Made by a program: the position numbers and the translations under genes
Shown here: positions 1-64,000 of the stretch, piece by piece
How positions within the stretch are numbered: the first letter of the stretch is position 1
Layout: every line of letters begins with the position of its first letter
The notes under the pieces: generated by a model
The model's database searches: none
The model's input: only the letters and a program-made list of their open reading frames with translations
Told to the model about the DNA's origin: nothing
Source of the DNA: Chthoniobacteraceae bacterium
GTDB taxonomy: Bacteria; Verrucomicrobiota; Verrucomicrobiia; Chthoniobacterales; Chthoniobacteraceae
NCBI GenBank assembly: GCA_947449735.1
Contig: CANFTB010000021.1
Span: 1 to 64,000, forward strand
DNA length: 64,000 nucleotides
Direction of reading: 5' to 3'

Positions 1-210
1 AAGGACGAACCCAAGAAGGACGAACCCAAGAAGGACGAACCCAAGAAGGACGAACCCAAGAAGGACGAACCCAAGAAGGACGAACCCAAGAAGGACGAAC
101 CCAAGAAGGACGAACCCAAGAAGGACGAACCCAAGAAGGACGAGCCCAAGAAGGACGAACCCAAAAAGGACGAGCCCAAGAAGGACGAGCCCAAGAAGGA
201 CGAGCCCAAA
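1..210 (+). repeat. 14 tandem copies of a 15-bp coding repeat
   Basis: The 15-bp unit aaggacgaacccaag is repeated without gaps 14 times. The few differences are silent third-position changes (gaa/gag, aag/aaa) concentrated in the last five units. Near identity at the DNA level indicates recent expansion by slippage or unequal recombination. The array probably continues to the left of the window. Confidence 0.95.
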
Positions 211-234
211 AAGGACGATTCCAACAAAGTTTGA
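1..234 (+). CDS. C-terminal tail of a KDEPK-repeat protein (5' partial)
   Basis: The window opens inside a plus-strand reading frame that runs to a TGA at 232-234. It encodes 14 consecutive five-residue units of the form K-D-E-P-K followed by a short unique end, KDDSNKV. No start codon is visible, so the gene begins before the window. The tail is highly charged, proline-rich and surely disordered. Lys/Glu/Pro tails of this kind occur on periplasmic, cell-wall-spanning or nucleic-acid-binding proteins, but the folded part is not visible and no function can be assigned. A hairpin terminator follows at about 300, which supports this as a real transcribed gene end. Confidence 0.75.
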   Translation, partial: KDEPKKDEPKKDEPKKDEPKKDEPKKDEPKKDEPKKDEPKKDEPKKDEPKKDEPKKDEPKKDEPKKDEPKKDDSNKV

Positions 235-297
235 GGCTTCCAGACCGTCTGGTCAGCCCGAGTGCCTAGTGCCACCTAGGGCCGGCGGCCAAGAGAT

Positions 298-332
298 GCG
301 GGGTTCCTTTTAATCAAGGGAATCCCGCTTTT
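298..332 (+). terminator. Rho-independent terminator after the KDEPK-repeat gene
   Basis: A stem of about 12-13 pairs with two G-T wobbles (gcggggttcctt paired with aagggaatcccgc) closes a short AT loop and is followed by TTTT. It lies 64 bp downstream of the stop at 234. The minus-strand gene ending at 390 converges on it. Confidence 0.65.
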
Positions 333-389
333 CGATTCAGGGCCTAAGGCCCCTTTAATAACACGGGTAGCGCGGGGAGCGCGGAATTT

Positions 390-848
390 TTACAGCCTCA
401 ATCCACCGACCGCGCGGGGCTGGGTGGGGGTGGAGAACCAGACATGGTCTACCTTCCATTCGCGGTTTTCCCTGACGACGGTGTAATACGCAGTCAAGGC
501 GTCGCCGGCCGGCATGAAAAAACGCACCTCCAGCTGCGTCTCGTCGCCCGAAGATTCGGTCATGCCGAATTCCCAGCGGACGGCCTGCCTGATCGCGGAA
601 CTTTCGCCGCGGGTCGTTTCCATGAAGCGCTCGAGGCCGTTGTTGTCGTTGTAGCGGCTCGAGGCTTGGAGGTAGGCCTTGTCGTAGTGCTGCGAGCGGA
701 TGGCCGTGATCTGAGACTGGACGGTTTGAAAAAGCTCGGCGGTTGCCGGATCGTTGGACTCGCTGACCTCCAGATAACGCAGGTAGGAGGCAAACGCGCA
801 GCTCGCCAGGGTGAAACCCACGATACCGATGCGGGTGGAGAGTTTCAT
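390..848 (-). CDS. small exported or membrane-anchored protein, DUF4864-like
   Basis: A 152-residue protein with an N-terminal hydrophobic segment (residues about 7-24), which is a signal peptide or anchor. The rest is mixed alpha/beta with a final beta pattern (AYYTVVRENREWKVDHVWF) typical of NTF2-like or DUF4864-type small exported proteins. It is translationally coupled to the DUF971 gene upstream: its ATG overlaps that gene's stop in an ATGA. The family assignment is by general resemblance only and the molecular role is unknown. Confidence 0.6.
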   Translation of the reverse strand: MKLSTRIGIVGFTLASCAFASYLRYLEVSESNDPATAELFQTVQSQITAIRSQHYDKAYLQASSRYNDNNGLERFMETTRGESSAIRQAVRWEFGMTESSGDETQLEVRFFMPAGDALTAYYTVVRENREWKVDHVWFSTPTQPRAVGGLRL

Positions 849-1171
849 GGCGTGGCGTTGCTTAAGCGGGAGCCGAGCTCCCTCAGGTAGTTATATGAAA
901 AAAGCCCCGTCTCGTGGCCGTCCGCCCAGAGCGGCTGCAGCGCGTAGCCGCCGACGTTCCTGACTGTCTTCAGCAAAAAACTGCTCGGCGTGAAGCTGCG
1001 CTCCGGCCGTTCCACGCTTCCCATCACATCCGCCTCGCCTTGGCAGACTGCGCAGGGGCAGTTGCGGCGCAGGACTTCAAAGGGGAAGAAATTCTCCACG
1101 CCATCCTGCCAGGCAATGCAAAGTTCCTCGCCGATGGTGGCGATGTGCGCGGGAACAAGTCGTGAGTTCAT
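845..1171 (-). CDS. DUF971 / GBBH-like N-terminal domain protein
   Basis: A 108-residue stand-alone domain resembling the N-terminal zinc-binding domain of gamma-butyrobetaine hydroxylase (DUF971). Supporting features are the RRNCPCAVCQGE cysteine cluster near residues 35-46 and the conserved end pattern W-x-DGHETGLFSYNYLREL. In other bacteria such small proteins sit near Fe-S or Mrp/ApbC genes and are suspected metal-handling accessories, but the role is not settled. It is the first gene of a two-gene operon, and its TGA overlaps the ATG of the next gene by 4 bp. Confidence 0.85.
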   Translation of the reverse strand: MNSRLVPAHIATIGEELCIAWQDGVENFFPFEVLRRNCPCAVCQGEADVMGSVERPERSFTPSSFLLKTVRNVGGYALQPLWADGHETGLFSYNYLRELGSRLSNATP

Positions 1172-1219
1172 GGTGAGGCGGCCGGGGCCGCGGGGGACAC
1201 TATTCTGCTCTCTGATTGT

Positions 1220-1942
1220 TTATTCGTCCAGAGAATCGATTTCGGATGGCTTCCATGTTTTTCCGGAGCGCGTACCGAACAGCGCGGTGCCGATCCGCAC
1301 CAGGCTGGCGCCCTCCTCGATGGCGACCGCGAAGTCATCGCTCATGCCCATCGAAAGCACCGGCAGGGGGAGCCCCGCGCGGGCCTGCAGCCGGTCCCGG
1401 AGTTCCCGCAACGCCGCGAAGTATTTGCGCGAGTGCTCCGGGTCCCCGGCGACGGGCGGAATGGTCATCAGGCCTTCAATGTGCAGACGTGAAAGCGCGA
1501 GCAGTTCGTCGATTTGGGCTTCAAGCTGGCTGGGCTGAAAGCCGAACTTGCTGGATTCCCCCGCCACGTTCACCTCCAGAAGGACTCTGGGAAAAACGCC
1601 CGATTCCTGCGCAATCCGGTCTATATCTCTGGCGATGGCCGCCGAGTCGACCCCGTGGAGCAGGTCGAAAAGCGGGAGTGCCTGCCGGATTTTGTTTTTC
1701 TGCAAATGTCCGATGAAATGCCAGCGGCAGCGAGAGGGCAGCAGGGGGATCTTGGCTTTGGCCTCCTGCACCCGGTTTTCTCCAAACAAAGTGACACCGC
1801 ATTCCACAGCTTCCAGCACCGCCTCCGGGGGATGCGTCTTTGAGACGGCGATCAGTTCGCACCTGTCCTCCTTCGCCCGGCCGGAGCGGCTGTGGGCGGC
1901 TTCCATTTTTTCCAGAATGATTCGGAGGCGCTCGGAGAACAT
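1220..1942 (-). CDS. YggS/PROSC-family PLP homeostasis protein
   Basis: A 240-residue alanine-racemase-N-fold protein. The PLP lysine is Lys35 in the AVSKTHP motif, followed by the family hallmarks LFGENRVQEA, WHFIGHLQKNK, the second-half LEVN segment, and the phosphate-binding end SMGMSDDFAVAIEEGA and VRIGTALFG. YggS proteins have no known catalytic activity and maintain free PLP and amino-acid balance in the cytoplasm. The reading frame is open another 47 codons upstream, but the ATG at 1942 matches the usual family N terminus (MFSERLRIIL), so that start is used. Neighbours do not suggest a specialised role. Confidence 0.92.
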   Translation of the reverse strand: MFSERLRIILEKMEAAHSRSGRAKEDRCELIAVSKTHPPEAVLEAVECGVTLFGENRVQEAKAKIPLLPSRCRWHFIGHLQKNKIRQALPLFDLLHGVDSAAIARDIDRIAQESGVFPRVLLEVNVAGESSKFGFQPSQLEAQIDELLALSRLHIEGLMTIPPVAGDPEHSRKYFAALRELRDRLQARAGLPLPVLSMGMSDDFAVAIEEGASLVRIGTALFGTRSGKTWKPSEIDSLDE

Positions 1943-2016
1943 GGGGTAGAAATAAGCCGCGCGCGCCGGTTGCGCAATGGGGGGCAGCGGCAAAGCCCGG
2001 CCGGTTGGAGGGCTTT

Positions 2017-3174
2017 CTAACGGGAGGCCGGGCCCGGCCTGAGGCCGTAGCCGGCTTTGGAATCCGGCGCTCCTCCTCCGCATTGGTCCGCCACCCAGCG
2101 GGCGGTCGTGAGCGCCGCATCCGGCCGGCTCAACGCGGCGGCGTGTCGGTGCATCCGGTGCCAGCCGACGGCGTCCTGGCTGAAAAGTTGCGAGGTGACG
2201 CTGACGACGGACTCGTTGGTCGGGCAGTGTGTGCCGCAGCCGTTTTGCACAAGCAGCCGCGCGTTGCCCTCCTCTTGTCCGGGAAGAATCTGGGTGATGA
2301 GCATTGGGGTCTTGGCCGCCAGCGCCTCCTGGACGGTCGCTCCTCCCGCCTTGCCGATGAGCAGGTGGTTGCGGGCGATCAGCCCGGGCATGTCGTCGAC
2401 CCAGCCCAGAATCCGGGCCGGCTTTCCCATGCGCGCAGTCAGGGATTCGAGGTCGGCTTTGAGGCGGGCGTCCTTGCCGGCGCAGACGGTCAGTTCGAGC
2501 CCGCCCTCGCGCAACAGGCGTTCCACCAAGGGGACCGCCCTGCCAGGCTGGCCGTTGATCATATACAGGACGCGCGGCGGGACGCTCCCTCCCGGGGCGG
2601 GCCTTGCTTCGGCATGGGCGGCGTATTTTGGTGAAACCGGAAAGCCCGAGATCACAATCTTCGTCTCCTTCACACCCGCGAGCCGGAGCGCGGCGGCGGT
2701 GTCCGTGTTTGGCACGAGGAAGGCGTCAGAGTCGCACCGGTGCCAGAGCGAATGGATCGTGATCGAGTCGGTGACCAGCATGAACCGTTTGAGATCGGGC
2801 AGGTCCGCGGCCTTCGCCGCCGCCTCGAGGAGATAGCCGTACAGGGGAAACACGGAAACCACGGCTGCGGGGCGTTTTTCGGCCAGGACGGCGTTGAGTT
2901 CGCGCTGCAAGGGGCGTAGCAATCGCACGATTTGAGGGGCGAAAGGGAGGCGGTCGAGGGCGGTGTAGATCCCGGCCCACAGGAGCGGGGTTTTGTTGAC
3001 GACCTGCAGGTAGTCGCGCCTGCCGCGCTCGTAGAGGCCGCCAAAGGCCGGAGCGAAGAGGTCTAGAACCTCCGCCTGCTGGGCGCCGACGGCGTCGAAC
3101 CCCTCTTTCAGGCCGCGCGCCGCCGCGTTGTGGCCCTCGCCAAAGCCGGCAGTGAGTAAAAGCACAGAGCGCAT
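2017..3174 (-). CDS. MGDG-synthase/UgtP-type diacylglycerol glycosyltransferase (GT28)
   Basis: A 385-residue glycosyltransferase of the MGDG synthase/processive diacylglycerol glucosyltransferase family. The N-terminal signature GFGEGHNAAA near residues 10-19 and the donor-binding C-terminal motif GKAGGATVQEALAAKTP with ITQILPGQEEGNA are clear. It is expected to transfer a hexose from a UDP-sugar to diacylglycerol at the inner face of the cytoplasmic membrane, giving glycolipids. The exact sugar and the number of sugars added cannot be read from sequence. It is divergent from the LysR gene at 3379, and the 204-bp gap carries an operator-like palindrome. Confidence 0.85.
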   Translation of the reverse strand: MRSVLLLTAGFGEGHNAAARGLKEGFDAVGAQQAEVLDLFAPAFGGLYERGRRDYLQVVNKTPLLWAGIYTALDRLPFAPQIVRLLRPLQRELNAVLAEKRPAAVVSVFPLYGYLLEAAAKAADLPDLKRFMLVTDSITIHSLWHRCDSDAFLVPNTDTAAALRLAGVKETKIVISGFPVSPKYAAHAEARPAPGGSVPPRVLYMINGQPGRAVPLVERLLREGGLELTVCAGKDARLKADLESLTARMGKPARILGWVDDMPGLIARNHLLIGKAGGATVQEALAAKTPMLITQILPGQEEGNARLLVQNGCGTHCPTNESVVSVTSQLFSQDAVGWHRMHRHAAALSRPDAALTTARWVADQCGGGAPDSKAGYGLRPGPASR

Positions 3175-3325
3175 CGGAAGTCAGGACAAAGGCGGCGCGA
3201 GATTTTCTCAAGTTCCAAGTTTTTAATCCGCAGCAGCCGTGAAGACAGCCGGTCATGTTGCGAAGTGTTTGAGTATTCTTTTATGTTACATTGACGGAAA
3301 ATCACACAAACTTTGACGGAATTAG

Positions 3326-3343
3326 TCGGTCAAGCTTGACTGA
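3326..3343. promoter_or_regulatory. 18-bp palindrome, candidate LysR operator
   Basis: TCGGTCAAGCTTGACTGA is an inverted repeat with a perfect 12-bp core (3329-3340) and 16 of 18 positions symmetric. Its right arm is also the third of three direct repeats of ttgac(g/t)ga at 3291, 3313 and 3336, spaced 22-23 bp, about two helical turns. The site lies 36 bp upstream of the LysR start. An interrupted palindrome with T and A ends near the regulator gene is typical for LysR autoregulation. The assignment is inferred from position and symmetry. Confidence 0.6.
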
Positions 3344-3378
3344 ATATTGCAAATTGTAGTTATTGCACGTCTGCGCTA

Positions 3379-4305
3379 ATGTACCTCCAGACTCTCAAAG
3401 TTTTTGCCGACCTTGCCTCCACTGGGAGTTTTTCCAAGGCGGGCGAGGCCAACGGAATTTCCCAGAGCGCCGTTTCCCAGAAGATGACGGTCCTTGAGAG
3501 AACGCTCGGTGTTCAGCTTGTGGAGCGGGGTGGTCGGGCCGGTCTCGTGCTCACCGAGGAGGGAATGGTTTTCCTCAATACCGCGAATGAAATACTGGAT
3601 GCGTACGCACGTTGCGTCGAGCGCCTTGCTTCGATCAAGAAAGTGATTCGCGGCCGGGTGCGTGTTTTGGCTGCTCCCTGCATCTTGCAATACGAACTTG
3701 GAGCCCGCTTGGAAGGCTTCCACTCCGTTTATCCGGAGGTCAGGGTTGAGGTGATTACCAGGCCCTCTGCTGAAATTTACGATGCGCTGTTGCTGGAGGA
3801 GGCCGACATGGGGCTTGTGTCACAGCCGATCCGCAGGAAGGGCTTTCAAACCCAGACGCTTGGGAAGGAAGACGTCGTGGCCGTGTGCGCTCCTGAACAT
3901 CCCTTGGCCGCGAGAGAGCACATAGCGCTGCGTGAGCTGCTCGGGGAGAATCTTGGGATTCTTTCCTGTGATGACGGAGTCCGCAGTGCCATGGAACGTT
4001 ACTTCAGGAGTCAGGGCTTCGATGCCCCCGCTCTTCATGAACATGACTTGATCGGATCCGTTAAAGATGCGGTGATCAGCGGGGCGATAGTCACTTTCCT
4101 TCCAAGAAATTTGCTGGCGAAAGAAGTGGCGGAGGGGCGCATCAAGGAGGTTGAGTTGATTGGGCCTGTTATCAAAAGGTCTCTCGGACTCGTTGCGCTG
4201 AGGAAAAAACCACGCAGCGCTGCCTATCGCGCTTTGGTGGAAAGTTTGCTGTTTGGGGTGGGCGACCATGCAGAGCTGCGGCCGCACCCGAACCGCGTGC
4301 ATTGA
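3379..4305 (+). CDS. LysR-family transcriptional regulator
   Basis: A 308-residue regulator with an N-terminal winged helix-turn-helix (residues about 1-60: LKVFADLASTGSFSKAGEA, then SQSAVSQKMTVLE) and a periplasmic-binding-like effector domain from about residue 90. The effector domain resembles the CysB/CysL/CbbR branch in outline (PSAEIYDALLLEEADMGLVSQP), but the ligand is unknown. It probably represses its own transcription through the palindrome at 3326-3343 and may control the divergent glycolipid gene or the membrane protein at 4366. It starts at the ATG just after the operator-rich gap. Confidence 0.9.
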   Translation: MYLQTLKVFADLASTGSFSKAGEANGISQSAVSQKMTVLERTLGVQLVERGGRAGLVLTEEGMVFLNTANEILDAYARCVERLASIKKVIRGRVRVLAAPCILQYELGARLEGFHSVYPEVRVEVITRPSAEIYDALLLEEADMGLVSQPIRRKGFQTQTLGKEDVVAVCAPEHPLAAREHIALRELLGENLGILSCDDGVRSAMERYFRSQGFDAPALHEHDLIGSVKDAVISGAIVTFLPRNLLAKEVAEGRIKEVELIGPVIKRSLGLVALRKKPRSAAYRALVESLLFGVGDHAELRPHPNRVH

Positions 4306-4365
4306 GATTTACGAGGGTTTGGGATTGAGCCCGAGGGGCTCTCCGAGTTTCTTGTTCCCTTCCCC

Positions 4366-4920
4366 ATGATTTACTCCCTCAACTTGGAGGCCGCGTTGCT
4401 GGCCGTTGGCGCGGCATTGATCCTCAGCCATGTGTTTGCTCTGGTGGCAGGGGCTTCGGTCCGCGGATTTCTCCAGCGTTTCCCGCGTTCGACGCCGGCG
4501 GGTGTCATTTTGTTTGTCGCTGCGGTAGGATGGTTTGCGTGGCTTGTGGGCACGACTGACCTGGGGGAGTTTACGGCGATGCGGGGTAAGTTTTTGTTTT
4601 TCACGCTGGCTGCTGGAGTCCTGATGCTGCGTTTTGTGCGGGAGTTCCTCGCGGTGCGCGCGCTCGGCATGCTGCTTCTCTTGATGGCCGAGCCCCTGCT
4701 GGAATCGGCTTGGATGCGTCCAGAGACGGGCCGTTTGTGGCTCGTTGGCCTTGTCTACGGGTGGATCGTGGCCGGTTTGTTTTTTATCGGAACTCCTTAC
4801 GTGCTCCGGGATGCCGTCCAGTGGGTGACTGCCGCCGGGTGGCGCTGGCAGGCGGCTGCGTGGAGTGGGATCGCCTACGGCGGGTTGCTCCTTGGCGTGC
4901 GTGCTTCTCTAGGAAGCTGA
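4366..4920 (+). CDS. integral membrane protein of unknown function
   Basis: A 184-residue, very hydrophobic protein with about six predicted transmembrane segments (for example residues 8-27, 43-62, 77-93, 97-112, 124-143 and 161-178). No catalytic motif is apparent and no family is recognised. It starts 60 bp after the LysR gene on the same strand, so the two may be co-transcribed. It precedes rpsO by 60 bp. Confidence 0.65.
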   Translation: MIYSLNLEAALLAVGAALILSHVFALVAGASVRGFLQRFPRSTPAGVILFVAAVGWFAWLVGTTDLGEFTAMRGKFLFFTLAAGVLMLRFVREFLAVRALGMLLLLMAEPLLESAWMRPETGRLWLVGLVYGWIVAGLFFIGTPYVLRDAVQWVTAAGWRWQAAAWSGIAYGGLLLGVRASLGS

Positions 4921-4980
4921 GGAACTTCTTGATTATTAAAAGCTGCGCCTCATACTAGGCGGTTCAAGAAATTAGGATTT

Positions 4981-5235
4981 ATGTCAGAAACAACGGAAAT
5001 TCAGGCGCTTCGCCTTCACGACAACGACACGGGCAGCGCCGACGTTCAGGTCGCATTGCTGAGCCAGCGCATCTTGCAGCTCACCGAACATTTTAAGACC
5101 CACACCAAGGATCACGCCTCCCGCCGCGGCCTCCTGATGATGGTCGCCCGCCGTCGCAAGCTCCTCGACTACCTCAAGCGCACGTCCAACGACCGCTACA
5201 AGGCGATTCTCGAGAAGCTGAACTTGCGCCGATAA
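4981..5235 (+). CDS. rpsO: 30S ribosomal protein S15
   Basis: An 84-residue protein with the full S15 signature: [35 protein letters not shown], and [11 protein letters not shown] near the end. S15 binds 16S rRNA helices at the central-domain junction and nucleates 30S platform assembly. The rpsO-pnp order seen here is conserved in many bacteria. A small hairpin terminator immediately follows the gene. Confidence 0.98.
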
Positions 5236-5244
5236 TCGAAGCGC

Positions 5245-5263
5245 AACGCCCTCAGGCGTTTTT
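5245..5263 (+). terminator. short hairpin terminator or attenuator after rpsO
   Basis: AACGCC-CTCA-GGCGTT followed directly by TTT, 9 bp past the rpsO stop. The stem is only 6 bp and the T run short, so partial read-through into pnp is likely. Confidence 0.55.
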
Positions 5264-5271
5264 GTCGAACC

Positions 5272-5301
5272 GCGGCCGCCCCTGCAACTCGGGGGCGCCG
5301 C
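5272..5301 (+). promoter_or_regulatory. GC-rich hairpin in the pnp leader
   Basis: The 324-bp rpsO-pnp gap carries a ten-pair hairpin with one bulged C (GCGGC plus GCCCC pairing with GGGGC plus GCCGC) and no T run. In enterobacteria the pnp leader forms a duplex cut by RNase III and PNPase for autoregulation. A similar role here is inference only. The remaining 250 bp of leader shows no gene. Confidence 0.35.
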
Positions 5302-5559
5302 TTCGGGTTCTTTCGGGCAGGCCTCGCACGTCGCGATGATTCCTCCCTTCAGAGGTTCCCACACTTCACCCCTCAACTGCTCCCCATTTCTCCCCAATTC
5401 ACATTCCCGGGGCGGGGATCCTGAGACCCCTTGGACGGAGCCCGGCGGCTTCACTGGTTTGTTTGAGTGCTTCCCGACGATGCACGCCTCCGAATCTGAG
5501 AGACCGCCGGGCTACGAGCCAGGGACCAGGCTGAAACTCCGGGTTTTATCAAAAAACCA

Positions 5560-7704
5560 ATGATCCATAACGTATCGAGCCAGATCGGCTCCACCACCAT
5601 CCGTTTCGAAACGGGTAAACTCGCAAAACTCGCTGACGGTGCAGTCACCGTCCAGTGCGGCGAAACGATCATCTTCGTTTCCGCAGTCTCCGCCACCCGT
5701 ATTAAGGAGGGGCAGGACTTCTTCCCTCTCACGGTCGACTACCGCGAAAAAGCCGCTGCCGTGGGCAAGTTCCCCGGTGGCTACTTCCGCCGCGAAGGAC
5801 GTCCCAGCGAAAAGGAAATCCTGACCGCCCGCATGACGGATCGTCCTCTGCGTCCGTTGTTTCCGAAGGGCTACCTCTACGACACGCAGATCATCTCCGT
5901 GCTCCTGAGCGCCGACGGTCAGAACGACCCCGACATGCTTTCCATCAACGGCGCCTCGGCTGCCCTGATGGTTTCCGACATTCCCTTCGCCGGCCCCGTG
6001 GGCGCGGTGCGCGTCGGACGCGTCAACGGCCAGCTCATTGCCAACCCGACACACAGCGAGCGCGAACACAGCGACCTCGACCTCGTCTACGTCGGCAACC
6101 GCACCGAGTGCGTGATGATCGAAGGCGAAGCCAGCGAAATTCCTGAAGCTGAATTCATTGCGGCCCTCGAGTTCGCCCAGATCCATGCGCGCGCCCTCGT
6201 GGAAGCGCAGCTGGAACTCGCCGCAGCCGCAGGAAAGCCCAAGCGCGAAGTGCCGCTCATGCTCGTCCGTGACGACCTCATGGAGATCGCCTACCAGGTG
6301 GCGGGCGACCGCATCGAAGGCGCTATCTATCTTCCGAGCAAGGTTGCCCGCGGCAAGGCCGTGGAGGCGCTTCGCAACGAAGTGGCCGCCGCCGTCAAGG
6401 CGCGCTACCCCGAGGCCACGTCCTTCGAGGTGAGCCAGGCGTTTGATTATCTTCAGAAGAAGGCGTTCCGCATCTCGATTCTCGACAAGTCCGTCCGCTG
6501 CGATGGACGCAAGCTCGACGAGCTGCGCAAGCTCGGCGGCGAAGTCGGTTTGCTGCCCCGGTCCCACGGTTCCAGCATCTTCTCCCGCGGCGAAACCCAG
6601 GCTGTTGCCTTGGCGACCCTCGCCACCACGGGCGAAGCTCAGGATCTAGACGGTTACACCGGCGGCGTGACCACCAAGCGCTTCATCCTGCACTACAACT
6701 TCCCTCCGTTCTCGGTGGGTGAAACCGGCCGCACGGGTAGCCCCGGCCGCCGCGAAATCGGCCACGGCGCGCTCGCAGAGCGCTCCATCGCGCCTGTGAT
6801 CCCTTCAGCCGAAGACTTCCCCTACGCCATCCGCGTGTCCTCCGAGATCATGGAATCCAACGGTTCCACCTCGATGGCCAGCGTTTGCGGCGGCTGTCTG
6901 GCGCTGCTCGACGCCGGCGTGCCTCTCAAGGCGCCCGTGGCGGGGATTTCCGTCGGACTCGTCACCGAGTTCGAAGGTGAGAAGCTCGTGCGTCACGCGA
7001 TGCTTTCCGACATCATCGGAAGCGAAGACCACTTCGGCGACATGGACTTCAAGATCTGCGGAACGAGCAAGGGGATCACCGGCTTCCAGCTGGATCTCAA
7101 ACTGACCGGCTTGCGGCATGACATCATGGTGAACGCCATTCACCAGGCCAAGACCCTGCGCACGCAGATTCTCGAGTTCATGCACTCCGTTATGCCTTCG
7201 CACCGGGGGGATCTCTCCAAGTACGCTCCCCGGATCGAGACCATCAAGATCCCGGTGGACAAGATCGGCCAGCTCATCGGGCCTGGCGGCAAGAACATCA
7301 AGAGCATCGTCGCCGAGACGGGTTGCGAGATCAACATCGACGACGACGGCAAGGTGAACATCTACTCCAACAATCCGGAAGGCATGGCGCGCGCGCGCCA
7401 GATCATTTCCGGAATGACGGCGGAGATCGAAGTCGGCCAGACCTATCAGGGCCGTGTCGTCTCCCTCAAGGAGTTCGGCGCCTTCGTCGAAGTGCTTCCG
7501 GGCAAGGACGGTCTCTGCCACATCTCCGAGCTCGCGGACTTCCGCGTGAACCGCACGGAAGACGTGGTCAAGGTGGGTGAACTCGTCTGGGTGAAGTGCG
7601 TCGGCATTGACGACAAGGGCCGCGTGAAGCTCTCGCGCAAAGCTGCCATGAAGGAGCGCGACGAATCCGCCCAGGGCGGTGCCGAGGCGCCTCAAGCCCA
7701 CTAG
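5560..7704 (+). CDS. pnp: polyribonucleotide nucleotidyltransferase (PNPase)
   Basis: A 714-residue protein of full family length. It has two RNase-PH-like halves joined by a helical linker (the second core includes [14 protein letters not shown] and [14 protein letters not shown]), then a KH domain near residues 560-620 ([16 protein letters not shown]) and an S1 domain near 625-695 ([22 protein letters not shown]). It degrades RNA 3'-to-5' phosphorolytically as a trimer, usually in a degradosome. It begins after a long structured leader and ends before a strong terminator. Confidence 0.98.
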
Positions 7705-7760
7705 GCCGTCAGCGGCCAGACCAGTAAGCCGTCCGCGGCCTGAGCAGTCGCCAGTTCTTT

Positions 7761-7798
7761 TTAGGGCCGCCTTCCAATGGAGGGCGGCCCTAATTTTT
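7761..7798 (+). terminator. strong Rho-independent terminator after pnp
   Basis: An 11-bp stem TTAGGGCCGCC paired with GGCGGCCCTAA, loop of about 11 nt, followed by TTTTT. Confidence 0.9.
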
Positions 7799-7872
7799 GA
7801 GACTGCGCTGGATCAACAAGAGAAGGTCGTTTATTCCTCCTTACTCAACCCCAACCTCATTTGTTCCCACCT

Positions 7873-9186
7873 ATGTCAGACACACAAAAACCGGAGCTCT
7901 CGCGCCGGACTCTCATCAAGACTGCCGGCGTTCTTGGCGCAGGCATGGTCGCGTTCCCCTATGTGATGCGCGGACAGGCCAATGCGGAGAACTCCCTCAT
8001 CCGCGTCGGCCTCATCGGCTGCGGCGGCCGCGGTTCAGGCGCGGCGGACCAGACGCTCAATGTCCCCGGGTCCAACGTGAAGTTGGTCGCCGTGGCGGAC
8101 GCGTTCTCCAACCGTGTGGAGAACACTGTGAAGGGCCTCAAGGCAAAGCATGGCGACAAGGTCGACGTGACTCCCGAGCGTATGTACGTCGGCTTGGACG
8201 GCTACATGAAGATTCTCCAGAGCCCTGATGTGGACATGGTCATCCTCGCCACGCCTCCCGGCTTCCGTCCTTTCCACTTCGCGGCTGCTGTGGCCTCGGG
8301 CAAGCACGTGTTCATGGAAAAACCGGTGTGCGTCGACGCCGCCGGCGCACGCAAGGTGTTGGAAGCCGCCAAGGAAGCCGACAAAAAGGGACTCAAGGTA
8401 GTGGTCGGCCTGCAGCGCCACTACGACGACAAGTACCGCGAAACCTATAAGCGCGTGAAAGACGGAGCCATCGGCGACATCCTCCAGGCCAACGTCTACT
8501 GGAACGGCGCGGGCATCTGGTGGCGCAAGCGTGAGGAAGGCATGACGGACACGATGGCCCAAGTACACAACTGGTACCATTACGCCTACCTTTCCGGTGA
8601 CCACATTTGCGAACAGCACGTGCACAATCTTGATGTTGCCAACTGGTTCCTCGGTGAGACTCCGGTTAGCGCGTTTGGCGTCGGCGGCCGCCGCGTCATC
8701 ACCCCCGACCAGCCCAGCGAAATCTTCGACCACTTTGCGGTCAATCTGATCTACCCGAGCGGCGCCTCCGTCGCCAGCCAGTGCCGCCAGTACCCCGGCC
8801 TCGGACGCGTCAGTGAGGACTTCCGCGGCACCAAGGGCGTTTGCGAAATCGGGAAGATCAGCGACTACAAAGGCAACATCCTTTGGAAGTACGAAGGCAA
8901 GTCCGAGAACCCCTACCAGGTCGAGCATAACGAATTGCACGGGTTCATCCGTACCAACACCGCCCACAACGACGCCTACTACGGCGCGACCAGCAGCTTC
9001 ACCGCTTCCCTGGCCCGTTACGCGGCTTACACCGCGAAGGAACTCAAGTGGGATGCAACGCTCGCGCTCAACGACTCCCTCATGCCCGAGAAACTCGATC
9101 CGGCAGGCGCGCCGCCGGTCAAGCCCAACGCTGATGGAAGTCTGACCCTGCCCAATTCCCGCGATTACAAGATCGCCGGAGCCTAG
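7873..9186 (+). CDS. Tat-exported Gfo/Idh/MocA-family oxidoreductase
   Basis: A 437-residue protein from the ATG at 7873; a TTG four codons upstream is a less likely start. It opens with a twin-arginine leader (SRRTLIKTAGVLGAG), followed by a Rossmann nucleotide-binding fold (IRVGLIGCGGRGSGA), the MEKP catalytic-lysine motif, and the Gfo/Idh/MocA C-terminal domain with an EQHVHNLDVANW segment. Tat export implies folding with NAD(P) bound in the cytoplasm. Such exported members are abundant in Verrucomicrobia and Planctomycetes and oxidise or epimerise sugars or glycosides. The substrate is unknown. It is monocistronic, flanked by the pnp terminator and its own terminator at 9240. Confidence 0.92.
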   Translation: MSDTQKPELSRRTLIKTAGVLGAGMVAFPYVMRGQANAENSLIRVGLIGCGGRGSGAADQTLNVPGSNVKLVAVADAFSNRVENTVKGLKAKHGDKVDVTPERMYVGLDGYMKILQSPDVDMVILATPPGFRPFHFAAAVASGKHVFMEKPVCVDAAGARKVLEAAKEADKKGLKVVVGLQRHYDDKYRETYKRVKDGAIGDILQANVYWNGAGIWWRKREEGMTDTMAQVHNWYHYAYLSGDHICEQHVHNLDVANWFLGETPVSAFGVGGRRVITPDQPSEIFDHFAVNLIYPSGASVASQCRQYPGLGRVSEDFRGTKGVCEIGKISDYKGNILWKYEGKSENPYQVEHNELHGFIRTNTAHNDAYYGATSSFTASLARYAAYTAKELKWDATLALNDSLMPEKLDPAGAPPVKPNADGSLTLPNSRDYKIAGA

Positions 9187-9239
9187 CAGGTTTGTCCGGA
9201 GTGTTTTCCTGATTTAGAGAACACCAACCGTTTCGCACG

Positions 9240-9269
9240 AGCCGCGCACTTACAGGGTGCGCGGCTTTT
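9240..9269 (+). terminator. Rho-independent terminator
   Basis: AGCCGCGCAC-loop-GTGCGCGGCT followed by a T run, 54 bp after the oxidoreductase stop. The stem is nearly symmetric and could also serve the converging yacG gene. Confidence 0.85.
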
Positions 9270-9322
9270 GCGTGTAAATGCTGCGTTCGCCAGCCGCCTT
9301 TAGAACGTCAACGGCATCCGCG

Positions 9323-9541
9323 TTACATGTAGCGAGGCGCGTTCGGTCCCTCCATGTCCAGATCGTCCAGATCCTCAAAGTGGTCGGGGCGAAGGGGCTC
9401 GCTGATGACGTACTCCTCGTTCATCCATTTGCCAAAATCCACCATTTTGCACCGGTTCGAGCAAAAGGGGCCGACAGGCTCCGCAAAGAATTCAGACGGC
9501 TGTTTGCAGATGGGGCAGGGGACGACGGCCTTTTCGCTCAT
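9323..9541 (-). CDS. yacG: YacG-type zinc protein (DNA gyrase inhibitor)
   Basis: A 72-residue protein with the YacG zinc site CPIC plus CSNRC (cysteines near 9, 12, 27 and 31), followed by the family's conserved VDFGKWMNEEYVI and an acidic tail. YacG of E. coli binds GyrB and inhibits DNA binding. It is divergent from gpmI with a 167-bp intergenic region. Confidence 0.93.
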   Translation of the reverse strand: MSEKAVVPCPICKQPSEFFAEPVGPFCSNRCKMVDFGKWMNEEYVISEPLRPDHFEDLDDLDMEGPNAPRYM

Positions 9542-9708
9542 GGCCCTCTGATTATGCGCAATGTTTGGCGCTTCGAAAGCGGATAGAGTGCGCGGATCAT
9601 TTTTCCACCCTGTTTCACACGGTGGAATGGTTCCTGAAAATGCCCCGCGATGCGTTTTTTCTAACTTTTCCCTTCAGTCGGCGCCTGTTTGCAGGCATCT
9701 GAACAACC

Positions 9709-11247
9709 ATGTCAAAACGACCCGTAGTTTTAGTGATCCGTGACGGTTGGGGAATTCAGCCCGGCGGACGCGCCGCCGCCGCTGCAAACGGAGACGCCAC
9801 CCTTCTGGCGAAGACTCCCTTCCACGACGACCTTTACCAGCGTTATCCCCACGCCAAACTGTCCGCCAGCGGCGAGGACGTCGGCCTGCCCGAGGGCCAG
9901 ATGGGTAATTCCGAAGTGGGGCATTTGAACCTCGGCGCCGGACGGATCGTTTACCAGGACCTCACACGCATCAACCTGTGCATCCGCGAGGGAAAACTCG
10001 GCGCAAATCCTGTTTTACAGGAGACTTTTGCAAAGGCCAAGGGACGCAGGCTGCACTTTCTGGGCCTCGTCTCGGACGGCGGCGTGCACAGCCACTGGAA
10101 GCACCTCGTGGCGCTTGCCGCAGAAGCAAAAGCCGCGGGTGTGGAGGACGTTCTGGTCCACGCGATCAGCGACGGCAGGGACACCTCGCCCACTGGCGGG
10201 GCGGAATGCCTTGGACAGCTGGTTTCGGAGCTAAAGCCCACCGGCGCGGTCCTCTCCACGGTCATAGGACGATACTTTGCGATGGATCGGGACAAGCGCT
10301 GGGAGCGCAACAAGCTGGCCTGGGATGCGATCGTTCTGGGACGCGGCCAGGTGGCCCGCCAAGGCGTCCCCGAGGAACTGCGCGCCCGCTACGCCGCCGG
10401 CGAGACAGACGAGTTTCTACAGCCGCTCATCCTTTCCCATCCCGACCAGCAGCGCATCCGGGACGGCGACGTGGTCTTTTTCTTCAATTTCCGCGCCGAC
10501 CGTGGCAGGCAGCTGTCCATCGCGTTTCTGGACCAGAACTTTACAGGATTCGACCGCGAGGCTACCCCGAAAATACACTACGTCACGCTGACCGAGTACG
10601 ACAGAACCTACGGCGTGCCTGTGGTGTTCGCACCGCAGAGTCTGACCAATATCCTGGGGGAAGTGGTCAGCCGCGCGGGCTTGAAGCAGATGCGGATCGC
10701 AGAGACTGAAAAGTATCCGCACGTGACGTATTTCTTCAACGGTGGCGTGGAGCAGCAGTTTGAGGGCGAGGACCGGGTGATCGTGCCCTCTCCGAAAGAC
10801 GTCGCGACGTACGACCTCAAACCCGAGATGAGCGCTGTGGAGGTAACAGCCAAGGTGACGGCTTTGATGGGAAATTATGACCTTGTGATCCTGAACTTTG
10901 CGAATCCGGACATGGTCGGCCACACAGGCGTCTTGCAGGCAGGAATCAAGGCGGTCGAGACGATCGATGCGGGCGTCAAGGCTGTCGTGGAAACAGCGCT
11001 GTCACTCGGCGGCCGTCTCCTGATCACCGCGGACCACGGCAACTGCGAGCAGATGCTGAACCCCGACGGTTCACCCCACACAGCCCACACCACCAACCTT
11101 GTGCACTGCGTCTATGTGGGCGCCGACGCGGAGCAAATGAACGTTCGCGACGGCATTCTTGCGGACGTCGCACCGACGCTCCTCAGCCTTCTTGGAGTGC
11201 CGCAACCTGCCGAAATGACGGGTCGCAGTCTTGTTTCGCCAAAGTAA
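9709..11247 (+). CDS. gpmI: 2,3-bisphosphoglycerate-independent phosphoglycerate mutase
   Basis: A 512-residue alkaline-phosphatase-superfamily enzyme. The N-terminal metal motif is RDGWG, and the phospho-acceptor serine is Ser68 in NSEVGHLNLGAGR. Further sites are AISDGRDTSPTGG, NFRADR and the C-terminal metal cluster NFANPDMVGHTG and ITADHGNCEQM. It interconverts 3- and 2-phosphoglycerate with Mn in glycolysis and gluconeogenesis. The motif has Arg where most homologues have Leu before DGWG, a minor variation. It starts at the ATG after a divergent promoter region shared with yacG. Confidence 0.97.
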   Translation: MSKRPVVLVIRDGWGIQPGGRAAAAANGDATLLAKTPFHDDLYQRYPHAKLSASGEDVGLPEGQMGNSEVGHLNLGAGRIVYQDLTRINLCIREGKLGANPVLQETFAKAKGRRLHFLGLVSDGGVHSHWKHLVALAAEAKAAGVEDVLVHAISDGRDTSPTGGAECLGQLVSELKPTGAVLSTVIGRYFAMDRDKRWERNKLAWDAIVLGRGQVARQGVPEELRARYAAGETDEFLQPLILSHPDQQRIRDGDVVFFFNFRADRGRQLSIAFLDQNFTGFDREATPKIHYVTLTEYDRTYGVPVVFAPQSLTNILGEVVSRAGLKQMRIAETEKYPHVTYFFNGGVEQQFEGEDRVIVPSPKDVATYDLKPEMSAVEVTAKVTALMGNYDLVILNFANPDMVGHTGVLQAGIKAVETIDAGVKAVVETALSLGGRLLITADHGNCEQMLNPDGSPHTAHTTNLVHCVYVGADAEQMNVRDGILADVAPTLLSLLGVPQPAEMTGRSLVSPK

Positions 11248-11302
11248 GGGTTGGTTTTAGATAGACGGCATCTACTCACCTGCCTTAGCAGGCTCCCGGC
11301 TC

Positions 11303-11331
11303 AACCGTTTTGATCAACGGTTGATTTCCCG
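11303..11331 (+). other. hairpin between gpmI and tRNA-Gln
   Basis: CAACCGTT-TTGATC-AACGGTTG forms a perfect 8-bp stem, preceded by a smaller CCTGC/GCAGG hairpin near 11280. Neither is followed by a clear T run. They may end gpmI transcription or help tRNA processing. Confidence 0.4.
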
Positions 11332-11388
11332 TTTGCAGGGGGCGGGGGCGGGATGCTTGAATGAATGCTCACCGGTTTTTCCGGTCAT

Positions 11389-11459
11389 TACCCGATGGTG
11401 TAACGGTAGCACAAGGGCCTTTGGAGCCTTTAGTCATGGTTCGAATCCATGTCGGGTAA
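11389..11459 (+). tRNA. tRNA-Gln (anticodon UUG)
   Basis: Complete cloverleaf: acceptor TACCCGA with TCGGGTA (7 bp), D arm GTG/CAC, anticodon arm AGGGC/GCCTT with loop CTTTGGA giving anticodon TTG, T arm CATGG-TTCGAAT-CCATG, discriminator A. The 3' CCA is not encoded and must be added after transcription. Confidence 0.95.
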
Positions 11460-11495
11460 CTTCTCTTCCCCTCCACGGGGGGCTTCTGGGGCGAG

Positions 11496-11523
11496 TTGGG
11501 TTGCGTTTAAAATTTGCTAAGAT
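11496..11523 (+). promoter_or_regulatory. candidate promoter upstream of kup
   Basis: TTGGGT, a 16-bp spacer, and TAAGAT with an extended TGC just before the -10 box, about 87 bp before the kup ATG. No obvious c-di-AMP riboswitch was recognised in the gap. Confidence 0.35.
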
Positions 11524-11609
11524 ATCAACGTCGCTAGCTAATTTCTTGTTCTGATTGGTCCCTTTCGTCTTTCATTACATGTCCGCAGCTAACACGGCGG
11601 GCTTCTCCA

Positions 11610-13529
11610 ATGAATAATAACCACTCTGCCGAGCATCGTCCCTCGACCTCGGCTCTCGTGATCGGTGCCCTTGGCGTCGTATTCGGCGACATCGGAACCA
11701 GCCCACTCTACTCCTTGAAGGAGTGCTTCCGGGGTCATTCGGCTGTGCCAGCCTCCCCGGAAAATGTACTGGGTGTGCTCTCTCTGATCGTCTGGACGCT
11801 CATGCTGATCGTCACCGTGAAGTATCTGGTGTTCGTGATGAAGGCGGACCGGAACGGGGAGGGCGGCATTCTTGCGCTATTGTCCCTCGCGGTTGAAAAG
11901 CTGGATTTAAAGTCCAAGGGACGGGCAATCCTCCTACTGACTGGAGTCGCCGGCGCGGCGCTTCTGTTTGGAGACGGCATCATAACGCCCGCGATTTCGG
12001 TGCTCAGCGCGGTCGAGGGGTTGAATGTGATTACTCCGGTGTTCAAGCCCTACGTGGTTCCCCTAACCATAGGTATTCTTGTGGGGCTTTTTGCCGTTCA
12101 GCGTGCCGGCTCTGAAAAGGTGGGCCGTTGGTTCGGGCCGATAACGGTCATCTGGTTTCTGGCCATCGCTGTAGGCGGAATCCGCTGGATTATTCAGGAT
12201 CCGGGCGTGCTCGCCTGCGTAAATCCAAAGTACGCGATCGAGCTTTTCACCCACGGGGGCACTAAGGCGTTTTTCGTTCTTGGAGGCGTCTTCCTAGTCG
12301 TGACCGGAGGCGAGGCTCTTTACGCGGACATGGGGCACTTCGGAGCCAACCCGATCCGGATCGCCTGGTTCAGCATGGTGTTGCCATCACTCTTTTTCAA
12401 CTACCTCGGCCAAGGGGCGCTAGTGAGGCTGAAAGTGATGGAGAATCCCACGATCATGCAGAATGAGGACTTCAGTCCGTTCTTTGAGCTCTTCCCCCAT
12501 TGGGCGTTGATTCCGATGGTGATTCTCGCTGCGGCTGCCACGGTCATTGCGAGCCAGGCGCTCATCACCGGTACCTATTCGCTCACTCTGCAGGCGATAC
12601 AACTCGGCTACCTGCCGCGTCTCGGCATCAAGCACACCTCGGCTCACACTCGTGGCCAGATCTACATCCCGTCGATCAATTGGATGCTGATGATCTCCTG
12701 CCTGATTCTGGTGAAAATGTTCGGCTCCTCTGAAGCCCTCGCAGCGGCTTACGGCATCGCCGTGACTCTGACGATGATCGTCACCACGATCCTCTTCTTT
12801 TTCGCCGCCAGATACAAGTGGGGCTGGGATCTTAACCAGACGGTTCCCATCGTGGTGATTGCGCTAATCATCGAAGTCACCTTCTTCGGCGCAAATGCCG
12901 TCAAGATCTTGGAAGGCGGATGGCTTCCCCTCGTTGTGGGAGCTGTCCTCTTTACGCTGATGACCACCTGGTCCACGGGGCGCCGCCTCGTCCGGGAGAG
13001 CCTCGACCGGAGCAGCCCTTTCTCGCAGGACGAGTTGATTGAAAGCCTCAAGAATTCGGAACGGATCATCAAGGTTCCCGGCACCGCCATTTTCATGTCT
13101 GCGGACGCCCACAGGGCTCCGAATGCACTGATGCACAATATGAAGCACAATAAGGTGCTTCATGAGCGCATTGTGTTCATGACCATCACCACCGAGGACC
13201 ATCCCTACGTTTCCCCCAGCCATCAGGTGCAACTGGAAGAACTCGCCCCCGGTTTCTGGAGGCTCACCGGCCACTACGGCTTCCTGCAGAAGCCGGACGT
13301 TCCCCAGCTTTTGCGCAGGGCCAAGCATTACTTCAACTTCGACTGCAACGCAGAGCAGGTCACCTTCTTCCTCGGCCGCGAAACCGTCGTTCCCTCCAAG
13401 AAGCGGGGGATGGCTCTGTGGCGCGAATCGCTCTTCTCCATCCTTTCCCGTGTGGCTGAACCCCCGGGAACCTTCTTCCTTCTGCCGGAAGGACGGGTGG
13501 TCGAACTCGGAATGCGCGTCGCCATCTAG
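11610..13529 (+). CDS. kup: Kup-family potassium uptake protein
   Basis: A 639-residue KUP/HAK/KT transporter. The family signature GALGVVFGDIGTSPLY occurs near residues 19-34 and is followed by about twelve transmembrane segments through residue ~450 (GEGGILALL, GDGIITPAISVLSAVEG). A cytoplasmic C-terminal domain of about 180 residues follows. It imports K+ with protons across the cytoplasmic membrane. It sits alone between tRNA-Gln and recN, with a candidate promoter of its own. Confidence 0.96.
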   Translation: MNNNHSAEHRPSTSALVIGALGVVFGDIGTSPLYSLKECFRGHSAVPASPENVLGVLSLIVWTLMLIVTVKYLVFVMKADRNGEGGILALLSLAVEKLDLKSKGRAILLLTGVAGAALLFGDGIITPAISVLSAVEGLNVITPVFKPYVVPLTIGILVGLFAVQRAGSEKVGRWFGPITVIWFLAIAVGGIRWIIQDPGVLACVNPKYAIELFTHGGTKAFFVLGGVFLVVTGGEALYADMGHFGANPIRIAWFSMVLPSLFFNYLGQGALVRLKVMENPTIMQNEDFSPFFELFPHWALIPMVILAAAATVIASQALITGTYSLTLQAIQLGYLPRLGIKHTSAHTRGQIYIPSINWMLMISCLILVKMFGSSEALAAAYGIAVTLTMIVTTILFFFAARYKWGWDLNQTVPIVVIALIIEVTFFGANAVKILEGGWLPLVVGAVLFTLMTTWSTGRRLVRESLDRSSPFSQDELIESLKNSERIIKVPGTAIFMSADAHRAPNALMHNMKHNKVLHERIVFMTITTEDHPYVSPSHQVQLEELAPGFWRLTGHYGFLQKPDVPQLLRRAKHYFNFDCNAEQVTFFLGRETVVPSKKRGMALWRESLFSILSRVAEPPGTFFLLPEGRVVELGMRVAI

Positions 13530-13597
13530 CGGGGAGTTTTGACTCTCATGCGAAAGGCGATTGCATCAGAGCCTCCCACCTCGTGTACCTTCACGGG

Positions 13598-15280
13598 GTG
13601 ACTTCCACGCGTTTCTCTTCAGTTCGAATTCGCAACCTCGCCCTCGTAGACGACCTGACCTGGTCGCCTGGGGCCGGGTTTACCGTGGTCACTGGCGAGA
13701 CGGGCTCTGGCAAGTCGATCATTGTGGGCGCGCTCAAGCTGCTGGTGGGCGAGCGGGCGGACAAGTCTTTGATCCGCTCAGGTGAGGAGTCCTGCACCGT
13801 GGAGGGCATTTTTGAAGTCGACCAGCCCGGAGAGCTGAACCTCCAACTTGCAGAACTGGGCGTGGAGCCCTGCGAAGACGGGCAGCTGATTATCAAGCGG
13901 GTCCTGACAGGCGCCGGTTCGAACCGCCAGTTTATCAACGGCAGCGCCACGACGCTGGCCGTTCTTAAAAACCTCGGCGACGGGCTGGTGGATCTCCACG
14001 GGCCGCATGACCACCAGTCGGTTTTAGAGCCCGAGTTGCAGAGGTCGCTTCTCGACTCGTTCTCCGGCGCCGGTGGCGCGCTTTCCTCGTACGCCGACCT
14101 GTATCGCAAAAAAGCGGCCGTCGAGCGGGAGCTTGGCGCGTTGCACGGGGATGACGCCGCGTTTGAGCGCGAGTGCGCGCTTCTTTTGCATCAGGCAACG
14201 GAGATCGAGGCAGCTGGACTAAAGCCGGGCGAGGAGGATGAGTTGCTTTCCAAATACAACGTAGCGACGCAGGCGCGCCGCATTTTTGAACTCTCATCCA
14301 CGGCGCTTGGCCAGCTCGTCGAATCTGAAGATGCGGCACTTGGCAGCCTGGCGAAGGTGGCCAGAACATTGCGCGAAATCGAGAGGCTCGATCCCTCCGC
14401 GGCCTCGCTTTCGGCTGCCCATGTGAGGGCCGTGACCGAGATGGAGGAGCTTTCTGTCGAACTTCAGAACTACCGGGACGGTCTGGAGTTGGACCCCGAG
14501 GTCCTTCACAGGCTGGAGGACCGGGTGAACCTCATAGAGTCTCTCAAGCGCAAGTACGGAGGCAGCGTCGATACCATCATCGTACACGGGGCATCCGCCG
14601 CCGAACGTTACCAGAAGCTCCAGTCCCGCTCCGAGGAGCGGGTGCGATTGCAGACCGAGTTGGAGGGGCTCCAGCGCGACCTGGAGAAGGCGGGAAAGGC
14701 TCTGCGAAAGTTGCGCGATGCCGCTGCCGCTCCTCTGGCCAAGGCGATCATGGGGCACCTGAAGGACCTTGGCTTTAAGAAGGCCGAGTTTTCAATCGCC
14801 TTGGAACCGCTGCCCCAGCCTTCGCCCGGCGGACTTGAGGCCGTGGAGTTTTTGTTCTCACCCAACCCGGGGGAACCGCAGAAGCCTCTGCGGGCCATCG
14901 CCTCAAGCGGCGAGACTTCGCGGGTGATGCTTTCCGTAAAGTCGGCTCTGGCCGAGCAGGACACCATTCCGCTTCTGGTTTTTGACGAGATCGACGCCAA
15001 TGTGGGCGGTGAAATCGCCCATTCCGTGGGCGTTAAGATGCGGGCGCTCGGCGCGACGCGGCAGGTCGTGTGCATTTCGCACCTGCCCCAGGTCGCATCA
15101 AAGGCGGACCAGCAGTTCGTGGTAAGCAAAGACTATTCGGGGGGACGCACCGTGTCGCTTTTGGAGCGGGTCACGGGAGCAGGCCGGGAGGAGGAAATCG
15201 CCCGGATGTTGGGCGGCAAATCGGATTCTGCCTTGGAGCTTGCGCGCACCCTATTGAAAACGGAGGGGAAGAAGGCCTGA
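13598..15280 (+). CDS. recN: DNA repair protein RecN
   Basis: An SMC-like ATPase of about 560 residues. The N-terminal ATP-binding half has GETGSGKSI (near residue 33) and GERADK, the middle is coiled-coil rich (residues ~150-350), and the C-terminal half carries the signature SSGETSRVML and Walker B VFDEIDANVGGE. RecN acts early in double-strand-break repair. A GTG at 13598 gives an N terminus matching homologues (TRFSSVRIRNLALVD); an in-frame GTG at 13583 is the alternative. It is followed by priA after 82 bp, so both may share a transcript. Confidence 0.95.
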   Translation: MTSTRFSSVRIRNLALVDDLTWSPGAGFTVVTGETGSGKSIIVGALKLLVGERADKSLIRSGEESCTVEGIFEVDQPGELNLQLAELGVEPCEDGQLIIKRVLTGAGSNRQFINGSATTLAVLKNLGDGLVDLHGPHDHQSVLEPELQRSLLDSFSGAGGALSSYADLYRKKAAVERELGALHGDDAAFERECALLLHQATEIEAAGLKPGEEDELLSKYNVATQARRIFELSSTALGQLVESEDAALGSLAKVARTLREIERLDPSAASLSAAHVRAVTEMEELSVELQNYRDGLELDPEVLHRLEDRVNLIESLKRKYGGSVDTIIVHGASAAERYQKLQSRSEERVRLQTELEGLQRDLEKAGKALRKLRDAAAAPLAKAIMGHLKDLGFKKAEFSIALEPLPQPSPGGLEAVEFLFSPNPGEPQKPLRAIASSGETSRVMLSVKSALAEQDTIPLLVFDEIDANVGGEIAHSVGVKMRALGATRQVVCISHLPQVASKADQQFVVSKDYSGGRTVSLLERVTGAGREEEIARMLGGKSDSALELARTLLKTEGKKA

Positions 15281-15362
15281 GATTTCCGGGCGGTTTCTTT
15301 CCGGGCGGTTTCCAAGCGCCCATTGCGCTGAACTCTTTACGGGGGCAGGATAAGGGCTACAC

Positions 15363-17630
15363 ATGCGATCTTCCAACCAGTCTGACTTTGCCCTCGAGAC
15401 ATCGTCTGGGCGCTTCGTCAGGGTCATTTTGGATGATTCGGGCGGAAAGATCTTTGATTATGCGGTTCCGCACGGCGTGGAGGTGTCTCTCGGCTGCAGA
15501 GTTCGCGTTCCAGTTCGGATGCGCACCCTCCTCGGAACGGTGCTTGAGGTGACGAACTCGTCCGAGGCAAGTGGTGTGCGCTTCGTATCCGAGGTTTTGA
15601 AGAGCGATGCTGGAATGAACCCCACACTGCTCAGGCTGGCGGTCTGGATGGCCGACTACTATTGCTGCCCCTTGGAAGCCTCCCTTCGTTCGGTCCTGCC
15701 TCAGGTGATTCGCAAGTCCGAGATGACTCACCAGCAGCGTCAGATGGTGCGTCTCGTCAGAATGCCAGACCCGGAGGTGATGGCGGCACTTGAAAAAAGG
15801 GCGCCGCTGCAGGCCGCCGCGTTGCGGGCGCTGGAGGCTGCTGCGGCTCCGGTCGCAGCCTCTGACTTGAACCGGCGTACTGACGCTTCACACGCCGTGG
15901 TGCGGGCGCTTGAGAAAAAGGGGTGGGTGGCAGTGGAATCGGAGCGCGTGGAGCGGGACCCTTTTCGAAACGAACAGTTTGTGGAGGCTCCGGCGCTGGC
16001 CCTGAATCCGGAGCAGGCGGTGGTTTTCGAGCGGGTCTGCGCCGCGTTGGAACCGATCGGCCCGGAGGCGCCCGCTCCCAAGCCCTTTCTTCTTTACGGA
16101 GTGACCGGCAGCGGAAAAACGGAGATCTATCTGCAGGCGATCCAAAAGGTTCTGGAGCAGGGACGGTCCGCGATCATGCTCGTCCCGGAGATTTCGCTGA
16201 CGCCCCAGACGGTTGAACGTTTTAAAAGCCGTTTCGCCGCCACCAAACACGAGGTGGCTGTACTGCACAGTCATCTTTCCGAAGGGGAGCGGCACGACCA
16301 ATGGCACCGAATCAAAAGCGGGAAGGCCAGAATCGTCATCGGGGCGCGAAGCGCTGTTTTTGCGCCGCTGGACCAGTTGGGACTGATCGTCGTGGATGAG
16401 GAGCACGAGCCCTCCTACAAGCAGGAGGAGGCGCCCCGATACCACGGACGGGACATTGCGGTTCTTCGGGCGTCGCTGGAGCGTTGTGCGATTCTTCTGG
16501 GCTCTGCCACTCCGTCGATGGAGAGCTATCATAACTCGAAGCAGGGAAAGTATGAACTTTTGACGATCCTCAACCGGGTGGATGACAAGAAAATGCCCTT
16601 CATCCGGATCATGGACATGCGGATGGAGTCCAAAAAACAAAATCCGATTATTTCTTCGCGCCTGTTGACTGCTTTGGGAGAGCGTATTGCGAAACGCGAG
16701 CAAAGCATTCTGTTTTTAAACAGGCGGGGCTTTTCCACCTCCCTTTTGTGCGAGAAGTGTGGGTACGTCTGCCAGTGTCCGAACTGCTCCGTCTCACTCA
16801 CCTTTCACCGCGCCGCAAACCGCATCGTGTGCCACATCTGCGGCTTTCTGGGAGTGTCCCCCGTAAAGTGTCCCGACTGCAAGGACCCGGGCATCCGTCA
16901 AAAAGGGACTGGCACGGAGCGGGTGGAGGACGTCGTGCAGAAGCTTTTTCCCAAGGCGGTGGTTCGGCGTCTCGATGCGGACGTCATGCAGCGCAAGGAG
17001 GCGTTTAGGGAAACCCTGGGCGCGTTTCGCACCGGCAAAATCGACGTGTTGGTAGGCACCCAGATGATCGCAAAGGGCCTTCATTTTCCAAACGTCACCC
17101 TGGTCGGCATCATCAACGCCGATCTCGGATTGCATATGCCCGATTACCGCGCAGGCGAACGAACCTTTCAACTGCTCACCCAGGTGGCCGGCCGCGCCGG
17201 ACGCGGCGATGTCGAGGGAGAAGTCTTCGTTCAAAGCTACACGCCTTTCAGCCCGGCTATTCAGTTCTCCAGACACCATGATTTTGAAGGGTTCTGGGAT
17301 CAGGAAATCGATTTCCGGCGCCAGTGGGACTACCCGCCCTTCACCCATCTGACGCTTGTTTCGATCCGCTCGGAGCACCAGGCAAGGGCGGAGCTTTCCG
17401 CACAAACTCTGGCCCGCCGCCTGGCTGAGGGGTTGCCCGCCGGGGTGATTCTCGGCGAAGCCGCTCCCGCGCCGCTGGAGAAGTCGCACGGGCAGTTTAG
17501 ATACCATCTGATGCTGAGAACCAAGTCCGTGCTGCGCTTGAGCCGTCACCTAAAGGCTGTCCTTGAAAAACTGCCGTTTCCAGAGGACGTACACGTCAGC
17601 ATCGACGTGGATGCGTACCAGTTGATGTAA
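15363..17630 (+). CDS. priA: primosomal replication-restart helicase PriA
   Basis: A 755-residue PriA. The N-terminal 3'-DNA-binding domain (VRVILDDSGGKIFDYAVP) is followed by a winged-helix region, and the superfamily-2 helicase has Walker A YGVTGSGKTEIY, DEEH box VVDEEHEPSYKQ, and LGSATPS. The zinc-binding insertion has eight cysteines (CEKC, CQCPNC, CHICG, CPDC), and motif VI is TQVAGRAGRG. It loads DnaB at stalled forks. An intact zinc cluster and helicase motifs suggest full function. It is downstream of recN. Confidence 0.97.
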   Translation: MRSSNQSDFALETSSGRFVRVILDDSGGKIFDYAVPHGVEVSLGCRVRVPVRMRTLLGTVLEVTNSSEASGVRFVSEVLKSDAGMNPTLLRLAVWMADYYCCPLEASLRSVLPQVIRKSEMTHQQRQMVRLVRMPDPEVMAALEKRAPLQAAALRALEAAAAPVAASDLNRRTDASHAVVRALEKKGWVAVESERVERDPFRNEQFVEAPALALNPEQAVVFERVCAALEPIGPEAPAPKPFLLYGVTGSGKTEIYLQAIQKVLEQGRSAIMLVPEISLTPQTVERFKSRFAATKHEVAVLHSHLSEGERHDQWHRIKSGKARIVIGARSAVFAPLDQLGLIVVDEEHEPSYKQEEAPRYHGRDIAVLRASLERCAILLGSATPSMESYHNSKQGKYELLTILNRVDDKKMPFIRIMDMRMESKKQNPIISSRLLTALGERIAKREQSILFLNRRGFSTSLLCEKCGYVCQCPNCSVSLTFHRAANRIVCHICGFLGVSPVKCPDCKDPGIRQKGTGTERVEDVVQKLFPKAVVRRLDADVMQRKEAFRETLGAFRTGKIDVLVGTQMIAKGLHFPNVTLVGIINADLGLHMPDYRAGERTFQLLTQVAGRAGRGDVEGEVFVQSYTPFSPAIQFSRHHDFEGFWDQEIDFRRQWDYPPFTHLTLVSIRSEHQARAELSAQTLARRLAEGLPAGVILGEAAPAPLEKSHGQFRYHLMLRTKSVLRLSRHLKAVLEKLPFPEDVHVSIDVDAYQLM

Positions 17631-17816
17631 GCCCGAACAGCGAAGCACCAGAGAAAAGGTGATCTCCCGCGGGGCCGCGGAGGGCGCGGAGAAAAATCGT
17701 ATAAAGCGGCGACGCAAAATCATTTATCCCCCTCCGCGGATCCGTGCCGCCGCGCGAACTTCCGCCTTCAGGGTCAGCAACGCGCTCTTTGTCTGTGACT
17801 CGAGAACGCCGCAAGT

Positions 17817-18299
17817 CTAGCGGTGCATCGACTTCTGGATCTCGTAGGAGTTTTGCATCACCTCAAGGATCCGGTTGATGTTTAAAACCTTGTCTGTCTG
17901 ATAGTCGAGGTTACCGTCCGGGCCGATGAGGGCGATTGAAAACTTGCCCTTCAAATGAAAGGCGCTGCACGCACGCTCCCCGTTTGGAAGCACGACGACC
18001 GGAATGTCGGAACGTATTTCAGCGCTATCGCCCTTAAGGAAAGCCGCCGCTACGACCGTCTTTCGTACTGCCAGACGGTCGTAAGACTTCTGCATCTCCT
18101 TCAACTGTTCCTTAAAGCCCCCCCGGGAAGGGGAGTCAGCCAGCAGAATAATCATTGGCTGCCCCAGAAAGCTCTTCGAGGTGATAGGCTTTCCTGTAGC
18201 AGACGGAAACTCAACCTGAGGCGCAGGACGCACGACCTCCGCGCCGGCGGGAAGGCCGCTGACGGCGCAGAGCATGAGCGTTGTAAGGAACAGTTTCAT
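17817..18299 (-). CDS. secreted DUF4174-like protein
   Basis: A 160-residue protein with a Sec signal peptide (cleavage likely near AGAEVV, residues ~19-22). The remainder has a thioredoxin-like outline (FLGQPMIILLADSPSR, later FSIALIGPDGNLDYQT) without a CXXC active site. DUF4174 proteins match this outline, but the assignment is by pattern and the function is unknown. It lies 12 bp downstream of frr on the same strand and may be read from the pyrH-frr transcript. The 186 bp downstream contains low-complexity GC-rich sequence and no gene. Confidence 0.6.
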   Translation of the reverse strand: MKLFLTTLMLCAVSGLPAGAEVVRPAPQVEFPSATGKPITSKSFLGQPMIILLADSPSRGGFKEQLKEMQKSYDRLAVRKTVVAAAFLKGDSAEIRSDIPVVVLPNGERACSAFHLKGKFSIALIGPDGNLDYQTDKVLNINRILEVMQNSYEIQKSMHR

Positions 18300-18311
18300 G
18301 TGGCGGTCGGT

Positions 18312-18872
18312 TTAGACCTTCATGATATCCGCCTCTTTGAGCGCGGCGGTGTCTTCGATCTTCTTGACGAAGGCGTCGGTGAGCTTCTGGATCTCCTTCT
18401 CGTAGCTCTCGATCGCGTCCTCAGTAACCCCTCCATCCTTGGAAACTTTCTTCATACCTTCCATTCCGTCGCGTCGGGCTGAGCGTACCCGGATCTTGGA
18501 TTCTTCGGTCATCTGTTTGACCATTTTAACCAGATCCCGTCTGCGTTCCTCGGTCAGCGGCGGAATGGGCAGGCGGATCAACTTCCCGTCGGTGACGGGA
18601 TTGATCCCGATTTTGGACTCCTTGATCGCCCTTTCGATGTCTTTGGTCGTGCTGCCGTCGAAGGGTTGAATGACGACCATCCGCGGTTCAGGCGTCGAGA
18701 TCATCGCCATCTGCTTGAGCTTCATGGACACGCCGTAAGCCTCGACGTCGATGTTTTCCACAAGCGCGGGAGAAGCTTTTCCGGTGCGCACGGCTGCGAA
18801 CTCGTGGGTGAGGTAGTCGTAGCCTTTTTCCATGGCCGACTCGGTTTCGAGGAGGATTTCGTCTGGGTCCAT
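18312..18872 (-). CDS. frr: ribosome recycling factor
   Basis: A 186-residue protein, usual RRF length, with the family pattern: VRTGKASPALVENIDVEAYG, then PFDGSTTKDIERAI, GINPVTDGKLIRLPIPPLTEERR, and a C-terminal three-helix segment. RRF with EF-G splits post-termination ribosomes. The ATG at 18872 is chosen; a TTG two codons upstream is unlikely. It follows pyrH by 40 bp, the conserved pyrH-frr order, but rpsB-tsf are not adjacent here. Confidence 0.97.
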   Translation of the reverse strand: MDPDEILLETESAMEKGYDYLTHEFAAVRTGKASPALVENIDVEAYGVSMKLKQMAMISTPEPRMVVIQPFDGSTTKDIERAIKESKIGINPVTDGKLIRLPIPPLTEERRRDLVKMVKQMTEESKIRVRSARRDGMEGMKKVSKDGGVTEDAIESYEKEIQKLTDAFVKKIEDTAALKEADIMKV

Positions 18873-18912
18873 AATCAATAGCTTCTGTAAGTGCTTCGCA
18901 GTGGGTGGGAGA

Positions 18913-19656
18913 TTACTCCGAGGTCACGAGCGTGCCTACTGCATTTCCTAGGATGGCGTTGCGGATGTTGTTCGGTGTCATGAGGTCGAACACCAGAATC
19001 GGCACCCGGTTGTCCATGCAAAGGGTAAAGGCCGTGCTGTCCATGACTTGCAGGCGTTTTGAGAGCGCCTCCGAATAGCTGATCCTGTCGTAGCGCACAG
19101 CTGTTGGGTCCTTTTTGGGGTCCGCCGTGTAGATGCCATCCACCTTCGTCGCCTTCAGGATCGCCTCCGCACAGATCTCGCTGGCCCGAAGCGCGGCGGT
19201 AGTGTCAGTGGAGAAAAACGGGTTTCCAGTGCCGGCAACAAAGATCACGACCCGGCCGAGCTCCAGATGCCGCATGGCGCGCCGGCGGATGAAGGGCTCG
19301 GCGACGCTCTGGATCGGGATGGCGGTCTGGACGCGCGTGGCGACACCGATGGATTCCAGAGCTGACTGCAAGGCCATGCCGTTGATCACGGTGGCAAGCA
19401 TTCCCATATAGTCGGCTGTCGTGCGCTCCATGCCTCGATGGCTGGCCGTCAAGCCCCGCCAGATGTTGCCTCCGCCGATCACGATCGCAATTTCCACCCC
19501 CATCGCATGTACGTCGCGAATCTGCTGCGCCACCTGGGCGACAATCTGGGGCGAGATGGACTCCATGCTGCCCGGTTCCTTCAAGGCTTCCCCGCTGATC
19601 TTCAATACAACGCGTTTATATTTTGGTGAGGAGTTGGAAACGATGGTGTCTGGCAT
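18913..19656 (-). CDS. pyrH: UMP kinase
   Basis: A 247-residue amino-acid-kinase-fold protein: [12 protein letters not shown] near the N terminus, [26 protein letters not shown], and the C-terminal [14 protein letters not shown] and NAVGTLVT. It makes UDP from UMP as a hexamer and is normally GTP-activated and UTP-inhibited. The frame is open far upstream (another 125 codons) into the divergent trpC gene, but homology starts at the ATG at 19656, so the extension is rejected. Transcribed with frr. Confidence 0.96.
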
Positions 19657-19756
19657 GGGAACAGAGTGTGCACAGGGAGGGGTGAGTCTTGCCAAGGGCA
19701 AAGAGAGGGCGACTGCTTGCGTGGGGAGGGATTTTGCGGCCAGACTGTGCCCCGTT

Positions 19757-20542
19757 ATGGGTAAAAACCGGCTCCAGCAGATTTTGGAAGTGAAAGAGAA
19801 AGAAGTGGCCCGCCTCCTTCCGAGGGCGGAGCATCTCCGCGCTGCGGCACTCCAGCGCAATGACTTCCGGCCCTTCACCAGGGCCCTCGACTGCGGTCCC
19901 GGGGCGCTTTCCCTCATCGCCGAGGTCAAAAAGGCCAGCCCGTCGGCGGGAGTCATCGCCCAAGATTTCGACCCCGTGCGCATCGCGTTGGAGTACGAGG
20001 CCGGAGGGGCGCACGCCTTGTCCGTACTCACGGATGTTGAGTTTTTTCAGGGGGACCTCGCCTATCTTTCCCGGATCCGGGCTGCGGTGGGACTGCCGCT
20101 TTTGCGCAAGGACTTCATCATCCACGAGGCCCAGATTGCGGAGGCGTGCGTTGCGGGAGCCGATGCCATCCTGCTGATCGTGGCGGCCCTAGAGCAGGAC
20201 CGCCTGGAGGCGCTGTATCAAGAGGCGAAGGTCCTCCAACTTGATGTTCTCGTTGAGGCCCATTCCGCCGAGGAACTTGACCGGGCGATTGATTTGGGTG
20301 CCGACCTCATTGGAATCAACAACAGAAACCTGACCACCTTTGTGGTCGACCTTGCGACGACCGAAACCCTCAGCGAGGAGGTTCCAGAGGGCGTGATCCT
20401 AGTGTGCGAGAGCGGTTTGAAGACACGCTCGGACACGCAGCGCGCCTTCGACGCCGGCTGCAATGCAATCTTGGTAGGAGAGAGCCTGATGCGCTCCGGC
20501 AACATCGCCGGGCAGATCACCGAATTGCTGGGAGTCTCCTGA
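19757..20542 (+). CDS. trpC: indole-3-glycerol-phosphate synthase
   Basis: A 261-residue TIM barrel with the IGPS signature: [13 protein letters not shown] near residues 55-67, [40 protein letters not shown], and CESGLKT plus [12 protein letters not shown]. It closes the indole ring in tryptophan synthesis. No other trp genes flank it, which is common outside enterobacteria. It is divergent from pyrH (100-bp gap) and ends 2 bp from the converging exonuclease gene. Confidence 0.96.
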
Positions 20543-20544
20543 GA

Positions 20545-21459
20545 CTAACCAAAGAGGTCACCCTGCCTCGGCCTTGCGTTCTTCTCCGCTTCCTTGGCCA
20601 TCTCCTCCCGCAGCGTCCGGAAGCCCTCCCTCTCCAACGCTGGAATCAGTTCGTCAAACTTGGGGGAGATGAGAAGGTTGTCGGGGGCAATCGGTAGCGG
20701 AAGATCCAGATCGAGGCGTACCATCTCCTGGTTTTGAACAAGCTGCTCGCGGGCGGCGGCAATCTTCTCCCTCAGTTTGGGAGATTCGATCATCTCAATG
20801 TTGGACAAGACCGCGTTCAGGGAGCCGTGTTTGCTGAGCAGCCCTGCGGCACCCTTCGGTCCGACTCCCGAGACCCCGGGTATGTTGTCCGCCGAATCCC
20901 CGACAAGGCTCAAGAGGTCGCCGAGTTGTGCCGGCGTCACGCCCCACTTGCGAGCGACGGCATCCGCCTCCAGCAGCGCGAAAGCGTCCTTCGGAGTGGC
21001 CAAATCGGCCTTGTTCGTGGAATAGACACGGATCTCGGGACAAACGATTTGGAAAAGGTCTTTATCGGCAGTTGCGAGAATGGACTCCCATCCTTTCAGC
21101 CGCGCCGCGGTCGCATACGAGGCCATCAGATCGTCTGCTTCAGTGTCCGGAGCCGACACCGAGGAAAAGCCGATCAGAGTGATCAGCTCGCGCATCCTCG
21201 GAAGCTGCGCCTCTAGGTCCTGCGGCATCTCGGTGCGTTGAGCTTTGTACTCGGGTTGGAGCGTGGTGCGGCGGGCGGGCATTCCCATGTCCCAAACGAC
21301 GGCGGCGCGGCCGGGGGAAAGGTCCCGTTGCATACGTCTAAGCGCCTTGAGGAAGCCGTAAATGGCCCCCGAAGGCTCGCCCTTTGGATTGGTGAGGCCG
21401 ACGAGCGCGTGAAAAGACCGGTACGCGTAGTAGTAGCCGTCGACGAGGAGAAGTTTCAC
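20545..21459 (-). CDS. stand-alone 5'-3' exonuclease (Pol I N-terminal homologue)
   Basis: A protein of about 304 residues from a GTG start at 21459, giving the canonical N terminus VKLLLVDGYYYAYRSFHAL. It has the flap-nuclease catalytic aspartates in DTEADDLMAS and ILATADKDLFQIV, and the helix-hairpin-helix LVGDSADNIPGVSGVGPKGA. It lacks a polymerase domain. Such proteins either act in primer removal or flap processing alongside Pol I or are ExoIX-like. The last residues GDLFG are a family-typical end. Whether polA elsewhere also carries this domain cannot be judged here. Confidence 0.88.
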   Translation of the reverse strand: MKLLLVDGYYYAYRSFHALVGLTNPKGEPSGAIYGFLKALRRMQRDLSPGRAAVVWDMGMPARRTTLQPEYKAQRTEMPQDLEAQLPRMRELITLIGFSSVSAPDTEADDLMASYATAARLKGWESILATADKDLFQIVCPEIRVYSTNKADLATPKDAFALLEADAVARKWGVTPAQLGDLLSLVGDSADNIPGVSGVGPKGAAGLLSKHGSLNAVLSNIEMIESPKLREKIAAAREQLVQNQEMVRLDLDLPLPIAPDNLLISPKFDELIPALEREGFRTLREEMAKEAEKNARPRQGDLFG

Positions 21460-21611
21460 TAGAGGTGGAATACGGAGGGTTGGGGCGAAGCGGTCAATGG
21501 ATCGCAAGGCGATGGGCCCATCCAAGGGACGAATCTAAAAGTTTCAATCCCATTTCAGCGTCCCATTTCAAACTCCGTGCCCTGCGCTTCTTGGTGCGCC
21601 GGGCGCTGGAT

Positions 21612-23201
21612 TCACCTGCAGAGGGGCCCGGCATTCAGCACTTCGCCGGAAACCGCGTCCTTGTACTGCTCGAAGTTCAGAACGAAGTTCGACGCAAGTT
21701 TCGATGCGGTGGCCGTGTACGCAGCTGCGTCGCCCCAGGCCCGGGAGGGCAAAAGCAGTTCGTCAGGCAGTTCCGGGATGTGCGTGACAGCGCTCACTCC
21801 AAAAAAAGGATCCGGCGCAGTGGGAGCGTTATCAAGGCCGCCCTCGTGGATGGCGTTCATGATGGCCCGTGTTTGCGCCAGCTTGATTCGGTGTCCGACT
21901 CCCACGCCGCCGCCAGTCCAGCCGGTGTTTACGAGCCACACGTTGACTTTGTGTCTGCTCATCTTCTGTGCGAGCAGCTCGGCGTACTTTGAGGGATGCC
22001 ACACAAGAAACGGTGCTCCGAAGCATGCGCTGAAGGTGGTGGATGGCTCCGTCACCCCCTCCTCCGTTCCCGCCACCTTGGCAGTGTAACCGGAGATGAA
22101 GTGGTACATGGCCTGAGCCGGGTTTAACCTTGAAACCGGCGGCAGCACCCCGAAGGCGTCGCAGGTCAGAAAGATGATGTTCTCCGGATGCCCCGCCACA
22201 CACGGAATTCGCGCCTGCCTGATAAACTCCAACGGATAAGCGCCCCTAGTGTTTTGTGTGATGGAGGTGTCGTGGAAGTCAATCTGTCGGCTGCCGCCGT
22301 CGAGGACCACGTTCTCAAGGATCGCGCCAAATCGGAGTGCCTGGTAAATGTCGGGCTCCGATTCCGGCGAAAGATCGATCGTCTTCGCATAGCAGCCGCC
22401 CTCGATGTTGAAAATGCCGTCGTCCGCCCAGACGTGTTCATCATCACCGATGAGACGCCGTTTCGGGTCGGCGGAAAGCGTGGTTTTCCCCGTTCCCGAA
22501 AGGCCGAACAAGACTGAGGGGTGCGCTCCTGCCGGGTCGGTCGTTGCCGAGCAGTGCATGGAGAGCAGACCCTTTTTAGGCATCAAATAGTTCATCAGAG
22601 TGAACACGCCCTTCTTCATCTCCCCTGCGTATTCCGTGCCCAAGATCACCATCTGCTTCTCTTCGAAGCAGAGATCGATGGACGTCTTTGACGACATCCC
22701 ATCCGTATGCCGGTTGGCCGGAAACGCCCCGGCGTTGATGATCGTAAAATCCGGGGTGCCGAATACCGCCAGCTCTGCCTCCGTTGGCTTTACCAGCATC
22801 GTTGCCATGAACAGCGCGTGGTAGGCTCGCGAGCAGATGACGCGTACCTTCAGACGATGCCTTGGGTGCCAGCCGGCAAAACCGTCGACTACGTAAACCC
22901 GCTCCCGGGTGTTCAGGTAGTCTAGCGCACGCTCCCGGTTGATGGCAAACGAACGGGAATCCAGTTCCCTGTTCACGCTGCCCCACCAGACGTCCGCCTC
23001 GGAGTTTGGGTGGCGCACCACGCGCTTGTCCGCCGGCGAACGGCCGGTCTTTGCACCGGAATAGGCAACAAGGGAGCCCTGTGATGAGAGGGTCGTGCCC
23101 GGTTCGTGCCGGATGGCATGCTCGTAGAGCAGGGGAGTGGAGGAGTTTCGAAAAACCTCCGGAACCGTAAGCCCAAGATGTGACAAGTCTAAGGAATGCA
23201 T
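21612..23201 (-). CDS. pckA: phosphoenolpyruvate carboxykinase (ATP)
   Basis: A 529-residue enzyme of usual length. The kinase-1a loop is FGLSGTGKTTLS, the kinase-2 loop is LIGDDEHVW, the substrate region is GGCYAKTIDL, and MHCSATT and VNTGWTGGGVG are present. It converts oxaloacetate plus ATP to PEP, linking the TCA cycle to gluconeogenesis, and fits the gluconeogenic demand of an amino-acid/sugar-acid user. The frame is open upstream, but the ATG at 23201 (MHSLDLSHLGL) matches family length. Monocistronic. Confidence 0.97.
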   Translation of the reverse strand: MHSLDLSHLGLTVPEVFRNSSTPLLYEHAIRHEPGTTLSSQGSLVAYSGAKTGRSPADKRVVRHPNSEADVWWGSVNRELDSRSFAINRERALDYLNTRERVYVVDGFAGWHPRHRLKVRVICSRAYHALFMATMLVKPTEAELAVFGTPDFTIINAGAFPANRHTDGMSSKTSIDLCFEEKQMVILGTEYAGEMKKGVFTLMNYLMPKKGLLSMHCSATTDPAGAHPSVLFGLSGTGKTTLSADPKRRLIGDDEHVWADDGIFNIEGGCYAKTIDLSPESEPDIYQALRFGAILENVVLDGGSRQIDFHDTSITQNTRGAYPLEFIRQARIPCVAGHPENIIFLTCDAFGVLPPVSRLNPAQAMYHFISGYTAKVAGTEEGVTEPSTTFSACFGAPFLVWHPSKYAELLAQKMSRHKVNVWLVNTGWTGGGVGVGHRIKLAQTRAIMNAIHEGGLDNAPTAPDPFFGVSAVTHIPELPDELLLPSRAWGDAAAYTATASKLASNFVLNFEQYKDAVSGEVLNAGPLCR

Positions 23202-23307
23202 AAGCGGGATGAAACACGCATAGCCCCTGGGTGGACGGGTTGCGAAACGCCCCTCCATAGCGGGCCAACGCGGCTCAGCTTGCAAGCAAAAGGGGGCGAA
23301 AAAGCTC

Positions 23308-24189
23308 CTATTTCAGTACGAGGGCGATCGCAGCCAGCATCAAAACAGCGCCCGCGAGGCGCCGGACCATCGCGTTGCCTCCGGCCTCCCGCTCTGAGTT
23401 TCCAAAAGCAGGCCCTGCGAACCAAACCAGCACGATGCTCCAGACGCCGCGGGAGCTGTACAACAGGTTTGACCATGCGGCGCCTTTGAGTTGAACCACA
23501 CAGTAGGCCATCAAGACGATTTGTCCGATGGTCGCAGACAGGCCCGGCCAGAACGCCCGTTGTGCTGATTTAGGCAGCCGCCACCACGGCCCCTCCAGAA
23601 AGGGAAGCAACGCCAGAGACCAGAGCCCCATAGCAATGCACACGCACGCAGAGAAGCGCCACACGCCCATCCTGTCCGCCCACATTTGAAAGCAGACGTC
23701 CACTCCAGAGAAGGCCGCGGCCGCGATCGCCCCCCCCAGCAGGGCCGGAAAAAGGCTGCCATTCGTCGAACGCTTTCCGCTGCCCAGCAAAAAGGTCGCC
23801 GCAGTTGATATAGCCGCCGCCACCCACCATATCGAGGGCAGTTTTTCTTGGGCGAAGACCGTGACCATCGCAGCCACCATCACGACTTTGAGCCCCATGA
23901 CGGGGGTCACTATCGACACATCCCCGAAGCGCAGCGCCACGAACACGCTGACCTGGCCGGCGAAAAAAAGCAGGGAAGTCAGCAGGATGTGCCAGAGGGT
24001 GGTAGGATCCAGCGGGCCGTGTCCCAAAAGCAGAAGCGGGGCCATGAAAACCGCCTGTCCCCAGTTGATCAGGAAGTTCACCCGCCACAGGCCGCCCCCC
24101 TCGACGGTTGCCTGCTTGATGTAGAGCGCGGACAGTGCATAGACCAGCCCTGCTGTAAGAGGAACGCAGGCGGCCAGTGCTGGAGTCAT
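23308..24189 (-). CDS. DMT-superfamily (EamA-like) permease
   Basis: A 293-residue protein with about ten hydrophobic segments arranged as two similar halves, as in drug/metabolite transporters (for example GLVYALSALYIKQATV and LLFFAGQVSVFVALRFGDVSIVTPVMGLKVV). The GDVSIVTPV segment at the end of the first repeat is characteristic. The transported compound is unknown. It starts in the divergent region with the ThuA gene. Confidence 0.75.
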   Translation of the reverse strand: MTPALAACVPLTAGLVYALSALYIKQATVEGGGLWRVNFLINWGQAVFMAPLLLLGHGPLDPTTLWHILLTSLLFFAGQVSVFVALRFGDVSIVTPVMGLKVVMVAAMVTVFAQEKLPSIWWVAAAISTAATFLLGSGKRSTNGSLFPALLGGAIAAAAFSGVDVCFQMWADRMGVWRFSACVCIAMGLWSLALLPFLEGPWWRLPKSAQRAFWPGLSATIGQIVLMAYCVVQLKGAAWSNLLYSSRGVWSIVLVWFAGPAFGNSEREAGGNAMVRRLAGAVLMLAAIALVLK

Positions 24190-24363
24190 TCTTGATGCTG
24201 CATTTCAACGGCTCATTGAGGCAAGATTTAGCATGCGCACAGCGGTAGAATTAGTTTTTTAGTGATGTGTATGCTGCTGCTGTGCGATCTTCGGCGCGGT
24301 TCACTGACGGCGGAATTCCGGGGATGCGCTTGAGGGACCTTTCATTTCACCCCATTTATTTCC

Positions 24364-25275
24364 ATGCCAATAAAACTGCGGACCTTCTTTGCAGCGGCCC
24401 TTTTGCTGGTCACGTCGAATTTCTCTCAAGCCGCTGATCCCGTCCGCGTATTGGTTTGGGACGAGCAGCAGCCGCAACAAAAGCAGGCGTACGGCGACAA
24501 GTTTCTGGGCGAGACCATCGCGGCTCATCTCGGGCAAAAAGACGGGCTTTTGGTGAAGAGCGCGCGTTTAGACTCGGAGCAGCAGGGGCTTGATGAAGAA
24601 ATACTCGATGCAACCGACGTGCTGGTTTTCTGGTGCCACCGGCGGGTGAAGGAGCAGGACGATGCGCGTATGGAGGCTGTTGTAAAACGTGTGATGGAAG
24701 GCAGGCTCTCTTTAATCGCACTGCATTCTGCGCACTGGGCGAAGCCGTTTGTCCGGCTCATGCAGGAGCGTGCGAAGGCCGATGCTCTCACCATGGTTCC
24801 AGAGGCGGAGCGCGGATCGGCAAGTTGGGAGTTCGTAAACGACCAGCCTTATTACAAAGGAGTCAAGGATGGTGCCCCTCTCACCCCGTCCCTTGAACGC
24901 AATGGCGGGGTGTGGCGTCTGACGCTGCCCCAGTGCGTCTTCCCGGCCTACCGCGCTGATGGTGCGCCGGGCCACATGACCACGCTCCTGCCCGGGCACC
25001 CCATCGCGAGAGGATTGCCTGCGCACTGGGACATTCCGCAAACCGAAATGTACGGCGAGCCCTTCCATGTGCCCGCGCCGGATGAGGTGGTGTTTGAGGA
25101 GAAATGGGACAAGGGTGAGCAGTTCCGCAGCGGGTGCGTGTGGAAAGTCGGCAAGGGCCGCGTGTTTTATTTCCGCCCGGGCCACGAGACCTACCCCATC
25201 TTTACACAGGCAGAGCCCCTGCTTGTTGTGGAGAATGCCGTCCGCTGGATGGCTGCGGCGCAGGGTGCCCGGTAA
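24364..25275 (+). CDS. secreted ThuA-domain protein
   Basis: A 303-residue protein with a Sec signal peptide (cleavage after SQAA near residue 23) and a ThuA fold (class I glutamine-amidotransferase-like): VRVLVWDEQQPQQKQAYG, TDVLVFWCHRR, SLIALHSAHWAKPF, HPIARGLP, VWKVGKGRVFYFRPGHETYP. ThuA proteins are linked to trehalose and 3-keto-disaccharide use in rhizobia, and PVC bacteria carry many exported copies. Its exact reaction is unknown. No sugar gene adjoins it directly, but the TIM-barrel/dehydrogenase pair is 2.2 kb away. Confidence 0.88.
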   Translation: MPIKLRTFFAAALLLVTSNFSQAADPVRVLVWDEQQPQQKQAYGDKFLGETIAAHLGQKDGLLVKSARLDSEQQGLDEEILDATDVLVFWCHRRVKEQDDARMEAVVKRVMEGRLSLIALHSAHWAKPFVRLMQERAKADALTMVPEAERGSASWEFVNDQPYYKGVKDGAPLTPSLERNGGVWRLTLPQCVFPAYRADGAPGHMTTLLPGHPIARGLPAHWDIPQTEMYGEPFHVPAPDEVVFEEKWDKGEQFRSGCVWKVGKGRVFYFRPGHETYPIFTQAEPLLVVENAVRWMAAAQGAR

Positions 25276-25332
25276 CCTGCAACGGATCAGCGGCAGCGAA
25301 AACAGCGCGGCTGTCTGCGCACGCCGCCCCGG

Positions 25333-26301
25333 TCACCGCGCAAAGCCGTTCAGCAGGCCATATTCCAGAGCGAGCGGTTCGTTGACTCCGGTCGCTCCCA
25401 CATGCTCGCGCATTTTCGTGACGGCCTGCACGCGCTTGATGGCCTCGTCTTTGTCGAGGTTGGAGGCAGTCTGTGTGGAGTGTGTCTCGCACTCGGGAAG
25501 ATGCCTTGGGGTGCCCCCGTTCTGGCACAAAAGCACGTCGGTCCAAAAGGCCTCGAAAACTTCCAGCATCCTGTTGCGCTCGCCGATGTAGGAGGCTTCG
25601 GTGCGGGCGGCGTGTGTTTCCTCCAGTTGTTCCAGCCACTTTGGATCCACTGTCTGCTTGTATTGTTTCTCCTCAGCTTTGAAGGAAGCCTCAGCCGCGG
25701 AATGGATCGAGTCCTTGGTTTCGTTGAGGAGGGCTTGGAATTGCTGGGCCAGCCACAACCCGCCGCGTAGGTCAGGTTTCTGCGTGGAGAAAAAAGCGTT
25801 TAGCAGACTAGCAGTCGCAGCAGCCGCCGGGGAGCGTGTTTTCGTTTCGGAAGGCCTCAGTGGAACGGAGACGCACCGTGACAGTATCGTTTCGAGAAGT
25901 TGCTCGGGCTGCTCGGTGAGGAGGAAGATGTGTGTGTTCGGGGGCGGTTCTTCGAGCGTCTTGAGGAAAGCGTTTGCCGCCTGGGGTTGGAGGCGGTCGG
26001 CTTCGAAAATGATCGCGAACTTACTGCCTCCTTCAAAGGAGCGCATGCGGAGGTTTTGTTCCAGTTCGCGGAGTTGTTCAATCAGCAGCCTACGTGATTT
26101 GGATTCGGGCGCTATGGAATGGACGTCCGGGTGCTTGAGGGCTGACTCGGGCTGGCAGCCCAGCAGATGTGAGCACATGCCGAATGCGAGGTCACGCTTC
26201 CCGCTCCCCGGGGGGCCGGAGAGGAGATATGCGTGCGCCAGGCGCTTCTGGGAGTGCGCCTGTTTCAGCAAGGCTAGGGCGTCTGCTGCGGCAATGGGCA
26301 T
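25333..26301 (-). CDS. holB: DNA polymerase III subunit delta'
   Basis: A 322-residue clamp-loader subunit: RLAHAYLLSGPPGSGKRDLA near residues 20-39, ADRLQPQAANAFLKTLEEPPPNTHIFLLT, and LLETILSRC. The P-loop is followed by Arg rather than Thr/Ser, and the four zinc cysteines of the usual module are reduced to C43 and C49, so ATP and zinc binding look degenerate, as expected for a delta' subunit. The C-terminal half is poorly conserved. A 14-bp repeat array lies upstream. Confidence 0.85.
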   Translation of the reverse strand: MPIAAADALALLKQAHSQKRLAHAYLLSGPPGSGKRDLAFGMCSHLLGCQPESALKHPDVHSIAPESKSRRLLIEQLRELEQNLRMRSFEGGSKFAIIFEADRLQPQAANAFLKTLEEPPPNTHIFLLTEQPEQLLETILSRCVSVPLRPSETKTRSPAAAATASLLNAFFSTQKPDLRGGLWLAQQFQALLNETKDSIHSAAEASFKAEEKQYKQTVDPKWLEQLEETHAARTEASYIGERNRMLEVFEAFWTDVLLCQNGGTPRHLPECETHSTQTASNLDKDEAIKRVQAVTKMREHVGATGVNEPLALEYGLLNGFAR

Positions 26302-26382
26302 GAAAACACGCTATGCGAAAGCGGGCGCGCGAGCAAAGAGGATACCGATTTCCCAAAAACCGCATGGTTAGCGCAGGTTCTT

Positions 26383-26418
26383 GGTTCGTGGTTTTTGGTT
26401 CGTGGTTTTTGGTTCGTG
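26383..26418. repeat. 14-bp tandem repeat, 2.6 copies, upstream of holB
   Basis: ggttcgtggttttt occurs twice in full and once partly (ggttcgtg), in the 124-bp gap between the RlpA-like gene stop and the holB start. It is non-coding, T/G-rich on the plus strand and AC-rich on the minus strand. It may be a slippage product or a small intergenic element. Confidence 0.8.
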
Positions 26419-26425
26419 AGGGACT

Positions 26426-27349
26426 TCAGCGCACGAAGACCCTTGGCGCATCGCTGGGCGTGGTGGCCATGCGGTCGCGTGAACGTCGCGCCAGCTGCAC
26501 AAGATCGTTGTTTTCACCGAATTCGCCCCACGGACCGGGCCTCAGCTCGCTCACGTCGACGAATTTCCAGTCTGTGACATCGATGTTGTTCAGGCGCAGA
26601 TAATCGCGCACCGCCGGGGACACGTCCAGGCCGGCGCCCCCGTTAAGATTTGGCATGGGCCGGCCCTTCCCGAAAACATACTCCCAATGGTCGGTTCGAA
26701 AGGGACCGCAATCGCTCCACTGGGCGTAGCAAACCCGGCCCGCATTGTTGCGAACGGCAATCCAGCGGTCGCGGCAAACGCTCTGTCCGTCTCTGACGAA
26801 GGCAGCCCGGAACCAGGGAATCACTGCGCGAGCCTCGGGCTTGTGGCTGCCGCCCTTCATGTCGTTGTAGGGCAGGGCGAAGTAGAAAGGGTTCAGCTTC
26901 GGCACAAAGCTGGCGGGAATGTAGCCGCGGCGGCGGCTCGGATCCGGATTGTCAAAGCCGCCGAAAGACTCCTTCCAATTCAGGTCCCAACTGGAGGATC
27001 TGTTGTGAACCGGATTGTTCACCGTTGCAGACTCGCCGACCCAGAACACGGTGGTCACGATCTTGGTTTTCCAAGGGTATCTGCCGGTGTTGGCACTGTT
27101 GAACGAGTTGACCGTACTGGAGTTTCCCTGAGTGCTGAAACTCGCCGGCTGCCTGTTCGCGAGAGACATGCTGCCGCTGGAGGGCACTCGCACCTCGGGC
27201 TCCAGCGAACTCAGCACCGTTTCCCTGAGTCTTTCTGCATATCGGTTGAACTCCGCCTTTTCTGAAAAAGGCGATGCCACCTCCCCTATGGCCGCGGAGG
27301 CCAGCAGTAGAAACAGACCAACTCCGAGACTTGCGGAAGAATCTCTCAT
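26426..27349 (-). CDS. secreted protein with RlpA-like double-psi beta-barrel region
   Basis: About 307 residues from the ATG at 27349 (MRDSSASLGVGLFLLLASAA), with a signal peptide of about 22 residues. Residues ~100-160 are Ser/Asn-rich, and the C-terminal half contains a segment like the double-psi barrel of RlpA-type proteins (CYAQWSDCGPFRTDHWEYVFG, then GLDVSPAVRDYLRLNNIDVTDWKFVDV). RlpA domains bind or cleave denuded peptidoglycan. The catalytic Asp/His were not verified, so binding rather than hydrolysis is possible. The frame stays open far upstream, antisense to the TIM-barrel gene; that part is spurious. Confidence 0.65.
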   Translation of the reverse strand: MRDSSASLGVGLFLLLASAAIGEVASPFSEKAEFNRYAERLRETVLSSLEPEVRVPSSGSMSLANRQPASFSTQGNSSTVNSFNSANTGRYPWKTKIVTTVFWVGESATVNNPVHNRSSSWDLNWKESFGGFDNPDPSRRRGYIPASFVPKLNPFYFALPYNDMKGGSHKPEARAVIPWFRAAFVRDGQSVCRDRWIAVRNNAGRVCYAQWSDCGPFRTDHWEYVFGKGRPMPNLNGGAGLDVSPAVRDYLRLNNIDVTDWKFVDVSELRPGPWGEFGENNDLVQLARRSRDRMATTPSDAPRVFVR

Positions 27350-27523
27350 TTTCGGCGGATCTGGAACCCTAAAGCACGATGGCATCTGGGTAAAGAAACA
27401 AATGGGCATGCCATGCGACGCCGTGGCGGGCTCGCAGAGGAACGGAATTAACGCGTCGAAAAACAATTTTACGGCTTGTCGTTGGCCTCGGCTTTGGCGA
27501 GCAAGGAGCCCGTATCTTTCAAC

Positions 27524-28558
27524 ATGAGTACCCAGAACACATTTCCGAAACTTCACAACGCCATGTGGCCAGGCCTGGTAGGCAAAGAGCCCGGCACCGA
27601 TCATCCTCCCATCAGTCTCGAGCGAATGCTCGACCTCACCGCAAAGGCGGAAGTGGACGGTCACCGCTTCGAGGGCGTGGACCTGTTCTTGTTTCATCCG
27701 CACACGGATCCTGATGCTGGCGACGATGACATCAAGCGGATGGCGGATCTCATCGCAGGAAAAGGCCTGGCGGTTGGCTCTTTGGTAGCCCCAGTTTGGC
27801 CCGGTACAGTCGGTGATTCCTCGATGGGGAGCGCCGAACAGCGTGAAAAATTTGTGCTCGCCGTTAAAAAGGCATGCCGGGTTGCTGGAATCTTGAACGA
27901 GCATGGGGTGCGCCGCTACGGAATCATCCGCATCGACTCGGCTGATTCGCCCGCCCACTGGGCCGCGGATCCCGCCGCCAATACCGCGAAGATCGCGGAA
28001 ACTTTCAGGGAGGCAGGGACGGTTGCCGCCGCCCACGGCGAGAGGCTTGCCGCCGAGGGGGAAATCTGCTGGGCGGGGATGCACTCTTGGAAGTACATGG
28101 TCCAATTGTTGGAGGCCGTCGGCATGCCCGGAACGGTCGGTTTTCAAGCGGATTTGGCGCACACTTACCTCTACCTGCTCGGCTACAATGCCCCGGAGCA
28201 CGGTCTTTTGAAGCCCGGACACAGCCACGCGGAGTTTGTTTCTGCCTACAAACAGATGACCGACGCCCTTCGGCCGTGGACGCTGGACTTCCATGTCGCT
28301 CAGAACGACGGTTCGGTCCACGGGACAGGTTCCCATGACAAAACGGGTCGGCATTGCTTGGCCGACGACCCCAACGGCAAGCTCGATATCGCAGAGTGTT
28401 CGGGTTACTGGCTCGAAGGAGCCGCGGAACGCGGGATACGCCACATCTGTTGGGACGGCTGCATGTTCTCAAACGCTTTGCTCGAGAAGCAGGAGACGTG
28501 GAATACGATCCTCGCCGCGATGCTCAAGGTTCGCGCCGGCCATGGCTGGACGGCCTGA
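27524..28558 (+). CDS. xylose-isomerase-like TIM-barrel protein
   Basis: A 344-residue protein from the ATG at 27524, preceded by AAGGAG. It has an AP-endonuclease-2/xylose-isomerase-like barrel: [65 protein letters not shown] and HICWDGCM supply candidate metal-binding His/Asp/Glu residues. It has no signal peptide, so it acts in the cytoplasm. It lies 37 bp upstream of a Gfo/Idh/MocA dehydrogenase on the same strand, a pairing typical of inositol or keto-sugar pathways. The substrate is unknown. Confidence 0.8.
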
Positions 28559-28595
28559 TTTTCAGGGAAGTAACCGAATCAAACTTTAGAAAACT

Positions 28596-29741
28596 ATGTC
28601 GAAGAAAAATCTTAACGTCGGAATCGTGGGCTATGGATTCATGGGACGCACCCATGCCAACGCCTTTCGCAAGGTGGTCAACTTTTTCGACCTCCCTTAT
28701 ACTCCTGTTCTGAAGGCAGCATGCGGACGTGATGAAGAGAAGCTGAAGGCTTATTGCGACCGCTGGGGGTGGGAGAGCTCCGAGACCGACTGGCGGAAAT
28801 TGATCGAGCGGAAGGATATCGACATCATCGATATCTGCACTCCAAACGATTCGCACGCTGAAATTGCGATCGCCGCCGCGCGTGCTGGAAAGATGGTGAT
28901 GTGTGAGAAACCCCTCTCGATGGACGGCCCGCAGGGGGAGGAAATGGTCCGCGAAATCGAGAAGGCGGGAGTTGCAAATATGGTTTGGTACAACTATCGC
29001 CGTGTTCCCGCTGTGACCTTTGCCAAACAGCTCATTGATGAGGGCCGACTGGGCCGGATTTTCCACTACAGGGCAAAGTTCCTCCAGGACTGGACGATCA
29101 GCGCTGAGCTTCCACAGGGTGGAGCGGGGCTGTGGCGCTTGGATGCGGCCGCCGCCGGATCCGGAGTGACGGGCGACTTGCTGGCGCACTGCATTGACAC
29201 GGCCTTGTGGCTGAATGGCAACATGGATTCCGTGAGCGCGATGACTGAGACGTTCATCAAGCAGCGCACGCACAGCCTCACCGGGCAGGTGCAGGAAGTG
29301 AAGATCGACGACGCGTGCGCTTTCCTTGCCCGCTTTGGGAACGGTTCGCTGGCGACCTTTGAGTCAACGCGTTATGCTCGCGGGCACAAGGCATTGTACA
29401 CCCTCGAGATCAATGGCGAAAACGCCTCGATCGCGTGGGATCTGCATGACCTGCACCGGTTGCAGTATTTCGACCACCGCGATCGCGGCAATCTTCGGGG
29501 GTGGCGTTCGATCCATGTTACCGATGGAGATCATCCCTACATGAGCAAGTGGTGGGTGCCCGGCCTGCAGATCGGCTACGAGCACACCTTTGTGCATCAG
29601 GTGGCTGACTTCATTGAAGGAGTTGGATCCGGTCAATTCGCCTCACCTACGTTCCGCGATGCGCTTGAGACCCAGTACGTGTGCGATGCCGTGCTGGATT
29701 CCGCTAAGACCGGACAGTGGCGTGATGTGAAGCACGCCTAG
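28596..29741 (+). CDS. cytoplasmic Gfo/Idh/MocA-family dehydrogenase
   Basis: A 381-residue protein without a leader: Rossmann motif [17 protein letters not shown] at residues 8-24, catalytic MCEKPLS, and the Gfo C-terminal domain with [14 protein letters not shown]. It is expected to use NAD(P)+ to oxidise a cyclitol or sugar, likely the partner step of the TIM-barrel protein just upstream. This differs from the Tat-exported homologue at 7873. Followed by a strong bidirectional terminator. Confidence 0.9.
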
Positions 29742-29845
29742 GGTTCTCGCGCCGCTCTGATGTCGCGCCCGGGTCCCCTTGATTCGATGGGGGCGGGGCG
29801 TGGCAGACCGGGCTGAGTGCTTCGGGAACCGAAAAGGAAATAGGA

Positions 29846-29890
29846 AAAAGCCGCCTCCGGAATGACCCGGAGGCGGCTTTTCTGTTTTTT
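29846..29890. terminator. bidirectional Rho-independent terminator
   Basis: AAAGCCGCCTCCGG-AATGAC-CCGGAGGCGGCTTTT, a stem of about 14 bp with an A run on one side and T runs on the other. It ends both the dehydrogenase operon (plus) and the small cysteine-rich gene (minus). Confidence 0.93.
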
Positions 29891-29937
29891 AACGACGATC
29901 AATGCTTCGGCAAAGGCGGTCGTTGGAGACTACGAGA

Positions 29938-30111
29938 TTACTTGTTGCACTTTTTGCAGACTTCGCCCTTGCCTTTGGATTCAACGCAGCAGGGATGGGC
30001 GCAGTCTTTTCCGGCGGCTTTCGCCTTGTCGCAGCAGGATTCCGCGAAAACGGGGGCTGCGAGGATGGAGAAGGCCAGCGAGGCGAGGGTGATGAGTTTG
30101 GTGATGTTCAT
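29938..30111 (-). CDS. 57-residue secreted cysteine-rich peptide
   Basis: An ATG at 30111 opens a 57-codon frame ending with TAA at 29938. The first 23 residues are a clear signal peptide (MNITKLITLASLAFSILAAPVF, cut after AFA). The mature 34 residues hold seven cysteines in the pattern CC-x9-C-x3-CC-x9-C-x2-C (Cys 26, 27, 37, 41, 42, 52 and 55) between lysines. It may be a small disulfide-bonded or metal-binding exported peptide. Similar small exported Cys-rich proteins are familiar in Verrucomicrobia genomes, but the function is unknown. It is flanked by the terminator at 29846 and is monocistronic. Confidence 0.8.
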   Translation of the reverse strand: MNITKLITLASLAFSILAAPVFAESCCDKAKAAGKDCAHPCCVESKGKGEVCKKCNK

Positions 30112-30263
30112 AGCGGCGACTACTTTAGGGGAACAAGGGTGGCTTTGCCAGAGCGAAATTTAGTTTGAAAACTGTATTCCTGAGGGACGGGGGTTAAGAG
30201 CAACTTTGTCTAGAGTTGGCTGTTGCCTTGTTGCCGCTGCCGAAGGAAAGTGTGTCACCCGCC

Positions 30264-32699
30264 ATGTTCCTACATCCGCGTTCTTCATTGATTCCCCTGG
30301 TTGTCTTGGTCGCCGCGTCCACGGGAACGTACCCGTCCCTTCAGGCCCAAGCGGACAGGGCGCAGGGCGAGATGGTGAAATTGACATTTCCGAACGCCGA
30401 CATCCGGGATGTCCTCACCCAGTACGAGCTGTTGGTGGGGAAGCACGTGATTTACGACAACACCGTGCAGGGGCAGGTGAACATCAATGTTCCCGAGGTG
30501 CCCAAGGAGGAGGCGATCCGGATCATTGAAATTACACTTTTGATGAACGGGTACCATCTGGTGCCGTCGGATTCGGATCCGAATCTCATCAAGGCCATCG
30601 GCGTCGGGCGTTCTCCTCGCCAGGTCGGTGTCCCGATTCTGGCGGAACCTGAGCCCATACCCGAAGGGGAGCAGGTGATCATGTATCTGGTCAAACTCCA
30701 GTACGCAGATCCTACCGAGCTTGCGCAGGTTTTACAGCAGGCGATGCCGGCTTCGCGCCAGGAATATGCGCCAAACATCGTTCCCCTGCCCAAGGCCCAG
30801 GCCCTCATCATCACCGAGAACACGGCGATTTTGCGCGGCGTGATGCGGATCATCAGGGCGGCTGATTTGGAGCCTACCAAGGTGGAGGGGGAGTTCATTA
30901 CCCTGCAAAGGGCTTCCGCCAAGGACGTGGTTCAGATGCTGGAGAAGCTGTTCGAGAAGCCGCAGACCGGTCCCGGCACGGCGGCTCCGCGTCCGGTCGC
31001 TCCGAAGCCTCCCGATGGCGCCGGCGCACCTCCTGCACCCGGGGCTGCCGCCTCCCAACTGACCACTGTTGAGTTTGGGGGGATGAACGAGGATTCCATG
31101 CTCTCGGGAAAAGTGCGGTTGACTGCGGACGAGCGCACAAACCGCATTTATCTGGTTTCCCGCCCCGTAAACCTGCCCGTACTCCGCAGGCTCATTCAAG
31201 AGTTCGACATGGACGTGCCGTTCAACGAACCGATGGTGCGTCCCCTCAAGTTTGTTTCCGCGGGCGATATACTCGACGCGCTCGTGAAGGCGGTGTCAGA
31301 TCCGGGAACAAAAGACGCAGGGGCGACCGGGGCAACCTCCGCCACTGGCCAGAGGCCGCAGTCCCCCACGCCGGCTCCGGCTCAGTCTCCCTTTGGAAAC
31401 CTTCAGGGAAACCGCGGCTTGTCCTCCCAGTCGTCTTCGCAGGGTCTCAGCCTGCAGACTGAGCCGAGGGAAATCATTCCCCAGACGGTCCTCGTGGGGA
31501 ATGCGCGGATCATGGCGGACAAGCGTCGCAACGCGATTCTTGTGATCGGCAGCACCGATGTGAAGGAAAAGGTAGCGAACATTTTGGAGCGGTTGGATGT
31601 GCGGACTCCTCAGGTGATGCTCACCACCGTGATCGGTGAGCTGACGCTGTCAGAGGGGCAGGAGATGGGGATCACGTATTTGCTGCACAATGGAAAGCGC
31701 GAGGTCTTGACGGGCACTACGGTGTCCGGCACAAGCGGAACCACCGCGGGAGTCGTCGGCGTTGCGAACAACATCATGTCGCTGAACTTGCAGCAACTGC
31801 TCTCGGACAGCCGTTTTACCAAGGCTATGACTGGCGGGGCCGGCGGCATTGGCGGCTTCATCTCCGTGGGGGATTCGCTGAGCGCGCTTGTGACTGCGCT
31901 CGAGTCCACTACGAAGTTCAAGGTGACCTCGCGGCCGAGCCTGTTCGCCAGCAACAACAAAAAGGCGTCGATCATCAGCGGCGAGCGCATTGCCGTGATC
32001 ACCGGCGTGCAGTCCAGTTTGGGAGGAACAAACTCGGGCCTCGTCCAGCAGAACCAAGTGAGCTACATTGATGTGAACCTCAGCCTCGAGGTAGTCCCGC
32101 TCATCAATAGCGACAAGGAGGTCTATCTCGACATCGTCCAAAATCTTGCTGAGCGGACGGGCGAGTCGGTGATCGACAACAACAAGTATCCCATCATTTC
32201 AAACCGCCAGCTGCAGACCGCTGTAATGGTTCCGAATGAAGGCACCTTGGTTCTGGGAGGGTTGATCAAGGACCGCCGGGACCGGACCACCAGCGGCGTG
32301 CCGATCCTGAGCAAGGCGCCGTTGATCGGCCGGCTCTTCAGGAGCACCTCGGAAAACAAGACTCGGACCGAGCTCGTCATTTTGATTCGTCCGTCCGTCA
32401 GCATTGGACCGGAGGACACTTTCGACATTCGCGACAGGAACATGAAGCCTTTGCGGATTCCTTCGACGTTGGAGGATGAATTGACGCTTCCGGAGCCCAT
32501 TCCCAAGATGGAGCAGAAGAAGCTTTCGCAGAAAAACTTCCGCTCCAGCCCGAACGGGGTGGTTGCGCAGGTTGAGGGGCCGGGAATTCTTCAGGCGACT
32601 TCGGCGGCGCCTGGGGAGCAGGTGAGCGCGTCCGCTTCTGTGGACAAGGTTGCTCCCAAAAAGACTTCCAAGAGCCAGTCAAAAGTCTCTGAAGAGTAG
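30264..32699 (+). CDS. secretin (GspD/PilQ family)
   Basis: About 811 residues from the ATG at 30264, with an in-frame GTG at 30252 as alternative. A signal peptide (residues ~1-30) is followed by an N0 domain (MVKLTFPNADIRDVLTQYELLVGKHVIY) and several ring-building N domains. Two Gly/Pro/Ser/Ala-rich linkers lie near residues 250-275 and 360-405. The secretin domain carries VPILSKAPLIGRLF and LVILIRPSVS, and a Lys/Ser-rich tail follows. It forms the outer-membrane ring for type II secretion or type IV pili. The order secretin-GspE is kept 20 bp apart with no other gsp genes in view. Confidence 0.9.
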   Translation: MFLHPRSSLIPLVVLVAASTGTYPSLQAQADRAQGEMVKLTFPNADIRDVLTQYELLVGKHVIYDNTVQGQVNINVPEVPKEEAIRIIEITLLMNGYHLVPSDSDPNLIKAIGVGRSPRQVGVPILAEPEPIPEGEQVIMYLVKLQYADPTELAQVLQQAMPASRQEYAPNIVPLPKAQALIITENTAILRGVMRIIRAADLEPTKVEGEFITLQRASAKDVVQMLEKLFEKPQTGPGTAAPRPVAPKPPDGAGAPPAPGAAASQLTTVEFGGMNEDSMLSGKVRLTADERTNRIYLVSRPVNLPVLRRLIQEFDMDVPFNEPMVRPLKFVSAGDILDALVKAVSDPGTKDAGATGATSATGQRPQSPTPAPAQSPFGNLQGNRGLSSQSSSQGLSLQTEPREIIPQTVLVGNARIMADKRRNAILVIGSTDVKEKVANILERLDVRTPQVMLTTVIGELTLSEGQEMGITYLLHNGKREVLTGTTVSGTSGTTAGVVGVANNIMSLNLQQLLSDSRFTKAMTGGAGGIGGFISVGDSLSALVTALESTTKFKVTSRPSLFASNNKKASIISGERIAVITGVQSSLGGTNSGLVQQNQVSYIDVNLSLEVVPLINSDKEVYLDIVQNLAERTGESVIDNNKYPIISNRQLQTAVMVPNEGTLVLGGLIKDRRDRTTSGVPILSKAPLIGRLFRSTSENKTRTELVILIRPSVSIGPEDTFDIRDRNMKPLRIPSTLEDELTLPEPIPKMEQKKLSQKNFRSSPNGVVAQVEGPGILQATSAAPGEQVSASASVDKVAPKKTSKSQSKVSEE

Positions 32700-32719
32700 T
32701 ACATTCTTGTTGAATTGAG

Positions 32720-34438
32720 ATGAGTGCACGCGAGGTACTGGTGGGATTGCTGCAGGCCAGCGGAGTCGATTCCGCTGAGACTGCCAGGGAGATTGCAGCC
32801 CTGAGCCCGCCGGCCGGAGGAAGCTGGACGGTCGCGGCGCTGGACTCGGGAAAGGTGGACGAGGTGCTCCTGGCCCAGGAGCTTGCCCGGATGGCGAGGG
32901 TGGAGTATCTGGCGGTGGAAACGGTCCAGGTGGAGCGCGCCGTGCTGGAATTGCTCCCCAGCAGACTGGTCTTTAAGCATCACGTGCTTCCGCTATTCGC
33001 CGACCAGCAGAAGGTGCAGATCGCCAGCTATGATATTTTCAACACCGCTGCGCGGCGGTTGGCGGAGCAGCAGATCTCCGGAAAGCGCGTGGAATGGGTT
33101 TTGTGCGCCCGCAACCCGCTGCTGCGGACCATCAAATCCCTTTACGGGGTTGGGGCGGAAACGCTGGAAGAACTGCTCCAGTCCACACGGTACGACAATC
33201 AGGAGGAGCGCGAAGAGGCGCATGACCTTGCGAGCGACGATCCCGAGGCGAGCGTTGTCAAATTCGTCAATCAGATCATCCGCGAGGCGATTCATGAACG
33301 GGCCACAGACATCCATGTGGAGCCGTTGGAGAACGATCTGCGGATCCGGTACCGGATTGATGGGATTCTTCACGAGGTCGCCGTTCCTCCGCAGCTGAGG
33401 CGTTTGCAGAGTGCGATCATTTCGCGTTTGAAGGTGATGGCCCACATGGACATCGCCGAGCGCCGGCTGCCCCAGGACGGCCGCATTAACTTGCAGACGG
33501 CCGGAGGTGCCATCGACGTTCGCGTCTCCACGATACCCACCGTGAACGGTGAAAGTATCTCTCTGCGTCTGTTGAGCCGCAGCGACACCCTTCAGTTCGG
33601 TCTCGACCGGTTGGACATGACCGAGGACCAGATGCGCATCGTTCAGGGGCTTCTGACGCTGCCCAACGGCATCATCATGGTCACCGGGCCGACGGGGTCT
33701 GGAAAGTCTACGACGCTCTACTCGTTTTTGACTTCGATCAACTCGGTGATCCGGCGGATTATCACGATTGAGGAGCCCGTCGAATACAGGCTTCCGGGCG
33801 TGTCCCAGATCGATGTGAAGCCGGAGATCAATCTGACGTTCGCCAATGGACTCAGGGCGATTTTGCGCCAGGACCCCAACGTCGTGATGGTCGGGGAAAT
33901 CCGCGATTTTGAAACCGCAGAGATCGCGATCCGGGCGGCGATGACGGGCCACGTGGTTTTTTCGACGCTGCATACCAATGACGCGGTGGGAGGCATCACC
34001 CGTCTTCTGGACATGGGGATCGAACCGTTCCTACTTGCGAGCGTTGTGCGGGCCTTTCTCGCCCAGCGCTTGGTGCGTACGCTGTGCGCTCAATGTCGGG
34101 TTCCCGCGGAGTATCCGGAGGAGTATCTCAAGGAGCTTGGCATTTCAGTGCCGCCGGGCGTCGTTCTTTACAAGGGCCGCGGCTGCGAGCACTGCCGACA
34201 GACTGGCTACCGGGGACGGACCGCGATCTATGAAATTTGCGTCCTCACCGAGCCTCTCCGCAGGTTGGTGGTCAAAAAGGGAACCGGATCGGAGATGAAG
34301 TCCCGCGCGGTGATGGATGGGATGGGGACACTGCGCACCGACGGGTGGCGGCGCGTTCTGCGCGGACAGACAACCATTGAAGAAGTGCTGCGGGTGACTC
34401 AGGCGGACGATTTGGCGGACGATTTGGCGGACGAGTAG
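32720..34438 (+). CDS. GspE/PilB-type secretion ATPase
   Basis: 572 residues. An N-terminal GspE-N-like region (1-150) is followed by the catalytic core: Walker A GPTGSGKST (323-331), Walker B VMVGEIRD (389-396), an Asp box around EEPVEYRLPG (351-360), His box FSTLHTN, and a zinc CXXC pair (CAQC 456-459, CEHC 489-492). It powers pseudopilus assembly at the inner membrane. The C terminus ends in an odd acidic repeat DDLADDLADE encoded by a duplicated DNA segment. Partner of the preceding secretin gene. Confidence 0.92.
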   Translation: MSAREVLVGLLQASGVDSAETAREIAALSPPAGGSWTVAALDSGKVDEVLLAQELARMARVEYLAVETVQVERAVLELLPSRLVFKHHVLPLFADQQKVQIASYDIFNTAARRLAEQQISGKRVEWVLCARNPLLRTIKSLYGVGAETLEELLQSTRYDNQEEREEAHDLASDDPEASVVKFVNQIIREAIHERATDIHVEPLENDLRIRYRIDGILHEVAVPPQLRRLQSAIISRLKVMAHMDIAERRLPQDGRINLQTAGGAIDVRVSTIPTVNGESISLRLLSRSDTLQFGLDRLDMTEDQMRIVQGLLTLPNGIIMVTGPTGSGKSTTLYSFLTSINSVIRRIITIEEPVEYRLPGVSQIDVKPEINLTFANGLRAILRQDPNVVMVGEIRDFETAEIAIRAAMTGHVVFSTLHTNDAVGGITRLLDMGIEPFLLASVVRAFLAQRLVRTLCAQCRVPAEYPEEYLKELGISVPPGVVLYKGRGCEHCRQTGYRGRTAIYEICVLTEPLRRLVVKKGTGSEMKSRAVMDGMGTLRTDGWRRVLRGQTTIEEVLRVTQADDLADDLADE

Positions 34439-34504
34439 GGGCTCGGCCGATTCTGCCCGCCGAGATGTCAGTATTCGCGGGTTTGGAGGCTGTCACGTCT
34501 GCTC

Positions 34505-34870
34505 TCAAATAGAGTCGGCGGGCGTGGCGTGCTGCTTTCCACGAAAGCCAGTCGCAATCCAGCCGGCGATCAATGCAACCCCGCCGATGGGGGTGATGGC
34601 ACCGAGCCATCTAATTCCCGTTACAGCAAAAATATAGAGTGAGCCGCTGAAGATCAAAATTCCCGAGGAAAAAAGGATGCGGCTCGTCGCGTTGGCGCGG
34701 GTTGGAATGAGCAACGCCACTGCATGCAGCAGGTGGTAAAGTGAGGCGGTATGCCAGACATCGACGGTTTGGTTGGATTCAAGCACCGCGTTCAGACCGT
34801 GCGCGCCGAACGCGCCGAGCGCCACGCCTGTTGCTCCGAAAAAGGCCGCGAGTTTGTTTGATTCGGACAT
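34505..34870 (-). CDS. DUF423 membrane protein
   Basis: 121 residues from the ATG at 34870 (another in-frame ATG lies at 34885). The protein is the typical DUF423 size with four transmembrane helices and the signature GALGVALGAFGAHGL-like start (here FFGATGVALGAFGAHGLNAVL) and LYHLLHAVALL. The family is widespread, function unknown, in the cytoplasmic membrane. The gene is convergent with gspE. Confidence 0.88.
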   Translation of the reverse strand: MSESNKLAAFFGATGVALGAFGAHGLNAVLESNQTVDVWHTASLYHLLHAVALLIPTRANATSRILFSSGILIFSGSLYIFAVTGIRWLGAITPIGGVALIAGWIATGFRGKQHATPADSI

Positions 34871-34986
34871 GCCTGATACTGGCATTTATGAACCGCTCGC
34901 TCAAGTCTGCTTGGCGCCGGGGCTGAGAGAGTGGGGCGAGCTGCCGCCTGTTTTCCAGGTTTTACAGACCGGCTGGGACTTGCGCA

Positions 34987-36720
34987 TCAACGCGGGGGTT
35001 GCGGCGGCGGCTGAGCCTTCTGCTGTCTTCCACCTTGCCCCTTTCCGGGTTCTTTCGAGGAACCATTGATGCTGTAAACGACGCTCAAGTCAGCGCCCGT
35101 TATAACCTTTCCCTGCATGGCTTTTATAAAAGTAGGAAGAGTCACGTTCGCCTCCTGTTCCTGAATTCCCAGCGGTTGCGAAAGCGCATAGAGGCTTAGG
35201 ACGTAGGTCTTCGGTCCCGGGCCCTTTGAATGCGGCGGTTCGTATCCCGACTGTCCTCGAAAGCTGGCACCCAGCTTGCCGACTCCTTTCACATTCTTTG
35301 GAAGGCTCCGTACACTTGCATCGATGTCGTAAAGAATCCAATAAGTCTTCGTCTTTCCCTCCGGATCGAGGTGGTGCATCAGCAGCGCATAACTCTTTGT
35401 ACCGGCGGGACCGGCGCTCCATTCTAGGGGAAGGGTAGAACCGGCGCCATCGCCTGTGTACTCGGCGGGAAGGGGGCCTCCATCCTTCACCTCCGGGCTG
35501 CGCAGGACGAAGTCCGGCGACTTTGGGACCTTTGGCACTGGAACGCTGTCTGCCGCCCCTGCTTGGGGGGGAGGGCCGGGAGGACGGTCGCCTTTTTCCG
35601 GCGGGCCTCCTGGCCTCGGGCCGCCGCCACCGCCACCGCCACCGCCACCGCCACCGCCACCGCCACCGCCACCGCCACGCGCGGTGTAGGTCTGGCGTGA
35701 GGTGCCCTCTCTACCGTTTTGAAACTCGAACAGAACGCTGCCGTCGGCCTGGATGGTGTAGGCTACGGCGCGCTTTTCCGAGCTCAGTTCGTATGTGAGC
35801 TTGTACTGGTGTGCGGAGGGGGATTCGAAGGCTGTGATTTTCGCACCCCTGAGCGCTTGCAGAGCTTCGCGGACTGGTTGCGCTCTTGGTTGGGGATCCA
35901 CCTGGCCGTCTTTCTCTACGACTTCACCGTGAAAGCCGCCATTGATATAAGGGTACTTGAGCGAGGCATGGTAATGGTATCCAACGCCTTGCGTGCTGTG
36001 TCCGTTGAAGCCGTCGAGGCCCGAGGGCGCCGAGCCATTGCCTTCCGTGAGCCCTAGGATGGGATAACCGTCGAGCGCGTAGGCGATGGGCTGTCCAACA
36101 CCAACCTGTGTCTGCAGGTGCAGCGGCGCCGCGTGGTAATGGTAGTCGTCTGCTCTACCGCAGTGACCGCCCCATTTGTCCAGTTCACCGATTTCCGCGG
36201 CGACCTCGCCCCTGTTGTTCTGCGGATTAAAGATGGGGATACCATCGGCAGCCAATGCGATGGCTCCTCGCAAGAAGCGTCCTTTGATGGAAATGGGATT
36301 TGCGGATGCGACAGGGGCGAGGGGAATGCGCCATGCGTTGTCGCCGGTGTAGCGTTGCGGGAGGGGCACCTGCTGCTGCCAGCTTGTGATGCCAACCATC
36401 ATCGGATGGGCGGGCATTCCGTTGCTCTCGACGTAGAGATATTTCTCGTCCCAACGGACGTATGTTTTTGGCGAAAACTTATCGAAAGGAGCCGCTTGCC
36501 GCGGCCTGTTTGCAGAGGGTGCCTGTTGAACGGTGGCGTCCGGGGGCAAAGGCGTCGAGTTTTGCGCCAGAAACCATACGGGCGCCGCCGCGTCTGAGAG
36601 GGCGGCGAGATCTAGTCGCTGGTGGGAATGGGCTTCAGCGGCGGTTGAAAAGTGGGCGTGCGCAGAGGTGAAAGGGGCCAAAGAGAGGATCGAGGCGATG
36701 ATGAAGAGGTGCTTTTTCAT
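34987..36720 (-). CDS. secreted YHYH-domain plus PEBP fusion protein
   Basis: A 577-residue protein. Residues 1-22 are a signal peptide and residues ~70-330 are a YHYH domain (DDYHYHAAP, GVGYHYHASLKYPYINGG, histidine pairs likely binding metal). A run of 19 glycines and a Pro/Gly stretch follow at about residues 348-385. Residues ~395-560 are a phosphatidylethanolamine-binding-protein (YbhB/YbcL) domain (LPLEWSAGPAGTKSYALLMHHLDPEG, GYEPPHSKGPGPKTYVLSLYALS). YHYH proteins and PEBPs are both exported ligand binders of unclear role, and joining them through a flexible linker is unusual. No catalytic function is claimed. Confidence 0.85.
   Translation of the reverse strand: MKKHLFIIASILSLAPFTSAHAHFSTAAEAHSHQRLDLAALSDAAAPVWFLAQNSTPLPPDATVQQAPSANRPRQAAPFDKFSPKTYVRWDEKYLYVESNGMPAHPMMVGITSWQQQVPLPQRYTGDNAWRIPLAPVASANPISIKGRFLRGAIALAADGIPIFNPQNNRGEVAAEIGELDKWGGHCGRADDYHYHAAPLHLQTQVGVGQPIAYALDGYPILGLTEGNGSAPSGLDGFNGHSTQGVGYHYHASLKYPYINGGFHGEVVEKDGQVDPQPRAQPVREALQALRGAKITAFESPSAHQYKLTYELSSEKRAVAYTIQADGSVLFEFQNGREGTSRQTYTARGGGGGGGGGGGGGGGGGGGPRPGGPPEKGDRPPGPPPQAGAADSVPVPKVPKSPDFVLRSPEVKDGGPLPAEYTGDGAGSTLPLEWSAGPAGTKSYALLMHHLDPEGKTKTYWILYDIDASVRSLPKNVKGVGKLGASFRGQSGYEPPHSKGPGPKTYVLSLYALSQPLGIQEQEANVTLPTFIKAMQGKVITGADLSVVYSINGSSKEPGKGQGGRQQKAQPPPQPPR
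35620..35676 (-). repeat. hexanucleotide array encoding 19 glycines
   Basis: Alternating GGC and GGT codons (plus strand ccgcca units) give 19 consecutive glycines at the junction of the YHYH and PEBP domains. A short hexamer array of this purity is prone to slippage and may vary between strains. Confidence 0.9.
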
Positions 36721-36766
36721 GCGGGAAGGATTTGCTGTTACAACGCAAGACCCTCAGATGATTGCG

Positions 36767-37207
36767 TCAGAGTGTTAAGAGTTTGTGAGTAAAAACCGGT
36801 TTTTGTGGGTCCTGCCGATAACGCGCCAATAGGACGTCTGCCGACTGAGTGTCTGAAATCGGGGTGGACTGGAAGCCGTCGAACACCGGCGATGCGTTCG
36901 CTTCGAAGTGGTTCATCGGGCTTAGTCTTAGAACCTGTTCGATAGTCCGCAGAATGCTCGTGGTGTTGTACTGGGTGGAAACGACCGCACCGCGCCTGTT
37001 GTAAGGGCTGATTCAAAAGGCCGTCGTCCGGTAGCCGCTGGCATGGTCCGAGCCGTCCTGCGGGTCGTCTGCGGTGGCTAGAATCAGCGTCTTGGGATAG
37101 AACTTACTTTTGCTAATGGCTTTGACGATGCACCCGAACGCCGGTTCATTGTCGGCCACGCAGGCAGGTTTGCCCTAGCGCGTTCGAAAAATCTGGTTGG
37201 AGTGCAT
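36767..37207 (-). pseudogene. decayed phosphoesterase (phospholipase C/acid phosphatase-like) C-terminal remnant
   Basis: A single minus-strand frame from 37207 to a stop at 36767 is interrupted by two in-frame stops, TAG at 37175-37177 and TGA at 37013-37015, with no frameshift. Between them the translation keeps the conserved family pattern ADNEPAFGCIVKAISKSKF, ATADDPQDGSDHASGYRT, then ISPYNRRGAVVSTQYNTTS and ILRTIEQVLRLSPMNHFEA. This matches the C-terminal third of the beta-propeller/phosphoesterase proteins. The N-terminal two thirds is absent, and the neighbouring nitrilase gene abuts its upstream end. It is a degraded remnant. Confidence 0.85.
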
Positions 37208-37240
37208 TTGGGGGGCTGGGGTGAAAGCGTTGATTGAATT

Positions 37241-38521
37241 CTATGGGCGGTGCCGCTGGATAATGGAATGGAAGTCTCCGAGGTTGTAGGGGCCGACGAT
37301 CGCCGCGCCGAGATCGACCTCCGCGACGGCCACCGAACCGTTCTCTACTGCCTGTGCGATCGGCCTGCCGGTTCGGTCGTAGACGGCTGAAATCATCCAG
37401 TCCTTTTTTGGATCGGTGAAGGTAGAGCTGACCACGAAGACCCTGTTTTCGCAGGCTCGTGAGCGGGCGAGGAGCGGGTCACATCCCCAAACGGGCCAGG
37501 CAATCACCTCCGCCCCCTTCGCGGCCAGCGTGCGAGCAACCTCGGGAAAGAAGCCGTCATAGCAGACCATGAGTCCGACCTTGCCGAAGGCGGTGTCAAA
37601 CACGGGATATTCACTGCCCGGTGCGACGCCCTTTTCTACCTCGCTGTGAGGCAGGCATACCTTTCGGTACTTGCCCAGAACGGCGCCGTCGGGACCGAGC
37701 AGGACTGCAGAGTTGTAAACGAGATGCCCCGCCCGTTCGTAAAGGCTGAAGGCGATGTGAATGGAGTGCCGCATGGCCAGTTCGCCGAAATAGGTGGTTG
37801 TCGGCCCTGGAATGGGTTCGGCGGATTCCACTGGAGTGAGCTTGGTTCGGGCATAGGGGATGGTTTCTCCCAGCACGACGATGTCCGAGCGCATGCGGGC
37901 GGCTTCCTGGATGAGCGGCGCATACTCCTCGCAGTTTTCGCGGGGAGACTTGCCGCTTGGAATGTGTTGGACCGTCGCGAGCCTCACCTTCCGTGGGGCC
38001 GGCGCGGGGGCGTCTTCGAAACGGACGTCCGACCATTCAATGCTCCCATTCGGTGCGTGTTGAAGGTGGAGTTCGATAACGGCTTGAGAGGCCTTCGGCG
38101 GGACTTGGTATGTCCCAGAAACTGCTGTCCATCCATCCGGGTTGGTAGGACCGTCCACCGGGTGCTCGGGTTCCGCGCTCGCGCCTGCGGTTGCCGAAGC
38201 CACGGGCTTCCCCTTGGCGTCTCTCCAAACAATCCGGCTCAGTCCGCTGTGCCTGGGATCGGCGACTGCCTTTGAGCGTCTGCGGGCTTCGAAGTGGACG
38301 AAGCGCCCCGATTCAACTGGGAAGGATTTCTGGTACCAACCGTCCAGCCCCTCGCGTTTGTCGTGGATGATGGAAAAGACCCCGGTGTTTTCTTCGTATC
38401 GAAAGATGGGTCGAATCTCGGGCCGCGGGGTTTCCTCTGTCCATCCCTCTGGAGGGGCAGGGAAGACGTGTGAGAATGGCAGAAGAAAAAAGAACAGGGC
38501 GGTAAATGTCGGGGTTTTCAT
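37241..38521 (-). CDS. secreted carbon-nitrogen hydrolase with N-terminal accessory domain
   Basis: A 426-residue protein. Signal peptide (residues ~1-21), then a 150-residue beta-rich region resembling a carbohydrate-binding or jelly-roll domain (VHFEARRRSKAV, AVSGTYQVPPKASQAVIELHLQ), then a nitrilase-superfamily domain with the Glu-Lys-Cys triad in VVLGETIPYA, GKYRKVCLPH and GLMVCYDGFF. The superfamily hydrolyses nitriles, amides or carbamates. Export and the extra domain point to extracellular or periplasmic substrate such as an N-acyl compound; this is inferred. It is 28 bp downstream of the DUF4153 gene. Confidence 0.82.
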   Translation of the reverse strand: MKTPTFTALFFFLLPFSHVFPAPPEGWTEETPRPEIRPIFRYEENTGVFSIIHDKREGLDGWYQKSFPVESGRFVHFEARRRSKAVADPRHSGLSRIVWRDAKGKPVASATAGASAEPEHPVDGPTNPDGWTAVSGTYQVPPKASQAVIELHLQHAPNGSIEWSDVRFEDAPAPAPRKVRLATVQHIPSGKSPRENCEEYAPLIQEAARMRSDIVVLGETIPYARTKLTPVESAEPIPGPTTTYFGELAMRHSIHIAFSLYERAGHLVYNSAVLLGPDGAVLGKYRKVCLPHSEVEKGVAPGSEYPVFDTAFGKVGLMVCYDGFFPEVARTLAAKGAEVIAWPVWGCDPLLARSRACENRVFVVSSTFTDPKKDWMISAVYDRTGRPIAQAVENGSVAVAEVDLGAAIVGPYNLGDFHSIIQRHRP

Positions 38522-38549
38522 TCCGGGGGTGGGGAATTCAGGGGGAGGT

Positions 38550-40325
38550 TTATTTTTCGAGAATCACCAAGCTGCAGCTGCGGATGGAGGGGGCTGCCAT
38601 TCCTTCGGAAACTAAATCCAGCGAGGTGAATACGATTCGGAACTCCCTTCCTTCCTGCTTCCAGTCCGCCTGCAGGTCGCCGCACTTGAGGTCAGAGGTG
38701 CTTTTTTGGGGAAGGGATTGAAGCAACTCTAACAGTGGCACCTGCAGGCCCGGAGACGCATCGGAGAATCCCATGCGCAGCTCCTCCTGTGCATAGTGTA
38801 TGTACAGGCCCCCTTTGGTCATCTTGGCGGATTTCTTTGGAACGGATCTGACCTCTGGAAAAATGACAACCTTGGAAAAGCCTTCGACACCGATGCCCTC
38901 GGCTTTCGACAGTTCCAAGCGCACATAGTTGTTCCGGGAAGTTCCGGCGTCCATGACGTTGAGGGCGTTCATGATCGCGTTGGTCGTGTTCCACCAAGAA
39001 TGCCTTCCTTTGTCACTCTGATTGTCAGCGAAGACTTCGGGAAACAACGGTTTGAGGGCCTGTTCGCCATGGCGCTCGGACAGGTACTGGATGGTTTTGC
39101 GCAGGTTGGTGTAGTCTTTGGAAAGAAGAGTGTGCTTTGTTTCCGAATCTCCTGCGCCGGAGGCCGGGCGCAGCCCGAGGGTATCCATGATGTTCTTGAG
39201 ACGTTCAGTCTGTTTTTTCGCAGAGAGGGTCGAGGCGCTCCAGGGGCCGAAGGCTGAGGCCGCGCACAAAACAAGAAGCGAGGCCGGGATCCACCGGATT
39301 CCGGCGGCCGGTCTGATGGCGTATCCGAGCGCCCACGCCAGAATCCATAAACCGGCCACGCAGCCGAGGTAGCGCTCTTCCGTGATACCGTACGAGTTGA
39401 TGCGCGCGCGCAGCGCTAGCAGGAGCAGGACCGCCAGGGGGGCGAGCAGACGCGGAAAATGGGTTTTAAACCAGCGCGCCCAGCGTTCCTCCGGGTCGCT
39501 GAAAAGCGGGTGAAGCAGGAGCGCGGAAAGAATTCCGACGGCGGACAGGATGAGCACTGGAAGGGCCACCCAGCCCTGCGGCCAGGCGCGGTTCACGCAG
39601 ATCTTCGCCGCGTAGACGTAGAGGATGGCGGTGAATACCGCCGCGAGGGGGGCGAGGACGAATTGGGTGAACGACTTGAGCGCGCGCGGATAGGTGGTGT
39701 CGGTGTCCAGCGCCCTCACATCCCCGGGAACGCCGCTCAAAAAGAACAGCGGATGTAGCAGGAATGCCATAAAATAGAAGAGGTCCAGATAAGCGTGTTT
39801 CAGGCCTAGGTTGAAGAGTTTGTCGGCGCTTAGCAGCGCGAGTTCCATCCCTGCTGTGAGGATTGCGCCGTAAAGGGACGCAGTGCAGAACTGCAGAAAG
39901 ATTTTCCTGTTGAACTGCCAGAAGCGGTTTTCCGAGCTTTGAAAAATGAAGGCGCCGACTGCCACGGCGAAGTGTAGGCCGGCCAAGGCGAGCAGCCAGC
40001 GGAGCATGATGGAGCAGGGACTGTCGAAGCCTGAGGGCGGGAGCGTCCAGTAGGCGAATGCGACGACGGGAAGCGGTGTCCACTCAAGCCAGGGGCCGAT
40101 GCGTGTCGGGTTGCATTCGCGCAGGATGCGCAGTGCAAAGCACAGGGGCACGCCTAGGGCTGCCGCCATGGCAAACCGCTGGGCTTGGTTCACTGCTCCG
40201 GAGGTTTGGGTATTGTGAATGGCGTACGTCACCGCAAGGGTGACTCCGATGCAGGACAGGACGACGCCCGGGAAGCGCTTCAGCGCGATGGAGAGGGACT
40301 CTCGAAAATTGGATAAAGCGCTCAC
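38550..40325 (-). CDS. DUF4153 membrane protein
   Basis: A 591-residue protein with about ten to twelve transmembrane helices in the first 380 residues. This matches DUF4153: IFQSSENRFWQFNRKIFLQFCTASLYG, then FFLSGVP and a conserved PRALKSFTQFVLAPL. A soluble tail follows. The function is unknown. The family is common in Bacteroidetes and PVC bacteria. It is the first gene of a two-gene minus-strand operon with the exported nitrilase. Confidence 0.8.
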   Translation of the reverse strand: MSALSNFRESLSIALKRFPGVVLSCIGVTLAVTYAIHNTQTSGAVNQAQRFAMAAALGVPLCFALRILRECNPTRIGPWLEWTPLPVVAFAYWTLPPSGFDSPCSIMLRWLLALAGLHFAVAVGAFIFQSSENRFWQFNRKIFLQFCTASLYGAILTAGMELALLSADKLFNLGLKHAYLDLFYFMAFLLHPLFFLSGVPGDVRALDTDTTYPRALKSFTQFVLAPLAAVFTAILYVYAAKICVNRAWPQGWVALPVLILSAVGILSALLLHPLFSDPEERWARWFKTHFPRLLAPLAVLLLLALRARINSYGITEERYLGCVAGLWILAWALGYAIRPAAGIRWIPASLLVLCAASAFGPWSASTLSAKKQTERLKNIMDTLGLRPASGAGDSETKHTLLSKDYTNLRKTIQYLSERHGEQALKPLFPEVFADNQSDKGRHSWWNTTNAIMNALNVMDAGTSRNNYVRLELSKAEGIGVEGFSKVVIFPEVRSVPKKSAKMTKGGLYIHYAQEELRMGFSDASPGLQVPLLELLQSLPQKSTSDLKCGDLQADWKQEGREFRIVFTSLDLVSEGMAAPSIRSCSLVILEK

Positions 40326-40435
40326 GGGCGCTTAGTTTCCAAAACGGGTCGCAGGATTGCAAGCGCCGCACAGTCATGAGCGGCCGAGGTTTATCGCAAG
40401 CTGGCAGACCGTGCGCGGCAGAAACTGTAGGGACG

Positions 40436-42280
40436 CTACTTTCGCGCAACCCTGAAACCGACCGCGTCGTCTATCTCTTCCGGAAGCATCCGGCCCCGTT
40501 TTGAGGAGCGGCAATCCCATGCGCGGCTCTTCCATGACCCGCCGCGAATCGTCCGCATTCCGGGGGCTTCCGGAATGGCAGGACTGTCCTCGGGATAGTC
40601 AGGGTAAGCCTTAAAAGCGTCCCAGCACCATTGCCAGACATTGCCTGTCATGTTGTAGAGGCCGTTGTTGTAATACGTTCGGACTGGGGCCGTACCTTCC
40701 TGGAAAATGGGGTGTCCCACGGAAAAGGTCTGGCGGGTGGCGACATTTTCAACTTCGTCTATGTAAACAGCCTGGCGGTGACTGATGTGTTTTCCGCAGG
40801 GATACCTGTGCTGGGGATTATTCACCTTTGCAGCCCTTTCCCATTCTGGCTCCGTGGGTAGGCGGTATCCCGTCGCCTCCCAGTTGAGCATTTTGTCACC
40901 GACCTTGAGCTGTCCCCGCCGGTAAATTGCACTCGGGTTTCGTGAGTCGCTGATGTAATAGAAGGGAGTAAGCCCTTCCATTTCGCTCCGAGCGTTGCAC
41001 CACTTTAGCGCATCGTACCAGTTGATTTGAGTAACCGGGTGGTCGTCGCGTTTTGCCGCTCCGGGATTTGCAAAATCGTAGCCGTTTTTTTCGGCCCAAG
41101 TTTTAACGGCCTTCCACTCGCGAAAACTGACGTCGGTCCTGCTCAGTTGGAATGCAGGCAATTTCACCGTGTGTACCGGATATTCGTCCGGGGCGCCTTC
41201 GTTTGCGATAGGGCGTGGCACATAAGCGGGCCTTTTCTCGTAATCGTCTTCTGTGGCTGCGGTCTTATCAGTGTAAGTGTCCCCCATTTTGAATTCGCCC
41301 TCCGGGATGGTAATGAAGGGCGAATCGAGCGTGGCGGCCAGCCTGAGGCCTCCCACTGGGTTGCCTGGATTGATGCGCTCCCGCTGGAACACGAAAGGAG
41401 GAGGGCCTTGTTTCGGCGAACGGCCACGCAGCATGCGCTCGGGGCTTCCTCCATCGCCGACCGGACCGATGGGATTGATTTTCCCGTAAATGGAATAGGC
41501 GGAAAATTTATCCCAGCACCATGCCCCGGATTCGGTCACCAAGTCCGACAAGCCGAACGCGTTCTTTGTGGGGGGGGCTTTTTCCGGAATCATGTCGCCC
41601 CAGGGATGGGGCTTGCGGCCAAGTCCTCCCCTGAGCGCCTTTTCCCATTCAGCTTCGGTGGGCAGGCGGTATCCGTTTTTGGTGGTTTCCCAGACAACGC
41701 CATCGGACATTTTCTTTGCGTTGACCAACGGTTTAAGGGCGCCGCCCGGTGCCTTCTGGTAGTAGCAGGGAGTCAGTCCGTGAAGTTCGCTCTTGGCGTT
41801 GCACCATACCATCACGTCGAACCACGAAAGGTTTTCCATCGGTTTGGCGAGCTTCGCCAGCCCGTCGAGGCTGTCCATGCCGTCCTGCGGGTCGGGGTTG
41901 AGCTTCCAGTTTCTGTAGGTGTATCCGCCTGACGCCGTCTGTCGTGCGACCAAGTCCCACTCCCATTGCGTCACGTGTGTTTCGCCAATCAGGTATTGAT
42001 CGAGCGTCACGGGCTGCTCTGGGGTGGCATCCTTCAGCGGGCCGTCCTTGCGGTGGTCGCCCATCAGAAAGGGACCCGAGGGAATGAGAAGACCGTTCCA
42101 CTCTAGTGTCTGCTGCTGCTCCTTTTTCTTCGCATCAATCTTTTGTTGAGCGCTCTCCTTTTTTCCAAAAAAGGGAAAGAAAGCACCGATGCCCATGCCC
42201 GAAGGCTGGGCGGCGTATGCGTTTTCGGAAACTCTGCAAAGCAAAATCAACGCAATGGCTGTGATGATTTCTCGGTTCAT
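40436..42280 (-). CDS. tandem SUMF1/FGE-sulfatase-like protein
   Basis: A 614-residue protein with a signal peptide and two consecutive formylglycine-generating-enzyme-like (SUMF1) domains at about residues 60-330 and 335-610. Both contain the fold's marks: LLIPSGPFLMGD and TIPEGEFKMGD near each start, VTQWEWDLV and LSWFDVMVWCNA in the first, and ALKWCNARSEMEGLTPFYY and GYRLPTEPEWERA in the second. The paired catalytic cysteines of true formylglycine-generating enzymes are not seen in the second domain (WDCRSSKRG has one), so it is probably not a sulfatase activator. It is more likely a surface protein that uses the C-type-lectin-like fold for binding. Confidence 0.8.
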   Translation of the reverse strand: MNREIITAIALILLCRVSENAYAAQPSGMGIGAFFPFFGKKESAQQKIDAKKKEQQQTLEWNGLLIPSGPFLMGDHRKDGPLKDATPEQPVTLDQYLIGETHVTQWEWDLVARQTASGGYTYRNWKLNPDPQDGMDSLDGLAKLAKPMENLSWFDVMVWCNAKSELHGLTPCYYQKAPGGALKPLVNAKKMSDGVVWETTKNGYRLPTEAEWEKALRGGLGRKPHPWGDMIPEKAPPTKNAFGLSDLVTESGAWCWDKFSAYSIYGKINPIGPVGDGGSPERMLRGRSPKQGPPPFVFQRERINPGNPVGGLRLAATLDSPFITIPEGEFKMGDTYTDKTAATEDDYEKRPAYVPRPIANEGAPDEYPVHTVKLPAFQLSRTDVSFREWKAVKTWAEKNGYDFANPGAAKRDDHPVTQINWYDALKWCNARSEMEGLTPFYYISDSRNPSAIYRRGQLKVGDKMLNWEATGYRLPTEPEWERAAKVNNPQHRYPCGKHISHRQAVYIDEVENVATRQTFSVGHPIFQEGTAPVRTYYNNGLYNMTGNVWQWCWDAFKAYPDYPEDSPAIPEAPGMRTIRGGSWKSRAWDCRSSKRGRMLPEEIDDAVGFRVARK

Positions 42281-42611
42281 TTGGGGTGACCGTCGAATCT
42301 GCCACGGGCCTCTGCCGAGTGCAAATTGATTAAGTTAGGTAATAGAGAGTAAGTATCTGATGTCTGGAAGGAGGGCCAGATTTGCCGGCGCAAACCGTTC
42401 AACATCAATGTGCAGTTTTTACTTCAAGGGGGCTGCAACTGCGGTTGCTTTGGTGCGGCTCCTAAAACGCCGCAGTCCTTTTATTTAAACAGCTTATATT
42501 ACGGATGCGGTGACCTGCGAAGCCGGTTGCCGGCTCGGCGGCCTCTCTCGCACCGGGACAAGCTGCCCGTGGATGGAACTCCGGTCGGGGGGCGGACTCA
42601 ATGTATGCGGA
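42281..42611. other. 331-bp gap between SUMF gene and DUF1501 gene
   Basis: No ORF of convincing content on either strand. An AT-rich stretch near 42470-42500 could hold promoter elements for the minus-strand SUMF gene. A perfect small hairpin AGCCGG-TTG-CCGGCT lies at 42521-42535, without a T run. Confidence 0.5.
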
Positions 42612-44045
42612 TCAGGCAAACAAGTCCAGAATCGGCTTGCCGTCGTCCAGAAGGTTGTACGGGCGCCCCAGGGGATCGACGGCCTCGAGATTGTCGATCC
42701 CCATGGCGTGGTAGACGGTTTTGGTGATGTCCTCCGGGCCGACCGGTTTTTCAGCCGGGTATGCGGCATGCTTGTCCGTGCGGCCGTACACGCGGCCCCC
42801 CTGCACCCCGCCGCCCGCCATCAGTACGCTCATGCAGGCGGTCCAGTGGTCGCGGCCGGCGCCCGACTTGCCTCCGGATCTGGGGTCGCCGATCTGGGGT
42901 TTCCGCCCCATTTCGCTTGTGACAAGCACGAGGGTCTCGTGGAGCAGCCCGCGGTCTTTGAGATCCCCAAGCAGGGCTGAAATCCCGCGGTCGAATTCGG
43001 GAAGGAGGTATTCCTTAAGGCACGCAAAATTCGAAGCGTGGGTGTCCCAGCCGCCGGCGCTTTTGCAGCGGTTGGCGATGGCTTCGTTTTCCTTCCAGAA
43101 GACCGTGATGAACGGGACGCCCGCCTCCACCAGGCGGCGCGCCATGAGCAGGCTCGTGCCGTTGATCGTTCCTCCATACCTCGCTCGCGTCGCGGCAGAT
43201 TCCGAATGGATATCGAAAGCTCCCGAAGTGCCCGAGGCGGAGAGAAGTTCGAAGGCGCGCTGCTGTTGTTTTGTGTAGTTCCTCGCAGCCGCGTCCTGGT
43301 CGAGGTCCTTGCGCATCGCGGACAGTGATTTCAAGAGGGCCATCCGGTCCTCCATTCTCTCCGGTCCCGCGCCGGCATTGAGCGTCAGCGTCGGGGCGCT
43401 GAATTCCATCGGGGATTCGTTGCTACCGGTGAGAAAGAACGGATCGAATTCCATTCCGATCCGGCCTGCGAACTGTCCCGGACGGGTGTACGGCGCCTTG
43501 CTCGGTTTGTGGGGAAGGGTGATGACGTCTGGGAGCTTACCCTTTCCCGTGCGGCGCGTTCCAACAACGCAACCCATGTGCGGCCAGTCCGTGGCCAAGG
43601 GCCTACGGTCGTTGCCTTGGATGCGAAAGGTGTCGTCCGGAGCGTGGCCGGTGAGGTTGTAATAGTAGCCGGCGTGGTGATCTCCGGTGGCGCGTCCGAA
43701 ATCCGTGATTCCGTGCACCAACGAGAAGTTCTGGGCCTGCCTTGCCAGGAGCGGCAGGTGCTCGCAAATCTGGATGTCCGGGGAGGTGGTTCGGATGGGG
43801 GAAAACTCGCCCCGGTACTCCACCGGTGCCTCGGGCTTCATGTCCCACATGTCGATGTGCGAGGCTCCTCCGCAAAGAAAAAACAGGATTGTCGACTTTG
43901 CTGGCTTGCGGCGGAGAAGGGCCGTTTCAGCTCCGAAGGCGGACTTTCCAAAGGGGAGGCCGAAGCACGCTGCGGTGGACGCCGTGAGGAACGAGCGCCT
44001 GCTGAGCGCCGACGAAAACAGGGGGGAAGGGTGCGGGGGCAGCAT
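42612..44045 (-). CDS. DUF1501 (sulfatase-like) protein, unpaired
   Basis: A 477-residue protein with a twin-arginine leader SRRSFLTASTAA and the DUF1501 fold: FFLCGGASHIDMWDMKPEAPVEYRGEF, PLLARQAQNFSLVHGITDFG, ITLPHKPSKAPYTRPGQ, LVTSEMGRKPQIGDPRSG and GRDHWTACMSVLMAGGGVQGGRVYG. These are phosphatase/sulfatase-superfamily-like and probably act outside the cell. In PVC genomes they normally sit beside a PSD1 (cytochrome-c/DUF1549/DUF1553) gene; here none is adjacent. The function is unknown. Confidence 0.87.
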   Translation of the reverse strand: MLPPHPSPLFSSALSRRSFLTASTAACFGLPFGKSAFGAETALLRRKPAKSTILFFLCGGASHIDMWDMKPEAPVEYRGEFSPIRTTSPDIQICEHLPLLARQAQNFSLVHGITDFGRATGDHHAGYYYNLTGHAPDDTFRIQGNDRRPLATDWPHMGCVVGTRRTGKGKLPDVITLPHKPSKAPYTRPGQFAGRIGMEFDPFFLTGSNESPMEFSAPTLTLNAGAGPERMEDRMALLKSLSAMRKDLDQDAAARNYTKQQQRAFELLSASGTSGAFDIHSESAATRARYGGTINGTSLLMARRLVEAGVPFITVFWKENEAIANRCKSAGGWDTHASNFACLKEYLLPEFDRGISALLGDLKDRGLLHETLVLVTSEMGRKPQIGDPRSGGKSGAGRDHWTACMSVLMAGGGVQGGRVYGRTDKHAAYPAEKPVGPEDITKTVYHAMGIDNLEAVDPLGRPYNLLDDGKPILDLFA

Positions 44046-44265
44046 TGGGTGAGACGGACATGGCAGGGGGGCTCAATGGATCGGCTGCCGACGCGTCACG
44101 GCCGAGTATTCATTCAGACGCGGGAGGATGGAAGTCATATTTAACAAGGTGTTTGGCTCGCCTGGACAGGGAGCGGAGGCCAAAGGGTGGCAGTCATTCG
44201 AAGCTTGAGAATGGTGCCATTTTTTGAATGTCTTTGCCCGGAAGGATGGCAGGCTGTGTGACCAT

Positions 44266-45201
44266 ATGGGTGCTCTATACACGCTCGAAATTTTACGTCC
44301 CGACCAGCACGCGGAGGCCGCTTCGCTTTTGAAGCGCTCGCTTTACGAATGGTACGAGAGCCGACTCGGGCAGGGGGCGAGGTTTGCGGGGGACGCCGAC
44401 GCGTTTCTCATATTTCCTCAGGTGTACGAAGCGCTTGATCCCGGGGAAGCGATCTGCGCAGTCGACCCGTCGGGACGTTTGCTGGGTGTGTGTTTCGTGC
44501 ACCCGCGTGAGACTCATTACTCCTTGGGGATTGTCGCTACGGATCCCTCAAGCTCCCGGAGAGGGGTTGCCCGAGCGATGGTTGAGTCCGTGCTGGCGAG
44601 AGCCCGTTTGGAACACAAGCCGGTGAGGCTGGTGTCGAGCCTCATGAATCTGGATTCCTACTCGCTGTACACGCGTCTGGGCTTCGCGCCCGGGGTGCTG
44701 TACCAGGATCTGTCGTTCGCGGTTCCTCCCGGCGGGATTGTAAGCGAGCCGCCGCAAGAAATCCACTGTGTGAGGTTTGCGACTGCCGGAGAGGCTTCAA
44801 AAATCGCGGATTTAGAGCAGAGCATCGCCGGCGTCCGGCGGGAGAAAGACTATGCGTTCTTTCTCGAAAACAAGGGGGGGCATTGGAGGACGTGGGTGTT
44901 CGAGGACCTTACCGGCACATTGAAGGGCGTGCTGGTTTCGAGCCACCACCCGCACTGGAAGATGACCGGGCCGGGTTGCGCCGCGGATGAACGTGTGGCT
45001 GCTGCGCTTTTGTGGAGGGCCCTCGACCAGTACCGGGGCGACTCAACGGTGGTGCTCGTTCCGGGTGCCGCGTCCGGACTCGTAGCGACCCTTTACAGTT
45101 GGGGAGGCAGGAACGTCGAGCTTCACATTGCGCAAAGCACCGCCGGAGCGACGCCTTTGAAGGGCGTGTTTTTCCCGACATTCCTCCCGGAAAGCGCCTG
45201 A
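44266..45201 (+). CDS. two-domain GNAT acetyltransferase
   Basis: About 311 residues from the ATG at 44266, with an in-frame TTG at 44224. Residues ~1-150 form a GNAT domain with the acetyl-CoA loop YSLGIVATDPSSSRRGVARAMVE. The second half is a partial GNAT-like domain (WRTWVFEDLTGTLKGVLVSSHHPH) without a clear CoA loop, possibly degenerate. The substrate amine is unknown. The gene is monocistronic. Confidence 0.75.
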   Translation: MGALYTLEILRPDQHAEAASLLKRSLYEWYESRLGQGARFAGDADAFLIFPQVYEALDPGEAICAVDPSGRLLGVCFVHPRETHYSLGIVATDPSSSRRGVARAMVESVLARARLEHKPVRLVSSLMNLDSYSLYTRLGFAPGVLYQDLSFAVPPGGIVSEPPQEIHCVRFATAGEASKIADLEQSIAGVRREKDYAFFLENKGGHWRTWVFEDLTGTLKGVLVSSHHPHWKMTGPGCAADERVAAALLWRALDQYRGDSTVVLVPGAASGLVATLYSWGGRNVELHIAQSTAGATPLKGVFFPTFLPESA

Positions 45202-45230
45202 TCGGATGCCCTGAAAAGCGGGCTTCCGGC

Positions 45231-46007
45231 CTACTTAACTTCGGCGCAGAGCAGCGAAATCAGGGGCGCCGGGTCCGGCAGGCCGTGCGGATGATGATCT
45301 CCACCTTCCTTTGGAAAGATCTTGAAGCGACCGCCTTGCTTCTCCCAAAAGTCCACGATGACCGCGGCGTTGTCGACGTACGGGACCACAGTGTCGGCCG
45401 TGCCGTGGACGGAGATGAGAAAAACGCCTGCTTTCACCGCCGGCAACAAGCCGTCCGCGGGGCGGAGGGACTTTTCCTGGGCTTCAGAATCCGAGCCGAA
45501 ATGGAACACTGTCTTGTACAATTCCCAGTCCTTGGGACTGCCTTTGCCCTTTGCGTTAAGCTGGAATCCGCCAGGCCAAGACCGGATGTCGCCCACCGCG
45601 TTGTCTAGGTAGAGCACGCTTGCGCGGTCGGGATGGCGCCTGGTCCATGCGTTTACATAGAGGCCGCCGCGTGAAATGCCGATGAGGGCAGGCTTGGCGG
45701 AAAGCCCGCGCTTGCCGTTCAATTCGGCGTATACCTTGTCCCAGACGTCCATCGCCGCTGCCGAGCCAAACTCGTTGCTGAATCCGACGTAGACGACATG
45801 CCACCCCTTGTCGACGAGTCCGTCCTCGAGCGTCTTGAGGTGGCCTCCGAATTCGCCTACCCACAGCCACGGCTTGCCTGTTGCCGCCGAGTCGGGAACC
45901 TTGAGGGTCACGGTTTTACCGTCGACAGTAAACTTCTCAACGGAGGCCGCAAAGCCCGGGGCTGCGGAGAGGAGCAGGGCGGCGAGGGGAGCGAGTATTT
46001 TGCGCAT
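45231..46007 (-). CDS. secreted alpha/beta hydrolase
   Basis: A 258-residue protein with a signal peptide (about 20 residues). It has the alpha/beta-hydrolase triad: nucleophile Ser in LIGISRGGLY, acid in HGTADTVVPY, and His in GGDHHPHGL. The length is typical for a compact esterase-like hydrolase without lid. The natural ester is unknown. It lies downstream of the HIBADH-like gene on the same strand, 122 bp away, so it could be part of that operon. Confidence 0.8.
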   Translation of the reverse strand: MRKILAPLAALLLSAAPGFAASVEKFTVDGKTVTLKVPDSAATGKPWLWVGEFGGHLKTLEDGLVDKGWHVVYVGFSNEFGSAAAMDVWDKVYAELNGKRGLSAKPALIGISRGGLYVNAWTRRHPDRASVLYLDNAVGDIRSWPGGFQLNAKGKGSPKDWELYKTVFHFGSDSEAQEKSLRPADGLLPAVKAGVFLISVHGTADTVVPYVDNAAVIVDFWEKQGGRFKIFPKEGGDHHPHGLPDPAPLISLLCAEVK

Positions 46008-46129
46008 AAAGGGATTGCTGTGAGCAAGACCCGCGAGCGTTGCGAATGCTAGGAGAAAACATCAGCAAAAAGCCCGCCGTGCTGTCTGGTGGATGGACGG
46101 AACAGGGAGTTTTGGTCTCAGTTTGGGTT

Positions 46130-47020
46130 TCAGGTTTGGGGGCCCCGGCCGGGGAAGGTGAGTTCAGCGATGCCCGACTTGTCCAGTTCCCCGAGCCCAA
46201 GGGCAACCATCCTTTCGAACTGGGCCTTGGTCGCTGCGGCCAGCGGCGTCTGGATTCCATGCGTGGTGGCAAGCTGAAGCGCGATTCCGCTGTCCTTCGC
46301 GGCGTGTGCGGCGCTGAAGAAACACGAGTGGTCGCGGTTTTGCATGTCCTCTCCATCGGTCACGAGAACGCGGGATGCGGCGCCTGTCTGGGAGAAGACC
46401 TCCCGAATGGTGGCGAGATCCAATCCGAGCGCGCTGGCGAGTCCAAGGCCTTCCGCGAGGGCTGCTGTGTTGATGTTCATCACCATGTTGACGAGAGCTT
46501 TGACCCGTGCCGCCTGTCCCGTTTCACCAATGTAGCGCATGCTGCCGGCCAGATGCGCGAGCAGGGGCTGCATGGCTTCATAAACCGGCTTTTCGCCGCC
46601 AAGCATGAGGTAGAGCGACCCCTCCCGCGCCTGGGTGATGCTGCTCGCCATGCAGGCCTCCAGTGTCTGTGCGCCCGACCTGGCGGCGGCGGCCGCAACC
46701 GCGATGTGCACCTGCGGCGAAACCGTCGCGCAGTTGATGAATGTGCGTCCGGCAGCTCCCACAAGAAGTGAGTCACCCGAATCAGCGAAGAGGGAATGCA
46801 TGGCGCTGTCGTCGGTGACGACGGTGATGACGACATCTGACTGGGCCGTGACTTCGGACAGCGCGTTGCAGGCAACCGCTCCCAGCTCGGAAGCGAGCGC
46901 GGTGGCCGTTTCCCGGTTCAAATCGAACACGGCGGATACGTTGCATCCGCAATCCTTCAGCCGTCGGGCCATGTTGGCTCCCATCCGGCCGAGGCCTACC
47001 AATCCAATTCTGTGTTTCAT
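46130..47020 (-). CDS. beta-hydroxyacid dehydrogenase (HIBADH family)
   Basis: A 296-residue protein from the ATG at 47020. N-terminal NAD(P) motif GLVGLGRMGANMARRL. The substrate-binding segment GETGQAARVKALVNMVM contains the catalytic Lys. The family oxidises 3-hydroxyisobutyrate, tartronate semialdehyde, 2-(hydroxymethyl)glutarate or related beta-hydroxyacids. The substrate cannot be told from sequence. The frame is open upstream, but this start matches. It is 41 bp downstream of the MBL-fold gene. Confidence 0.88.
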   Translation of the reverse strand: MKHRIGLVGLGRMGANMARRLKDCGCNVSAVFDLNRETATALASELGAVACNALSEVTAQSDVVITVVTDDSAMHSLFADSGDSLLVGAAGRTFINCATVSPQVHIAVAAAAARSGAQTLEACMASSITQAREGSLYLMLGGEKPVYEAMQPLLAHLAGSMRYIGETGQAARVKALVNMVMNINTAALAEGLGLASALGLDLATIREVFSQTGAASRVLVTDGEDMQNRDHSCFFSAAHAAKDSGIALQLATTHGIQTPLAAATKAQFERMVALGLGELDKSGIAELTFPGRGPQT

Positions 47021-47061
47021 ACGCGGGCGTTCAAATGCGGTGCTGTGAGGTCGATAAAGGG

Positions 47062-47880
47062 TTATGCTGCGAAGAAGGGGTTGTGCGCTTTCTCTTCTCC
47101 CACGGTGGTAAGCGGGCCGTGTCCCGGGCAGAGAACGGTGTCGTCCGAAAGCGAGAGGATCTCGGAGCGGTTTGTCCTCAGCGCGTCCTGATAAGAAACC
47201 CTTCCTCCGCCCATGGAGCCCGCAAAAATAGCGTCTCCAACAACGGCAATGGTTTGCTCGAGTCCGGTTACCACGTATGTGAGTCCGCCGCGGGAGTGGC
47301 CCCACGTGAGGCGTGATTCAATTTTCAGCGCGCCGCAGGAAAAGGTTCCTCCGGCCTCGATTTGTTGCGCGCCTTCGACCGGTTCCGCCGTGGAGGTGAA
47401 AACCTGTGCGCCCGAGAATGTTTGCAGCCTGGCCAAGTCGGCAATGTGGTCCGGATGCGAGTGGGTGATGAGGATCAGCTTCAGCGAAAGCTTTTCCTTC
47501 GAGAGGAAATCAATCATTCCCGAGGAGTCTGCCCCCGTGTCGAAAGCAACGGCCGTTCCCGCGGCGCGGTCGACAGCGAGGTAGCTGTTGACCGTCATGT
47601 CTTCGAACGCGGTGGTGAATGTTTGAAGGCTGGCGATTTTGCGAGGCTCCGGGTTCCATGTTTCCCTTCCCGACGCCGCGAGGGCTCCGGGGGAGAGGGC
47701 CAGTACGGGGGCGACAGCACGCGTGGTATTTTCATCGAATACGCCTTCGCACAGGGATTCCACGGCATCGACGCCGACGCCCGCGCGGGCAGCCACCTCG
47801 GTCGGAGACAGTTGAAGGCCGCGCATTGCCTTGCCGAGGATGTCGGGCAGTTTGTCTTCCAGTGGAATGTGCTTGCTCAT
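47062..47880 (-). CDS. HTH domain fused to metallo-beta-lactamase-fold hydrolase
   Basis: A 272-residue protein. Residues ~10-65 look like an XRE-type helix-turn-helix (LSPTEVAARAGVGVDAVESLCEG). From ~85 it is an MBL-fold hydrolase with the zinc motif THSHPDHIAD, then GHSRGGLTYVV, GDAIFAGSMGG and CPGHGPLTTVGEE as in glyoxalase-II-like enzymes. The fusion could be a regulator that senses or hydrolyses a thioester or small metabolite, or the N-terminal part could be only a protein-protein module. It sits between the sialidase (85 bp upstream) and the HIBADH gene. Confidence 0.8.
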   Translation of the reverse strand: MSKHIPLEDKLPDILGKAMRGLQLSPTEVAARAGVGVDAVESLCEGVFDENTTRAVAPVLALSPGALAASGRETWNPEPRKIASLQTFTTAFEDMTVNSYLAVDRAAGTAVAFDTGADSSGMIDFLSKEKLSLKLILITHSHPDHIADLARLQTFSGAQVFTSTAEPVEGAQQIEAGGTFSCGALKIESRLTWGHSRGGLTYVVTGLEQTIAVVGDAIFAGSMGGGRVSYQDALRTNRSEILSLSDDTVLCPGHGPLTTVGEEKAHNPFFAA

Positions 47881-47965
47881 AATAATTTAAATTCGGTCCG
47901 CAGTGGAGTCGACACGAGGGCCCCAGCCGGAGCAGGGTGCTGCCTGCTGTTTGAATCCGCAAGGT

Positions 47966-49129
47966 TCAAGGCGCGAGGTTCAGCCATTCCAGATTGAATC
48001 GGGAGGCGTACATGACGCCCTTCGGGCCTTCAAACAGGCACAGGATGGTGCCGTCCTTTAGGGTCGCCAGATCGGAGTAAGCGGCATTCCCGGATTCGAG
48101 GGTTTTTTGAACGGGCCACGTCCTGCCGTCGTCATTGCTCAGCTTGATGGTCAGGTTTTGGCGCTTGCCCCGTCCCGAGGGCTTTTCGGAGCCGTCCGGA
48201 TGACGCTCGAGCGTGTGCGGATTCGAGAAGATGAGCGTCGCCGGGCTGGCGGGGTGCGAGGTGATCGCGGCCATGCACACGGGTTCCCAAAGTTCGGGGT
48301 GAAAGACGGGTGTGGTCCATCGGGTTGCGCCGTCCGGACTGGTGGTGATGAGCTTCCGGTTTGGCGCGGAAACATTCCGGCTGACGAGCATGACCCGGCC
48401 GTCTGAGAGTTCGGCTGCGACCGTTTCATTTGGGTTGTGAAAGTCGCCTTCGTTTGGAAGGGCGACGTCACCGGCCTTCCATGTGGTGCCGTGATCGTCG
48501 CTATATATGGTGCCGGCGGCGGAAGGGGCGTGGGCGCCTTCTTTTCCAAACGCCAGCCAGATGGGTACCACTAGCCTGCCCGTTTTGGTTTGGATTCCGT
48601 GACCGGGGCCTGTGGCGATGACCTTCCACTCGACCTTTGAGCGGAACGGTTCGAATGCGGCTGTGATCTCCTTCGGCGCAGTCCAGGTGAGCCCGTCGTC
48701 GGTGCTCCGCATCGAGAAGCAACGGGCGTAGTTGATGCAGTATAGAAATTCGATCGCGCCCGTTTCACGATCCACAATAGCGACCGGGTTGTTCACAGTC
48801 TGCTCGGCTGCACCGGTTTCTTTCTTGTGAGGGTTGCCCTCAATCCTGTGGCCCTCGTGGGCGATTTTATGCCCGGTCTCCCAGCTTTTCCCGCCGTCCG
48901 TGGAACGGCGCATATGGATTTCGATTTCGCCCCAGTCTGCCTGGGTGTTACGCCTTGCCTCGCAGTAGGCAAGGACTGTCCCCCGTGTTGTGACGACGAT
49001 CCCGGGGATTCTGAAGAGTTTGACGTCGTCGAGACCGGGGGGAAACACCTCGATGCGTTCCAGCAGGGGCGCGGCTTGAATGCAAATGGACTGGAGGAGG
49101 AACAAAAGCAGGGTTGGGATAATTTTCAT
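47966..49129 (-). CDS. secreted sialidase (BNR repeats)
   Basis: A 387-residue protein from the ATG at 49129. Signal peptide (residues ~1-19). The sialidase FRIPG motif lies near residue 40. At least five Asp-box-like motifs follow: RSTDGGKSW, RSTDDGLTW, YSDDHGTTW, TSPDGATRW and LSNDDGRTW. This is the single-domain bacterial exo-alpha-sialidase architecture, releasing terminal sialic acids (or a related keto-sugar) from glycans outside the cell. No sialic-acid lyase or transporter is in the window. It is the first gene of a minus-strand operon with the MBL-fold and HIBADH-like genes. Confidence 0.88.
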   Translation of the reverse strand: MKIIPTLLLFLLQSICIQAAPLLERIEVFPPGLDDVKLFRIPGIVVTTRGTVLAYCEARRNTQADWGEIEIHMRRSTDGGKSWETGHKIAHEGHRIEGNPHKKETGAAEQTVNNPVAIVDRETGAIEFLYCINYARCFSMRSTDDGLTWTAPKEITAAFEPFRSKVEWKVIATGPGHGIQTKTGRLVVPIWLAFGKEGAHAPSAAGTIYSDDHGTTWKAGDVALPNEGDFHNPNETVAAELSDGRVMLVSRNVSAPNRKLITTSPDGATRWTTPVFHPELWEPVCMAAITSHPASPATLIFSNPHTLERHPDGSEKPSGRGKRQNLTIKLSNDDGRTWPVQKTLESGNAAYSDLATLKDGTILCLFEGPKGVMYASRFNLEWLNLAP

Positions 49130-49231
49130 CTGGGGAGCGGTAGGCGGCCTAGACAGCGTCGTTTTTGGCGCTGCAGGTGACGGGATTGACAGACGGTTTC
49201 CGTCCAAACAGGATGCCGCCCCACGGTATCC

Positions 49232-50437
49232 ATGAAAAAGCGCCTACCCTCAATCCTTTGCTTTGGAGCTGCACTTCTCTGCTCACCACTGAACACATTT
49301 GCCAAATCGAATATGCCTGAAATCCCGACCGACGTGAAAGCTGCTCCTGAAGATGCCGTGAAGACCTCCTCTGGGCTGGCTTCGAAGGTTTTGACAAAGG
49401 GCACGGGCGCTGAGCATCCGGCTGCTGTCGACACGGTTACCGTTCACTACTCGGGCTGGACAACGGATGGCAAGATGTTCGACAGCTCTGTGAGCCGGGG
49501 GGAACCGGCCAGCTTTCCGTTGACCGGCGTCATCAAGGGCTGGACCGAGGGCGTGCAGCTCATGGTGGAGGGAGAAAAGCGCCGCTTTTGGATCCCCGCG
49601 GGGCTTGCCTACGGTGAGAATCCGGGCGGTGGCCGTCCGGGTGGATTGCTGGTGTTCGACATCGAGTTGCTTTCGATCAAGAAAGGCCCCAAGGCGCCCG
49701 AACTTAAGGCACCTGAGGATAGCGAGAAGACGAAGGCCGGAGTTTCCTACAAGGTTGTGGCGAAGGGAACGGGCGACAAGGCCCCGAAGCTTCAAGACAC
49801 GGTGAAGGTGAGCCTGAGCCTCTGGAGTTCGTCTGGAGAGTTGATGCAAAGCACCGATCAGCAGGGTGGTCCGGTAGACATTCCTCTCGAGAAGCTTCGC
49901 ATTGGCGGTCTGCCCGAAGTGATTGAAACGATGCTGTCTGGTGAGAAAAAGGTGGCTTGGATTCCCGAAACGATCGCGTTCGGCCCCAACCCTCCTCCCG
50001 GTTTTCCCCCGGGCGGTCTGATCGTTGAGGTGGAGTTGGTTTCCTTCAAGGAAGGGGTCCCGCCGCCACCGGTTCCTGCAGACGTGGCCGCCGCGCCGGA
50101 AGATGCCGAAAAGACGGCGTCCGGACTGGCTTCAAAGTTGATCGCGAAGGGCACCGGGAAGGACCATCCGAAGGCAACCGACAAGGTCACGGTGCACTAC
50201 TCGGGATGGCAGACGGACGGAAAGATGTTCGACAGTTCCGTGACTCGTGGAGAGCCGGCGGCTTTCGGGTTGAACCAGGTGATCAAGGGCTGGACCGAGG
50301 GCGTTCAGTTAATGGTGGTGGGTGAGAAACGCCGTTTCTGGATTCCGGCAGCGCTTGGTTACGGGGAGAATCCCGGAGGAGGCCGCCCCGGTGGGACTCT
50401 GGTGTTCGATATCGAGTTGCTTGAGATCCAGAAGTGA
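49232..50437 (+). CDS. secreted protein with three FKBP domains
   Basis: A 401-residue protein: signal peptide (residues ~1-24), then FKBP-type prolyl-isomerase domains at roughly 45-150, 160-265 and 290-400. Domains 1 and 3 share about four fifths of residues, including YSGW, DGKMFDSSV, VIKGWTEGVQLM and FWIP, and retain the active-site Tyr, Phe, Asp and Trp. The middle domain has lost the Tyr/Asp/Trp positions (VSLSLWSSSGELM), and is probably non-catalytic. FKBPs of this export type fold outer-membrane or periplasmic proteins. The gene is divergent from the sialidase operon. Confidence 0.92.
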   Translation: MKKRLPSILCFGAALLCSPLNTFAKSNMPEIPTDVKAAPEDAVKTSSGLASKVLTKGTGAEHPAAVDTVTVHYSGWTTDGKMFDSSVSRGEPASFPLTGVIKGWTEGVQLMVEGEKRRFWIPAGLAYGENPGGGRPGGLLVFDIELLSIKKGPKAPELKAPEDSEKTKAGVSYKVVAKGTGDKAPKLQDTVKVSLSLWSSSGELMQSTDQQGGPVDIPLEKLRIGGLPEVIETMLSGEKKVAWIPETIAFGPNPPPGFPPGGLIVEVELVSFKEGVPPPPVPADVAAAPEDAEKTASGLASKLIAKGTGKDHPKATDKVTVHYSGWQTDGKMFDSSVTRGEPAAFGLNQVIKGWTEGVQLMVVGEKRRFWIPAALGYGENPGGGRPGGTLVFDIELLEIQK

Positions 50438-50485
50438 TCCGCGTTTGTTCCGCCCTTAAAAAATCAAACCACCCATTCGCATTTC

Positions 50486-50809
50486 ATGAGCGCAATCTCG
50501 TTTTCAGATGTCAGCGTCGACGCTAAGGCCAACGTTTATTTTGACGGTCGTGTCGTCTCCCACACCGTGCGGTTCAAGGACGGGTCTAAAAAGACGCTCG
50601 GCCTGATCTACGCAGGCGAGTACCACTTTGGCACCGCCGCTCCTGAGCGCATGGAGATCATCGCCGGTGCTTGTACGGTGGTTCTGGATGGAACTACCGA
50701 GGTGCATGAAGTCCATGCCGGCAGCCACTTTGATGTGGCTCGCGACAGCGGATTTACCATCACCGTGAAGGACGGCATTTGCGAGTACATCTGCTCCTTT
50801 CTCGCCTGA
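50486..50809 (+). CDS. ppnP: pyrimidine/purine nucleoside phosphorylase PpnP
   Basis: A 107-residue cupin of the PpnP (formerly DUF1255/YaiE) family: VYFDGRVVSHTVRF, KKTLGLIYAGEYHFGT, APERMEIIAGA and HAGSHFDVARDSGF are all family-typical. It cleaves nucleosides with phosphate in the cytoplasm, feeding salvage. It lies 48 bp after the FKBP gene on the same strand, with no clear terminator between. Confidence 0.92.
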   Translation: MSAISFSDVSVDAKANVYFDGRVVSHTVRFKDGSKKTLGLIYAGEYHFGTAAPERMEIIAGACTVVLDGTTEVHEVHAGSHFDVARDSGFTITVKDGICEYICSFLA

Positions 50810-50924
50810 TAGCCCGTTGCGTTGGGGCGCGCTCTAAAGCGCGTTGTCACTTGAGGCGAGCGCGGGTTTGACCGGCTGCGAGCGGCCGAACAGAGGACCG
50901 CATCGAGGGCCGTTTTGAGATGCC

Positions 50925-51809
50925 ATGAGTTTGAAAGAGGAGCCTGTCCGTGCCGCCATTGAAACGGCGGCGGCCCACGGTGTGCATGCCGACAGGTGCG
51001 AGGTTCTGCAGGACGGCAGCACGCTGGTGCTGCGCTTGAGCGAGACGCTGGTTGCGCGCGTCGTGCAGGATGTCGGTGGACCGCGTCAGGGGACCGCTTG
51101 GTTTGAACGTGAAACACGCATTGTGCAGCATCTCTGGACGCATGGAGCTCCGGTGGTGCCGTTGCACCCGGACATCCCCCCGGGGCCCCACGAACGCTTC
51201 GGCTACCCGATCAATTTTTGGCGGTTCGTGACGCGCATTGATGCGGAGCCGGATCCGGCAGCGGTCGGGCGTGTGTTGTTCGGGTGTCACGAAACCCTTC
51301 GGTCTTATGCGGAGCCGCTGCCTGTTCTTGCGATTCTAACCGAGGCCTTGGAGATACTGGCTGGACGGCCCCTATTTCCTGAACGGACACAAGGAATGCT
51401 CCGGGACCGGCTGGCGGCCTGCGTGGAAGGACTGGCCGGTCTGCCGTTTCAGGCGTTGCACGGCGATGCGCACCTCGGAAATCTGATGAACACGACGGAC
51501 GGGCTGCTTCTGGCCGACTGGGAGGACGCCTTCCGAGGTCCGCTGGAGTGGGATCTGGCTTCAATCATTTGGAACGCTCTCATCCTGGAAAACGACCGGG
51601 CGTGGGTGGATGCACTTTTAGGCGCCTACCGAGATTCTGGAGGTGTGTTTGACGACGGTGTGCTTGCGACGAGTCTTGTGGCGAGGGCGGCGGCTGTCAC
51701 CGCATGGTACCCGATCCTGTATCCGAATCCGGATGCTGAGCGCAGCCTGAAGCTTGAGCGGAGGATCGAGTGGCTATGGGAGGCCGGCGGCTTCAGCTTT
51801 GAAAGCTGA
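50925..51809 (+). CDS. APH-family (aminoglycoside-phosphotransferase-like) kinase
   Basis: A 294-residue protein with the APH/choline-kinase fold: catalytic-loop LHGDAHLGNLM and metal-binding LLADWEDAF, separated by 10 residues as usual, and N-terminal lobe with VLRLSETLVARVV. The small-molecule substrate is unknown; resistance should not be inferred without testing. It follows ppnP by 115 bp and converges on the DUF1080-like gene. Confidence 0.85.
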   Translation: MSLKEEPVRAAIETAAAHGVHADRCEVLQDGSTLVLRLSETLVARVVQDVGGPRQGTAWFERETRIVQHLWTHGAPVVPLHPDIPPGPHERFGYPINFWRFVTRIDAEPDPAAVGRVLFGCHETLRSYAEPLPVLAILTEALEILAGRPLFPERTQGMLRDRLAACVEGLAGLPFQALHGDAHLGNLMNTTDGLLLADWEDAFRGPLEWDLASIIWNALILENDRAWVDALLGAYRDSGGVFDDGVLATSLVARAAAVTAWYPILYPNPDAERSLKLERRIEWLWEAGGFSFES

Positions 51810-51846
51810 GCGCAGCGCCGGCGCAATTCCCGAGTTTCGCCGCCGG

Positions 51847-52596
51847 CTACTTCACCGGTTCGGCGCTCCACACTTTGATATCGTCGAAGAGGCCGTCCTT
51901 TCCGGCGACACCGAGTTCAATCTTCGACTTTGTGAGGTGGCCGATGCCGGGTGATTTCAGGAACGCAACGGGCTTGCCGTCGATGGAGACGCGCATGCTG
52001 TCGCCCGCGGTCTCGACAACCATCTGATACCAGACTCCCTTTTCGAACTGCGCGGGAAACGTCGCCATGGTCGGGGCGAGGCGCTTGGCGCGTTCCTCCT
52101 TCTTGGTCGGGTCGTTAGCCATCTCCTTGAGGACAAGGTTCTGGGTTCCCTCGCGCTCGTCCATAATCGTGACGCCGTTGAGGCGGACGACCGCGCGGCA
52201 CAGGTGGCCGTAGTGCGAGGCCGTGTATTTGCGGTCGTCAAATTCCACGTCGATCGCCGTCGCGCCTTCGAACTTGATCTTCACCTCGACGATGCTGTCC
52301 TTGGTCGGGATCTCGAGGCCGTGTACGGCGGCGTGCGCCTTGACCTCCGGCTTCCCATCGGTGGCGGGAATATTCACGTCGCGCGTCTGGGTTCCCTTCA
52401 GAACGCCCGCCTCGACGGCGAAGGTGGGGACGACCTTGTGCCAGACGGCGGCGGGGGTGGCGCCTTGAAAGTCGTCTGAAAAGAGAAGTTCCTTCTTGAG
52501 TGCGATCGGTTGCTCGGGAATCGAGGGAAGTTTGGGGGCGTCGGCTGCGATCGCTGAGGTGGCGGCGAGTAGAACAAGTGAGGGGAGGAAACGCAT
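51847..52596 (-). CDS. secreted DUF1080/LamG-like protein
   Basis: A 249-residue protein with a signal peptide (residues ~1-18, cut near AIAAD) and a beta-sandwich pattern typical of DUF1080/concanavalin-like folds: LLFSDDFQGATPAAVWHKVV, VEVKIKFEGA, VWYQMVVETAGDSMRVSIDGKPV and SKIELGVAGKDGLFDDIKVW. Some family members hydrolyse 3-keto-disaccharides; others only bind sugars. The gene is divergent from the cupin operon across a 269-bp gap. Confidence 0.75.
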   Translation of the reverse strand: MRFLPSLVLLAATSAIAADAPKLPSIPEQPIALKKELLFSDDFQGATPAAVWHKVVPTFAVEAGVLKGTQTRDVNIPATDGKPEVKAHAAVHGLEIPTKDSIVEVKIKFEGATAIDVEFDDRKYTASHYGHLCRAVVRLNGVTIMDEREGTQNLVLKEMANDPTKKEERAKRLAPTMATFPAQFEKGVWYQMVVETAGDSMRVSIDGKPVAFLKSPGIGHLTKSKIELGVAGKDGLFDDIKVWSAEPVK

Positions 52597-52865
52597 AGGT
52601 TCTGAGCTTATGGGCGGGCTGGGCGGCAGGCCAAATCAAACTCTCTTGAAAAACAGGCCGAGGGTTTGCGGCATGGTTGGCGTGCTTGAGGGAAAGCGCC
52701 GGCCCATAGTGCCGTTTCAGGGTGGGTGCGTGTTGCGGGAGTGGCGGATTTTGTCGCCGTCGGGTCACATTGGGGTTAAGGGTTAACCATTCTGCAGAGG
52801 TAGTCCGACGCCGTGCGAACGGTCTCGAGCGCCTCCAGAAGCGAACTCCTTTTGAAAACGTCTTT

Positions 52866-53600
52866 ATGTCAGACCGTTGGATAGCTCTTAAAGAATCTGC
52901 GCGGGAAGCGCTCTCACAGCGCAATTACAGCTCGGGTTCTCTGTTGGAGAGGCTCCGCAGCACCGGCGTTGGAGTGTCTGAGTTGCTTGCCGCCTTCAGG
53001 GCTGACCTGACTGCGGGGTGGATTCCGGGTGTGGAAATGGTACCGCGGCGGGTGTTCCGGCAGCGGCACCGGGGGTTTTTCGGGGAGTTTGTACGGGAGG
53101 GCCAGGGGGTGAACGGGGAGATCGGCATGTGGCCCCGCCAGTGGGCCTCGGCGACCATGTTCGCAGGCACGGCCAAGGGTTTCCACGTGCATCCTCCCCA
53201 TGTTCCGGCGAATACGACGCCCGAGGCCTGGTTCCAGCATCTGTTCGGACCCGAACCCGCGCCTGTGACGGAGCGGCCCTACGACAGGGAGCAGTGGGAC
53301 ATCATGTTTTTTGTCAGGGGCAACGTGGAGATGATTTTGGTGGATGAGCGCGCAGGAATGGAGCGGCGGGTCATGCGGTTTTTGATCGAGGGGGACGACA
53401 GCGGCGGCACCGGCCATGCGGGGGTCGTGATCCCCGCGGGCGTGGCGCATGCAATTTTGGTGGAGGGTTCCACGGATGCGGTGATGGTTTATGGAACCAG
53501 CACGGTTTTTGATCCGTCCGCCGAGGGGCGCATCTGCGACGCGGTGGAGCGGGCGCCCTTGCCTCAGGAGTGGCAGGCTTATCTGGACGGCGGAAAGTGA
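52866..53600 (+). CDS. cupin-fold protein (sugar-epimerase-like)
   Basis: About 244 residues from the ATG at 52866. The centre carries a cupin pattern with FHVHPPHVPANT (metal-ligand His) and later HAGVVIPAGVAHAILV. Overall it resembles RmlC-like or D-lyxose-isomerase-type cupins, but the family is not certain. It is the first of three tightly spaced genes with FmdB (21 bp) and a thioesterase (3 bp). Confidence 0.6.
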   Translation: MSDRWIALKESAREALSQRNYSSGSLLERLRSTGVGVSELLAAFRADLTAGWIPGVEMVPRRVFRQRHRGFFGEFVREGQGVNGEIGMWPRQWASATMFAGTAKGFHVHPPHVPANTTPEAWFQHLFGPEPAPVTERPYDREQWDIMFFVRGNVEMILVDERAGMERRVMRFLIEGDDSGGTGHAGVVIPAGVAHAILVEGSTDAVMVYGTSTVFDPSAEGRICDAVERAPLPQEWQAYLDGGK

Positions 53601-53621
53601 CATTTTTTGAGGGAAGAACCC

Positions 53622-53867
53622 ATGCCAATCTACGAGTACGAGCTGTGTTCGGGAGACTGCCGGATCTGCAAGAAAGGGTTTTCCCTGAACCGTCCGGTGG
53701 ATGCGCCGCCCTTGGAAAAGTGCCCTCTATGCCGGCAACCGGTGCGCAAGTTGATCAGCACTTTTTCAACGCCCAAGATTTCCAAGCCGTTGTCCGTTTC
53801 GCAGGCCAAGAACGCCGGGTTCAAAGTTTACAAAAAGATCGGGACGGGCGAGTACGAGCGCGAATAA
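53622..53867 (+). CDS. FmdB-family zinc-ribbon protein
   Basis: An 81-residue protein starting MPIYEYELC, the hallmark of the FmdB putative regulatory zinc ribbon. Zinc-ribbon cysteines are in CSGDCRICKKG and EKCPLCRQPVRKLIS. The function of FmdB proteins is uncertain (a possible regulator). The start is taken at 53622 because the MPIYEY motif is the family start; it is preceded by a GAGGGA ribosome-binding site. Confidence 0.87.
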   Translation: MPIYEYELCSGDCRICKKGFSLNRPVDAPPLEKCPLCRQPVRKLISTFSTPKISKPLSVSQAKNAGFKVYKKIGTGEYERE

Positions 53868-53870
53868 AGA

Positions 53871-54344
53871 ATGCCGCTGGTGATGATTGCTTCGCTTGAT
53901 CCGCTGACTCCAAGGATCCGCACGGAAGTGCAGGTCATGTTTTTTGACACCGACTGCGCCGCCGTGGTGCACAACATAGCGTATCTACGTTTCATTGAAA
54001 CCGCGCGGACGCTCCTGGCAGAGCAGCTCGGGATGGGGCTCGCCGAGATGGCCAAAACGCAGCTGTTCCCGGTGGTTGCGCGCACCGAGATCGACTACAA
54101 GAAGCCTGCGCGCCTGGGGGACAAGTTGTTCGTGGACGGCTGGCTGGAGTCTCTGGACAGGACCCGGTTCTGGTGCGCCTTTGAGATCAGACGGGAAGGG
54201 GACGATGCGCTGCTGGTGGCCTCGCGCCAGATGCTGGCGTTGGTGCAGATGCCCGCGGGCAGGCCGGTGCGGTTGCCTGCGGACTGGCAGGAGCGTTTCG
54301 CCCATCTTGTCAGGCCGGGCGGCGGCGGGGCGGTCGCTGGATAG
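53871..54344 (+). CDS. 4-hydroxybenzoyl-CoA thioesterase-like hotdog protein
   Basis: A 157-residue hotdog-fold acyl-CoA thioesterase of the YbgC/FadM type: VQVMFFDTDCAAVVHNIAYLRFIETAR carries the family's catalytic Asp near residue 28. The C-terminal region is the typical beta-hairpin plus Pro-rich end. It hydrolyses acyl-CoA or acyl-ACP thioesters, possibly linked to the Tol-Pal system in other species. It starts 3 bp after the FmdB gene, so translation is likely coupled. Confidence 0.87.
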   Translation: MPLVMIASLDPLTPRIRTEVQVMFFDTDCAAVVHNIAYLRFIETARTLLAEQLGMGLAEMAKTQLFPVVARTEIDYKKPARLGDKLFVDGWLESLDRTRFWCAFEIRREGDDALLVASRQMLALVQMPAGRPVRLPADWQERFAHLVRPGGGGAVAG

Positions 54345-54387
54345 CCCTTGGGATTCCCTCAGCCGCCTCAAAGAGTCCACTCCGGAC

Positions 54388-57171
54388 CTAGTCTATAAAC
54401 GCAAGTTCGTTGGTGAGGAGCAGGGCCTGGCTGAGTGAAATCCAGGGTTTCTCTTTTTGATCCGTGAAGGTTCCCGCGAGGGTGAGCGAGGCTTCCAGTT
54501 CCTGTGCCGAGGGATCCCGCTGCAGGATTTGCTGGAAGAGGGCCTTGATTCTCTCGGGCCCCGGCGCGGCCGCCGCGACCTTGGGGAGTTTCACCACGGA
54601 CTCCGAGAGGTGTTTGAGGAAGTTGTTGTTCATCAGGAAGAGCGCCTGCTGCGGGACGCTGGTTTCAAAGCGCTGGCCCGTGCTGATGTCGGGGTTTGCG
54701 AAGTCGAAGATGCGCAGCATGGAGGGCAGGTCCTGCCTGTCGATGTAGCCGTAGACGCTGCGCCTGCCGGTGAAAGGTTCCTTGGTGAGTTCGACCGCCC
54801 TTCCTCCCCGAGACTCGTCAAGGCGGCCCGATTGAACCAGAAGCGTGTCTCGAAGGGACTCGAAGTCGAGCCTGCGGCGGCGCATCGAATGGACGAGGTC
54901 GTTATTTGGGTCAGCTGTGAGCGCGTCGGGGCGGGCGGCGCTGGACTGGCGGTAGGCGTTGGAGAGGACCAGTTCGCGGACGATCGTTTTGGTAGACCAG
55001 CCGCCATCCATGAATTTGGAGGAGAGGAAATCCAGAACGCCCGGGATGGCGGGAGCTGGGGTGCGCACGCCAAAGTCGTTCGGGGTCTCAACCAGCCCTT
55101 TTCCAAAAAGGTGCAGCCAGATGCGGTTGACCGCGACGCGGGCTGTGAGCGGGTTGGAGGGGGAGGCGATGGCCTGCGCCATTTCAAGGCGGCCGCTGCC
55201 CTGGGTGAAGGGCTTCCGCTCTGGGCTCGAGAGGACGCTCAGGAATTGCCGGGGCACTTTGGGGCCGCGGTTTGCGGGGTTTCCCCGGACGAAAACCACG
55301 GGCTGGACGGGCTGCGGCTTGTCGAAAATAGCCATGGCGCGGGCCGGCGCACTCGGGTCCGTAGCGTCGAGGACGTCGAGCTGGTCCTGGACCTTGGTTC
55401 TGGCCTCAAAAACCTTTCTGGCATGGGTTTTTTCCACCTCCGCACGGCTCAAGTGGCACGGGCCGCCCGGTTGCAGGAATTTGGTCCGCAGGGTTTCCTG
55501 AATGGGGTCGGGTGCGGGAGAATTGTCCTCCGGCGGACGGCTCGAGAGCGCCGTGTGCGCGGCTGTGAACACGGTGCCGTAGATCTCCGCCACTTCCTTC
55601 AGCGATTTGAGGGGGCGCTCTGTGAGCGCTGTGAGCAGCGCGGAGTTCCAACCGGCGGGAGGGGACGTCTTCCACTGTCCCGTCAATGCTGCTGCAGCCT
55701 TTTCAAAATCACTCGGATTTAGGGAGGCGAAAGCGTGCCAAGGGGCTAAAACGGGGTCCTTGTCGGCATCCTTGAGGGCAATCGTCCATCGCCCCAAAGA
55801 CAAACCGAGGAGGTTGCGTTCGCCCGCCATGGTGTCGAGCGCCTTGCTGTCGGCATTCGGGGGGACATCACGGGTTGTCGCCAAGTAGACGGGAAGTTTT
55901 TTGAGCAGCTCTGCGTTGGCCTTCTTGGCTTCCTCATCGGGAGCGGCCTCGCGCTTGGCAATAAGTTCGTTCCGTTTCTCGAGATATTTTTCGTACTCGG
56001 GAGTCTGCTTGGGTTGGCCGAGAACGGGGCGCTCCTTGGGTTCCTCTACACTCATGAAAACGCCGTGCAGCGAGTAATAGTCTGCCGTGGGAATGGGATC
56101 GTATTTGTGGTCGTGGCAGCGTGCGCAGGACACCGTGAGCCCGAGCATGCCCCGGGAAACGACGTCGATCCTGTCGTCGATGATGTCGTTGACGCTGTTT
56201 TGGAAACAGCGGCCGACGGTCAGGTATCCGAGGGCGGCGAGAGCGTCCTGGGATTTGGGCTCGGGCAGAAGGTCGGCAGCGAGCTGCTCCAGAAGGAACT
56301 GGTTGAAGGGCTTGTCGGAGTTGAAGGCGTCGATGACGTAGTCCCGGTAGCTGTAAGAGAAGTGGAAGCGCCGGTCGGCGTTGATGGGCGCGGGGAGGCC
56401 CTTGGTGTCGGAGTAGCGGGCGACGTCCAGCCAGAAGCGGCCCCAGCGTTCGCCGAAGCGGGGCGAGGCCAGGAGACGCTCGACATTTTTGGGATAGGCG
56501 TCGGGGGAAGGGTCGGCAAGGAAGGTCGAAAGCTCCTGTTCGCTCTGGGGAAGCCCGGTGAGGTCGTAGGTCAACCGCTTAAGAAGCTCCCGTTTTCCGG
56601 CTTCCGCGGAGGGCTTGATTTGTTTGGCTTCCAGGGCTGCCATTACAAAACGGTCTGTGTCGGTGCGGGGCCAGTTGGCGTCCTGCACCGCCGGAGGTGC
56701 GGGCTTGGTAACCGGCTGGAAGGCCCAGTGTTTTTTGGCAGCCTCGGGGTCGGGGCCGGCGATTCTTCCTTCCCGGGGATCGTAGGCTCCGCCGCGCACC
56801 CATTCCTGAAGAATTGCCACCTGCTCGGGAGACAGGCGTTTGTTGTCGGGCGGCATCTTCAGGTCGGGGTCGGAATAGGTGACCGCTTTGAACAGAAGGC
56901 TTTTTTCCGGCGCGCCGGCAACGAGGGCGGGGCCGGTTTCGCCGCCCTTGAGGACAGCGGCCGCGTTGTCGAGGGCGAGGCCGCCCTTGGTTTTGCCCTT
57001 GGCGGCGCTGTGGCATTCGATGCAGCGCTCCTCGAGGAGGGGGCGCACGGATTTCTCAAAGAACTCGGCGCGCACGGGGTCCGGGGCGGGTGCCACCGCG
57101 GCCAAGGCGCTGGCGATGGGAAACAGGACGGCGGCGCCGGCCAGGGTGTGTAGGCGGAGGAAGGTCTTCAT
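54388..57171 (-). CDS. PSD1-type protein (cytochrome-c-like, DUF1549, DUF1553)
   Basis: A 927-residue exported protein. Signal peptide, then a planctomycete cytochrome-c-type domain with a heme motif CIECH near residue 50, a DUF1549 domain (residues ~170-380) and a DUF1553 domain (~650-880: LTARVAVNRIWLHLFGKGLVETPNDFG, DFESLRDTLL). These proteins are the abundant PVC partners of DUF1501, assumed to act on extracellular glycans or sulfated substrates. The ATG overlaps the DUF1501 stop in an ATGA, so the two are coupled. Confidence 0.93.
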   Translation of the reverse strand: MKTFLRLHTLAGAAVLFPIASALAAVAPAPDPVRAEFFEKSVRPLLEERCIECHSAAKGKTKGGLALDNAAAVLKGGETGPALVAGAPEKSLLFKAVTYSDPDLKMPPDNKRLSPEQVAILQEWVRGGAYDPREGRIAGPDPEAAKKHWAFQPVTKPAPPAVQDANWPRTDTDRFVMAALEAKQIKPSAEAGKRELLKRLTYDLTGLPQSEQELSTFLADPSPDAYPKNVERLLASPRFGERWGRFWLDVARYSDTKGLPAPINADRRFHFSYSYRDYVIDAFNSDKPFNQFLLEQLAADLLPEPKSQDALAALGYLTVGRCFQNSVNDIIDDRIDVVSRGMLGLTVSCARCHDHKYDPIPTADYYSLHGVFMSVEEPKERPVLGQPKQTPEYEKYLEKRNELIAKREAAPDEEAKKANAELLKKLPVYLATTRDVPPNADSKALDTMAGERNLLGLSLGRWTIALKDADKDPVLAPWHAFASLNPSDFEKAAAALTGQWKTSPPAGWNSALLTALTERPLKSLKEVAEIYGTVFTAAHTALSSRPPEDNSPAPDPIQETLRTKFLQPGGPCHLSRAEVEKTHARKVFEARTKVQDQLDVLDATDPSAPARAMAIFDKPQPVQPVVFVRGNPANRGPKVPRQFLSVLSSPERKPFTQGSGRLEMAQAIASPSNPLTARVAVNRIWLHLFGKGLVETPNDFGVRTPAPAIPGVLDFLSSKFMDGGWSTKTIVRELVLSNAYRQSSAARPDALTADPNNDLVHSMRRRRLDFESLRDTLLVQSGRLDESRGGRAVELTKEPFTGRRSVYGYIDRQDLPSMLRIFDFANPDISTGQRFETSVPQQALFLMNNNFLKHLSESVVKLPKVAAAAPGPERIKALFQQILQRDPSAQELEASLTLAGTFTDQKEKPWISLSQALLLTNELAFID

Positions 57172-58613
57172 GCCACGACGTCTTTGACGACCTTTCCGTG
57201 CACGTCGGTCAGGCGGAAATCCCGCCCGGAGTGGCGGAAGGTAAGTTTTTCATGATCCATTCCGAGGAGGTGCAGGATGGTGGCGTGCAGGTCGTGGACG
57301 TGGACGGGGTTTTCGGCTGCTTTGAAGCCGAACTCGTCGGTGGAGCCGTAGACGGTTCCGGCGCGCACGCCGCCCCCTGCCATCCAGGCGGAGAACCCCC
57401 AGTGGTTGTGGTCGCGGCCGTTGATCTTACCCTGGTTGGAACCGGGGGTTGGGAGTTCGACGGTAGGGGTGCGGCCGAACTCGCCGGACCAGACGACGAG
57501 GGTGTCGTCCAGGAGTCCGCGCTGTTTGAGATCGATGAGCAGCGCGGCGGTGCCTTGGTCGCTTTCGCGCGCCAGTTTGCGGTGCTGGATTTCGAGGTCG
57601 TCGTGGCTGTCCCAGGGTTGGCCGGGGCCGTGCCAGAGCTGGACGAAGCGGACGCCCCGTTCCGCGAGCCGGCGGGCGATGAGGCACTGGCGGCCGTAGG
57701 TCGTGTTGCCGTACAGATCGAGGATGTGCTGGGGTTCCTTGGAAAGGTCGAAGGCGTCAGACGCGTCCATTTGCATCCGGTAGGCGAGCTCGAACGACTG
57801 GATTCTGGCGTCGATTTGCGGGTCCTCTCCCCGGGTCTGGCGGTGCAGACGGTTCAGCGTCGAGAGGAGGTCGAGTTGGGCCCGCTGCTCGGTTTGGTTC
57901 CAGGAACGGTTCCGGATGTTTTCGATGAGTTTTTCGACGTCCGTGTGCTTGGTGTCGATGTAGGTGCCTTGGAGGGAGCCGGGCAGGAAGGCGGACTGCC
58001 AGTTGGGGGCGCCGCCGGTGGGATAGCCGCCGGGGCAGAGGGTGACGAACCCGGGCAGGTTCTGGTTTTCTGAGCCCAGGCCGTAGTTGATCCAGGAACC
58101 GAGGCTGGGCCTGGGCAGGCGGGCTTCGCCGCAGTTCATGAGCATCAGGGAGGGCTCATGGTTGGGCACGTTGGCCTGCATCGAACGGATGACAACCATG
58201 TCGTCCACGCACTTAGCGACATTTGGAAACAGATCGCTGACCTCGGTGCCGCACCTGCCGTGTTTTGCGAACTGGAAGGGTGAGCCGAAGGCCGCTCCCG
58301 TGGGGCGTTCCGTTTTGAGGTGGCCAGCGCTCAGTGGTTTGCCGTGGAGGCGAGTGAGCTCCGGTTTGGGGTCGAAGGTATCGACGTGCGAGGGGCCGCC
58401 GTTGGCGAAAAGATGGATGACGCGCTTTGCCTTGCCCGGGTATTGCGAGGGGTGCGAGGCGAGGGGGGAGGCGTTGTTGAGAGAGGCGCCGGCTGATTCA
58501 GAAAGACTGGCCAGTCCCATCAGGCCGAATCCCATGCCGCAACGCTCGAGAAAGGAGCGCCTGGAGAGGGCGGATTCCGGAAAAAATGGGTCGCTGTTGT
58601 CGAGACTGGCCAT
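57168..58613 (-). CDS. DUF1501 protein coupled to PSD1 gene
   Basis: 481 residues from the ATG at 58613. Twin-arginine leader SRRSFLERCGMGFGLMG, then the DUF1501 fold: VIHLFANGGPSHVDTFDPKPELTRLHG, NCGEARLPRPSLGSWINYGLGSE, VQLWHGPGQPWDSHDDLEIQH, GRTPTVELP and GRDHNHWGFSAWMAGGGVRAGTVYG. It is likely exported in folded form with metal. Here DUF1501 comes first and PSD1 second, the reverse of the usual order, joined by a 4-bp overlap. Confidence 0.92.
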   Translation of the reverse strand: MASLDNSDPFFPESALSRRSFLERCGMGFGLMGLASLSESAGASLNNASPLASHPSQYPGKAKRVIHLFANGGPSHVDTFDPKPELTRLHGKPLSAGHLKTERPTGAAFGSPFQFAKHGRCGTEVSDLFPNVAKCVDDMVVIRSMQANVPNHEPSLMLMNCGEARLPRPSLGSWINYGLGSENQNLPGFVTLCPGGYPTGGAPNWQSAFLPGSLQGTYIDTKHTDVEKLIENIRNRSWNQTEQRAQLDLLSTLNRLHRQTRGEDPQIDARIQSFELAYRMQMDASDAFDLSKEPQHILDLYGNTTYGRQCLIARRLAERGVRFVQLWHGPGQPWDSHDDLEIQHRKLARESDQGTAALLIDLKQRGLLDDTLVVWSGEFGRTPTVELPTPGSNQGKINGRDHNHWGFSAWMAGGGVRAGTVYGSTDEFGFKAAENPVHVHDLHATILHLLGMDHEKLTFRHSGRDFRLTDVHGKVVKDVVA

Positions 58614-58826
58614 GGCGGGGTGGGTGGTCGAAAAATGCGGTCCGGTATTCAACCCTGGGACGGGGAGAATCCCGAGCACAATCTTCAGTCAAGGAGACCC
58701 TGGAAGGACCCGGAACTTTGGAGGAAAATTGGACTGGCTGCCCCGGGATGAGCCATCCCAGCCCAGTTGAAGGGGGAACGGCTCTTCCTTTCATTTCAAA
58801 GGAGGTCTCCTCCGCTGTATGCGCCA

Positions 58827-59219
58827 CTAGCTTTTCTTTGGCTCCGGGGCCGGCGGCTCGATAATTATTTTCTGGGTGAAATCCGGGCCGCTTTGCGTCT
58901 CATCCTTGCGGTGCGATGCCAGATGCCGGTCGAAAAGGTCCACGGCGTGCGTCCGGTCCATAACGTCCGTCTTTTTAGCAAGCTGCAGGCGTTCGTAGTG
59001 ATCCCTAAAATCCACGCGCACCTTGCCTGTCACAAGAAGCTGAATCACAATACCCAGAGTGTGGGTGCTGGTGTAGCCGAGCCGGAAGATATACTCGTCG
59101 ATTTTTTCCGAAAGAAGCATCTCCTTTTCGTTCAGGTCGGTGCTGACGCCGTTGGCGGTCGTGCTGGACTGGGCTTGCTTCAGCCGGATTTCGTGTGAGG
59201 TTTTCAGGGGTGAGTCCAC
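58827..59219 (-). CDS. small conserved-looking hypothetical protein
   Basis: A 130-residue protein from a GTG start. It is hydrophilic, with a central hydrophobic segment (TLGIVIQLLVTGKVRV, residues ~54-70) and a proline-rich end (IIIEPPAPEPKKS). It has no signal peptide and no recognised domain. It starts 98 bp downstream of the phosphatase gene on the same strand. Confidence 0.5.
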   Translation of the reverse strand: MDSPLKTSHEIRLKQAQSSTTANGVSTDLNEKEMLLSEKIDEYIFRLGYTSTHTLGIVIQLLVTGKVRVDFRDHYERLQLAKKTDVMDRTHAVDLFDRHLASHRKDETQSGPDFTQKIIIEPPAPEPKKS

Positions 59220-59317
59220 GCCTGATGATATGAAATCTTATAGTGCATTGCAATTTATGAGTGAACAGTAACCGCTGGCGCGAGGAGTGGGGCTCAGTTT
59301 GCGACCTTGGTCCACTC

Positions 59318-59761
59318 CTAGACAAGCCGTGTCGAGCGCTCCTCCACCAGGTCCAGAACCCGTTCAAAGCCGCCCGCCTCGCCGTAATAAGGGTCGGGAA
59401 GGGGCTCTGATTCCAGAAAAAGGGCGAGCTTGTGCTGCAGTCCGGCCGGGCATCGCCTGCGCAGGGCTGAAAGGTTGTTGGAGTCCGCGGCAAGAATCAG
59501 GTCGAATTCTTGAAAGTCCGCCGTGCTCACCTGGCGCGCCCGCAGGGAACTCAGGTCGTATCCTCGTTTTTGGGCGTGCCGGATGGAGCGTGGATCAGGC
59601 GGGTTGCCGATGTGATAGTCTTCGGTGCCGGCGGAATCCACCTCGATGGAGAGGTTGCTCTTCGCCAGGGCGTGCCGGAGCACGGCCTCGGCGGTCGGGG
59701 ACCGACAGATATTACCCATGCAGACGATGAGGACTCGAGCGGGGGTGTTTGCAGCTTTCAT
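59318..59761 (-). CDS. low-molecular-weight protein-tyrosine phosphatase
   Basis: A 147-residue LMW-PTP. The P-loop CMGNICR is at residues 14-20 (nucleophile Cys14, Arg20) and the general-acid Asp is in PDPYYG near residue 121. These enzymes counteract tyrosine kinases in capsule and exopolysaccharide control. No such kinase is in the window. The start at 59761 is preceded by a purine-rich stretch. Confidence 0.93.
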   Translation of the reverse strand: MKAANTPARVLIVCMGNICRSPTAEAVLRHALAKSNLSIEVDSAGTEDYHIGNPPDPRSIRHAQKRGYDLSSLRARQVSTADFQEFDLILAADSNNLSALRRRCPAGLQHKLALFLESEPLPDPYYGEAGGFERVLDLVEERSTRLV

Positions 59762-60135
59762 GGGGTGGGGTTGGTCAACAATTTAGCGCGCTACGGAGCG
59801 GTGGCGACCACCGGGCGACTTTTAAGGCGTTAGAGGTCCATTTTTAGAGGGGAAGCGTTTCCTTAGCAAACGCGCGTCTCCGGCCGCGTATGCGGTCTTC
59901 CACCCGCAAAAAAACACTCCCTAAGCGCCTAGAGATTTCGCGCAAGGGGACTGCTTTTGAAGCGGCTCAAATCGATGCCCGCTTTCAAACTGATAGAACA
60001 AGGCTCGGGGCAGTGAACTTAAAGTCCCGAAAACCTTAGTTGATAATCATGCGTAGGCGGACATTGGATTTGAACCGCTCCGCCTTACTTCTGGGGGCCA
60101 GGCCATTCTCGCTGGATTAAGAAATGCCTTTTGGG
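59762..60135. other. 374-bp gap without a recognisable gene
   Basis: No convincing ORF on either strand. A perfect 6-bp hairpin (GCGTTT-CCTTAGC-AAACGC) lies at 59855-59873 and a CCGC-GTAT-GCGG inverted repeat follows near 59888. A tRNA-like T-arm fragment near 60055-60095 is discussed under rejected items. Confidence 0.5.
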
Positions 60136-60747
60136 TCAGGGCGAGGTCGTGATTCTCAAACCGCGGAATTCCAGCGCTCCGGCCTTTTCCCCCTCAGGAC
60201 CGCCTGACTCGCCGCCGAGACCGAATGAGAGCTTCTGCTCTGCTATGCAAGGGTCGGTTGCGGTGATGGTTGTATTGTCGATGGTTGCCGTGAGCGTGGA
60301 GCCCTTGAACTCGAGCCTGACGCGGTGCCACTCATCGATCGTGAGCGGGTTGTCTTGTTTGAGCAGTCCGACGGACTCGCCTTTCTTCGGGTGCGCCAGG
60401 ACCCGGAGGTGGTCCTTTCCCATGACGAGGTGCACGATGTGACCGCGCTCCTGTGCACCGTTGAAGATGATGCCGGCAAACGTCGCTTTGCCTATCAGGC
60501 GAAACTCGCACTCAACGACGGCGTCGGTCATCGTGAGCTTTTGCACCTTCACCGGGCCGTGGCGGCGTTCACCGGATTCAAAGCCGCGCAACACGCCGTC
60601 CTTGGCCGTCCAAGTTCCGAGGCCCCAGTGCCAAGCGGCCGAAAGGGGTTGGTCGAACTTTTCCTCAAGGACAACGGTGGGTTCAGCGCTGAATAAGACG
60701 CTTGTACTGGCAATAAGTGCTAGGATGAGAGTGGAGACGTTTTTCAT
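60136..60747 (-). CDS. secreted DUF1080/LamG-like protein
   Basis: A 203-residue protein with a signal peptide (residues ~1-20) and a single beta-sandwich domain (VVLEEKFDQPLSAAWHWGLGTW, VVECEFRLIGKATFAGIIFNGA, WHRVRLEFKGSTLTATIDNTTI, LEFRGLRI). The fold is that of DUF1080/LamG glycan-binding or 3-keto-glycoside-hydrolase proteins. It is 11 bp after the stop of the large lipoprotein gene, so it is the third gene of one operon. Confidence 0.8.
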   Translation of the reverse strand: MKNVSTLILALIASTSVLFSAEPTVVLEEKFDQPLSAAWHWGLGTWTAKDGVLRGFESGERRHGPVKVQKLTMTDAVVECEFRLIGKATFAGIIFNGAQERGHIVHLVMGKDHLRVLAHPKKGESVGLLKQDNPLTIDEWHRVRLEFKGSTLTATIDNTTITATDPCIAEQKLSFGLGGESGGPEGEKAGALEFRGLRITTSP

Positions 60748-60758
60748 GGCGGTACGTG

Positions 60759-63239
60759 TTATGGCTGAGCGACGCTGAATCGGATGACTTGGTAGTGGGT
60801 GAAAGGTGGGATGCGCACGGTTACCAAGCCTTCGACTATGGAGAATTGGTCTGGGGCAAGACGTTGCTGCAGCGCGTTGTTCTGAGCGGTCTCATCGTAG
60901 CTGATGGATTCGACGCAAAGACCTGCTGGGGGTTTGATTCCAGGAATCCTCAGTGTGATGGTGAAATCGTCTCGACTGACGGGGGTGAGATGGTCGGTGG
61001 CCAGATCATGGTGGTAGTTGACTAGGTCGACGGTGAGCTCGCGAGGGGACGCCTTACTCGTGTTGGCATAGATGCCGAGATGTTCAGGGGCGTTGGCTGT
61101 AGTGAGCACAGCTTCGTGGTGGCTCGCTGAAGCGAGAACATCTCGGAGCCGCGCAGACTTGCTGGGGTCCTCATGGAATTCGAGGCCGGGCTTGTCTTTG
61201 ACGACGGTAATCTGAGCGGGATACCGTGTGCAAAGCGGCGTGATAAGGTCTTCGGTGCGCGGGGTCAGAAGCATGTCCGGCCCGTTGAATGTGCCGGATT
61301 CGCCGGTGATGAGGAGCTTGCCACCCTGCTTTAAGTAATCTTCGAGAACAGCTCGGTGCTCGTTGGTAACGACAAGTACCGAAGGCAGAATCACCAGCTT
61401 GAAGCTGACGAGATCCTTGAGGGTGACATTGTCGAAAGGAACGACATCCCACTGCGGGAAGCTTCGTTCAGATGCGAGAAACTGCGACCAGCCGAGAAAC
61501 TCGGATGCGTGGCGTTTTGTCACTGCCTGGTTCCATGCCCATGGCGGTTGGGCGGCGATTTGACTCCAGGAGCTGGAGGCAAGGCCGATGTCGGCAAGGT
61601 AATCACGCTTTGAGATGACGGGCGAAATGTGGTTGATGAAGGTGTGGAGATTTCCCGCGGAATGGATCGATCCGGGCGAGTAGCCGCCGTCAAAAGTCAG
61701 TGAAAAGGCTGGGATGCCACGGTTCGCGACAAGGTCGAAGTAGATCACTTTGTGCAGCGTCTCAAACTGGCGCTTGGTAAACCCCGCGCCGCTCCAGCCG
61801 CTGTATTGCGGCTCCACATAAGGGTCCACGATGGCGTGGCCCGTGACGCCGATCTTGGCCGCCATCCGCGGGCCGATACCCAGTCGGGCCTGTGGATAGT
61901 AGCCAAGAGGCTTTACAAAAGCGGTGAAGGTCTTGAATACAGGCCACTCAAAGTTGGCCATGTCGACGCAATCGCGCTGAAGGAAAAGAGCGCTGAGCAT
62001 GGGAATCACGTTTGCCACCATCGGAATGTCACGGCCCAGCGAGCGCGCTGCTTGCTTATTAAGCCTGTACACCTCCTTCATGCTCGCGAGTTTTTCTTCA
62101 ACGGCTGCGATTTGGAACGCCCGCCAAACCTTGTTGGAAAGCCATCGGCTGTCTGCCGCGGAGCGCCAGAGAGGCTGGTCGCCTGGGCCTTGGTACTCAG
62201 AACGCCACGGCGGATTCAACAGATAACCCAGCACGTCAAAGGCCTCGATCTGGGATTTCTCAAACCCGAACTCGAGGCAGTCTGCCTCGCTAAGCCGGCG
62301 TCTTGCAAAATCGCGGAACGCGGCGGTGTGAATATCGGCCTTTGCGTCCATCGCAGTGGGGGAACGCAGGTCCCAGTCGTCGTAGTGAATCATGTCCGGC
62401 GCGAGTGTCTCCATGACGCGCCGGCCCTTTGCCGCCTGATAAGACGCGAACTGCGCGTCGTAGAGCATGGAACGCGAGCTCGAGATGAGCCACTGGCCGT
62501 CAGACCGTTGGGTGGTGATCTCGCGGAGCCCAAGTGCGCCCGCTATTTCCGCGGGTATTTCAGCGTACTGATTGGCGCCTTCATCGGAGGCGCGTCCCGT
62601 ACCAATGAGGGCCGAACCTGAGCGTGTGCGCCAAAAGTCCGCCTCGTTGTTGATGGGGCTTCCGTCGAGCGGATGGGTGAAGGCAGGCACGCCAAGGTCA
62701 AATGCCGTCGGAAGTGTTTTGTCCAGTGGTGTCTTCAGTGCGGGAGACTGCATGAACTCCCAATCACTGAACCAGATGGTGCGACCGCCCTGCTTAATGA
62801 GGCTCTCAAAATAGCTGCGCCTTTGAGGATCCTTGATGGCCGCAAGGAGCGGGGCGGTGAACAACAGCCGCCCTTCGGTGGAAATCCGGGCGAGGACCTT
62901 TTTTGCGCTGTTGCCTTCGATGTAAACGATCCGTTTGGTGGCGGGGTAAAGCGCAAGGGAGCGCTCGTATCCGCCCATCCACGTCGAATCGCGCGCAAGA
63001 TCGGCCTGCCACGGCCCATGGTAGCCGACTGCCCCCACGCTGGCAGCCGTGGTATGGAGGGTGTCGAGATTGGGAACCACGAAGTTCCCGTGGCCGTCGA
63101 ACGAGATCGAGAACATCCGGTGCCACCAGGGATCACCCTCCGCGCTTGTTTTTTCACGCGCCTGAGATTCGGCAGCGTGCAGGCAGCCGGAAATCAAAAG
63201 CAGGGATCCTGCAATGAGTGGGAGGAGCGGCCGTCGCAT
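60759..63239 (-). CDS. large lipoprotein with glycoside-hydrolase-like architecture
   Basis: An 826-residue protein from the ATG at 63239. It has a signal peptide with lipobox LISGC (Cys19), so it is probably a lipoprotein. Residues ~40-560 carry a TIM-barrel-like outline with candidate acidic residues, for example PDMIHYDDWD and LTFDGGYS. A later segment resembles the beta-galactosidase trimerisation (GATase-like) domain (VILPSVLVVTNEHRAVLEDYLKQGGKLLITGE). No characterised GH family is confidently matched. It is the second gene of an operon between a TIM-barrel isomerase and a DUF1080-like protein. Likely acts on glycans at the cell surface. Confidence 0.75.
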   Translation of the reverse strand: MRRPLLPLIAGSLLLISGCLHAAESQAREKTSAEGDPWWHRMFSISFDGHGNFVVPNLDTLHTTAASVGAVGYHGPWQADLARDSTWMGGYERSLALYPATKRIVYIEGNSAKKVLARISTEGRLLFTAPLLAAIKDPQRRSYFESLIKQGGRTIWFSDWEFMQSPALKTPLDKTLPTAFDLGVPAFTHPLDGSPINNEADFWRTRSGSALIGTGRASDEGANQYAEIPAEIAGALGLREITTQRSDGQWLISSSRSMLYDAQFASYQAAKGRRVMETLAPDMIHYDDWDLRSPTAMDAKADIHTAAFRDFARRRLSEADCLEFGFEKSQIEAFDVLGYLLNPPWRSEYQGPGDQPLWRSAADSRWLSNKVWRAFQIAAVEEKLASMKEVYRLNKQAARSLGRDIPMVANVIPMLSALFLQRDCVDMANFEWPVFKTFTAFVKPLGYYPQARLGIGPRMAAKIGVTGHAIVDPYVEPQYSGWSGAGFTKRQFETLHKVIYFDLVANRGIPAFSLTFDGGYSPGSIHSAGNLHTFINHISPVISKRDYLADIGLASSSWSQIAAQPPWAWNQAVTKRHASEFLGWSQFLASERSFPQWDVVPFDNVTLKDLVSFKLVILPSVLVVTNEHRAVLEDYLKQGGKLLITGESGTFNGPDMLLTPRTEDLITPLCTRYPAQITVVKDKPGLEFHEDPSKSARLRDVLASASHHEAVLTTANAPEHLGIYANTSKASPRELTVDLVNYHHDLATDHLTPVSRDDFTITLRIPGIKPPAGLCVESISYDETAQNNALQQRLAPDQFSIVEGLVTVRIPPFTHYQVIRFSVAQP

Positions 63240-63296
63240 AGAAAATTGGGGCAATTTCTAATTGCCAGAGCCTGCTGAACTGCGAGTTGCTTCGAG

Positions 63297-64000
63297 TTAC
63301 AACCGGATCTTCACCGCCTTGAGGCTTTCGGGAAGCTGCCTGGCGGCTTCGGGACTTTCATCCTCGATGATGAAGTGCTTCACGCCTTTTGCCTTTGCTG
63401 CGGCGATCACCCCTGGAATGTCTACGCGGCCCGCCGCCAGACGCACCATTGCAGATCGGGCGGACTTTGGATTGCGCACATCGGGGGTGGCGTCTTTGGC
63501 AAGGTCTTTGAGATGAAGCGAGCAAAGGCGCGGGCCATTTTGCTCGATCACCACCGTGGGTCTAGCTCCGCCCCAAGCCACCCAGAAAACGTCGAGCTGA
63601 AACGATACCAACTCCGGCTCCGTGGCACCGACCAGTATGTCATAAAAGGTCTCCTCAGGCTTGTCGGTGGAACCTGCCGCCATGAAATCCAGAGCGTGGT
63701 TGTGGTAAGCAAACTTGAGCCCGGCAGCCTTGAGCGCGAAGCCATAGCGGTTGAAGGCAGCAGCGCCTTTCAGCACTTGTTCGCGGTCCAGTTCGCCTTT
63801 GTGGGGCAAAATCGGACACACGACCTGCGCTGCGCCAAGGGCCTTGGCGTCAGCGATCACCTTTTCCATGCCTTTCTCCAGATGCTCAGGCCTCACATGG
63901 TGGCTGGAGCAGGTCATGCCCCGTGCCACCAGCAACGCGCGCAATTCCTCCGCAGGCAACTTCGTAAAGACGCTCGTTTCGATGTCTGTGAAGCCTTGCG
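63297..64000 (-). CDS. sugar-phosphate isomerase/epimerase-type TIM barrel (5' partial)
   Basis: The frame runs from a TAA at 63297 beyond the window edge; the in-window part reads GFTDIETSVFTKLPAEELRALL onward. Metal-site regions FAYHNHALDF, SFQLDVFWVAWGG, CSLHLKDL and HFIIEDES match the YcjR-like/xylose-isomerase-like isomerase family, which includes enzymes acting on 3-keto sugars. The N terminus, and whether it carries a leader, lie outside the window. It is the first visible gene of the minus-strand operon with the lipoprotein and the DUF1080-like protein. Confidence 0.85.
   Translation of the reverse strand, partial: QGFTDIETSVFTKLPAEELRALLVARGMTCSSHHVRPEHLEKGMEKVIADAKALGAAQVVCPILPHKGELDREQVLKGAAAFNRYGFALKAAGLKFAYHNHALDFMAAGSTDKPEETFYDILVGATEPELVSFQLDVFWVAWGGARPTVVIEQNGPRLCSLHLKDLAKDATPDVRNPKSARSAMVRLAAGRVDIPGVIAAAKAKGVKHFIIEDESPEAARQLPESLKAVKIRL

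Follow-up and report, generated by a model that had tools for sequence, protein, structure and literature searches.

Cleavage of glycans by elimination has been recognised beside hydrolysis only recently. In Bacteroides, the BT2156-2159-type 3-keto-glycoside pathway reportedly uses Gfo/Idh/MocA proteins as its oxidoreductases. We take the solved chains 8TCD, 8TCS and 8TCT to represent this pathway (presumably that of Nasseri et al. 2024). The GlycDH-AtOGE-AtHYD-Gfo operon of A. tumefaciens is a system for beta-elimination of 3-keto O-glycosides; the metal ligands and catalytic base of AtOGE have been assigned, and its H189A variant retains under 0.1% of activity (PMC10628242). Caulobacter uses lactose through LacABC and a DUF1080 protein, LacABC being a lactose 3-dehydrogenase of the GMC plus Gluconate_2-dh3 type (PMC9007349). 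Pairs of PSCyt1/PSCyt2/PSD1 and DUF1501 genes, which have no assigned function, are abundant in the genomes of Verrucomicrobia and Planctomycetes. According to a survey of freshwater Verrucomicrobia, nothing is known of the PSCyt/PSD proteins themselves; their genes lie near sulfatases, and a role in carbohydrate degradation was suggested (PMC5615132).

The stretch of DNA analysed here (the window; 64,000 nucleotides from a Chthoniobacteraceae bacterium) ends in genes for a TIM-barrel protein, a large GH42-shaped protein (GH42L) and a small LamG/DUF1080-like protein. We give an even chance to the reading that these genes close an operon whose secreted products break down glycans by an oxidation-elimination route. 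As in A. tumefaciens, a flavin oxidoreductase predicted to act on sugars is encoded beside a TIM barrel that resembles isomerases and has identical metal-binding and catalytic residues. Here, however, the TIM barrel carries an apparent export signal, the flavoprotein belongs to FAD_oxidored, Gfo is not adjacent, and two glycosidases and the LamG protein are added. The locus shares with the Bacteroides type a related TIM-barrel sugar isomerase-like protein and a DUF1080-like partner, and differs in its flavoprotein and cytochrome-type neighbours. In its logic, with a DUF1080-like protein beside a dehydrogenase predicted to act in the periplasm, the locus recalls Caulobacter, as do relatives of the TIM barrel in two distinct lineages (loci L006 and L072), which lie in runs with GMC oxidoreductase and Gluconate_2-dh3 subunits; unlike LacABC, the operon studied here (G000) has no GMC genes and includes an eliminase-type TIM barrel. 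Its upstream cytochrome-DUF1501 pair is of the kind described in PMC5615132, but its placement immediately before a sugar operon of the eliminase type suggests that its redox role is a specific one.

Arrangement and conservation of the gene run

An ORF check of the window verified what the initial annotation had described, three adjoining minus-strand genes 57 and 11 nt apart. The LamG/DUF1080-like ORF (60136-60747) encodes 203 aa, and the GH42L ORF (60759-63239) encodes 826 aa from its ATG, with an alternative TTG start possible at 63254. The TIM-barrel ORF extends from 63297 past the window end and is complete on the longer contig, which continues to 79,425; the full CDS reaches window coordinate 64154 and encodes 285 aa, of which the N-terminal 51 residues fall outside the window, and its N-terminus is signal-peptide-like. 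The operon had also been expected to start outside the window, and the same-strand run does continue upstream along the rest of the contig. Its order is a PSCyt1/PSCyt2/PSD1 cytochrome protein, DUF1501, an FAD_oxidored flavoprotein, a GH5-type hydrolase (catalytic motifs NE and GEF intact), the TIM barrel, GH42L and LamG. Every N-terminus of these seven co-directional genes, judged by eye, resembles an export signal. Promoter and terminator scans found no more sites than in shuffled sequences and were uninformative on co-transcription.

Orthologues of the three genes occur in many other metagenome-assembled genomes at 57-85% protein identity and are conserved in other Verrucomicrobiota. Across the three genes dN (0.10-0.34) lies well below dS (0.8-1.9), and their gene neighbourhoods are conserved among relatives; the ORFs are therefore not chance. 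The TIM-barrel gene adjoins GH42L in G000, L003, L004/5, L008, L016 and L017 (in L006 it is on the opposite strand), and GH42L adjoins LamG in G000, L007, L008 and L009. Other loci have GH42L with no adjacent TIM barrel (L011/L015, L012-L014), and marine GH42L loci contain an alpha-L-rhamnosidase, with the TIM barrel absent nearby. Sulfatases adjoin GH42L or LamG relatives in L006, L011, L033, L034, L039 and L040. As assembled here the cluster of exported proteins appears to be undescribed, though its chemistry is known elsewhere.

The TIM barrel and its predicted partners

The TIM barrel matches AP_endonuc_2 in Pfam (44 bits). It had been called a keto-sugar isomerase; the keto-sugar part of that label stands, as its sequence places it in the keto-sugar lyase branch of AP_endonuc_2, but the closest solved chain is the 3-keto-O-glycoside beta-eliminase AtOGE (8BVK, E 5.7e-26, profile positions 35-282). 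Other solved chains match at E 1e-19 and weaker, with 8TCD, 8TCS and 8TCT at 3e-19 to 3e-18. AtOGE residues E39, H132, H134, D163, H189 and E233 are identical in the TIM barrel and in all 16 aligned sequences, and only one of the 16 lacks H66; all metal ligands and the base are retained. The H-N-H motif (codons 63696..63704, minus strand) comprises His151, a metal ligand equivalent to AtOGE His132, then Asn152, and His153, the catalytic base equivalent to His134; we noted this motif in just 3 of the genome's 16 AP_endonuc_2 matches. By alignment, Asp188 (63591..63593, minus) and His214 (63513..63515, minus) correspond to the metal ligands Asp163 and His189, and Glu264 (63363..63365, minus) to the weak ligand Glu233. 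We rejected myo-inosose-2 dehydratase IolE as an identity (39.8 bits against a cut-off of 290; NCBIfam TIGR04379). The metal site is common to many AP_endonuc_2 enzymes, including hydratases and dehydratases, and sequence therefore cannot tell elimination from hydration. We predict a secreted 3-keto-glycoside beta-eliminase of the AtOGE type.

GH42L (60759..63239, minus) is a secreted GH42-shaped protein and a predicted alpha-glycoside hydrolase. Its outline had been described as GH-like with no recognised family, and our analysis agrees: it reaches no Pfam family cut-off, falling just under that of the trimerisation domain Glyco_hydro_42M (PF08532; 25.6 against 25.8 bits). A sequence search of the PDB likewise matched a trimerisation-type domain alone, with no significant match in the catalytic domain. 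The structural model is of moderate confidence (pLDDT 64, pTM 0.50) and weakest near Glu431; its nearest fold is the GH96 alpha-agarase Cm-AGA (9m0b, Z 17.3), while the GH151 alpha-L-fucosidase 6tvk, at Z 12.1, was the top Foldseek match (9.5e-13). The modelled GH42L resembles both in overall fold and has a candidate Asp/Glu pair spaced 144 residues apart, against 135 in Cm-AGA (Asp994 and Glu1129), but its identity to them is 11-15%. The candidate catalytic residues are Asp287 (62379..62381, minus; HYDDWD motif), which does not vary among 12 homologues, the most distant at 29% identity, and Glu431 (61947..61949, minus; NFEW motif), also invariant in the 12. Distant relatives retain Asp287 and Glu431 but have lost Glu476, a residue of the predicted seventh strand. 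We thus rejected a GH42 beta-galactosidase, whose catalytic domain (PF02449) is unmatched, the trimerisation domain alone being found. GH42L is probably a glycosidase, and the invariant pair together with the GH96-like fold suggests an alpha-glycosidase of unassigned family. The initial annotation saw a surface lipoprotein, yet the lipobox LISGC is present in the window copy only and absent from orthologues, and we dropped a conserved lipoprotein as a description.

The LamG/DUF1080-like beta-sandwich protein (60136..60747, minus; secreted; model pLDDT 89.7) was previously called DUF1080-like. Its score against PF06439 is below the gathering score (25.1 against 26.8 bits), while Laminin_G_2 is slightly passed (24.4 against 22.9); 12 of 13 aligned members match the DUF1080 model at E up to 0.1. 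The modelled fold is as near to CBM66 (Z 18.5) and to numerous GH16 enzymes and lectins (16-18) as to the DUF1080 protein 4jqt (16.8). Its relatives adjoin sulfatases or are fused to them (fusion in L038), and look like sulfatase accessories. Because of the sub-threshold DUF1080 score, the CBM66- and lectin-like fold and the sulfatases next to or fused with relatives, hydrolysis is no more likely than binding; we predict a glycan-binding partner and, less surely, a 3-keto-glycoside hydrolase. The bond-cleaving role previously given to this protein fits the TIM barrel better, which is likely the cleaving enzyme.

A probable oxidant and a proposed route

A Gfo/Idh/MocA partner was looked for upstream on the contig, as the initial annotation had proposed. 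The genome has 28 matches but none within the run; the nearest upstream (C21:75856, plus strand) is ~11 kb off and in the opposite orientation. Within the window, the genes once put forward as partners (ThuA and Gfo) are tens of kb away. The oxidant is instead likely to be the flavoprotein, a clear FAD_oxidored member (PF12831; 297.9 bits against a gathering score of 27) encoded at contig positions 65649-67400, with orthologues beside GH42L in L011 and L009 (78-87% identity). C3 oxidation by this protein is a tentative assignment, since its solved relatives share the FAD-binding stretch and no more. With ~58 DUF1501 loci in the genome, the cytochrome-DUF1501 pair may have come to lie here by chance; the same DUF1501 orthologue (90-95% identity) precedes the TIM-barrel gene in L003, L008 and L016. 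A literature search turned up nothing that connects 3-keto chemistry with PF12831 or with PSCyt proteins.

In the route we propose, the GH5-type hydrolase and the putatively alpha-specific GH42L, acting through Asp287 and Glu431, would trim a complex glycan, probably a sulfated one, to which the LamG protein would bind. The flavoprotein would oxidise a glycosyl residue at C3 in the periplasm, and its electrons may pass to the PSCyt1 heme protein. In the metal-dependent TIM barrel, His153 would then take the C2 proton and the C1 substituent would be expelled, yielding a 2-hydroxy-3-keto-glycal and a free aglycone or shorter chain. The least certain points are the flavoprotein's oxidation of C3 and what the substrate is. 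The earlier idea of a sugar oxidised at C3 and then cleaved survives as a class of chemistry, given the AtOGE-type site and the upstream oxidoreductase, with the flavoprotein as the likely oxidant and the TIM barrel as the likely cleaver.

Competing explanations and significance

Could the glycosidases do the cleaving, with the TIM barrel a hydratase or dehydratase of a keto-sugar or 3-keto-glycal, like AtHYD or IolE? The same metal and histidine motif runs throughout its superfamily, and the proposed hydratase of A. tumefaciens is a second isomerase-like protein. The match to IolE is weak and far short of the cut-off, however, the nearest solved chain is an eliminase, and a second AP_endonuc_2-like gene able to share the work was found in L008 only. 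This reading is unlikely, though with an appreciable chance of being right. In an ordinary hydrolytic locus, the GH5-type enzyme and GH42L would cut a sulfated glycan bound by LamG, and the TIM barrel and flavoprotein would, unrelatedly, isomerise or oxidise released monomers. Plausible catalytic pairs in both glycosidases, the sulfatases around relatives and the rhamnosidase-bearing marine loci fit this picture. The eliminase-type active site does not, nor does the conserved association of the TIM barrel with GH42L and with sugar dehydrogenases, and we think this reading unlikely.

The route originally drawn has a Gfo/Idh/MocA enzyme for the C3 oxidation and the DUF1080-like protein as the 3-keto-glycoside hydrolase. 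It has precedent in the DUF1080 proteins BT2157 and CCNA_01705, tied to 3-keto-disaccharide cleavage (PMC9007349), and the genome is well stocked with Gfo/Idh/MocA genes. With none in the run, and a LamG protein that misses the DUF1080 cut-off, folds as much like CBM66 and lectins and has a relative fused to a sulfatase, we consider it very improbable.

If the oxidation-elimination reading is correct, this conserved freshwater operon would broaden elimination chemistry: in it, an exported eliminase-type enzyme is joined by a flavoprotein from a different family, by a glycosidase family still to be assigned and by a cytochrome-type pair. For the PSCyt/PSD proteins it also offers a specific role that experiments can address. 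A bolder and rather doubtful extension is that PSCyt1/PSCyt2/PSD1-DUF1501 pairs accept the electrons released when glycans are oxidised at C3 in the periplasm, and that the FAD_oxidored protein of this operon represents a novel class of glycoside 3-dehydrogenase that supplies an AtOGE-type eliminase; if true, this would amount to a respiratory, elimination-based dismantling of sulfated glycans.

Gene run and its extension beyond the window

The three minus-strand open reading frames of the initial annotation lie where it had placed them, spaced by 11 and 57 nt: a LamG/DUF1080-like beta-sandwich protein (LamG, 60136..60747, 203 aa), a large GH42-shaped secreted protein (GH42L, 60759..63239, 826 aa) and an AP_endonuc_2 TIM barrel (63297 to 64154). 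We also examined the remaining 15 kb of the 79,425-base contig past the window. There the TIM-barrel frame reaches its full length of 285 aa, with a signal-peptide-like N-terminus (export signals were assigned by eye from N-termini). Moving upstream on the same strand, successive gaps of 61, 71, 180 and about 650 nt lead to genes for a GH5-type hydrolase, an FAD_oxidored flavoprotein, a DUF1501 protein and a PSCyt1/PSCyt2/PSD1 protein that bears a CxxCH heme motif, so the operon starts past the window, as had been anticipated. With some 58 DUF1501 loci in the genome, adjacency of the DUF1501/PSCyt pair is by itself a weak argument for a role in the operon. Another pair of PSD1-type and DUF1501 genes is found downstream, at 54388-58679.

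The Gfo/Idh/MocA gene expected on extending the contig rightwards does not occur within the run; the family has 28 matches genome-wide, the nearest upstream one ~11 kb off on the opposite strand. The ThuA (24364-25275) and Gfo genes (28596-29741 and 7861-9186) that had been linked to the same route are present in the window, but tens of kb away.

Active site and proposed redox partners of the TIM barrel

The closest solved relative of the TIM barrel is 8BVK, the 3-keto-O-glycoside beta-eliminase of Agrobacterium (AtOGE; profile E 5.7e-26, with other chains at 1e-19 or weaker). The metal ligands of AtOGE are His132, Asp163, His189 and, weakly, Glu233, and its base is His134; the H134A variant is inactive and H189A retains <0.1% activity (PMC10628242). 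His132, His134, Asp163, His189, Glu233 and Glu39 all recur unchanged in the window protein (His151, His153, Asp188, His214, Glu264 and Glu59) and in all aligned relatives, while His66 (window His86) is absent from one relative and Glu161 is Gln in the window protein. As a control, the H-N-H motif was seen in only 3 of the 16 AP_endonuc_2 matches of the genome (six alignable). Because these residues are kept and the motif is scarce, the protein is more likely a lyase or hydratase acting on a keto-sugar than the isomerase first proposed; sequence does not separate elimination from hydration.

In a related locus of another genome (L006:6919-10282), a GMC oxidoreductase, a Gluconate_2-dh3 subunit and the orthologous TIM-barrel gene form a run in that order. 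In another genome of the class (L072:5755-9465), a TIM-barrel relative (36% identity) is followed by GMC and Gluconate_2-dh3 genes that share 63% and 43% identity with their L006 counterparts. These runs belong to two separate lineages. LacABC is built from subunits of the GMC and Gluconate_2-dh3 type, and such complexes include other sugar dehydrogenases as well. LacABC itself is a lactose 3-dehydrogenase (PMC9007349). That the TIM barrel acts after flavin-dependent sugar oxidation is best supported by this pairing, seen twice. The flavoprotein of our operon is of a different family (FAD_oxidored, 297.9 bits), with no functionally informative relative among solved structures; it would oxidise the glycoside at C3. 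At L017:1300-4755, a DUF7133-GSDH-HEAT-cytochrome c gene takes the position, directly ahead of the TIM-barrel gene, that the DUF1501/PSD1 pair has in other loci.

Folds of the GH42-shaped and LamG proteins

No Pfam family spans the catalytic domain of GH42L, and its AlphaFold model is of moderate quality (pLDDT 64, pTM 0.50). The top Foldseek match was 6tvk, an alpha-L-fucosidase of GH151 (9.5e-13), with GH42 enzymes next. VIA-align favoured the Catenovulum maritimum alpha-agarase 9m0b (Z 17.3 over 505 aligned positions, rmsd 6.4), the next matches reaching only 13.3 and 12.1. This agarase is a GH96 enzyme whose catalytic pair, Asp994/Glu1129, was proven by mutation (PMC11311870). That pair is 135 residues apart, compared with 144 for Asp287/Glu431 of GH42L, which follow the predicted fourth and sixth strands and are invariant in 12/12 homologues, down to 29% identity; Glu476 is not retained across these homologues. 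The GH96/GH151-like fold and the invariant pair point to an alpha-glycosidase, as judged from a model that is weakest around Glu431. One distant relative (L039:10059-13715), among several sulfatases, has a trehalase/GH63-like domain at its C-terminus (PF01204, E 4.6e-73).

The LamG protein is modelled well (pLDDT 89.7) as a jelly-roll that resembles CBM66 (Z 18.5), lectins and GH16 enzymes (16-18) and the DUF1080 protein 4jqt (16.8), so that fold does not settle function. The Pfam DUF1080 cut-off is narrowly missed; that of Laminin_G_2 is narrowly passed. The close subfamily, present in six other genomes out of 288, adjoins a sulfatase in L033, follows three sulfatases in L034 and forms the C-terminal domain of a sulfatase at L038:6367-8388. 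Given the ambiguous fold and these sulfatase associations, glycan binding is predicted to be at least as likely as hydrolysis.

Conservation, proposed substrate and significance

A scan of bacterial genomes found GH42L relatives at 15 loci, mostly in Chthoniobacteraceae-like or other Verrucomicrobia MAGs (70-76% identity), with 57-58% in marine Lentisphaerae/Verrucomicrobia MAGs and about 30% in remoter relatives. GH42L, LamG, the TIM barrel and the flavoprotein all show dN several-fold below dS; in the GH5-type gene, dS has reached saturation. GH42L is preceded by the TIM barrel in the source genome, L003, L004/L005, L008, L016 and L017, and followed by LamG in the source genome, L007, L008 and L009/L010; the final 60 nt of L017 recur in L007, which makes these one joined locus. 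The flavoprotein accompanies GH42L in L011 (79%) and L009 (78-87%; frame broken in the assembly), L009 also has the GH5-type gene (80%), and in L003, L008 and L016 the TIM barrel has one and the same DUF1501 orthologue (90-95%) upstream of it. This shared order is conserved synteny of related loci, not a set of independent events. At L016:4541-5742, GH42L is broken up: a complete PSD1-DUF1501-TIM run is followed by two short fragments of it that lack the middle.

Sulfatases flank GH42L relatives in L006, L011, L039 and L040; the operon itself contains no sulfatase gene. These neighbours, together with the GH96/GH151-like fold, suggest that the substrate is an alpha-linked glycan, sulfated or complex in some other way. 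At L014:7653-8100, a sulfatase N-terminus (ERPNIILILADDVGYGDTSCYA) and part of a sulfatase C-terminus open the GH42L frame, as would result from fusion of an internally deleted sulfatase to its front. The window also carries an FGE-sulfatase (formylglycine-generating enzyme-like) gene (40436-42280), and the genome has 28 sulfatase matches. In marine relatives (L012:47-7843), GH42L adjoins a pyruvate-formate-lyase-like glycyl radical enzyme gene, close to a LacI-type regulator and an alpha-L-rhamnosidase.

Agrobacterium, gut bacteria and Bacteroides are already known to use C3 oxidation followed by elimination; the novelty here lies in the gene assembly, in the export signals assigned by eye, in the family of the flavoprotein and in a glycosidase family that Pfam does not name. 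PSCyt/PSD genes are numerous in freshwater Verrucomicrobia, often near sulfatases, and their function is not known (PMC5615132). The operon offers a testable role for these proteins.
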